Source: a virus
Virus record (IMG/VR): IMGVR_UViG_3300033148_004555
Location: 1 to 28,882 of that record
Direction: 5' to 3' (one strand)
DNA: 28,882 bases
A program made the translations under genes and the position numbers. The number at the start of each line of letters is the position of its first letter. The first letter of the stretch is position 1. Below the pieces are notes generated by a model, which saw only the letters and a program-made list of their open reading frames with translations, did not search any database and had not been told where the DNA came from. Shown piece by piece: positions 1-28,882 of this stretch.

Positions 1-216
1 GGATTTATTGTTCCTGACCTAAATGAAGTAAAATCATTCTTCATAGACCGTGGATATAGAGAGGATGCTGCAACAAAGGCGTACCATTATTATCATTATA
101 ACGACTGGAAAGATAGTAAAGGCAATAAAGTTAATAATTGGAAGCAAAAAATGATTGCGGTATGGTTTAAGGATGAGAATAAACTACTCCCAAATGGGGG
201 CCGAAACAATGCTTAA
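1..216 (+). CDS. C-terminal end of a phage replication protein (partial)
   Basis: The reading frame is open from the window edge for 71 codons to TAA at 214-216, so only the C-terminus is present. It contains PDLNEVKSFFIDRGY, then an aromatic-rich YHYYHYNDW stretch and NNWKQKMIAVW. This order (P..EEV..F....G, then Y...DW, then .NWK....W) is a common C-terminal module of phage replication-initiation or primosomal loader proteins. That assignment rests on motif memory, not a search. The gene overlaps the start of the primase-helicase gene by 8 bases, which fits a replication operon. The N-terminus, usually a DNA-binding domain, lies outside the window. Confidence 0.6.
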   Translation, partial: GFIVPDLNEVKSFFIDRGYREDAATKAYHYYHYNDWKDSKGNKVNNWKQKMIAVWFKDENKLLPNGGRNNA

Positions 217-1954
217 TTTTCAAGAGTTAGGCATCGAGCTTAGAGGTTCAGGGCAGCACAAAACTAAATGTCCAGAATGTCCAAAGTTAGGAAAGCGGCA
301 AGAAGATAGTCTTTCGGTAGATCCAAACCAAGGATTGTTCAATTGTCACAAATGTGGATGGAATAACGGCCAAATAAACCCACAGAATCGCCAGAACTAT
401 ATCCCACAGCCGCCTAAGCCAAAAAAACAAAGTGAGTATAAGCCTAGCGAGTTAAGAGCCCTTAAAGAGCCTGAAATAGCTTTCTTCACAAATAGAGGAA
501 TTTCAGAAGATACGCTTTTTAAATCTAATGTCAGAGGTTGCACAAGATGGATGCCGCAATATAAGGCCGAAGTAGACACGATAGCTTTTCAATTTATCAA
601 AGGCAATCAGAGAGTAAACACGAAGTATAGAACAGCAAATAAGGATATGGCGCAAGATGCTAACGCTGAGAAGTGCTTCTATAATTTCGAGGCATTAGAG
701 AAGAAGCCTAAGAAGCTATTTATTACAGAGGGAGAGATTGACGCGCTAACTCTGATAGAATGCGGCTTCAAGGATGTTGTCAGTGTTCCAGATGGAGCGC
801 CAAACCCAACGGCCAATAATTTAGATAATAAGTTCTCATACTTCACAGATGAGGCAATGAAGTTATTTGATGAAATAGAGCAAATAGTACTTGTTACCGA
901 TAATGATGAAAATGGCCGCTTCTTAGAGTCTGAGTTAAAAAGGCGCATAGGGATAGATAAGTGTTTGTTTGTCCAATATCCAGAAGGCAGCAAGGATATA
1001 AATGACGTTCTAGTTAAAGAAGGGCCTGAAGCGGTAGAAGATGTTTTAATCTCTGCGAAACATTATCCAGTTGATGGTTTACATACCTTCAAGGATTACG
1101 AAAATGAAATAATTGATATGTATAACGGGGTTGCTCAGGAGTATTGGAAAACTGGCTGGCCTCATATGGATAAACATTTAAAAGTCAAAGGCGGTCAACT
1201 TAATGTAGTGACAGGTACACCTGGCAGCGGTAAAAGTGAATGGGTTGACGATTTAATGATTAACACAATTCATAATTATGGCGCTAAGTGGGCGGTATTC
1301 TCTCCAGAAAACTATCCGGTTAAAGTGTATTTCAGGAAGTTATCTGAAAAATATGAAGCTAAAAACTTCAATGACTTTAATGAAGCAACGCTTAGTAATT
1401 CTATAAATGAGCTTAGTAACTATATAAATCTTATTGTCGATAACGATAAAGATGAAGTTACAATGGATTATCTATTTGAGCGCATTAGGACTCTTGTATT
1501 CAGGAAAGGGATTAAGGGCGTTATCATTGATCCTTGGAATGAGATAGAGCACACAATAGGCCCAAGAGAAGATATTTATTTGGCTAAGATGCTTAGGAAG
1601 ATTAAGCGGTTTATTAGAAAGTATGATTTATCATTCTGGCTTGTAGCGCACCCAAAGAACCCACAGAAGGATAAAGACGGCAATTACTATAAGACAACCG
1701 CTTATGATATCGCCGGCGGTTATACATGGAATGCCAAAGCGGATAATATTTTTTCAGTTTGGAGAGATAGGCAAGACAATAAAAAGCCTGTTGAGGTGGA
1801 TATACTTAAAATCAAATATAAGACCGATGGTGCTTTAGGAACATGTAAGTTTTTCTACCAATATGCTACGGGCAAATATAATTCTAGTGGAAGCTCATTA
1901 GATGATCTTACTAAAGTAGAGGATAAAGGAGGAGCAACAGTAAATGGATGGTGA
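209..1954 (+). CDS. Bifunctional DNA primase-helicase, T7 gp4-like
   Basis: It should prime lagging-strand synthesis and unwind DNA at the phage fork. Numbered from ATG 209 (581 aa), it begins with a zinc-binding site (C21-x2-C24, C46-x2-C49, in KCPEC and CHKCGW). A TOPRIM core follows, with TEGEIDAL (E174, E176, D178) and a second acidic cluster VTDNDENGR. A RecA/DnaB-type helicase domain comes next, with Walker A GTPGSGKS near residue 340 and Walker B GVIIDPW. The C-terminus keeps the helicase-like AHPKNPQKDKDG and ADNIFSVWRD segments. A TTG at 155 is in frame, but ATG 209 places the zinc finger at the usual distance from the N-terminus and follows a purine-rich stretch (GGGGG at 196-200). 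Length and domain order match T7 gp4-type proteins. Confidence 0.93.
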   Translation: MLNFQELGIELRGSGQHKTKCPECPKLGKRQEDSLSVDPNQGLFNCHKCGWNNGQINPQNRQNYIPQPPKPKKQSEYKPSELRALKEPEIAFFTNRGISEDTLFKSNVRGCTRWMPQYKAEVDTIAFQFIKGNQRVNTKYRTANKDMAQDANAEKCFYNFEALEKKPKKLFITEGEIDALTLIECGFKDVVSVPDGAPNPTANNLDNKFSYFTDEAMKLFDEIEQIVLVTDNDENGRFLESELKRRIGIDKCLFVQYPEGSKDINDVLVKEGPEAVEDVLISAKHYPVDGLHTFKDYENEIIDMYNGVAQEYWKTGWPHMDKHLKVKGGQLNVVTGTPGSGKSEWVDDLMINTIHNYGAKWAVFSPENYPVKVYFRKLSEKYEAKNFNDFNEATLSNSINELSNYINLIVDNDKDEVTMDYLFERIRTLVFRKGIKGVIIDPWNEIEHTIGPREDIYLAKMLRKIKRFIRKYDLSFWLVAHPKNPQKDKDGNYYKTTAYDIAGGYTWNAKADNIFSVWRDRQDNKKPVEVDILKIKYKTDGALGTCKFFYQYATGKYNSSGSSLDDLTKVEDKGGATVNGW

Positions 1955-2132
1955 TATTTTATACTGCGTTTTATGCACGACTTCACAGAACAACCCGTTT
2001 ATTGAGGGAGTATTCGAGGAGAAGGCTATAGCAGATTTTCATTGCAAAGTTAATCAAGATAACGGAATATTTTCTGTAGTTGTAGAAAAAGAACTTAATA
2101 GACTACCAGCAAAAAGGAGGCAGCAGGGATGA
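1944..2132 (+). CDS. Small hypothetical protein
   Basis: 62 aa. It starts at ATG 1944 inside the last codons of the primase-helicase gene, behind AAAGGAGGAG at about 1924-1933. I recognise no domain. The N-terminus has C-x2-C (YCVLCTT) and a lone C later (DFHC), and the C-terminus is basic (PAKRRQQG). The 3' end overlaps the following PP-loop gene by ATGA and doubles as that gene's ribosome binding site. The tight spacing on both sides supports a real gene in the replication operon; the function is unknown. Confidence 0.6.
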   Translation: MDGDILYCVLCTTSQNNPFIEGVFEEKAIADFHCKVNQDNGIFSVVVEKELNRLPAKRRQQG

Positions 2133-2950
2133 CAGAAGAAATGAAAGATTTCTTAGAGTCTGATTATACTTACTGGTCAGATATGCCAAAAGAAGACAGA
2201 ACAATAGTTTTTAGTTTTGGTGGTGGTGTGGATTCCACTGGCATGCTGTTTGAGTTTGACCGACAAGGATATATGCCAGACCTTTTAATATTCGCTGATA
2301 CTGGCGGTGAAAGGCCGGATATTTATGCGCATATAGAGAAGCTTAATAAGTGGCTTGATAAGAAATGGAGTAAGCAGATTATTGTCGTTAAAAATAAGGA
2401 AACTCTTTACGATGAATGTATAAGGCGAAAAACTTTACCGGCCCTTGCTATGGGGCATCACACTTGCAGCCAAAAACACAAAATAAGACCTATCGCAAAA
2501 TACTTAAGAGCTAATGGACATCGCAATATAATTAAAATTCTAGGTTTTGATGCTTTGGAATTTGACCGGGCTAGAAGAGGATTAACAAGCGTTGAAAATA
2601 ACAAGAATACGGAAGAATCTGGAATTGATATGAAAATCTGGTTTCCGCTTATTGAATGGGGGAAGACTAGGGAAGATTTGAAAAAAGAGATTAATGAGGT
2701 CGGTTTCTGTGCTTCAAAATCATCATGTTTCTTTTGCCCGGCTATGTCACGTGGCGAAGTTAGGCAGTTAGACCAACACTATCCTGAATTAATGGAGAAA
2801 GCTTTAAAAATGGAGAGAGGCGCCAAACTTGATAATACAAGAGGTTTAGGCCGTTCATGGAACTGGGAGCAGGAACTAAATCAAATGGAATTTTGGACAG
2901 TTGACGAAATGAAAGATAATCCACAAACATGCGGGTGTTTAAATTGGTGA
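2129..2950 (+). CDS. PP-loop protein, phosphoadenosine phosphosulfate reductase family
   Basis: 273 aa. The adenylate-binding PP-loop is seen as FSFGGGVDST (residues 28-37), followed by a family-typical ADTGGERPD at 56-64. Further on are HHTCSQKHKIRP and a cysteine cluster FCASKSSCFFCPAMSRGE, and the protein ends in CGCLNW. Family members adenylate a substrate or reduce or transfer sulfur; phage members are often annotated as PAPS reductase without a proven substrate. The cysteine cluster resembles proteins that could bind an Fe-S cluster or zinc, as in DndC-like sulfurtransferases. A role in DNA or tRNA thiolation or in sulfur metabolism is inference. The start is ATG 2129 behind AAAAAGGAGG (2111-2120), overlapping the preceding gene by ATGA. 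Confidence 0.8.
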   Translation: MTEEMKDFLESDYTYWSDMPKEDRTIVFSFGGGVDSTGMLFEFDRQGYMPDLLIFADTGGERPDIYAHIEKLNKWLDKKWSKQIIVVKNKETLYDECIRRKTLPALAMGHHTCSQKHKIRPIAKYLRANGHRNIIKILGFDALEFDRARRGLTSVENNKNTEESGIDMKIWFPLIEWGKTREDLKKEINEVGFCASKSSCFFCPAMSRGEVRQLDQHYPELMEKALKMERGAKLDNTRGLGRSWNWEQELNQMEFWTVDEMKDNPQTCGCLNW

Positions 2951-3008
2951 ATTTAGATGATATTGACGAAAGATTATTATTTGATGATGAGTTTATTAAT
3001 AGTATTTA

Positions 3009-3031
3009 CAGCAAAAAGGAGGCAGGGATGA
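3009..3031 (+). repeat. Repeated RBS-and-start junction (partner at 2107-2132)
   Basis: Bases 3009-3031 repeat 2107-2132: the same CAG-CAAAAAGGAGG core, then CAG (doubled in the first copy), then GGATGA containing the start codon. The two sit at the starts of different, unrelated genes, so the junction has been copied rather than the gene. Confidence 0.7.
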
Positions 3032-3222
3032 GTGAGGAATACGGAGAGTATGAGGCTATAAATGGTGCTATAGCGAATGAGTTGATTAAAGAACGCGACA
3101 AGTACAAAAAGGCGCTGGAGGAGATAGCGACAGGCAAAATAGACTGGACTATTACAGATAATCTTACAAAGACAAGGGGCGAAATTTTTCAAGATATAGC
3201 ACAGGAGGCGCTAAACAAATGA
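3028..3222 (+). CDS. Small hypothetical protein with a C-terminal 'KYKKALEEI...EAL' module
   Basis: 64 aa from ATG 3028, chosen because a near-perfect Shine-Dalgarno sequence (AAAAAGGAGG) ends 8 bases upstream. The frame is open back to ATG 2929 or GTG 2947, and GTG 2947 would overlap the preceding stop, so a 91-97 aa product cannot be excluded. The protein is charged and probably helical. Its end, DKYKKALEEIATGKID... IAQEALNK, is a module widely seen at the C-terminus of small phage proteins and recurs in the next gene. No function is known. It overlaps the next gene by ATGA. Confidence 0.6.
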   Translation: MSEEYGEYEAINGAIANELIKERDKYKKALEEIATGKIDWTITDNLTKTRGEIFQDIAQEALNK

Positions 3223-3449
3223 TGATAGAATGCACACAATGCCAATCAGATATTTTAACTGAGGCTGATCCTTATCTGTACCAAAATACTGCCAATGGTG
3301 TAGTTTTTATATGTATGGATTGTGTTAAAGCCAATCTCAATAATAAGTACCGCAAAGCTTTGGAGGAGGTTAAAGAGATTATGCCGTCAGTTTATAGTAG
3401 CGATCGAGAAGTACATAAGATAATTGACGAGGCGCTAAAAAATGAGTAA
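3219..3449 (+). CDS. Small zinc-ribbon protein
   Basis: 76 aa. Two CxxC pairs (C5-x2-C8 in ECTQC, C32-x2-C35 in ICMDC) form a four-cysteine zinc ribbon in the N-terminal half. The C-terminal half, NKYRKALEEVKEI ... IDEALKNE, repeats the module at the end of the preceding gene, so the pair looks like different heads on a shared tail. ATG 3219 overlaps the preceding TGA. Function unknown; binding nucleic acid or a host enzyme is possible for such a ribbon but is not shown. Confidence 0.65.
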   Translation: MMIECTQCQSDILTEADPYLYQNTANGVVFICMDCVKANLNNKYRKALEEVKEIMPSVYSSDREVHKIIDEALKNE

Positions 3450-3708
3450 CCCAAACTATCACGGGATTGCATTAAATAACGCCAGAGTAATTGAGGATTT
3501 TAGTAAGTCATTGCAAAAGCGTAATAAGGAGGTTGAATTCCTCTTATTGGGATTATTCATAAATTGGAGGTCTATGAGCAAGTTGAGAATGTTTTAAATT
3601 CTAATGAAGTTTTGAAGTTTGGAAGAATAGAAGAGAGGTACAAAAAATCGGATTCAGCAACAAAGAAATCTTGAAGCATATGAAGCGGAGAAAGAGTGGT
3701 GAAATATG
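3442..3708 (+). pseudogene. Frame-disrupted small coiled-coil gene (two -1 breaks), or a frameshifting gene
   Basis: ATG 3442 overlaps the preceding stop and opens a 51-codon frame (MSNPNYHGIALNNARV...) ending at 3597. A better continuation lies in the -1 frame from about 3537 (IIHKLEVYEQVENVL...FGRIEERYKK), which stops at 3674. A second -1 step at the A-run 3642-3647 opens IGFSNKEILKHMKRRKSGEI, stopping at 3706-3708. That last peptide is nearly the same as one encoded at 4099-4143 (13 of 15 residues, with several synonymous changes), so it was or is translated. The segment may be a decayed gene, carry two single-base sequence errors, or use programmed frameshifting. The product is unknown. 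Confidence 0.45.
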
Positions 3709-3887
3709 AAGTTGAGATAGATGAAGTTAGAAGTTTTTGGTTTGAAGTAGAAGCTGAAAGTGAAGAGGAGGCCATAGAAAAGGCTCATAAATTACTAAAC
3801 GGCGATGGAAGAGAGGATGGTTTTATGGATTGCGACACAAAAACAACTGTGCATGATCCAGAGATAAAAAAGGAGAATGAGCGGTGA
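3699..3887 (+). CDS. Small acidic protein, DpnD/PcfM-like
   Basis: 62 aa from GTG 3699 (GTG 3696 is also in frame). It begins VKYEVEIDEVRSFWFEVEAE and continues with ESEEEAIEKAHKLL. This pattern of a beta strand, a hydrophobic-VEAES strand and an EEAIEKA helix is typical of DpnD/PcfM-like small proteins of phages and plasmids, whose role is unclear. The start overlaps frames of the disrupted upstream gene, and the 3' end provides AAAAAAGGAG for the next gene. The assignment is by motif only. Confidence 0.5.
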   Translation: MKYEVEIDEVRSFWFEVEAESEEEAIEKAHKLLNGDGREDGFMDCDTKTTVHDPEIKKENER

Positions 3888-4126
3888 TAAAACGAGTCAA
3901 TTACTTTGAGTTTAAGCATTATGATATAAGCTCTGAGATTCGAAGGTGCATAGAGGATTGCAAGAGGTTTAATTCTGTAAATGTCATTTGCATGAATGGT
4001 GTACATATAGCTGTATCACCTAATGACAATGAACTGGATATATGGAAGACTTATTGGCTTAGGGCGGAATTGGAAGAAGTGAAAAAGGAGAATAGAAAAT
4101 CGGACACTCAAACAAGCAGATCTTAA
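3884..4126 (+). CDS. Small hypothetical protein, possibly extended by a -1 frameshift to 4203
   Basis: 80 aa from GTG 3884, overlapping the preceding stop as GTGA, with AAAAAAGGAG at 3867-3876. No domain is recognised; it is a mixed protein ending in a charged helix (WLRAELEEVKKENRK). At AGA-AAA (4094-4099) a -1 step would replace the last nine residues with IGHSNKQILKHMKRR and about 20 more, ending at TGA 4201-4203, which overlaps the next start as ATGA. The same break occurs at 3642-3650. The short and the extended product are both possible; which is made cannot be decided from sequence. Confidence 0.5.
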   Translation: MIKRVNYFEFKHYDISSEIRRCIEDCKRFNSVNVICMNGVHIAVSPNDNELDIWKTYWLRAELEEVKKENRKSDTQTSRS

Positions 4127-4199
4127 AGCATATGAAGCGCAGGCCAAATACGCCGCGTGAGATTAAGGTAAAGATACAAGAGAAAAAGGAGAAGAGGAA

Positions 4200-4403
4200 A
4201 TGAAAATAACAATATCTTGTGTAATGGGAATGGTTATGATAGATAGTAATTTATTATCCTACTCAAGTATAAAAGATATGTATCAGACCGGGACTGGCCA
4301 TGGCATTCAGGTTGATTATCCATTGAATGAAAAAGAAGCTATAAAGATATGTTCTCAAATAGCTGATTTATGTTATCAATTAGAGGAGTTGCATAAGAAA
4401 TGA
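4200..4403 (+). CDS. Small hypothetical protein
   Basis: 67 aa. The start ATG 4200 has AAAAAGGAGAAGAGG just upstream (4183-4197). The N-terminus MKITISCVMGMVMIDSNLL is hydrophobic but interrupted, so it is not a convincing signal peptide. The C-terminal half, KEAIKICSQIADLCYQLEEL, is an amphipathic helix. No domain is recognised. Overlap by ATGA with the next gene indicates coupled translation. Confidence 0.55.
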   Translation: MKITISCVMGMVMIDSNLLSYSSIKDMYQTGTGHGIQVDYPLNEKEAIKICSQIADLCYQLEELHKK

Positions 4404-4561
4404 CAGAATCAAAGGACTTAGAAAATACGGGGATTTGCGCGCCAGGCTGGGAACCGCCGTTTATTACAGAGTGCGCAGGATGCAAAAAAGAGTTGAGGTT
4501 GTTGAAAGATTCGCTAGAAGGGATGAAAGCTTATTGCGGTGATTGTTATGCCAAAAATTGA
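4400..4561 (+). CDS. Zinc-ribbon microprotein
   Basis: 53 aa. Two CxxC pairs (C25-x2-C28 in ECAGC, C46-x2-C49 in YCGDC) with an extra C13 make a compact zinc-binding fold. ATG 4400 overlaps the preceding TGA; the stop (4559-4561) lies inside the RuvC-like gene. Placement between overlapping genes and the conserved cysteine spacing are the evidence that it is real. Function unknown. Confidence 0.6.
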   Translation: MTESKDLENTGICAPGWEPPFITECAGCKKELRLLKDSLEGMKAYCGDCYAKN

Positions 4562-5060
4562 GAAGATATTAGCAATTGACCCGGGTAACATAGAATCAGG
4601 TTGGTGCTTGATAAATGATGATTATACCGTAGTTGAGAAGGGAAAGGATGAGAATATTGTTTTAGTTAAGAATATTTATAATCTTTATTACAAATATAAT
4701 CCAGATCATATAGTTGTTGAAATGGTCGCATCTTATGGTATGGCAGTTGGCCAAACAGTTTTTGATACTTGTGTTTGGATTGGTAGGTATCTTCAACAGG
4801 CTGATGAAATGGGGGTGCCTTCATCTAGAATGTACCGGAAAGATATAAAAATGAACATCTGCGGCCAAGTTAGAGCTAAGGACTCTAATATCAGACAGGC
4901 TTTAGTAGATCGATTTAGTTATGAGAGGCATAAAGCTAAAGGGGGAAAAGGGGTAAAGGCTGACCCGGGTTTTTTCTATGGGTTTAGTAAAGATATGTGG
5001 GCTGCTTATGCGGTTGGTGTGACTTATTTAGATTTAGAAAAGAGGAAGAAGAGTAGATGA
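4548..5060 (+). CDS. RuvC-like Holliday-junction resolvase (RNase H fold)
   Basis: 170 aa from ATG 4548; GTG 4539 is also in frame and would add three residues. The RuvC signature is visible: ILAIDPGNIESGWCL with D11, HIVVEMVASYG with E58, and KDMWAAYAVGVTY with D149. These are the expected acidic metal-binding residues of RuvC/RNase H-fold resolvases. It should cut branched DNA during replication, recombination or before packaging. Length is close to that of bacterial RuvC (about 170 aa). The 3' end (KRKKSR) contains the ribosome binding site of the next gene, which overlaps by ATGA. Confidence 0.85.
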   Translation: MPKIEKILAIDPGNIESGWCLINDDYTVVEKGKDENIVLVKNIYNLYYKYNPDHIVVEMVASYGMAVGQTVFDTCVWIGRYLQQADEMGVPSSRMYRKDIKMNICGQVRAKDSNIRQALVDRFSYERHKAKGGKGVKADPGFFYGFSKDMWAAYAVGVTYLDLEKRKKSR

Positions 5061-5536
5061 GAGATATTCGAGTAAGGATTAAAGCGCCAATTACAGAACA
5101 TTGTACAAAGTGCGAGTATGAAGCGAGTAGAAGCTTTTATTCACATTTACATAAATGCCCTGAATGCGGTGAGGCTAGTGTAAGATCGGGTCGAAGAATT
5201 AAGAGGCATCATGTGAAGGTATCTGCATGTGAGGGGCAGTATAATTTATTATGTAGTGATGATAAACAATGGCGATATTTATTTTCTCACATACCTGAGA
5301 TTGGTCAAGCTTCTTTTATTGTTGATGATGTATATGATACATCCTGCCCCTATCAACTCATAAGTGACTTAAAGTTCGATATCGACAAATACCTATTAAA
5401 TTCTAAAAAAGAATTAGTCAATAAGGTCTACGACTTATTTATGGATGAGGATTTCCAAGAAAAGAACGATTCTATTAAATTAGAAAATGACATCTATGAC
5501 GCGAAAGTAAATCTTTATAAGTTATTGCAATATTAA
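5057..5536 (+). CDS. Hypothetical protein with N-terminal zinc ribbon
   Basis: 159 aa. C16-x2-C19 and C34-x2-C37 (HCTKC, KCPECGE) form a zinc ribbon with a basic segment after it (RSGRRIKRHHVK), suggesting nucleic-acid contact. The rest is acidic and helical, with no recognised domain. The start at ATG 5057 overlaps the RuvC-like gene's TGA, and AGGAAGAAGAG upstream is the ribosome binding site. Pairing with a resolvase may be functional but could equally be packing. Confidence 0.6.
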   Translation: MRDIRVRIKAPITEHCTKCEYEASRSFYSHLHKCPECGEASVRSGRRIKRHHVKVSACEGQYNLLCSDDKQWRYLFSHIPEIGQASFIVDDVYDTSCPYQLISDLKFDIDKYLLNSKKELVNKVYDLFMDEDFQEKNDSIKLENDIYDAKVNLYKLLQY

Positions 5537-5538
5537 AA

Positions 5539-5556
5539 AGGAAGAAGAGTAGATGA
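5539..5556 (+). repeat. Repeated RBS-and-start junction (partner at 5043-5060)
   Basis: The 18 bases aggaagaagagtagatga occur exactly at 5043-5060 and 5539-5556. In the first copy they encode the end of the RuvC-like protein and hold the next start codon. In the second they lie in the gap after a stop codon and again end in a start codon. Confidence 0.8.
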
Positions 5557-5666
5557 CCCAAAAATGCACAAACTGCAAAGGCGAAGTTAGGGATAGCATA
5601 GAGTTCAAATATGTTGTCGTGTGTAAGAATTGCGGAAAGGAAATGGGAAAGAAGGTGAAGAAGTGA
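5553..5666 (+). CDS. 37-residue zinc-ribbon microprotein
   Basis: 37 aa. It has CxxC pairs at C5/C8 (KCTNC) and C24/C27 (VCKNCGK), a minimal zinc ribbon, and a lysine-rich tail. The ribosome binding site AAAAAGGAAGAAG precedes ATG 5553. The stop overlaps the next gene's GTG as GTGA. It is short, but the cysteine spacing, strong ribosome binding site and overlap support it. Function unknown. Confidence 0.6.
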   Translation: MTQKCTNCKGEVRDSIEFKYVVVCKNCGKEMGKKVKK

Positions 5667-6259
5667 ATCAGGCCACTAACTTAATACAATGGAAGAACTT
5701 AACAGAAGATCAAAAGGCTAATTTCGATTTTGAGAATTATAAGTATGAGCTTCAAAGCACTATTGATTGGGTAATGAGAACCTCAAAAAGTATTGGCCTG
5801 CCTGATGTGGTCTACCGCTTGGTCATTGATCCGGAAAAGTTTTACTTTGTCGATTCTCATAAATACACAATCCCTAAAAATAAAAATATCATTAAAGGTT
5901 GCGATTTCGGCGAAGATCATTTTGATGATAGTGATTATTGTATCCTCCGCCCTGCTAAACCTCACGAAATCCCACAGCCAGAAAAGACGCTGGAGCAGAG
6001 GATTCAGGAGAAGTGGCCTGATAAGAAGGTTGAGATGTTGGATTTTAATGCAGGTGATTGCTTGGCTTTTGTTAATGGTCGTCACTTAGGGCGATTACAT
6101 TTTGAAGCCCAATCAATGAAGGGTTTTTATAAGTATGTGTACGACTTCGGTGACGGGGAACTAACCTTATTTCATGAGCCATTGGATGTCTTTGAGGATA
6201 AAACTTTCCATCCAGTCGCCGCGCTTTTCGAGGATAGGTGCACAGGAGTAATGAAGTGA
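5663..6259 (+). CDS. Hypothetical phage protein
   Basis: 198 aa from GTG 5663, preferred to an upstream in-frame start because it overlaps the preceding TGA as GTGA. The N-terminus NLIQWKNLTEDQKANFDFENYKYE resembles N-termini of uncharacterised phage proteins. A YRLVIDPEKFYFVD segment follows, and a C-terminal half with FNAGDCLAFVNGRHLGRLHFE. I recognise no enzymatic motif and no membrane segment. It belongs to the early operon, next to last before the terminator. Confidence 0.6.
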   Translation: MNQATNLIQWKNLTEDQKANFDFENYKYELQSTIDWVMRTSKSIGLPDVVYRLVIDPEKFYFVDSHKYTIPKNKNIIKGCDFGEDHFDDSDYCILRPAKPHEIPQPEKTLEQRIQEKWPDKKVEMLDFNAGDCLAFVNGRHLGRLHFEAQSMKGFYKYVYDFGDGELTLFHEPLDVFEDKTFHPVAALFEDRCTGVMK

Positions 6260-6327
6260 AGTTAATAATATTAATAGCCGCAATCTGGTTGGCAATATGC
6301 CTGTATTGGATGTGGAAGGAAGTATAA
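6256..6327 (+). CDS. 23-residue single-span membrane peptide
   Basis: GTG 6256 overlaps the preceding TGA, with AGGAG at 6244-6248. The product is MKLIILIAAIWLAICLYWMWKEV: one positive residue, then about 18 hydrophobic residues, then charged residues, as in a single transmembrane helix. It is too short for a known family. The ribosome binding site, GTGA overlap and clean hydrophobic profile support it; chance cannot be excluded. Confidence 0.45.
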   Translation: MKLIILIAAIWLAICLYWMWKEV

Positions 6328-6392
6328 ACCCCAAAGAGCTCCTAAGAAGAGGAAAGAGCTAATTGGCTAGGACCGATTTACCAAATCAAGAC

Positions 6393-6434
6393 AAAAAATA
6401 ACCCCGTTCGGATCTTCCAAGCGGGGCTTTTTTA
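6393..6434. terminator. Bidirectional rho-independent terminator
   Basis: A CCCCG (6402-6406) / CGGGG (6422-6426) stem with an inner GGA/TCC pair is followed by six T on the plus strand (6428-6433). On the other side an A-run (6392-6397) provides the T-run for the minus strand. It lies between the plus-strand early operon and the convergent minus-strand block, so it can end both. Confidence 0.8.
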
Positions 6435-6447
6435 TGCTTTTTAAAGG

Positions 6448-6726
6448 CTATAGATTAGATATGAACTTAGCTACTTTGTCAAAGTTATCTGGAGTTAATT
6501 TTTGGCGCACGGGTTTAGATATTAGGGTAAACGCACAATCTGAGTAATATTCACGGATTTTTTTAGCGCATATTTCCGGTATTTTTGTTGTTCCATCTTC
6601 CCAACGTACTACTACCTGATGACCTCTTAACATTTGATCTGCTAAACACTGCTTAGACCAATTAAGACCGGCATGTTTATGCTTTTTTAAGAAGCTTCTT
6701 ATTTTTTTTAACTCTTCTTTAGTCAT
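6448..6726 (-). CDS. Putative Cro/XRE-like helix-turn-helix protein
   Basis: 92 aa, basic. The middle reads SKQCLADQMLRGHQVVVRWEDGTTKIPEICAKKI. It has the shape of an XRE/Cro DNA-binding unit: LA..L, then V.RWE.G...IP...A..I. The recognition part is diverged, so the call is tentative. A negative-strand regulator facing the early operon would fit a control role. It is last in its block, directly before the bidirectional terminator, with AGAGG upstream of ATG 6726. It could also be another small DNA-binding protein. Confidence 0.5.
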   Translation of the reverse strand: MTKEELKKIRSFLKKHKHAGLNWSKQCLADQMLRGHQVVVRWEDGTTKIPEICAKKIREYYSDCAFTLISKPVRQKLTPDNFDKVAKFISNL

Positions 6727-6729
6727 AGT

Positions 6730-6864
6730 TCAACCTCTTACTTTGCTTTTTGCGTTACAGATACGTACATACAATGCAATTAGTTTGGCTTCGTATACTC
6801 TAACCTTAGATTGCTTGTTAATCGCGCTTAGAACGCGTGTATTTAAGTTTTTAGATAAGTGCAT
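6730..6864 (-). CDS. 44-residue basic hypothetical protein
   Basis: On the minus strand, ATG 6864 opens 44 codons to TGA at 6732-6730, filling the gap between two other small genes. The product is basic (HLSKNLNTRVLSAINKQSK ... NAKSKVRG), probably helical, with no recognised domain. An AGGTAAAT stretch precedes the start as a modest ribosome binding site, and the end contains AGAGG for the next gene. Confidence is limited by length. Confidence 0.45.
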   Translation of the reverse strand: MHLSKNLNTRVLSAINKQSKVRVYEAKLIALYVRICNAKSKVRG

Positions 6865-6865
6865 G

Positions 6866-7018
6866 TTATTTACCTATAATACATTTGTAGTAGAATTTAT
6901 TTTTATTGAAAAGATTATTTAAGTACTCAACGCGCTTTATTGTATCGCTGAAATATCTATACTCTTCAAAAGTACTGCCAGTATTTCGGTTGATTATTTT
7001 GTATATGGGAAGTTTCAT
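6866..7018 (-). CDS. 50-residue hypothetical protein whose start has been duplicated
   Basis: 50 aa from the ATG at 7018-7016 to TAA 6868-6866. It begins MKLPIYKIINRNTG and is basic and aromatic (FYYKCIIGK at the end). An identical 26-bp unit carrying the same start lies just upstream (7019-7044), with the ribosome binding site AAGGAGTAAATAAG in front. Translation from that first ATG gives only MKLPIYKII before TGA, and this TGA overlaps ATG 7018 as ATGA. The 50-residue frame is therefore reached only by reinitiation. The function is unknown; without the duplication it would be a normal small gene. Confidence 0.5.
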   Translation of the reverse strand: MKLPIYKIINRNTGSTFEEYRYFSDTIKRVEYLNNLFNKNKFYYKCIIGK

Positions 7019-7044
7019 ATTATTTTGTATATGGGAAGTTTCAT
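6993..7044 (-). repeat. 26-bp perfect tandem duplication over a start codon
   Basis: Bases 6993-7018 and 7019-7044 are identical and adjacent. Each contains, on the minus strand, ATG plus eight further codons of the same gene. Since 26 is not a multiple of three, the second copy is out of frame with the first. Confidence 0.92.
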
Positions 7045-7070
7045 CTTATTTACTCCTTATTAGTTTTCAC

Positions 7071-7101
7071 CCAAAAAGCCCGCAGCTGTTAACTGCAGGC
7101 T
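7071..7101 (-). terminator. Rho-independent terminator within the minus-strand block
   Basis: AGCCCGCAG (7077-7085) and CTGCAGGCT (7093-7101) pair over nine positions with one G-U, around a 7-base loop. On the minus strand the stem is followed by TTTTTGG (7076-7070). It lies after the 128-aa gene and before the duplicated start at 7044, so it would end or attenuate transcription from the promoter at 7770-7798. Confidence 0.75.
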
Positions 7102-7112
7102 GGCGTTTAGTT

Positions 7113-7142
7113 GGTTATGGTTATGGTTATGGTTATGGTTAT
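7113..7142. repeat. Five tandem copies of the hexamer GGTTAT
   Basis: Five exact GGTTAT units run from 7113 to 7142 and continue into an imperfect GGTTTGGTTAT. The run lies between the stop codon of the 128-aa minus-strand gene (7150) and its terminator, so it is in the 3' untranslated part of that transcript. Confidence 0.9.
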
Positions 7143-7149
7143 GGTTTGG

Positions 7150-7536
7150 TTATTCTGTTATGATCGCGTCATATAATTCATTGATAGATTCGCTCATTTG
7201 CTCACGATAGTAAACATATTGACCCATCTGTATTAGTTTATGAAAATCAGTTACGCCTTCACATAAGCCTTCTTCAATGGCATCTTCAATATAGCTATAG
7301 TTATCTACAGACCATTTACGCAGATCATGATAATAGATGTCAATTAAACCATCGACTTTTTCATGTATTGAACCGTCATAGTCTAATATTTCGTTGATAT
7401 CGCATGCATCTGTAATGTCATTAAAATCTATATCAGCGCCTTTATAGTCGATCACTTCAAGTAAAGCGATCATAGTGTCAGTTTCAGATAATTCTTTACG
7501 TACTTTGTTTGTTGCTTCTAGTAAGTTCATTGTCAT
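7150..7536 (-). CDS. Acidic hypothetical protein
   Basis: 128 aa, strongly acidic (for example GADIDFNDITDACDINEILDY) and rich in tyrosine. I see no family motif, signal or membrane segment. Very acidic small phage proteins sometimes mimic DNA or inhibit host enzymes, but nothing here proves that. AAGGAG and two in-frame ATGs six bases apart (MTMN) form the start; the second ATG has the better spacing. It is second in an operon after the 59-aa gene, ending before the hexamer repeat and terminator. Confidence 0.6.
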   Translation of the reverse strand: MTMNLLEATNKVRKELSETDTMIALLEVIDYKGADIDFNDITDACDINEILDYDGSIHEKVDGLIDIYYHDLRKWSVDNYSYIEDAIEEGLCEGVTDFHKLIQMGQYVYYREQMSESINELYDAIITE

Positions 7537-7547
7537 TTACTCCTTAA

Positions 7548-7727
7548 TTATTTATTAATTGACTTTGTTAAACATTCATTGAATCTTTTCGCGAATTCAG
7601 CTTTTTTGACTCTAATTTGTTTTTTTGAACCTTCTTTAATAAAGAAATTGCCGTTATAAGTAGATTTGAAGTCAATCCATTTATTATCGATATAAAACTC
7701 GCATTCGATTGTACCGTACATTTTCAT
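7548..7727 (-). CDS. 59-residue basic hypothetical protein
   Basis: From ATG 7727 (minus) to TAA 7550-7548. The product starts MKMYGTIECEFYIDNKWIDF and has a basic second half (KEGSKKQIRVKKAEFAKRF). No family recognised. GGAG stands upstream in the GGAGTAAATGANNATG start arrangement shared with other genes here. A consensus-like promoter at 7770-7798 faces it, and the 128-aa gene follows after 11 bases, so it is the first gene of this operon. Confidence 0.6.
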   Translation of the reverse strand: MKMYGTIECEFYIDNKWIDFKSTYNGNFFIKEGSKKQIRVKKAEFAKRFNECLTKSINK

Positions 7728-7769
7728 TTACTCCGTTTTGATTAAGGCTTGATTGCCTGTGTTGATATA

Positions 7770-7798
7770 ATCTTACAGCGATAATTATATTACGTCAA
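7770..7798 (-). promoter_or_regulatory. Sigma70-type promoter for the minus-strand small-gene operon
   Basis: On the minus strand TTGACG (7798-7793) is followed after 17 bases by TAAGAT (7775-7770). Transcription would start about 35 bases before ATG 7727, which fits a short leader. Confidence 0.65.
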
Positions 7799-7835
7799 TA
7801 CCTTTTAATATAAAAAATGAAAGAAAATTATATTA

Positions 7836-7863
7836 TTGCAATATAACTACAGGATAATATATT
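7836..7863 (+). promoter_or_regulatory. Possible plus-strand promoter for the gene at 7892
   Basis: TTGCAA (7836-7841) and TATATT (7858-7863) with a 16-base spacer, about 30 bases before the start codon and back-to-back with the minus-strand promoter. The surrounding AT-richness makes a chance match possible. Confidence 0.4.
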
Positions 7864-7891
7864 AATACATACAGATAAATGAGAGGATAAA

Positions 7892-8203
7892 ATGAAAACG
7901 ATCGAAGAATGGAAAGTAGCAGAATGGAAACAAATTGAAATAGAATTAGATGAGTCTGTTATATTTTATAAGCCAAGGGATAAAAAGAATGGCTTTGATT
8001 TTAAAATATTAGAAGCAGTAGGCAAATCGCAATATGTATTAATCTGCCATGGTAACGCCTTTTATGATGGAATACGACACATGTACTTTGGAGAAGACGA
8101 AGAGAATCCAAATGGATACTTACATTATCCAATATATTCTATAATAATTGAATATATGAAGCAGTTAGAAAAATTAGAAAAGCAATTCTGTTCTGAAGTA
8201 TAA
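7892..8203 (+). CDS. Hypothetical protein
   Basis: 103 aa; start ATG 7892 with GAGAGGA upstream. It is charged and aromatic: EEWKVAEWKQIEIELDE at the N-terminus, a middle GKSQYVLICHGNAFYDGIRHMYFG, and a helical C-terminus EYMKQLEKLEKQFCSEV. No domain recognised. It stands alone, read away from the minus-strand block, with its own probable promoter. Confidence 0.55.
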   Translation: MKTIEEWKVAEWKQIEIELDESVIFYKPRDKKNGFDFKILEAVGKSQYVLICHGNAFYDGIRHMYFGEDEENPNGYLHYPIYSIIIEYMKQLEKLEKQFCSEV

Positions 8204-8258
8204 TACTATCATATGCTATCATTTACCCATTAAATGCAAACTATTTTTAAAAAACGAT

Positions 8259-8288
8259 TTGACACACATGCATGACCTTGTGCTTAAT
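8259..8288 (+). promoter_or_regulatory. Probable sigma70-type promoter for the gene at 8478
   Basis: A perfect TTGACA (8259-8264), 18-base spacer and CTTAAT (8283-8288). It lies in the 274-base gap 8204-8477, which holds no convincing gene. The leader to the next start would be about 180 bases and includes two close gagcgaag copies near 8320-8350. Confidence 0.5.
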
Positions 8289-8477
8289 TACTGATACACA
8301 CCAGACTCATTAGAAATAACTGAGCGAAGAAAAAAGCGCGAGCGAAGCGATGCAAGACCTCAACCGCATATCTATCAAGTCAAGCAAACAACTAAGCAAT
8401 CACAGAACACTTGCCCGCAGACTCACAAGGAATAACTTCGACCTCTCAAGAATATAATCATAAAGACTGGAATAATT

Positions 8478-8810
8478 ATGGCTATTAATACACTCAGAGG
8501 AATGAAGAAATTCCAGGCAAGACAAGAACTCGCCGATCAAGGCTATCAAGTCATTGCACATAGACAGAATTATATCAAGACTGATAGAATGCTGCAGATA
8601 GCTATTAATAGAATCGCTAAGCTAATTAATGAAGATCCTGAGCTCATATATCATAGGATAAAGGCCGAGCTGCATAGAGTAGAGTCTTACGCGCACGTGA
8701 GAGAGGATAAGAGAGAGGGAAAGATAATTGATGATCTTGTGGTCTGTTTAAAGCACATTGACCCCTCTTCACCGCTATACAATGACCTTGATAGTACCTC
8801 AGACAACTAA
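8478..8810 (+). CDS. Basic hypothetical protein
   Basis: 110 aa, basic and helical, starting MAINTLRGMKKFQARQELAD. The segment RMLQIAINRIAKLINEDPELIYHRIKAELHRVE looks like two amphipathic helices, possibly DNA- or RNA-binding; no family recognised. The ribosome binding site is weak (AGACTGG, about 8 bases before ATG). It is flanked by long noncoding stretches on both sides, unusual in this dense genome, and sits in the control region. Confidence 0.5.
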   Translation: MAINTLRGMKKFQARQELADQGYQVIAHRQNYIKTDRMLQIAINRIAKLINEDPELIYHRIKAELHRVESYAHVREDKREGKIIDDLVVCLKHIDPSSPLYNDLDSTSDN

Positions 8811-9075
8811 TTGCTTTGTACCCACCTTAAAACGCTTCATTTACGAATATCGTATTGCCCAAACCTGATGTCCCCCACACTAAGCAGTAGCTAATGCCTG
8901 TATCTATAGCTGAATATCGACATACAATCAGTATTCGTAGCAGTGTAATTGCATGTTGTAGCTGAGCACAAACTGCTATACATTATTGTTATTATGCGAC
9001 GTTAGCCATAGCCTATATACACCATGGGGGCCAAGCCCATCGGGTTTCCATTTACCCCTAATCCGCCCCTTAGAG

Positions 9076-9128
9076 AAAATATCCATTTTTTACTTTTGAA
9101 CTATCCCTTCTAAAAAATATCCATTTTT
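9076..9128. repeat. Pair of 15-bp operator-like repeats
   Basis: AAAATATCCATTTTT occurs at 9076-9090 and 9114-9128, 38 bases apart start to start. Each unit is a dyad (AAAAT-ATCC-ATTTT), as expected for a dimeric repressor site. Both lie just upstream of the promoter-like site at 9143-9171. Confidence 0.6.
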
Positions 9129-9142
9129 CCAATTACTCCTAC

Positions 9143-9171
9143 TTGCCAATAGTACTGTTTCGCATTAGTAT
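9143..9171 (+). promoter_or_regulatory. Probable promoter for the HTH gene cluster
   Basis: TTGCCA (9143-9148), 17-base spacer, TAGTAT (9166-9171); the start codon is 26 bases further on. Spacing and position are good; the -35 matches consensus at four of six bases. Confidence 0.55.
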
Positions 9172-9196
9172 ATATATGTAATCAACAAAGGAGTAA

Positions 9197-9658
9197 ATGA
9201 TTATGGGATTGCATGATAAGAGTATTATTGAATTGAATAAATATAAGAATATTATCTTAGATGTTTATTCTGATTATAATTTTTCAGATAGGGAGCTTAA
9301 GCTATTCTTGGGTGGCTTCAGTAAATCTATACTTCATTTAGAGTTATTGAATGAAGAGGGTGGTGAGGATTTTTACTCAGAGTATTCTGAGGGTTTATTA
9401 TTATCTTTAGAGTTAGCCTCTAGTTTTGGGGATACTTTGCTTGAGGTATTTAATTTTAAAGATTCTTCTAAGTGTGATGTATGTAAATTGTCGGGATTAT
9501 CAGTGTCTTATTTAGATGAGATAATTGAAGGTGGTAGGGTGATGTCACTTGATGATGCTCATTTGATTGCTAATGCATTAGATATTAATCCTCTCTGTCT
9601 GCTTAATGCACAGAATAGGAGTCTATATAAATTATACCTCCAAGGTTTACAGGAGTAA
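9197..9658 (+). CDS. Putative transcription regulator with C-terminal XRE/HigA-like HTH
   Basis: 153 aa. The N-terminal 85 residues are acidic and helical with no recognised domain. Residues about 92-142 read CKLSGLSVSYLDEIIEGGRV, then MSLDDAHLIANALDINPLCLL. This fits the XRE unit of HigA-like antitoxins and repressors (GLS.S.L.EI..G.R..SL..A..IA.ALDI.P..LL). It probably binds DNA, perhaps the repeats at 9076-9128. Two in-frame ATGs (9197, 9203) follow AGGAG; the second has the better spacing. First gene of a plus-strand operon; no HigB-type toxin is adjacent. Confidence 0.6.
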   Translation: MIMGLHDKSIIELNKYKNIILDVYSDYNFSDRELKLFLGGFSKSILHLELLNEEGGEDFYSEYSEGLLLSLELASSFGDTLLEVFNFKDSSKCDVCKLSGLSVSYLDEIIEGGRVMSLDDAHLIANALDINPLCLLNAQNRSLYKLYLQGLQE

Positions 9659-9916
9659 ATGATTATGGATGTAGGTCAATTAAAGTATCTAAATGAAATT
9701 GTTAGATTCAAGTCTAAGCTAAGAGCTTTTATAGATGATCCTAATATAAGAGCGGATGAGTGGAATAGCTGGAGCAGCATAGAGAATCCTCATAGTGATG
9801 AGATGTTAGATTTTGTTAAGCATGCTCGTAAGAGGTGTGAGGAGAATATAGTTCATCATGCCAAGTATGTTATAGATTCTATTGATAAGGAGCTTAAGGA
9901 TAATGGGGTTATTTAA
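9659..9916 (+). CDS. Hypothetical protein between two HTH genes
   Basis: 85 aa; starts directly after the preceding stop with the same AGGAGTAAATGATTATGG sequence as the gene before. It is helical and charged (LNEIVRFKSKLRAFIDDPNI ... KHARKRCEENIVHHAKYVID), with several histidines. No family recognised. Its position between two HTH genes suggests a partner or regulator in the same unit; that is inference. Confidence 0.55.
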   Translation: MIMDVGQLKYLNEIVRFKSKLRAFIDDPNIRADEWNSWSSIENPHSDEMLDFVKHARKRCEENIVHHAKYVIDSIDKELKDNGVI

Positions 9917-10153
9917 ATGACTAAACCTTCGGAGCGTCTGGCTTCTATTTTAAAGAAGCGTGGCATTACTGCTTATCGTTTATCTCAGGTTAGTACTTTA
10001 CCTCAGTCTCATATATCTGACTTATTGAAGAGGGATCGTAGGATTACTGCTAGGACTGCTTTATTTTTAGGTGCTGCTTTGCAGATGGATCCTAAGGAGT
10101 TGATGGCTTGGCAGAGTGAATGGGATTTGCATTTGTTGAGAGGAGAGGAATAA
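9917..10153 (+). CDS. HigA/VapI-like XRE helix-turn-helix protein (orphan antitoxin-like)
   Basis: 78 aa. Visible motif: SERLASILKKRGITAYRLSQ, then STLPQSHISDLLKRDRRITA, RTALFLGAALQMDPKELMAW and QSEWDL. This follows HigA closely: LS...G.S.S.IS..L...R.IT..TAL.L..AL...P...... .Q..(Y/W)DL. HigA members repress their own promoter and usually neutralise HigB; no toxin gene is seen upstream, so here it is more likely a phage repressor or a stand-alone antitoxin. The ribosome binding site is AAGGAT and the start follows the previous stop with no gap. The stop overlaps the next start (TAATG). Confidence 0.75.
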   Translation: MTKPSERLASILKKRGITAYRLSQVSTLPQSHISDLLKRDRRITARTALFLGAALQMDPKELMAWQSEWDLHLLRGEE

Positions 10154-10608
10154 TGGGAAGATTAACACCATTAGGTGAGCAGTTATACGGGGTCACTGAT
10201 AACGATAAAGCTAAAGAGATAGAGCGTAAGTTCTATTCTCGTATGGGTATAGATCAAGGAAGTTCTGATGGGGATCATTCTCCTGAGCATTGTGTGCCAT
10301 CTTGCAGGGAATGTGGAAGTCTTGATAATCTTACTAGAGGATATGAGTGTGCTAAATTGATATATATATGCTCTCCTTGTATTAAGAAGATTTATGATCT
10401 TGGCACTTTCAGGGAGGATAGAGTTGTTGTAACCGAAACTCCTAGATGCAATGGAAAGAGTTGGGTTAAGGAGACTTTTGAGGGGATGAATACTTGGCAG
10501 AAGCTAGATTATCTAGATAAATCTGTGAATAGCCTCTACAACCTTCCTAAGCCAAAGCGTAAGAGGCATGTTCTTAAGAGATATAAGAGGAGTAGGTATA
10601 ATGATTGA
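10153..10608 (+). CDS. Hypothetical cysteine-rich (probable zinc-binding) protein
   Basis: 151 aa from ATG 10153, chosen for the TAATG overlap with the HigA-like gene and GAGGAGAGGAAT upstream. Cysteines at 47, 51, 54, 66, 73 and 76 (CVPSCRECG, YECAKLIYICSPC) suggest a zinc-binding core. The C-terminus is very basic (PKPKRKRHVLKRYKRSR), so nucleic-acid binding is plausible. No known family was recognised. It overlaps the next gene by 8 bases. Confidence 0.55.
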   Translation: MGRLTPLGEQLYGVTDNDKAKEIERKFYSRMGIDQGSSDGDHSPEHCVPSCRECGSLDNLTRGYECAKLIYICSPCIKKIYDLGTFREDRVVVTETPRCNGKSWVKETFEGMNTWQKLDYLDKSVNSLYNLPKPKRKRHVLKRYKRSRYND

Positions 10609-10879
10609 TATAGAGCAGTTGCGATCTGCAGATATTGGCTCAGTTGCTGTACCTAAGGTTAGGGGTAATGGCTTCTCAGAAGATCTTCATAAAGCTTTTA
10701 TTTCTGAGGGGTATCTAAAAATGGATGGATCTATTATATCTGGTAAAGATTATCCTGAGTTATATGGGGCTTTAGCTTCAAGAGGCCAGTGGATTGATAA
10801 AGATAAAGTTAGGCTACCTAATATGGCAGGATTCGATTATGGATCTGGCGTAGGTTATATAAAGGCAAAGAAGAAATGA
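10601..10879 (+). CDS. Free-standing tail-collar-like mini-protein
   Basis: 92 aa from ATG 10601, with AGGAG upstream (10588-10592). Residues 37-76 read GYLKMDGSIISGKDYPELYG, then ALASRG...KVRLPNMAG. This is the signature of the phage Tail Collar domain (G(F/Y)L..(D/N)G..IS...Y..L...L......F.LP...G), also present in the fibre gene ending at 28018. Here the domain stands alone in an early/control operon instead of at the end of a fibre. It may be a virion accessory piece or a remnant of a recombined fibre. No fibre repeats or anchor are present. Confidence 0.6.
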   Translation: MIDIEQLRSADIGSVAVPKVRGNGFSEDLHKAFISEGYLKMDGSIISGKDYPELYGALASRGQWIDKDKVRLPNMAGFDYGSGVGYIKAKKK

Positions 10880-10941
10880 GCATACCGATATTGGTATTAG
10901 TGTTGATTTGTTTAGTTTGTTTGATATTAAGAGTTGAGTAA
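10876..10941 (+). CDS. 21-residue hydrophobic membrane peptide
   Basis: ATG 10876 overlaps the preceding TGA as ATGA. The product MSIPILVLVLICLVCLILRVE is one transmembrane helix with a charged end. The ribosome binding site is weak (AAAGAAGA). It resembles the 23-aa peptide at 6256 in size and in sitting at a junction, but not in sequence. Real status uncertain. Confidence 0.4.
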   Translation: MSIPILVLVLICLVCLILRVE

Positions 10942-10959
10942 ATTAGTTGAGGGTTACGA

Positions 10960-11010
10960 ATGATTACTAAAATAGATGTAGCTAAAGATGAACAAGTTGA
11001 AATTGTCTAA
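10960..11010 (+). CDS. Possible 16-residue peptide
   Basis: ATG 10960 with GAGGG seven bases upstream encodes MITKIDVAKDEQVEIV, then TAA 12 bases before the next gene's start. It may be a leader peptide or a chance frame; no other evidence. Confidence 0.22.
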   Translation: MITKIDVAKDEQVEIV

Positions 11011-11022
11011 GAGGAAGGATAT

Positions 11023-11313
11023 ATGAGATTTAAGGCAGATGTAAATGGCGACACTATGGGCGTATGGATTAAGCCTGATAGAATAGAGTCTATAGAGCAA
11101 TGGGATGATGAGGTTTGTGAGGTTACGCTTTTTGGCGGTAAGATATATAGGATATATGGTTCTATTGATAGTTTATCTAGGAAGATAGATCCGCCTCAAA
11201 GTGAATCCCCCTCTGCATTTTCTTTAAGTTTTGATAGTTACGACCAATATAAAAAATGGTACGCAGATCAAATCACCCCGGTTGTTGCTAATACAGATGG
11301 GATATTAGATTAA
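11023..11313 (+). CDS. Hypothetical protein
   Basis: 96 aa, start ATG 11023 with AAGAGGAAGG upstream. It begins with a beta-rich part (MRFKADVNGDTMGVWIKPDR, EVTLFGGKIYRIYG) and has a C-terminal FDSYDQYKKWYADQ helix. No family recognised. It is the last gene of the plus-strand control operon, about 180 bases before a terminator. Confidence 0.55.
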   Translation: MRFKADVNGDTMGVWIKPDRIESIEQWDDEVCEVTLFGGKIYRIYGSIDSLSRKIDPPQSESPSAFSLSFDSYDQYKKWYADQITPVVANTDGILD

Positions 11314-11492
11314 AACATTCTCGTAAGAGCTTCTGGTGTGATAGGGCATCGGTCGTATTGGTAACAGATTAATATTAACTAAATAAATATAGGAGATTGC
11401 TCTTATTGGTGGATATGGTCTGATTTTTATGAGCTTAGGAAAACTATAATCTAAAATGGATTTGGTGTGAATTTAGCCTAAGTATTGTAATG

Positions 11493-11522
11493 GTTGGGGT
11501 CTCGACGGAGGCCCCTTTTTTA
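11493..11522 (+). terminator. Rho-independent terminator of the control operon
   Basis: GGGG-T-CTC (11496-11503) pairs with GAG-G-CCCC (11508-11515), followed by six T from 11516. Strong stem and T-run. Confidence 0.85.
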
Positions 11523-11529
11523 TGCAAAG

Positions 11530-11565
11530 AAAAACCCGGCGGGAAATGAACAAAACCACCGGGCC
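11530..11565 (-). terminator. Rho-independent terminator of the minus-strand late unit
   Basis: On the minus strand CCCGGTGG (11563-11556) pairs with CCGCCGGG (11542-11535), with one G-U, and is followed by TTTTTC (11534-11529). It lies about 60 bases after the last minus-strand gene. Confidence 0.8.
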
Positions 11566-11626
11566 AGGGAGTAAATGAATGAGGATAAGGGTTAGATCCG
11601 CTAATTCATTGCTTTATTATATATCC

Positions 11627-11833
11627 TTAAGGCAACATTGGCAAGGATAAGCTTGGCTCATTTCCATTTAGTGAGTCCTCTGCATCAGAACCAGATACAG
11701 ATATAGGGCTGGATTGTATTTCCACCTTAGAGCCATTGTCCATATAATAATGATTTGTTACGCTTTTGTAAGTCATGCATCCGCTACTTAGTATCGATAT
11801 AATTAATAAAGCCTTAATCTTTGTATTGATCAT
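11627..11833 (-). CDS. Small outer-membrane-type lipoprotein
   Basis: 68 aa from ATG 11833, which overlaps the preceding stop as ATGA (an upstream in-frame GTG at 11845 would add four residues). The N-terminus INTKIKALLIISILSSGC is a lipoprotein signal with lipobox LSSGC, so the protein should be lipidated at that cysteine. The mature part of about 50 residues is polar with scattered prolines and ends PSLSLPMLP. Small lipoproteins in phage lysis cassettes are often outer-membrane spanins (Rz1-like), and this is a candidate, but no inner-membrane spanin, holin or endolysin was recognised nearby. A role in lysis or host conversion is inference. Confidence 0.6.
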   Translation of the reverse strand: MINTKIKALLIISILSSGCMTYKSVTNHYYMDNGSKVEIQSSPISVSGSDAEDSLNGNEPSLSLPMLP

Positions 11834-12129
11834 ACTAATACCCACTTACCATCAACCTTCTTTATTTTATCTCCGGCTTTCGGAATAGGCTTGTTATATC
11901 CAACTGGCTTATCAAATTCTCTGAAAGATATCTTTGATCCATCTGATAGCCAATATTCGGCTTCTCTTTTTGAGATGATTTCTTTGATTTCAGATACAGG
12001 GGCTTGCGGCGTGGTATTAATTTCTTGTTGGTCATATAGATCCTGTAGTTCAGATTTCTTCTTGCCGGCCAATTGATCTTCTGTGTAACCTGCTGCAATT
12101 AATGCATCATATAGTTCTGCTTTTAACAT
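11830..12129 (-). CDS. Hypothetical protein with N-terminal HeH/SAP-like segment
   Basis: 99 aa. The first 33 residues (MLKAELYDALIAAGYTEDQL, AGKKKSELQDLYD) resemble the helix-extended-loop-helix (HeH/LEM-like) unit found at the N-termini of various phage proteins. The second half is beta-like with DGSKISFREFDKP and KAGDKIKKVDGKWVLV. The ribosome binding site AAAAGGAG lies inside the end of the upstream phospholipase-like gene, whose stop is one base before ATG 12129. Together with the ATGA overlap to the lipoprotein gene this makes a three-gene unit. Function unknown. Confidence 0.55.
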   Translation of the reverse strand: MLKAELYDALIAAGYTEDQLAGKKKSELQDLYDQQEINTTPQAPVSEIKEIISKREAEYWLSDGSKISFREFDKPVGYNKPIPKAGDKIKKVDGKWVLV

Positions 12130-12130
12130 G

Positions 12131-12493
12131 TTATTCTCCTTTTCTGTAGAATGTCCAGCCTAGTTTTCTTACTGCTTTATATGCTATACTTGCATACAGT
12201 ATAGAAATATCTGCCTCTTCTTCGGTTATTTTGTCTTCTGCTAGGTATTGCATAATCCCAAGCTCCATATCATATAAGAACTTTTCATCTATACGCTTCC
12301 TTTCGAAGTATTCTCGTATTAATCCAAGTATGCCTTTCTTTCTCTTGCCGGAATATCCAACATCATGATTATAGGCAGCTCGATTAAATACAGGTTCTAA
12401 TTGGGGGACTGTAGGAGGTGCTTCTGGTATAAGTCTACACAAAGGACTTCCTTGAGGTCCGAAGTATCTTTTATCTGGGTCGTAAGGTTCCAT
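12131..12493 (-). CDS. Parvovirus-type phospholipase A2-like protein
   Basis: 120 aa. The sequence shows KRYFGPQGSPL near residues 8-18, then FNRAAYNHDVGYSGKRKKG, then RIDEKFLYDME. This is the order of the parvoviral VP1 phospholipase A2 domain: Y.GP calcium-loop-like segment, HD..Y catalytic pair, G, then D..F (AD..F) with the second acid. H43 and D44 would be the catalytic pair by this reading. If active it would cleave membrane phospholipids in the host envelope. It has no signal peptide; delivery would need the virion or lysis. The start has AGAAGGAAAC upstream. The three downstream-linked small genes lie directly before the terminator. The assignment is from motif order alone. Confidence 0.5.
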   Translation of the reverse strand: MEPYDPDKRYFGPQGSPLCRLIPEAPPTVPQLEPVFNRAAYNHDVGYSGKRKKGILGLIREYFERKRIDEKFLYDMELGIMQYLAEDKITEEEADISILYASIAYKAVRKLGWTFYRKGE

Positions 12494-12515
12494 AATGTTT
12501 CCTTCTTAAATTGTT

Positions 12516-12521
12516 ATTATA
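12516..12521 (-). promoter_or_regulatory. Perfect -10 element upstream of the phospholipase-like gene
   Basis: TATAAT on the minus strand, 22 bases before ATG 12493, preceded by CTG. No good -35 is seen; the expected position overlaps the terminator stem. It could restart transcription of the last three genes of the unit. Confidence 0.35.
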
Positions 12522-12532
12522 CAGCTATATAA

Positions 12533-12564
12533 AGAAAAAGGCTACCCCAGAACGGAGTAGCCCA
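12533..12564 (-). terminator. Rho-independent terminator after the long fibre gene
   Basis: GGCTAC-CCC (12540-12548) pairs with GGAGTAGCC (12554-12562). On the minus strand the stem is followed by TTTTTCTTT. It separates the fibre gene from the phospholipase-lipoprotein unit. Confidence 0.8.
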
Positions 12565-12592
12565 GCCCTCTAGCCTCAGCGCTGAGGGGAAA

Positions 12593-14491
12593 TTAACCAA
12601 CATCAAAGGATGCAGTTTTTATTGTTAAGTTGGATGTATCTGATTCATTCGCCACCCAAGCCTCTAATGTATCATTTGTGTTTAATGTTATGTTGGCAAC
12701 GGCACTAACTTGTGATCCTGCAGATGCAGCGGCCTCTCCTTTTGATGTAGGTATTGGAGTCCCATTTTGCGCTATATAAAGAGAAACATCATCAGTTCCA
12801 CCACCGGCCGGGTCAATAGTGGCAACAATAGTAACAAATTTAGTTATAGTCTCCTTGCCAATATAAGTCCATGTTCCAGATGCATTAAAATTAAATCTAA
12901 CTCTACCTACATCAGTCCAAGTAGATCCCACATTTATTTTAACTGCCACACCAGTAGATGATATTACGGTCTTAGTGGCGTTACCTGTGACATGGCCTGC
13001 AGCAAATACTTTTGTATTACTAACGTTTTTAATACCTTGTACATCTACATCTACATCTGTTTGGTCTCTGCCACTAGCACTAAAGAATGTCCCTCCTCCT
13101 GTTTTTAATACTCCGGTACCCATAGCAACATCACCGCCATAGGTGGCATCAATATCAATAAAACATTCTGTTGATTCTGGTCTTGCATCAATAACTGAGG
13201 CGATCAATCTTTCACTATTGGCGCCAAGGACTCTCATGTAGCACCCGCCAGTATCGGGGTTGTCGTTATATTGAGGAAATCTCATATTTATTGATACTAC
13301 ATCATCAGCAGTAAAACCATCATCACATCCAATAACAGGAACTGCACTGAATGAGATGAAGTCAAATGTATCTATATTACCAGCCTTCTGGCAATTAAGG
13401 AATACTACAAAGTTGACAATAAAGCTATTGTTATTGGTCATATCAACACAGGTTGCATTCGGGGTAGTAATAAAGAAATTAAATAACTCTAATAATATCC
13501 CAGTCTGTGCCGTAGTTATAAAGGAAGTTACCCCGCTATAACTTACTAATGGGAGGGCTATTCCACAAAATGAGTAAGTTGTATTAGGGTCAGTTAGCAC
13601 TATTCTTCTAGTACCAAAGTCTATATCACCACTAAATTCATATATTCCTGCTGGAAGTTCATATACATCTACATTAAGGAAATCATCTAAATCACTTAGA
13701 AGGTTAATTACAACCCTATTACCATTAATGTTTTTATACTGGGTTGTCCTATAATCTGCCGTAGATTCATCAAAGAATGTGAAGTAATCATTTGGCCTTA
13801 CAGGTGTAATAGTGGGTGATGTTTGTATCCCAGATTGAGCCTCTTGCAATCCATTTAAAGTTCCAGCACCTTTGCGAATAGTCATCAACAATAATTGACC
13901 TTGACCAGAAGTGGAGAAGTTGCCACCACCTGAATCCATGAGATTAACGGTGAGAGTTCTATAACCTCCATTATCTACAACATTGTCAATATCCCAAGAT
14001 TGATAATGTCCTGAGTCATTAGAGTTTTGGAGGTATAACCCATCGCCTACATCAATACCTGATAGGTAGTTGGCGATATCTTGATTTTCATCATTCTCTT
14101 CAGATACAAATAATTGTGTTGCGTTTCCATGCGTTCCATTATTCCAGCGCACTTTACCATCATCAGGAGGTCCAGAAGTTCCAGAGTCAGCCCTCATTGA
14201 GGTTGTGCCAGATTGAGGAGGAACTTTATAAGAGCCATCATCAGAAGAGAATTTATCGCCATCACCTAAAGCGGTAAGGATTACATTCTCCCCATTAGAT
14301 GTATAAGCTGCATCATTAGTTAATACACTTACATTATCTCCAGAAGATACGAAGCCTAAAGACGCGGGAGTTACCCACGCCTTGCTTCCATCTGCTAAGG
14401 TCACTAGTATAGTCCCCTCCGCGCCATTGTCTACCTTCTCATAGATATTAGACGCAGATCCTTGTTTTTGTTGTATAATTTCGTAGCCCAT
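12593..14491 (-). CDS. Large tail fibre / virion surface protein
   Basis: 632 aa. Glycine-, serine-, asparagine- and threonine-rich beta sequence throughout, with almost no lysine-rich helices, as in fibres. The N-terminus IIQQKQGSASNIYEKVDNGA and ADGSKAWVTPASLGF is like virion-attachment segments. The middle (VDVYELPAGIYEFSGDIDFG...CGIALPLV) reads like a right-handed beta-helix or spike start. The C-terminal 200 residues (GVAVKINVGSTW... NITLNTNDTLEAWVANESD) look like a jelly-roll or C1q-like end domain. It is distal in the leftward late unit, next to other surface proteins. Binding of host glycans is expected but not shown. The ribosome binding site AAGGG is moderate. Confidence 0.7.
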   Translation of the reverse strand: MGYEIIQQKQGSASNIYEKVDNGAEGTILVTLADGSKAWVTPASLGFVSSGDNVSVLTNDAAYTSNGENVILTALGDGDKFSSDDGSYKVPPQSGTTSMRADSGTSGPPDDGKVRWNNGTHGNATQLFVSEENDENQDIANYLSGIDVGDGLYLQNSNDSGHYQSWDIDNVVDNGGYRTLTVNLMDSGGGNFSTSGQGQLLLMTIRKGAGTLNGLQEAQSGIQTSPTITPVRPNDYFTFFDESTADYRTTQYKNINGNRVVINLLSDLDDFLNVDVYELPAGIYEFSGDIDFGTRRIVLTDPNTTYSFCGIALPLVSYSGVTSFITTAQTGILLELFNFFITTPNATCVDMTNNNSFIVNFVVFLNCQKAGNIDTFDFISFSAVPVIGCDDGFTADDVVSINMRFPQYNDNPDTGGCYMRVLGANSERLIASVIDARPESTECFIDIDATYGGDVAMGTGVLKTGGGTFFSASGRDQTDVDVDVQGIKNVSNTKVFAAGHVTGNATKTVISSTGVAVKINVGSTWTDVGRVRFNFNASGTWTYIGKETITKFVTIVATIDPAGGGTDDVSLYIAQNGTPIPTSKGEAAASAGSQVSAVANITLNTNDTLEAWVANESDTSNLTIKTASFDVG

Positions 14492-14520
14492 GGTTTTGCC
14501 CTTATGGTTATGTTAATAAG

Positions 14521-14853
14521 TTATTCTGGTTTAGTGTAGCCCATATCTTCCATTCGCTTCCTATAAGGAGAGCCAACCTCCCATACATTAGCGTTTAAAA
14601 TATTCCAACAATCTTGATTTAGAGTGGCCCCATGTTCAAGCGCTGTAACTAAATGTCCTACCCCGCAGACTAAGCCAAGCTCAACACCTCTATCAATAGT
14701 TTCTTGTACTGTATCAAAGATCTCTACTGTATGAGCAGAAGTTACTTTATTTTTAAGGAATACAGCATCAATAAAATCACTCCCACAGTAAATTAAGATG
14801 TATTTCTCAGCGGGTAGTGTTATATCTGTTATTGTATTGTGATCGCAACTCAT
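14521..14853 (-). CDS. Hypothetical virion-cluster protein
   Basis: 110 aa. It has five cysteines (SCDHNT, IYCGSDF, LGLVCGVGH, LNQDCWN) and ends in a segment NVWEVGSPYRKRMEDMGYTK. No known domain. ATG 14853 overlaps the stop of the BspA-like gene as ATGA, so the two are translationally coupled. It may be a chaperone or a capping piece for that protein, a guess from linkage only. Confidence 0.5.
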   Translation of the reverse strand: MSCDHNTITDITLPAEKYILIYCGSDFIDAVFLKNKVTSAHTVEIFDTVQETIDRGVELGLVCGVGHLVTALEHGATLNQDCWNILNANVWEVGSPYRKRMEDMGYTKPE

Positions 14854-15986
14854 ACTGGGGAGTCTCCTGTAATTGTCATGAAGGCTGGACTACCAACAAG
14901 TGAAGCTCTAGCCGCGCCACCTGCGCCAGCACCTGTGTAAGTAAGGCCATTTGCACCTAGTGGTATATTCGGCTGCAATGGTTGGGAGTCTAAATTAATT
15001 AACCAAGCGTCATATTGAGCAGTAGTTAAACCACTACCACTTAACATACCAGTCATATCTGTGACTTGACCCACATTCCAAGAGCTAATATCTTGACTGA
15101 ATGAAGGGGTCGTATCAAACATCTCAGTCATATCTGTAACATTAGATGTATCAAAGTGGCTAATATCTTGATCAAAGGAAGTGCCGGCGAACATACCCCT
15201 CATGGTAGTACAGCTACTAGTATCCCAAGATGGTACAGGCTGATTAAAATTATCAGCACTTCTGAACATTTCAGCTAGGTTTGTGACATTAGAAACATCA
15301 AACTGATCTACAGGTTGATTAAAGGCATCAGCAGTACCGAACATACTACTCATACTTGTTACATTACTTGTATTCCAAGGTAAAGGCTGATTGAATACAG
15401 TGGCACCGCTAAATGTAGCAATCATAAGTACGACATTGCTAGTATCCCAACTAGACATTCCTTGGTTATATACCACGCATCTATTGAATGTACCAAATAG
15501 AGAAAAGCATTGACTAATATCCCAATTATCTATATCGCCATTAAATAAGAAGCAATCTCTAAAAGTAACTCCTAGTGACTGGATCAAGTGAGGTGCATCA
15601 GTAGCTGTCCAAGTCATATTATTGCAGCCATCAAAAGCGCCTTCATTGTCAAAGGTAAGAGCTAAACTCTCGCACTGAGATACATTGGTAAGTTTTAATG
15701 CATCATAACGACCAACAGCTCCAAAGGACCAATCAGTAATAATTGCATCTACGATAACTGTATAGGCCCCACCAACAGAATACTCATGTTCAACTTCATA
15801 GTTGCGGATACCATCACCCCAATCAACTAATTGACGACCTCTTGTTAGATTTGGCAATCTTATAGTTCTTGTAGGACTACCAGTACCACCAAGGTTTTCG
15901 GTATTCCATTGGGTTATAAGCGGGGCATAGGGATTGCCGCCGCCACCAGAGATTTTAGGCCGAACATGCGGCCCGACCTGTAGCAT
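14850..15986 (-). CDS. Surface protein with PKD-like domain and BspA/DUF285 repeats
   Basis: 378 aa. The first part contains VDWGDGIRNYEVEHEYSVGG, the WGDG...H.Y...G.Y pattern of PKD-type beta-sandwich domains. From about residue 125 follow roughly seven repeats of about 25 residues on the theme FNQ-I-WDTSNVT-M--MF (for example FDQDISHFDTSNVTDMTEMF). These are the BspA-like/DUF285 leucine-rich-repeat-type units known from bacterial and mycoplasma surface proteins. The end (GANGLTYTGAGAGGAARASL...) is a low-complexity cap. There is no signal peptide, so it is more likely a virion component than secreted. Adhesion is the natural role. The start follows the upstream stop by one base. Confidence 0.75.
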   Translation of the reverse strand: MLQVGPHVRPKISGGGGNPYAPLITQWNTENLGGTGSPTRTIRLPNLTRGRQLVDWGDGIRNYEVEHEYSVGGAYTVIVDAIITDWSFGAVGRYDALKLTNVSQCESLALTFDNEGAFDGCNNMTWTATDAPHLIQSLGVTFRDCFLFNGDIDNWDISQCFSLFGTFNRCVVYNQGMSSWDTSNVVLMIATFSGATVFNQPLPWNTSNVTSMSSMFGTADAFNQPVDQFDVSNVTNLAEMFRSADNFNQPVPSWDTSSCTTMRGMFAGTSFDQDISHFDTSNVTDMTEMFDTTPSFSQDISSWNVGQVTDMTGMLSGSGLTTAQYDAWLINLDSQPLQPNIPLGANGLTYTGAGAGGAARASLVGSPAFMTITGDSPV

Positions 15987-15987
15987 C

Positions 15988-16299
15988 TTACCACTCCAGT
16001 ACTATTTCAGCAGTAGATCCAGCAGCGGTAATACTCATAGGTCTAAAATGTAGAGGTATCCCAGCTACCAATACTCTTTCTACCATAGCTTCACCCGGTG
16101 CCCAGCCAGTACAATTCAACGTGCCCGGTACATTACATGTAATAAATCTTGGAGGGGGATAGTCTGATGTAGAGTCATGTCCGAATGTCACATCACCAGA
16201 TGCAGCTGTCCATAATACTTGTGAGGTTGAGCAGCCTATTAGCTCCTCATCCCCAGCATTCCTAAAATCTCTTCTTCCTAAAGTTCCTGCATTACTCAT
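15988..16299 (-). CDS. Small beta-rich virion protein, spike-base-like
   Basis: 103 aa. DVTFGHDSTSDYPPPRFITC opens a beta-rich core, and the protein ends VAGIPLHFRPMSITAAGSTAEIVLEW. Ending in G..(L/I)..R...I.A.GSTA..I.L.W is seen in phage spike-base or small beta-sandwich head-tail proteins. The match is weak, so this is only a resemblance. AGAAGG precedes ATG 16299. It lies between terminase-linked genes and the BspA-like gene in the leftward late unit. Confidence 0.45.
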   Translation of the reverse strand: MSNAGTLGRRDFRNAGDEELIGCSTSQVLWTAASGDVTFGHDSTSDYPPPRFITCNVPGTLNCTGWAPGEAMVERVLVAGIPLHFRPMSITAAGSTAEIVLEW

Positions 16300-16343
16300 T
16301 TGTATGCCTTCTAATTATTGTCCACAATAAAAAGGAAACCAGC

Positions 16344-16904
16344 CTACATTCTTCTTTTTCTATATAATAGTTCATTATTAAGTACATTTCCAGACTTAGC
16401 GCCTTGCCATGTAACACACTCGCCTTTGACATTATAATCAAGCTCACACATAGCGCAAGCGTAGTGACCTTTCTTACTATAGAAAGTTTTTATACATCCA
16501 CCTTGCTCTTCTTTTTTTGCCTCTCCACATTTAGGGCAAGGTAGAACACTATTTGTTAAAGCCACTCTCTGCGCATGCCTTTGAGTAGCCACTATACACT
16601 TCTGACAATTCTCTCCGGGCTTAACATCTTCATAAGGATGTCTTGTACATTTGTTCTTATCAATTCTAACCTTAGATTCTTCGCCGTTGAATTCAGCCAA
16701 TGCCTTAGCAACTGCTGCAGCAATAGCTTGTTGTTTCGCTACTTCCTTTGCAGCGTCATCCATTTGAGCCATTTCTTGATTAATATTGACTTCAGGAGCC
16801 TTTACTTCTTCAGCTTCTTTCGCGGCTTTCTTTTCGGCGTGGCGCTTTTTGTTCGCTTCGGATATTTTGCGCTTTTGCTCATCACTCATCTTTCCTTTAG
16901 GCAT
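16344..16904 (-). CDS. Zinc-finger protein with charged helical N-terminus
   Basis: 186 aa. The N-terminus PKGKMSDEQKRKISEANKKR resembles the short helical DNA-binding repeats (NUMOD3-like, 'S.E..KKIS.A.K.R') of homing endonucleases, followed by a long charged alanine-rich helix. The second half has C/H clusters: CTRHPYEDVKPGENCQKC, LPCPKCGEAKKEEQGGC, and HYACAMC. These probably form two zinc sites. No nuclease motif is seen. It follows the large terminase gene after 13 bases with GGAG upstream, so a packaging accessory role (an HNH-like partner without the catalytic core) is possible; unproven. Confidence 0.5.
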   Translation of the reverse strand: MPKGKMSDEQKRKISEANKKRHAEKKAAKEAEEVKAPEVNINQEMAQMDDAAKEVAKQQAIAAAVAKALAEFNGEESKVRIDKNKCTRHPYEDVKPGENCQKCIVATQRHAQRVALTNSVLPCPKCGEAKKEEQGGCIKTFYSKKGHYACAMCELDYNVKGECVTWQGAKSGNVLNNELLYRKRRM

Positions 16905-16917
16905 GTCCAGTCTCCAT

Positions 16918-18492
16918 TTATATTACATTCCAAGGCATAGAACTGCTACGTCCACGAGCATACTCTTCTAATGCCACTTCATATCTATCTTTCTTTTGTG
17001 TCATCTGAATATCATCATGCCTACTAAATGTCATAGCTAAGGCATCGGCAATATTCGGTGATTTAATTCCTCGCTTCCTAAGATCTTTCTTGGATTCGAG
17101 TTTAAGCTTACCATGTGTAGTAAAGTCAGAAGTTAAACCTACAAGTTCTTCCCTAAGTTCCTCACATAGATTAGTATACAATCTTGAGAAGTGTGGATTC
17201 TCGTTAATAAACCAGTTCCTCATTTTATCCCAAGATTCATCTCTTAGCCTATCATACCTCTCTTTATTGGTAGCTTCAAATGATGATTTGTATTGAAATA
17301 CAGCTTCTATATTTTTAAGTTCACCGCGCTCATGCATCTCTCTAACAGAGTCATATACACCTTTACCATCACCGATTGCATCAATAGCAATGAACTTGTA
17401 GTTATATTTAGCCCCTTCAGAGTTAAGCCAATCACGTACTTGATAAGAGATTTTTCTTGTATCTGCTTCCTGCCAAGTCTTAATGCTCATTAAGTTAGAG
17501 CCCCAGCGATGTACAAGAGCGATGTCATCACCACCACTTGTAGCAGGGTCAAGTGCTAAACTATGTGCTCTATTCTCATCTTTATGGAAGTCAGTCTTAA
17601 AGCAAGGCTCAATCACCTTTAGAGATATAAACTGATTCTTACCTGCAAGAGGGAAGTCGCCAGTAACACGAATACGATAATCATACCCATCTATATTACC
17701 TCCAGATATATCCAACCATTTCTGCACTTCCTTGGGATCGACACGACCATTATTTAAATCAGAATGAGGATTTCCTAATGCATCATGCCATATAGTTTCG
17801 AATTCTTTATCATGTGTATAAACTGAGCCATCTAGATGAAAAGTCTTCCATAGCTCTTTATTCTTGGTGAATGCCTCATATCCCCATCCAGTTCTACGGA
17901 TAGGGTTACCTATGGCAAGAATTCTTGAACCTTCATCACTCATAGCACCTTCAACTACTCGGTAAATCTCAATAGGAACACCAGACCATTCGTCAATTAG
18001 GAATAGAACATTATGCTGCCCTGCCATTGCATCCGGGTTTTCTTTTCTCGCAGTACGTAAATCTAACCTCCATCCTCTTGAATCCTCTACTTGATAGATA
18101 GATTCAGCAGTAATCTCGAAGTGATCCTTAAAGTAAGCTGGGAGTAGGTCAATGCATTTGGATAACTGGGGCATGAATACGGTAGTTAAGTTTGATGCAG
18201 AAGGGGAGGTTACGATAATAGAGCAGCCTTCACCTTTAATAAAGTGGGTACACATCCACCAAATAGCACCTAATGCCATGATGAATGTCTTACCTAATCC
18301 GTGGCCAGATCTTACAATAGTTCTCTTGTTATCTACAATTGATTGAATAATTTCAGCTTGATAAGGAAGTATATTAGCGATCTTTAGCATGTATATAAAA
18401 GAGACAGGATTCTTCTGCCAGAACTTCATATACATCTGCATCTTCTTGCGGAGCTGCTTTAATTCACCATCAGTTATTATCTGATTTGACAT
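16918..18492 (-). CDS. terL: Terminase large subunit (packaging ATPase-nuclease)
   Basis: 524 aa, a usual TerL length. Walker A RSGHGLGKT at residues 61-69 and Walker B VLFLIDE at 162-168 (D167, E168) form the packaging ATPase. After the linker, the RNase H-like nuclease shows LALDPATSGGDD (first acid), FIAIDAIGDGKGV (second) and IADALAMTFS (third). It pumps DNA through the portal and cuts it. It overlaps the end of the small-subunit gene by 23 bases, as is common. Unlike many phages the portal is not downstream but on the other strand. Confidence 0.95.
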   Translation of the reverse strand: MSNQIITDGELKQLRKKMQMYMKFWQKNPVSFIYMLKIANILPYQAEIIQSIVDNKRTIVRSGHGLGKTFIMALGAIWWMCTHFIKGEGCSIIVTSPSASNLTTVFMPQLSKCIDLLPAYFKDHFEITAESIYQVEDSRGWRLDLRTARKENPDAMAGQHNVLFLIDEWSGVPIEIYRVVEGAMSDEGSRILAIGNPIRRTGWGYEAFTKNKELWKTFHLDGSVYTHDKEFETIWHDALGNPHSDLNNGRVDPKEVQKWLDISGGNIDGYDYRIRVTGDFPLAGKNQFISLKVIEPCFKTDFHKDENRAHSLALDPATSGGDDIALVHRWGSNLMSIKTWQEADTRKISYQVRDWLNSEGAKYNYKFIAIDAIGDGKGVYDSVREMHERGELKNIEAVFQYKSSFEATNKERYDRLRDESWDKMRNWFINENPHFSRLYTNLCEELREELVGLTSDFTTHGKLKLESKKDLRKRGIKSPNIADALAMTFSRHDDIQMTQKKDRYEVALEEYARGRSSSMPWNVI

Positions 18493-18868
18493 TCTTCGCT
18501 CTCATCTTCTGCATTTTCTTATTTAGGAAGTCTACTTGCTCTTTGAGGTTTTCATTCTCTGTAGTGAGCATTCTATTCTCAGCCTTAACTTTATTATATT
18601 CATTAAGGATATCTTCGACTTCAGGAAGATCATACAGTATTGATTTAAGTGATATAGTAGTTTTCTGAAGGTCTTGATCGACAGGTTGTACTTTAGGTAA
18701 TCGACTTTTAACTAGGTCGTTAAATCCACGCGGATCATTCTTCTGGAGATCCTTAAGGTATTGGAGTAGAAAGTCTTCGTCATCAAGGAGTAATCCTATA
18801 GCAGAGTCTAGATTCTCATAAATCTTTTTACTTTTTCGACGTTGCTTTTCCTCATTCTTTAAAGCCAT
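18470..18868 (-). CDS. Probable terminase small subunit
   Basis: 132 aa, directly before and overlapping terL. The N-terminal half KQRRKSKKIYENLDSAIGLL, DDEDFLLQYLKDLQKNDPRG, FNDLVKSRLPKVQP resembles the end of TerS-like proteins (F...L......P..F..L....LPK). A long coiled coil follows (VKAENRMLTTENENLKEQVD), fitting an oligomerising DNA-recognition subunit. No clear N-terminal helix-turn-helix is seen, so the call relies on position plus this segment. AAGGTGAG precedes ATG 18868; a strong promoter lies upstream. Confidence 0.65.
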   Translation of the reverse strand: MALKNEEKQRRKSKKIYENLDSAIGLLLDDEDFLLQYLKDLQKNDPRGFNDLVKSRLPKVQPVDQDLQKTTISLKSILYDLPEVEDILNEYNKVKAENRMLTTENENLKEQVDFLNKKMQKMRAKNVKSDNN

Positions 18869-18917
18869 TTACTCACCTTAAATGCTTAATAATGTTATAT
18901 TTTAAACTTTTCAGACA

Positions 18918-18966
18918 TTGAATATACTAATGAAGTTAGTATACATTATTGATATAGTCAATACAA
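18918..18966. promoter_or_regulatory. Divergent late promoters overlapping an inverted repeat
   Basis: Minus strand: TTGTAT (18966-18961), 17 bases, TATACT (18943-18938), reading towards the terminase genes. Plus strand: TTGAAT (18918-18923), 16 bases, TATACA (18940-18945), reading towards the portal. An exact inverted repeat TATACTAA (18923-18930) / TTAGTATA (18936-18943) with a 5-base centre covers the minus-strand -10 and abuts the plus-strand elements. It could be an operator or a symmetric phage promoter. It is the only sizeable gap (121 bases) between the two late units. Confidence 0.6.
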
Positions 18967-18989
18967 ATCAACTTACAATGCGGTGAGCT

Positions 18990-20702
18990 ATGCCAAACCA
19001 AAATACAAGTATAGATAATCAGGATGCTTCTGCTGAAGAGAAGGAGCAGCTTAAGAAAATACATCGTTGGTATAAAGCCTCAGTTGAGAATGAGAGGACT
19101 TGGCGTAGAAGGGCTAGAATGTGGCATGACTACTATCATGGAGATCAACTCTCTGAAGAGATAATGAAGTTGATGCAGGCTAGGAAGCAGCCACCACTTA
19201 AGTTCAATCTCACAAAATCTATCGTAAATCTACTCACAGGCCAAGAGATTCAAGGTCGTACAGATATTAAATTCGTAGGATTTGAAGAGTCAGATAGTGT
19301 TCCAGCTGAACTACTTACAGATATATATCGCCAAAAAGGTGAAGAGGATAACTTCTCATATGAGGTTACCAAAGCTTTTCAAGATGGTGTTATTGGAGGT
19401 AGGGGTAACTTTTATATCGACTGGGATTCTGACGATAAAGAAATATTCCGTGAATATATAGATTGGGAAGAGATTTTTGTAGACGCTTGTAGTAAGAGAG
19501 TTGATTATAAAGATGCAAGACACATCTTTAGGGCTAAGTGGATTGATTTAGATGTCGCTATAGAAGCTTGGCCGGATAAAGAGAAGGAGCTTAAAAGTTT
19601 AGTTCACTCTGCTAATATTGATGAAACTGATAATGTAAATCGTACTCGCGAAAAGAAAGATTACTTTGATGATTTAATAGATGACCCAAAAAAATGGGTT
19701 GATACTGATAGAGATAGAATTAAGATTATCGAAGGTTGGTATTATTATAGAAATCCAGAAAATAATAAGTCAGAAATGTATAATTGTGTATTCTCTGATT
19801 CTGTATTTATAGTATCACCTGAGCCATTTGGAAGAAAGCACAATCAATTTCCTATTGTATTTACTCATTATAATAGAGATCGCCAAGGAGATCCGTACGG
19901 ACTAGTTAAGGATCTTGTTGATCCTCAAGATGTTATAAATAGATCCTTCTCTAAATCAATGCATATATTGGGTACAAGACAAGTTCTTGCTGAGAAGGGG
20001 GCATTAGCTAATGTCGCTAAGGTTCAAGAGGAAATATGTAAACCTGATGCAGTTATAAATGATTTCGAAGATGGTTCTTTATCCTCTAATAAGATTAGGA
20101 TTGAAGAGAATCGCGGTGATGCACAAATGGCATTCCAACATTTCGATATAGGTGTAAGTGCGATGCATCGAGTATCTGGAGTTAATCCCGAGCTACAGGG
20201 CCTGCATACAAATGCAAGATCAGGCACGGCCATCTCTATGAGGCTGAGGCAGGGTAACACAGTACTCACATCGCTTTACGATTGTTTGGAAAAGACCAAA
20301 AAGAAAGCAGCAGAGTTATATGTATATCTTATGGCTCAGTATATGACCAATAAAGAGATCATGCGCTACAAACTTCCCAATGGTCAAATAGCTACAGCTG
20401 AACTCAATTCTACTGAACTAGTAGATGATGGCACTGGGAATTTAATTGAAGCCAGAGTTAATGAGCTTAAAGAAATATTTGAATACGATATCGTTATTAC
20501 AGAATCAGCTAAGTCTGCAAATGCAAATGAAGCAACACTTAATAGTCTAGTTGAAATGACTAAAGTTGCACCAGCCCTACAGAATAATGCAACATTCTTA
20601 GCAGAGATTATCAAAACAACAGATCTTCCAAATAAGGAACAATTGGCACAGGCAGTATTGCCACCGCCGCCGGGTGGAGATGGACAAACTCCTACCTCCT
20701 AA
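18990..20702 (+). CDS. Portal protein
   Basis: 570 aa. It starts with a charged helical N-terminus and WRRRARMWHDYYHGDQLSEE, then KFNLTKSIVNLLTGQEIQGR, typical of P22-type podoviral portals. The middle has the FPIVFTHYNRDRQGDPYGLV and LVDPQDVINRSFSKSMHIL segments, and a helical region follows (SGVNPELQGLHTNARSGTA). The ring it forms is the DNA entry vertex and docks terminase and connectors. First gene of the rightward late unit. The ribosome binding site GCGGTGAG precedes ATG 18990. The end is proline-rich (LPPPPGGDGQTPTS). Confidence 0.9.
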   Translation: MPNQNTSIDNQDASAEEKEQLKKIHRWYKASVENERTWRRRARMWHDYYHGDQLSEEIMKLMQARKQPPLKFNLTKSIVNLLTGQEIQGRTDIKFVGFEESDSVPAELLTDIYRQKGEEDNFSYEVTKAFQDGVIGGRGNFYIDWDSDDKEIFREYIDWEEIFVDACSKRVDYKDARHIFRAKWIDLDVAIEAWPDKEKELKSLVHSANIDETDNVNRTREKKDYFDDLIDDPKKWVDTDRDRIKIIEGWYYYRNPENNKSEMYNCVFSDSVFIVSPEPFGRKHNQFPIVFTHYNRDRQGDPYGLVKDLVDPQDVINRSFSKSMHILGTRQVLAEKGALANVAKVQEEICKPDAVINDFEDGSLSSNKIRIEENRGDAQMAFQHFDIGVSAMHRVSGVNPELQGLHTNARSGTAISMRLRQGNTVLTSLYDCLEKTKKKAAELYVYLMAQYMTNKEIMRYKLPNGQIATAELNSTELVDDGTGNLIEARVNELKEIFEYDIVITESAKSANANEATLNSLVEMTKVAPALQNNATFLAEIIKTTDLPNKEQLAQAVLPPPPGGDGQTPTS

Positions 20703-20718
20703 GCCCATAAAATAAACA

Positions 20719-20838
20719 GGATGCGAAAGCTACCCTAATCACGGAGTTATAAAAATGCCAGAACTTGATAACCTGTTCACAGCAGGTAGCAACAAGACAA
20801 CAGGAGTGGAAGCAACCACGGATGCGAAAGCTACCCTA
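20719..20838 (+). repeat. 19-bp direct repeat flanking the scaffold gene start
   Basis: ggatgcgaaagctacccta occurs at 20719-20737 in the leader, before the ribosome binding site, and again at 20820-20838 inside the coding region (around residues 23-28). The copies are 101 bases apart. In the leader copy the sequence opens only five codons before TAA. Confidence 0.85.
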
Positions 20839-21609
20839 GAGGATGTATTACCTTCTGAAGAATCTGGACTTGAGCAAAACCAAGTAGAAGAAACACCTAA
20901 TGTTGAAGTAGAGCCTCCGGTTCAAACTGAGACAGCAGGAGAATCTACACAGGATGAGGTTGATTATAAGGCTTTATATGAGTCTACCAAGCTTGATAAA
21001 GAGCGTATTGAAAAGCAGCATCGGGATAATCAATCCTATAATGATCGCCGCTTCAATGAGCTTCAACAAGAGTTTAGTAAATTTAAAGAAGCTAAAGAGC
21101 AGCCTAAAGAAAAAGAATATACTCAAGAAGAGTTAAATGATCTACAGTACTCAGATCCTAAGGAATGGTTTAGATTGATGGCAGCTGATTTGGGTTATAC
21201 TCAACAGCCACAGCAACAAGCCGCACCTCAGGCAAATCAACTAGCTATTGATGAAGGAGTTCAGAGATCATTGCATGAAGACTACGATGATGTAGTCAAT
21301 AATCTACTTGCAGTAAAAGCTTATCATCCTGAGATAATTGCTAAAATTCAAGCCTCGCCAAATAAAGCTAAAGCAGCTTATGAGGAAGGCAAGAAGCTTC
21401 AAGAAGCTAGTACCAATCAGGTAGACGCTGAAGCATTAAAAGAAAAACTCCGTGCAGAGATCCTTAAAGAAATGGAAGAAGGTAATAATAACACTAGAAC
21501 TGGTCTACGGAAAGTTCCTTCTTCAGCTCCTGTAAAGGCATCTGCTACTACTAAGAGTAAAGATACTATGTCAGGATTATTTAGAGCTGGGAAGGGAGGT
21601 AGACGCTAA
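20755..21609 (+). CDS. Scaffolding protein
   Basis: 284 aa, acidic at the N-terminus (EEVETPNVEVEPP-like composition) and highly helical, with long charged coiled coil KLDKERIEKQHRDNQSYNDR and EALKEKLRAEILKEMEEG. It ends basic (KSKDTMSGLFRAGKGGRR). The order portal, acidic helical protein with basic C-terminus, coat is diagnostic; in P22 the basic end of the scaffold binds the coat. It directs capsid assembly and leaves before or during packaging. Ribosome binding site CGGAG lies nine bases before ATG 20755. A 19-bp sequence from its own coding region is repeated in its leader. Confidence 0.85.
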   Translation: MPELDNLFTAGSNKTTGVEATTDAKATLEDVLPSEESGLEQNQVEETPNVEVEPPVQTETAGESTQDEVDYKALYESTKLDKERIEKQHRDNQSYNDRRFNELQQEFSKFKEAKEQPKEKEYTQEELNDLQYSDPKEWFRLMAADLGYTQQPQQQAAPQANQLAIDEGVQRSLHEDYDDVVNNLLAVKAYHPEIIAKIQASPNKAKAAYEEGKKLQEASTNQVDAEALKEKLRAEILKEMEEGNNNTRTGLRKVPSSAPVKASATTKSKDTMSGLFRAGKGGRR

Positions 21610-21625
21610 AATAAGGTAAGTCACA

Positions 21626-22684
21626 ATGGCTATTTTAGATATCCCGACAACTCATGAATTGACCCAACAACAGTGGTCAAATGACATGTTCAAGGAGCAT
21701 GTTGAAGAACTATACTTTATGCCTTTTATGGGCGAGAGTATGAAAGCTCCTGTTATCGTTAAGAGAGAATTAGAGAAAGAAGCTGGCGATAAGCTAACTC
21801 TTCCTAAGTCTTATCTTCTTGATCAAGATTCCGGCGTTACTGGTTCTGTTACCCTAGAAGGTAAAGAGCAAGATATGAACTACGGCGATCAAACTTTGAC
21901 AGCAATCGAAAAGCGTAATGCTGTTCGTTTCCGTCTTGGTATGAGTGATCAGCGTACTTCTATCAATCACGCTATGAATGCTCGCGAGATCCTTCTAGAT
22001 TGGAAGACTCAAGAGACTGACAACGCAATGTTTGATGCAATGTCAACTACTCCTACTGCTAACCGTGAGCTTGCTGCAGACTCTACAGCTACTCATAGTG
22101 CTTCAGTTCCTGCTGCTGGTATTGATGATATCGCAACTACTGACATCTGTACTGTGAAAGGTATCCGCAGACTTAAACTTCATGCAATCACTGGTAACGC
22201 TAATGCTGCTGAAAAGATCAAGCCATTTAAAGATGCTGCATTCGGCAAGCAGTCTTTCTTGTTATACCTTGACCCTTGGTCACTTCAGGATCTAAAAGCA
22301 GACCCTGACTATGTAGCTTATGCTAAGGAAGAAGGTAAAGGTCGTGCTGCTTTCTTCGAAGGTGGAATCTGTGATATCGACGGTGTTACAATCATCGAAT
22401 GTGATAAGATTAAGCGTGAAGAGAATGCTGGTTCTGTATTTGTTGCTCGCAACCTACTTGTAGGTGCAGGTGCATGTGCAGTTAACTGGGCTGGTGCTCC
22501 TCTTATGGATGGTCAGCGTGGTCATATCCAGTGGACTGAAAAGGACTTCGATTATGGTAATCAGCTAGGTATCGCTGTTGGTGATATCAAAGGTGTTACT
22601 AAGATCCGTTTCAATCGCGACAATACTGGTCTTCAGGACGATAACGCTGTTATTCAGTTCTACACAGCTTCTGTTGTAAGCTAA
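21626..22684 (+). CDS. Major capsid protein, N4-gp56 type
   Basis: 352 aa. It shows LTQQQWSNDMFKEHVEELYF, then GDKLTLPKSYLLDQDSGVTG, VTLEGKEQDMNYGDQTLTAI, and RFRLGMSDQRTSINHAMNAR with LLDWKTQETDN. This order is the pattern of the N4 gp56/DUF4043 family of HK97-fold coat proteins. The wobble positions favour certain codons (GGT, CGT, CTT) more than the neighbours do, as expected for the most highly expressed gene. A hairpin follows directly after the stop. Ribosome binding is through AAGGTAAG. Confidence 0.88.
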   Translation: MAILDIPTTHELTQQQWSNDMFKEHVEELYFMPFMGESMKAPVIVKRELEKEAGDKLTLPKSYLLDQDSGVTGSVTLEGKEQDMNYGDQTLTAIEKRNAVRFRLGMSDQRTSINHAMNAREILLDWKTQETDNAMFDAMSTTPTANRELAADSTATHSASVPAAGIDDIATTDICTVKGIRRLKLHAITGNANAAEKIKPFKDAAFGKQSFLLYLDPWSLQDLKADPDYVAYAKEEGKGRAAFFEGGICDIDGVTIIECDKIKREENAGSVFVARNLLVGAGACAVNWAGAPLMDGQRGHIQWTEKDFDYGNQLGIAVGDIKGVTKIRFNRDNTGLQDDNAVIQFYTASVVS

Positions 22685-22690
22685 TTTATA

Positions 22691-22716
22691 GAGGTCCACT
22701 CTGGGCCTCTTCTTTA
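22691..22716 (+). terminator. Hairpin after the coat gene (terminator or attenuator)
   Basis: GAGGTCC (22691-22697) and GGGCCTC (22703-22709) pair over seven positions with one G-U and a 5-base loop, followed by TTCTTTACTT. The T-run is interrupted, so partial termination is likely, giving more coat than downstream message. Confidence 0.6.
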
Positions 22717-22742
22717 CTTCAATAAAATAAGGAATAGCAAAA

Positions 22743-23171
22743 ATGGCTACTATTACAAAATTCTTAAAAGGTGCTATGACTCGCCCGGTAAAACACATCG
22801 GTGCACACCTAATGCAAGCAGAGAATGTTCTTGACTTCGGTGCAGATGGAAATGATGTCGAAGCATCTGATGTTGTTCAGGCAATTATTCTCCCTGAGCA
22901 AGCTGTTGTTACTAAAGTTACTTTAGAAGTTACTACTGCAGAAGGTTCTGCAGTTACTTGTGACGTTGGTGATACAGATGATGTTGATGGTTGGGAGCCT
23001 GCTTTTGACTTAAATGCAGCTTCTGTACTTACAAAGAGTACTGGCTCTTATGATGTTAATGGTAAGCGTTATAATAGCGCCGATAGAACTATTGATCTAG
23101 TTCCTTCTGCGGATCTTGACACTTGTAAAGTGTGGGTTGCTGCAGAGTACTACGTTAGAGAGTTATTCTAA
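22743..23171 (+). CDS. Probable head decoration or minor capsid protein
   Basis: 142 aa, beta-rich: ASDVVQAIILPEQAVVTKVT and LEVTTAEGSAVTCDVGDTDD are followed by the DLVPSADLDTCKVWVAAEYY end. Alternating strands and a small size directly after the coat gene suggest a decoration or cement protein. No specific family is recognised. Ribosome binding site AAGGAA, 8-11 bases before ATG 22743. The gene has coat-like codon use (GTT, GCT, CTT), suggesting abundant expression. Confidence 0.6.
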   Translation: MATITKFLKGAMTRPVKHIGAHLMQAENVLDFGADGNDVEASDVVQAIILPEQAVVTKVTLEVTTAEGSAVTCDVGDTDDVDGWEPAFDLNAASVLTKSTGSYDVNGKRYNSADRTIDLVPSADLDTCKVWVAAEYYVRELF

Positions 23172-23192
23172 TCTAAATTAAGGGGGCCTAAA

Positions 23193-24077
23193 ATGCCACT
23201 ACCACATGAATTTGATAGAGTCATAGGTAAAGTCACAAGAGTAACAGGTGATGTAAATTTCATCCGTTGGTCTAAAGATGAGCTTATTGATTATATCAAT
23301 GAGGGCCAGCGGGAATACTGTGAGAAGACATTTATTCTCCGGTCCGAGGGCCCCCTTACGACACGTGAAAATACAGAAATATACACTCTTCCAGAAGATT
23401 GCTTTAATGTAGATCGCATTGAGCGTCACGACGGATGTGTAATTCAGAAGACTACTTCAAGAGATATTGAAAGGCAGTTTGGCCCTAGATATAGAATCTC
23501 AAGAGGTAGCGTAACTCATTACTATCAAGACCTTGACGGACAAAGGCAGTTAAGGTTCTTTCCAATTCCAACAGATCAAGTCTTATCAGAGTACTTAGAT
23601 TTCACTGGTGAGCTTGGTGTAGTTGTCGCTGCTGATTCAGTTGACTTTGAGCCTATCGTAGTAGATGGAGTTCAAATCTATGATGAGTCTGATCCACTAT
23701 ATATAGCCAACGCTACACCAATTGAATTTGATTCAGAGCTTGGTGTTACTGTTGACTCTACTTTAGAGAATGAAGATGGGGAGGATACTAATACATTTAA
23801 TTATGAAGAAGGTGCTGTCACTGGAGTACTGAGCACAGAGGGTAAATTTAGAGTCTGGTATTCAAGGTATCCTAGATTAGGTAAGCTTGAGATAGATGAT
23901 GATCAGGCTTTATATAACTATGCCCTTCATAAGTGCTACGAGAAAGACGGGCCGCAACAGAATTTAGAACTATCTCTTTTGTATGAGAATAAATATCAAG
24001 AAAGAGTTAATAGAGAAATAGGCAGAGTAGCCTCAGGACAAAATGCCGCAATGTCAGTGAGAGGTGTTTATGCCTAA
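23193..24077 (+). CDS. Head-tail connector (adaptor) protein
   Basis: 294 aa. The N-terminal half shows FIRWSKDELIDYINEGQREY, TREN(T)EIYTLPEDCFNVDRI and RHYYQ-type DLDGQRQLRFFPIPT. This is a frequent pattern in podoviral adaptor proteins that sit under the portal: a helical hairpin with 'LI.YINEGQ..Y' then 'YTLP.D......I'. The end is helical (LYENKYQERVNREIGRVASG). It is placed between the capsid genes and the fibres. Ribosome binding site AAGGGGG. The end overlaps the next gene. Confidence 0.7.
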   Translation: MPLPHEFDRVIGKVTRVTGDVNFIRWSKDELIDYINEGQREYCEKTFILRSEGPLTTRENTEIYTLPEDCFNVDRIERHDGCVIQKTTSRDIERQFGPRYRISRGSVTHYYQDLDGQRQLRFFPIPTDQVLSEYLDFTGELGVVVAADSVDFEPIVVDGVQIYDESDPLYIANATPIEFDSELGVTVDSTLENEDGEDTNTFNYEEGAVTGVLSTEGKFRVWYSRYPRLGKLEIDDDQALYNYALHKCYEKDGPQQNLELSLLYENKYQERVNREIGRVASGQNAAMSVRGVYA

Positions 24078-25866
24078 TAATACATATCAAAAAGATTTAG
24101 CTGGTGTTGAAGACTTAGCTTACGACACCAATCGAAATAATGAATCGTTCTCACGTAGAACATCGACAGGTCTCAATCAGAATATAACTAAAATCAATGC
24201 AAGACATATACCTGTTAGTAATGCTTTGACTTTAGGTGATGCTGAGAGTGTGGAGGATTTCCTAAAAGAGATATTAGAGACTATTGGTAATGGTAAATTC
24301 TTAGGAGTATTTCCAACTCAAGACGCTTTAGAGACTGCATACCCTACTGCTGAAGATGACTCTGTAGCTTGGGTTATAGAATTTAGATCCATGTTTGAAT
24401 GGAAGGGTACTCAATGGGATAACTCAAATTCTTATCTTGGCGAGCATGCAGATGAAGCTGCACTTATAGACGCTTATCCAAACCCACCATACACAGATTC
24501 TTACGCATTTGTAACAGCTACAAAATCATTTTGGTTCTGGGATCAAACACTTGGAACTCCTGCTTGGGTAGATACTTTAACCTCATCAGATGCTATGCTA
24601 AAGGCTATTTATGATCCTGCAGGCATTAAAGAGCAATTAGTGGGGTTAACTGCCACTCAATCAATGACTAATAAAACTGTCAATGATGTTGTTCTTGATG
24701 CCACAGGCTCAAGTTCATATCACCTTGATAGGTCGGGGAATTATTCTCAGGTAGTGGAACCTAGTGTTATTGGGAATATAATGTCCCCCTTATTTCATAT
24801 GCCTCTTGGTAATTCTATGGCTATACCAATAGGTACTGGTGCAGTTTCTTTTGATAGATCTTCTACAGCTTCTTATGTAGATAGGTATGGTATAGTTCAA
24901 TATGCTGCAATAGACGAACCAAGATTTGAGAAGCAAGGTCTATTAATTGAAGAAGCTACTACCAATGAAATGTGGCCTTCTGAAGATTCAACAAGCCCAA
25001 GATGGAATGACCCTTCCGGAGAGTGGAGTTCAGTTTCAAATAATGTAGTTTCACCTGATGGAACGACCAATGCTGATACTATTACTTTAACTGCTGGTGA
25101 CAATAGCGCACTTCTTAGATTATCTTTGAGCGCCATACCAGTAGGAACATATACGGTGTCATTCTGGATCAAAGATATCACAGGGACAACAGGTATATCA
25201 GGTCAAGTTGATTTGGATGATGAAGGTGTCGGCCCTACCACTCCTGATTTAAATACAGTAGGAACTGAATGGGTAAGAGTCTATAGGACTATTACGACAA
25301 CAGCAGTAGCAAATTGGGTTGATATTCAATTAGATTTTTCTGGAGCTAGTTATGATGTATCAATATGGGGCGTTCAAGTTGAGCCCAAATCTTTTATGAC
25401 TTCCTATGTCCCAACTTCCACAGGGGTTGCCACAAGATCAGTAGAAACTTTAGATATAGATCCTGACAATATTCCTCTTTGGTCTGATGGATGGGGCTTA
25501 TCTTTTGATATGAATGTAATTGGATTCTCTACAGCTAAACAGTGGCTTCGGTTTGGAGGCCCTAATAATAACTTCCTTCAGAGTACATTAAATAATAATA
25601 TTGTTTGGTGGTCTGATGGCCTTAATACGTCAGGTACATTATCTGGGAGTTTTATTAATAGACCTCTTCGCCTTACCTGCACAAATGGTACATCCAGAGA
25701 GAAAATGGTCTATGAAAATGGAGAGGAGTTAAGTCTTAGTAATAATAATCTTGTTATTGATAATACTCAGCTAACAGACTTTAGAATAGTTGGCACTAAT
25801 GCCCATTATAAAAACTTAAGGGTCTATGATAAAGAGCTCTCAGACAATGAAGCGAGGTACGTATAA
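24070..25866 (+). CDS. Tail fibre with shared N-terminal anchor and carbohydrate-binding-like domain
   Basis: 598 aa from ATG 24070 (a GTG at 24064 is also in frame), behind GAGAGG. The N-terminus YQKDLAGVEDLAYDTNRNNE, SFSRRTSTGLNQNITKINA closely matches the start of the fibre at 27074, so both probably attach at the same virion site. The middle has two similar short segments (FPTQDALETAYPTAEDDSVA and ADEAALIDAYPNPPYTDSYA), likely a duplicated beta unit. The C-terminal half (FEKQGLLIEEATTNEMWPSE ... GTYTVSFWIKD ... IWGVQVEPKSFMTSYVPT) matches carbohydrate-binding/LamG-like beta sandwiches. The role is receptor recognition. Confidence 0.75.
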   Translation: MPNNTYQKDLAGVEDLAYDTNRNNESFSRRTSTGLNQNITKINARHIPVSNALTLGDAESVEDFLKEILETIGNGKFLGVFPTQDALETAYPTAEDDSVAWVIEFRSMFEWKGTQWDNSNSYLGEHADEAALIDAYPNPPYTDSYAFVTATKSFWFWDQTLGTPAWVDTLTSSDAMLKAIYDPAGIKEQLVGLTATQSMTNKTVNDVVLDATGSSSYHLDRSGNYSQVVEPSVIGNIMSPLFHMPLGNSMAIPIGTGAVSFDRSSTASYVDRYGIVQYAAIDEPRFEKQGLLIEEATTNEMWPSEDSTSPRWNDPSGEWSSVSNNVVSPDGTTNADTITLTAGDNSALLRLSLSAIPVGTYTVSFWIKDITGTTGISGQVDLDDEGVGPTTPDLNTVGTEWVRVYRTITTTAVANWVDIQLDFSGASYDVSIWGVQVEPKSFMTSYVPTSTGVATRSVETLDIDPDNIPLWSDGWGLSFDMNVIGFSTAKQWLRFGGPNNNFLQSTLNNNIVWWSDGLNTSGTLSGSFINRPLRLTCTNGTSREKMVYENGEELSLSNNNLVIDNTQLTDFRIVGTNAHYKNLRVYDKELSDNEARYV

Positions 25867-27077
25867 TGAGATCTTTTAGAACATTAAACTCACTACAGAA
25901 AGATTTTGTAGTTAATATCCTTGATTACATTAAAGATACAGATGCTCAAGTAGATGAATCCGCTAACGTTCAGGCAGCTCTAGATTCACTTGCTGATTAC
26001 GGTGGTTCTTTATATATCCCTACTGGTGTTGAGGCTTATTGTGCAAGTCCAATAACCTTGCCAGCTAATTGTGATATCATTGGGGATACTAGAGCCACAC
26101 ACCTAGCCTTTGCATCTAATGAGGTATCAGGTTTAGTATTAGGAGCTTCTGCTACATTAATAATGGAGATATCATCTTCTGTAACAAATATCAGAATATT
26201 AAGTAAATCATTTAGAGATACTACAGGAGTTGCTGATCCAGAACCTTTCTTTTCTGGGACAGGGATAACTATTAATAGTACTGATGTAACAGTCGATGGA
26301 TGTTCTGTTTATGGATTTATAACTGGGATTACCTCAAGTGGACCAACTGGCAGAACTTATCTTAATGATATGAAGATGGATAATACATCTTGTATAATCT
26401 TAGATAACTCAGAAGATACGAGTAGGCTTGAGAATATTCAATGCTGGCCCTTTGCTGGTGGATTTACAGATACTGATAAGACAAGAGCCGGTACTGCTAT
26501 AAGACTTCAGAATAATGCGGACTGGACACGTGTAACTAATTGTTTTACATGGGGTTATAACATTGGCTTTCATTTAGATGATTCCCGTTCAAATGTTCAA
26601 TTGATTGGCTGCGGATCTGACTACCCTTTTCTTAGTGTAGTCTCTACTGGTGTTTTGATTGATGGCGATTCAGGAACAACTCTAATTGATGGCTTCCAAT
26701 CTGAGTTAACTTCAACAGGTATAAATACTAATATTACTCCAAGTCCCGATAATGTCGGAAGCACAACAATAGTTAATTGTCATTTTGGTAGATTCTCTGA
26801 TGGTGTGGTTATTACTGCTGGTGATGCAATAATTAAAAATTGTGTATTTACAGGTCAGAGAGATTTAAATGAGCATCCATTGGGATTAAATAGAGGGATT
26901 TACCTTCCTACAGATACAGAGTATGTAAACGCTTCTGATAATATATATGAGAATATGACTGCTTTAGTTCCTTTTGCCTCTAAGGCATTAGAGCAAGCAG
27001 GGGCTCCTGCAGCTGGGCTTAGACTTTTGGATAGAAACTTATTTAATAATGTTACTGATCAAGGAGATGCAACATGA
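25866..27077 (+). CDS. Tailspike with pectate-lyase-like beta-helix
   Basis: 403 aa. The N-terminus ALDSLADYGGSLYIPTGVEA, CASPITLPANCDIIGD is the standard start of phage beta-helix tailspikes (ALDS....GG.L..P.G.Y). Repeating coils follow, such as STDVTVDGCSVYGFITGI, TSRLENIQCW and TTIVNCHFGRFSDGVVITAG with IIKNCVF. These folds usually bind or cut capsule or O-antigen polysaccharide; no catalytic residues can be assigned here. It lacks the shared anchor of its two neighbours. ATG 25866 overlaps the previous stop (TAATG) and the gene overlaps the next by ATGA. Confidence 0.75.
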   Translation: MRSFRTLNSLQKDFVVNILDYIKDTDAQVDESANVQAALDSLADYGGSLYIPTGVEAYCASPITLPANCDIIGDTRATHLAFASNEVSGLVLGASATLIMEISSSVTNIRILSKSFRDTTGVADPEPFFSGTGITINSTDVTVDGCSVYGFITGITSSGPTGRTYLNDMKMDNTSCIILDNSEDTSRLENIQCWPFAGGFTDTDKTRAGTAIRLQNNADWTRVTNCFTWGYNIGFHLDDSRSNVQLIGCGSDYPFLSVVSTGVLIDGDSGTTLIDGFQSELTSTGINTNITPSPDNVGSTTIVNCHFGRFSDGVVITAGDAIIKNCVFTGQRDLNEHPLGLNRGIYLPTDTEYVNASDNIYENMTALVPFASKALEQAGAPAAGLRLLDRNLFNNVTDQGDAT

Positions 27078-28018
27078 GTAATGCATATAAGAAGGATCTT
27101 GCAGGATTACAAGATTTATTCTTTGATACGAATGGTACTAATGAATCATTCTCCAGAGAGACATCTACAGGTCTTTCACAGAATATAAAAGGTCTAAATG
27201 CTAGTGACCTTCCACTTTTATTAGCTACTAGATCTCTGGAGCTTTATGATCAAGTACAGATGAGTGCCGATGAAGTTGACTCTGCTATCACTCAAATATG
27301 TGCAAGCTTAGCAAGTATTCATAAATTCCAGAATCAAGATGTTTTAGATGACATCGATTCAGCAGGATCTGGCGCCATTATCACTACTCAAGAAAGAGAT
27401 AAACTTAACTCTATTACAGATACTGGATCAGGTGAGATCATTACAGATGCAGAGCGGTCTAAGCTTACAGAGATTGTTGGTTTAACTCAAGCTCAAATAG
27501 ACGCTATTACTAGTATTACTAATATACTTCCTATTGGTACAGTTATTGGATTTCCTACTAATTCACCACCTACAGGCTTCTTAGAATGTAATGGTAATGC
27601 AGTTTCTAGAGTCACTTACTCTGATCTATTTGGCTTAATTGGAACGACTTACGGCAATGGAAACGGAACTACTACATTCAATCTACCTGATTATAGAGGT
27701 CAATTACTTAGAGGTTGGGACCATGGTAGAGGCGCTGATCCAGACGCTGCAAGCCGTACAGATAGAGGTGATGGTACCACAGGTGATAATGTTGGTACTA
27801 ATCAACTTGATGAGCTCAAGTCACATAATCACTTATCAGGAACTTCTGTAAAAGGTGACTTCCAAATATTCACATCCACAGAATCTATCTCAGGTACTAG
27901 TGGTGCAGAAAGGAGTACAGTCAATCAAACTTTAAGAGCATATACTGCCGATACAGGTGGTAATGAAACAAGACCCCGCAATACTAGTATTATGTTCTGT
28001 ATTCGTTGGTCTATATAG
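27074..28018 (+). CDS. Tail fibre with anchor and C-terminal Tail Collar domain
   Basis: 314 aa. Residues 1-45 (YKKDLAGLQDLFFDTNGTNE, SFSRETSTGLSQNI) repeat the anchor of the fibre at 24070. A helical and repetitive linker follows: two copies of a SGxIIT...ERxKL unit near residues 95-130. The C-terminus from about 155, IGTVIGFPTNSPPTGFLECN, FNLPDYRGQLLRGWDHGRGA and DELKSHNHL, is the Tail Collar domain with its conserved G(F)L..(N)G, F.LPD.RG and HNH segments. The end is MFCIRWSI, typical of this family. It binds the receptor or caps the fibre. ATG 27074 overlaps the previous stop. Confidence 0.82.
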   Translation: MSNAYKKDLAGLQDLFFDTNGTNESFSRETSTGLSQNIKGLNASDLPLLLATRSLELYDQVQMSADEVDSAITQICASLASIHKFQNQDVLDDIDSAGSGAIITTQERDKLNSITDTGSGEIITDAERSKLTEIVGLTQAQIDAITSITNILPIGTVIGFPTNSPPTGFLECNGNAVSRVTYSDLFGLIGTTYGNGNGTTTFNLPDYRGQLLRGWDHGRGADPDAASRTDRGDGTTGDNVGTNQLDELKSHNHLSGTSVKGDFQIFTSTESISGTSGAERSTVNQTLRAYTADTGGNETRPRNTSIMFCIRWSI

Positions 28019-28028
28019 AGGTTAAGGT

Positions 28029-28882
28029 ATGCCTGAAATTAGCACAGAAATATTTAACGGTGGTATCAATAATGTAATTGATTCTCACTTACTTCAGCCA
28101 AACTTTGCAAAAGATTTACGAAATTGTAAAATTCAGAATGGCTCTATCTCTAGTGCTAATTCTCCAGTTGCTTTAGATATTCCTGATCCGGGATTGATAT
28201 ATCAAACAGGAACTAGATCTGTAATCAAGTATGGCGGTGTGTTTTATTGGTCAGATAATATCACAGGGGAGTTAGATTCTAGTCTTGGCTACCTTGGAAT
28301 AGATAGTCCTACGAATAAAGCAACGGCATCACAAGGAGTGCCCGGAGGAAGATTCCCTACTGATTCTTCTTATAAATGGTTTTATACTTGGGTTACTGCA
28401 GATGGTTTTAGAAGTGCCCCATTCTCTACTACAGATGTTACTGAATTTACAGTAACAGGTGATGACTTGGGGACGATTGTTCTAACTGGCTTTGATGCTA
28501 ACATACCTGATTATGCCGCTGATTTAGAAGTGTGGCGTACGGTAGATGGTGGATCTGTGTATTATCTTTCAGGGACTCTTGATCGCTGGGCTAATAATGG
28601 TGACTTTGAGTATATAGATGATACTCCTGATCAGGATATACTTCTTAATGAGCAATATAATTTAGCCTCTGCTGCAGGTAAGCCTGAGTCTGGGAGATAC
28701 TTAACAGAAAGAAATAGCGTATTCTACCTTGCTGTAGATGATAAGGTCTTCTTCTCTGAGCCTGCCAACCCCCATCAGTACGGCGCCTTAAGCTTCGTTA
28801 CATTTGATGATACAGTTACTGGGACTATATCCACTGAGACTTTTACCATGGTCTTCACTAGGAATAGAGCCTATAAGATAAC
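28029..28882 (+). CDS. Tail hub/nozzle-like protein (5' part)
   Basis: The frame is open from ATG 28029 (GGTTAAGG upstream) to the window edge, at least 284 residues. It starts PEISTEIFNGGINNVIDSHL and LLQPNFAKDLRNCKIQNGSI, the usual beginning of podoviral tail hub proteins of the P22 gp10 kind (G G.N.. D...L....A.....C.I.NG.I). Beta-sandwich segments follow (WVTADGFRSAPFSTTDVTEF, VYYLSGTLDRW) and FSEPANPHQYG, another common feature. It probably extends the tail channel below the connector. The C-terminus is outside the window. Confidence 0.55.
   Translation, partial: MPEISTEIFNGGINNVIDSHLLQPNFAKDLRNCKIQNGSISSANSPVALDIPDPGLIYQTGTRSVIKYGGVFYWSDNITGELDSSLGYLGIDSPTNKATASQGVPGGRFPTDSSYKWFYTWVTADGFRSAPFSTTDVTEFTVTGDDLGTIVLTGFDANIPDYAADLEVWRTVDGGSVYYLSGTLDRWANNGDFEYIDDTPDQDILLNEQYNLASAAGKPESGRYLTERNSVFYLAVDDKVFFSEPANPHQYGALSFVTFDDTVTGTISTETFTMVFTRNRAYKI

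Follow-up and report, generated by a model that had tools for sequence, protein, structure and literature searches.

The window analysed here, meaning the whole stretch of 28,882 nucleotides, is a 28.9-kb contig from an uncultivated virus (IMGVR_UViG_3300033148_004555). It belongs to a phage with a P22-like portal, and it further encodes a primase/helicase, a RuvC-like resolvase, a terminase, and head and tail genes. The locus of interest sits among tightly packed short early genes joined by start-stop overlaps. Six ATGA/GTGA gene junctions are present in the window, and the downstream gene is in -1 phase at each of them. A PAPS-reductase-like gene (2129-2950) is also found among the early genes.

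The features of the locus all lie on the plus strand. Gene 1 (3442..3674; MSNPNYHGIALNNARVIEDF...) starts at 3442. Overlapping its end, in the -1 frame relative to it, is the small ORF X1 (3647..3709), which encodes (I/M)GFSNKEILKHMKRRKSGEI (20 aa) and has AUC in the start position. X1 ends at the beginning of the next small gene (3699..3887; MKYEVEIDEVRSFW...), which has a GTG start and whose Shine-Dalgarno (SD) sequence, GCGGAG, lies inside X1. Gene 2 (3884..4126; MIKRVNYFEFKHYD...KKENRKSDTQTSRS, 80 aa) also starts with GTG, and its final 9 codons are contained within a second small ORF, X2 (4099..4203). X2 encodes (I/M)GHSNKQILKHMKRRPNTPREIKVKIQEKKEKRK (34 aa), is in the -1 frame relative to gene 2, and likewise has AUC in the start position. 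A gene of 67 aa (4200..4403) follows, starting at ATG 4200.

The repeat and its reading frames

X1 and X2 begin within a 60-nt repeat (family D2; 3631-3690 and 4083-4142) whose copies are 73% identical; no third copy of its core exists anywhere in the window, where 0.01 chance matches are expected. The initial annotation, made from the sequence alone, had described two related gene ends with a common -1 frame break. The relationship holds, as does the observation that the conserved frame is not that of the upstream gene but -1 to it in both copies. A-rich DNA followed by ATC was also correctly recognized, but the ATC codons lie at 3647-3649 and 4099-4101, and the A-runs comprise six and four residues without a common heptamer.

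In the -1 frame, the copies read IGFSNKEILKHMKRRKSGEI and IGHSNKQILKHMKRRPNTPREIKVKIQEKKEKRK before their stops and share 13 of 15 residues; in the +1 frame, they read NRIQQQRNLEAYEAEKEW and NRTLKQADLKAYEAQAKYAA and share 7 of 14. Frame 0, in which the upstream genes are read, ends with KSDSATKKS in copy one and KSDTQTSRS in copy two. When the 11 differences between the copies were placed at random, the identity seen in the -1 frame was reached in fewer than 1 in 5,000 trials (P < 2e-4), as opposed to 4-14% and 53-80% of trials for the other two frames. Preserving the clustering of the differences gave P = 0.0025 for the -1 frame, and a codon model comparing copy with copy yielded an omega of 0.2 with a 2dlnL of only 2.6. 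The between-copy evidence for coding in the -1 frame is thus suggestive, and weaker than it looks.

Upstream of the shared unit, the sequences of the two copies are unrelated, and the unit starts approximately at the SD/ATC. Just 5' of copy two, the -1 frame carries a TAG one codon before the ATC. At the other end, the -1 frame of copy two stops at TGA 4201-4203, in the ATGA overlap with ATG 4200 that had been pointed out initially. X1 is probably a truncated copy, one that runs into the gene at GTG 3699. A single old deletion that was then duplicated, which had also been suggested as the origin of the paired frame break, is unlikely given the unrelated sequences 5' of the unit.

Comparison with a second contig

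A second contig, L002 (IMGVR_UViG_3300033153_009755), is ~99% identical to the window over 265-4203, and both repeat junctions are identical in it. It may come from the same sample as the window. All comparisons rest on three sequences, with L002 as the only relative found. L002 lacks the CT found at 3541-3542 in the window. There, the insertion interrupts gene 1 (MSNPNYHG...) and places the frame directly 5' of copy one out of register with the start at 3442; in L002, gene 1 is whole, with 76 aa ending in ...EERYKKSDSATKKS.

From 4140 onward, the tail of copy two in L002 has diverged, and the gene at 4200-4403 is absent. The -1 frame is nonetheless still open, reading KRRKPTPREIKIKIKEKKDKRK to its stop, and X2 there ends in an ATGA overlap with a different gene, the one whose start in the window is at 4400. 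Between the two X2 alleles, 29 of 34 residues are kept and 11 of 34 codons are changed; six of the 11 changed codons are synonymous, and nine of the 16 base changes fall at third positions. Under the codon model, the tails of the two alleles show constraint in the -1 frame (omega about 0.05, 2dlnL 5.5) and none in the others, which marks X2 as an open frame under coding constraint. Copy one compared with copy two of L002 shows no constraint under the same model. The comparison of the tails is moderate rather than overwhelming, but it gives the strongest indication that this lineage has at some time translated the -1 frame. The earlier view that this frame is or was translated is thus supported, with a statistic less strong than had been stated.

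The +1 frame offers a competing view, in which it would be the translated continuation, a former tail of genes 1 and 2 that an indel in the A-runs displaced. It has the highest codon-usage score of the three frames, a result that also counts against translation of the -1 frame, and its copy-one version terminates in GTGA, overlapping GTG 3699. That score, however, stays high even across stops, and the purine-rich composition confounds it. Further, the +1 frame is unconstrained both between copies and between alleles (P 0.53, omega 1.5-3), and its ends differ (KYAA, NSERD and EKEW, each followed by a stop). We consider this history highly improbable. The plausible-looking +1 product LKAYEAQAKYAA was accordingly rejected on the substitutions, despite its codon usage.

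Sequencing or assembly errors at the A-runs are an explanation to which we give almost no credence. The CT indel in the window does show some variability or imperfection of gene 1 at this place, and nothing else speaks for errors. Runs of four to six A are short for errors of this kind. The extra A at both places that the initial annotation had envisaged is not seen in L002, which has the same bases at both junctions, albeit possibly from the sample that gave the window.

The two contigs also differ by what appears to be a cassette exchange across 4140-4396. The X2 tail has been swapped for a diverged allele with the ATGA joins kept, and the 67-aa gene present in the window and absent from L002 is part of this exchange. 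A mobile 3' cassette had been proposed at the outset; a short gene-like unit, with its 3' end and the next gene exchanged between strains, agrees with that proposal, but the reuse of a frameshift that it included finds no support.

Ribosome-binding sites and start codons

Both ATC codons are preceded by an SD at the distance of a start. The SD of X1 (GAAGAGAGG, 3630..3638) lies 8 nt 5' of ATC 3647, with an anti-SD duplex of -9.2 kcal/mol; that of X2 (AAAAGGAG, 4083..4090) lies 8 nt 5' of ATC 4099, with -8.7 kcal/mol. These SDs place both ATCs in the top 4-5% of positions. An SD of this strength precedes just three of the 78 ATC triplets between 200 and 6258, and two of the three are the ATCs of X1 and X2. 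The starts at GTG 3699, GTG 3884 and ATG 4200 likewise follow a strong SD by 8 nt, as judged from the sequence. Near-cognate codons do occur by chance behind strong SD-like sequences elsewhere in this purine-rich DNA, namely ATT 3537 and ATA 4393; the former is preceded by a very strong SD (AAGGAGG) and happens to be in frame with the remainder of gene 1.

The context of the putative X2 start resembles that of a true gene start. The 24 nt leading to ATC 4099, through its AT, match the 24 nt leading to ATG 4200 at 21 positions, with the ATC in register with the ATG; this is the best match among about 6,060 positions, the runner-up having 17. The start context of copy one, for its part, resembles no true start more closely than background. 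A repeated junction of this kind is also seen at the starts 5057 and 5553, where a near-identical sequence (AAARAGGAAGAAGAGTAGATGA, 95%) spans 5039-5060 and 5535-5556. Repeated junction sequences such as these may guide the shuffling of cassettes.

A common start codon (ATG, GTG or TTG) is absent; both copies have ATC instead, also in L002. X1 and X2 are therefore filed as overlapping ORFs with a non-AUG codon where the start would be, rather than as ordinary genes. Their -1 phase needs no special cause, since this is the usual phase of the ATGA/GTGA junctions of the phage. In E. coli, AUC can initiate weakly and is one of the seven strongest start codons, and detection of an overlapping ORF whose putative start is AUC has been described (PMC12350097). 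Rare instances of near-cognate AUC, AUU and AUA starts have been reported (PMC9094748). For the in-frame ATG at 3680/4132, reinitiation was considered and rejected, as these codons have no SD and conservation begins upstream of them.

Origin and translation of X1 and X2

We lean toward the interpretation that X1 and X2 are paralogous small ORFs that overlap their preceding genes, with weak initiation at AUC the most likely means of their expression. Each ORF would sit behind its own SD and overlap the end of the gene before it by 28 nt, such that the change of frame would fall between two overlapping genes and not inside one. A strong SD and ribosomes arriving from the upstream gene would together aid low-level initiation at the AUC. 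The product is predicted to be a short, very basic, helical peptide, and X1 would be a probable cut-short duplicate. In support of this interpretation, both X2 alleles keep the frame open up to an ATGA overlap, each with a different following gene; against it, AUC is a very poor start codon, yet it is present in both copies. It is possible, if doubtful, that a duplicated micro-gene has been kept with an AUC start in both copies, so that its synthesis would be low and would depend on upstream translation or on start-codon proofreading by IF3 of the host.

The putative X2 peptide has a pI of 11.2. Its AlphaFold2 model contains two helices (5-14 and 19-33) with a pLDDT of 90, a value to be read with the knowledge that short helices often score well. 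That X2 might bind nucleic acids is a guess from its charge alone.

The initial annotation raised programmed -1 frameshifting as one possibility. In this scheme, slippage at A_AAA before the ATC, helped by the upstream SD, would fuse gene 1 to X1 and gene 2 to X2. An A_AA.A is indeed present in the correct phase in both copies, the fused frame is open in both copy-two alleles, and the SD-like sequence ends ~6 nt before the motif's second base. That distance barely falls within the 6-17 nt stimulatory range (PMC4066793), whereas the SD is ideally placed for initiation at ATC. Further, A_AA.A is a weak motif, and there is no slippery heptamer. In E. coli, shift tetramers are barely active without a stimulator, and A_AA.A was the lowest of the six clearly active ones when combined with the IS3 pseudoknot, in a range that starts at 0.26% (PMC4066793). 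The predicted downstream structures are no better than those of shuffled sequences (z of +0.86, or about +0.9, and -0.53). The same site is found only in L002, where it is identical, and copies one and two have unrelated genes as upstream partners; a frameshift signal would therefore have been acquired twice. Taken with the SD placement, these features make programmed frameshifting quite improbable.

X1 and X2 could instead be dead remnants, in which the ATG of a small gene became ATC, a change possibly spread by gene conversion, and which are no longer translated. Such a history accounts for the ATC without an exotic start, and it fits the truncation of X1, the break in gene 1 of the window by the CT insertion, and a region undergoing rearrangement between strains. 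It also requires the same loss of the start in both copies, and X2 is free of stops in both alleles despite changes at 11 of 34 codons, while omega in its tail is low. We judge decay of this kind unlikely, albeit less so than frameshifting.

If X1 and X2 are overlapping small ORFs, the paired "frame break" would reduce to ordinary gene overlap, with a small gene overlooked by gene finders whose lists lack its start codon, and the locus would be a rare example of paralogues that both have AUC in place of a usual start codon. If they are dead remnants, they would be a mere footnote to mosaic phage evolution. A tiny overlapping gene in two copies, a modest curiosity, is more likely than a shared frame slip.

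Homologue searches and known systems

Protein and degenerate DNA searches of phages, plasmids, IMG/VR and GTDB genomes, checked with a positive control, recovered homologues of X1 and X2 in L002 only, and no homologue with an ATG start. The comparison of the joined proteins with known ones, suggested in the initial annotation, gave nothing useful in Pfam and PHROGs scans of three fused versions. Kinship to the HTH_39 winged-helix proteins (PF14090) was a candidate that we rejected. Members such as MSQTERILKHMKRRGSITALDAV in L113 carry the string ILKHMKRR near the N-terminus, as do X1 and X2, but L113 was itself chosen by pattern for that string. The match seemed good with a model that held this pattern-selected member and was gone with an unbiased one; against a model built from other HTH_39 members, neither X1 nor X2 scored above shuffles.

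Phage early-gene arrays can be joined by ATGA or GTGA start-stop overlaps. X1 and X2 resemble such arrays in their -1 phase, their shortness and their own SDs inside the end of the upstream gene, but their overlaps are longer (28 nt as opposed to 4 nt), and they have ATC where ATG or GTG would stand. A non-AUG start is known in bacteria from infC, which uses AUU. Small or nested bacterial ORFs that start with AUC, AUU or AUA are also alike in having a near-cognate AUN codon behind an SD and in overlapping another gene (PMC12350097); here, by contrast, two phage paralogues share the AUC and are known from sequence alone. The frameshifting of IS1/IS3, dnaX and phage tail chaperones (PMC4066793, PMC3711429) has the -1 phase, A-rich site and upstream SD in common with X1 and X2, which differ in having only the weak A_AA.A and no heptamer, structure or conserved upstream partner.

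Other features of the window

A protein with DUF285 repeats (Pfam PF03382) is encoded on the minus strand at 14850-15986, near a tail-fibre-like gene. At 6993-7050, the window has 26 bp that are missing from L002 and belong to a short tandem duplication (TTTTGTATATGGGAAGTTTCAT). A (GGTTAT)n hexanucleotide run occupies 7113-7148 in a non-coding stretch.
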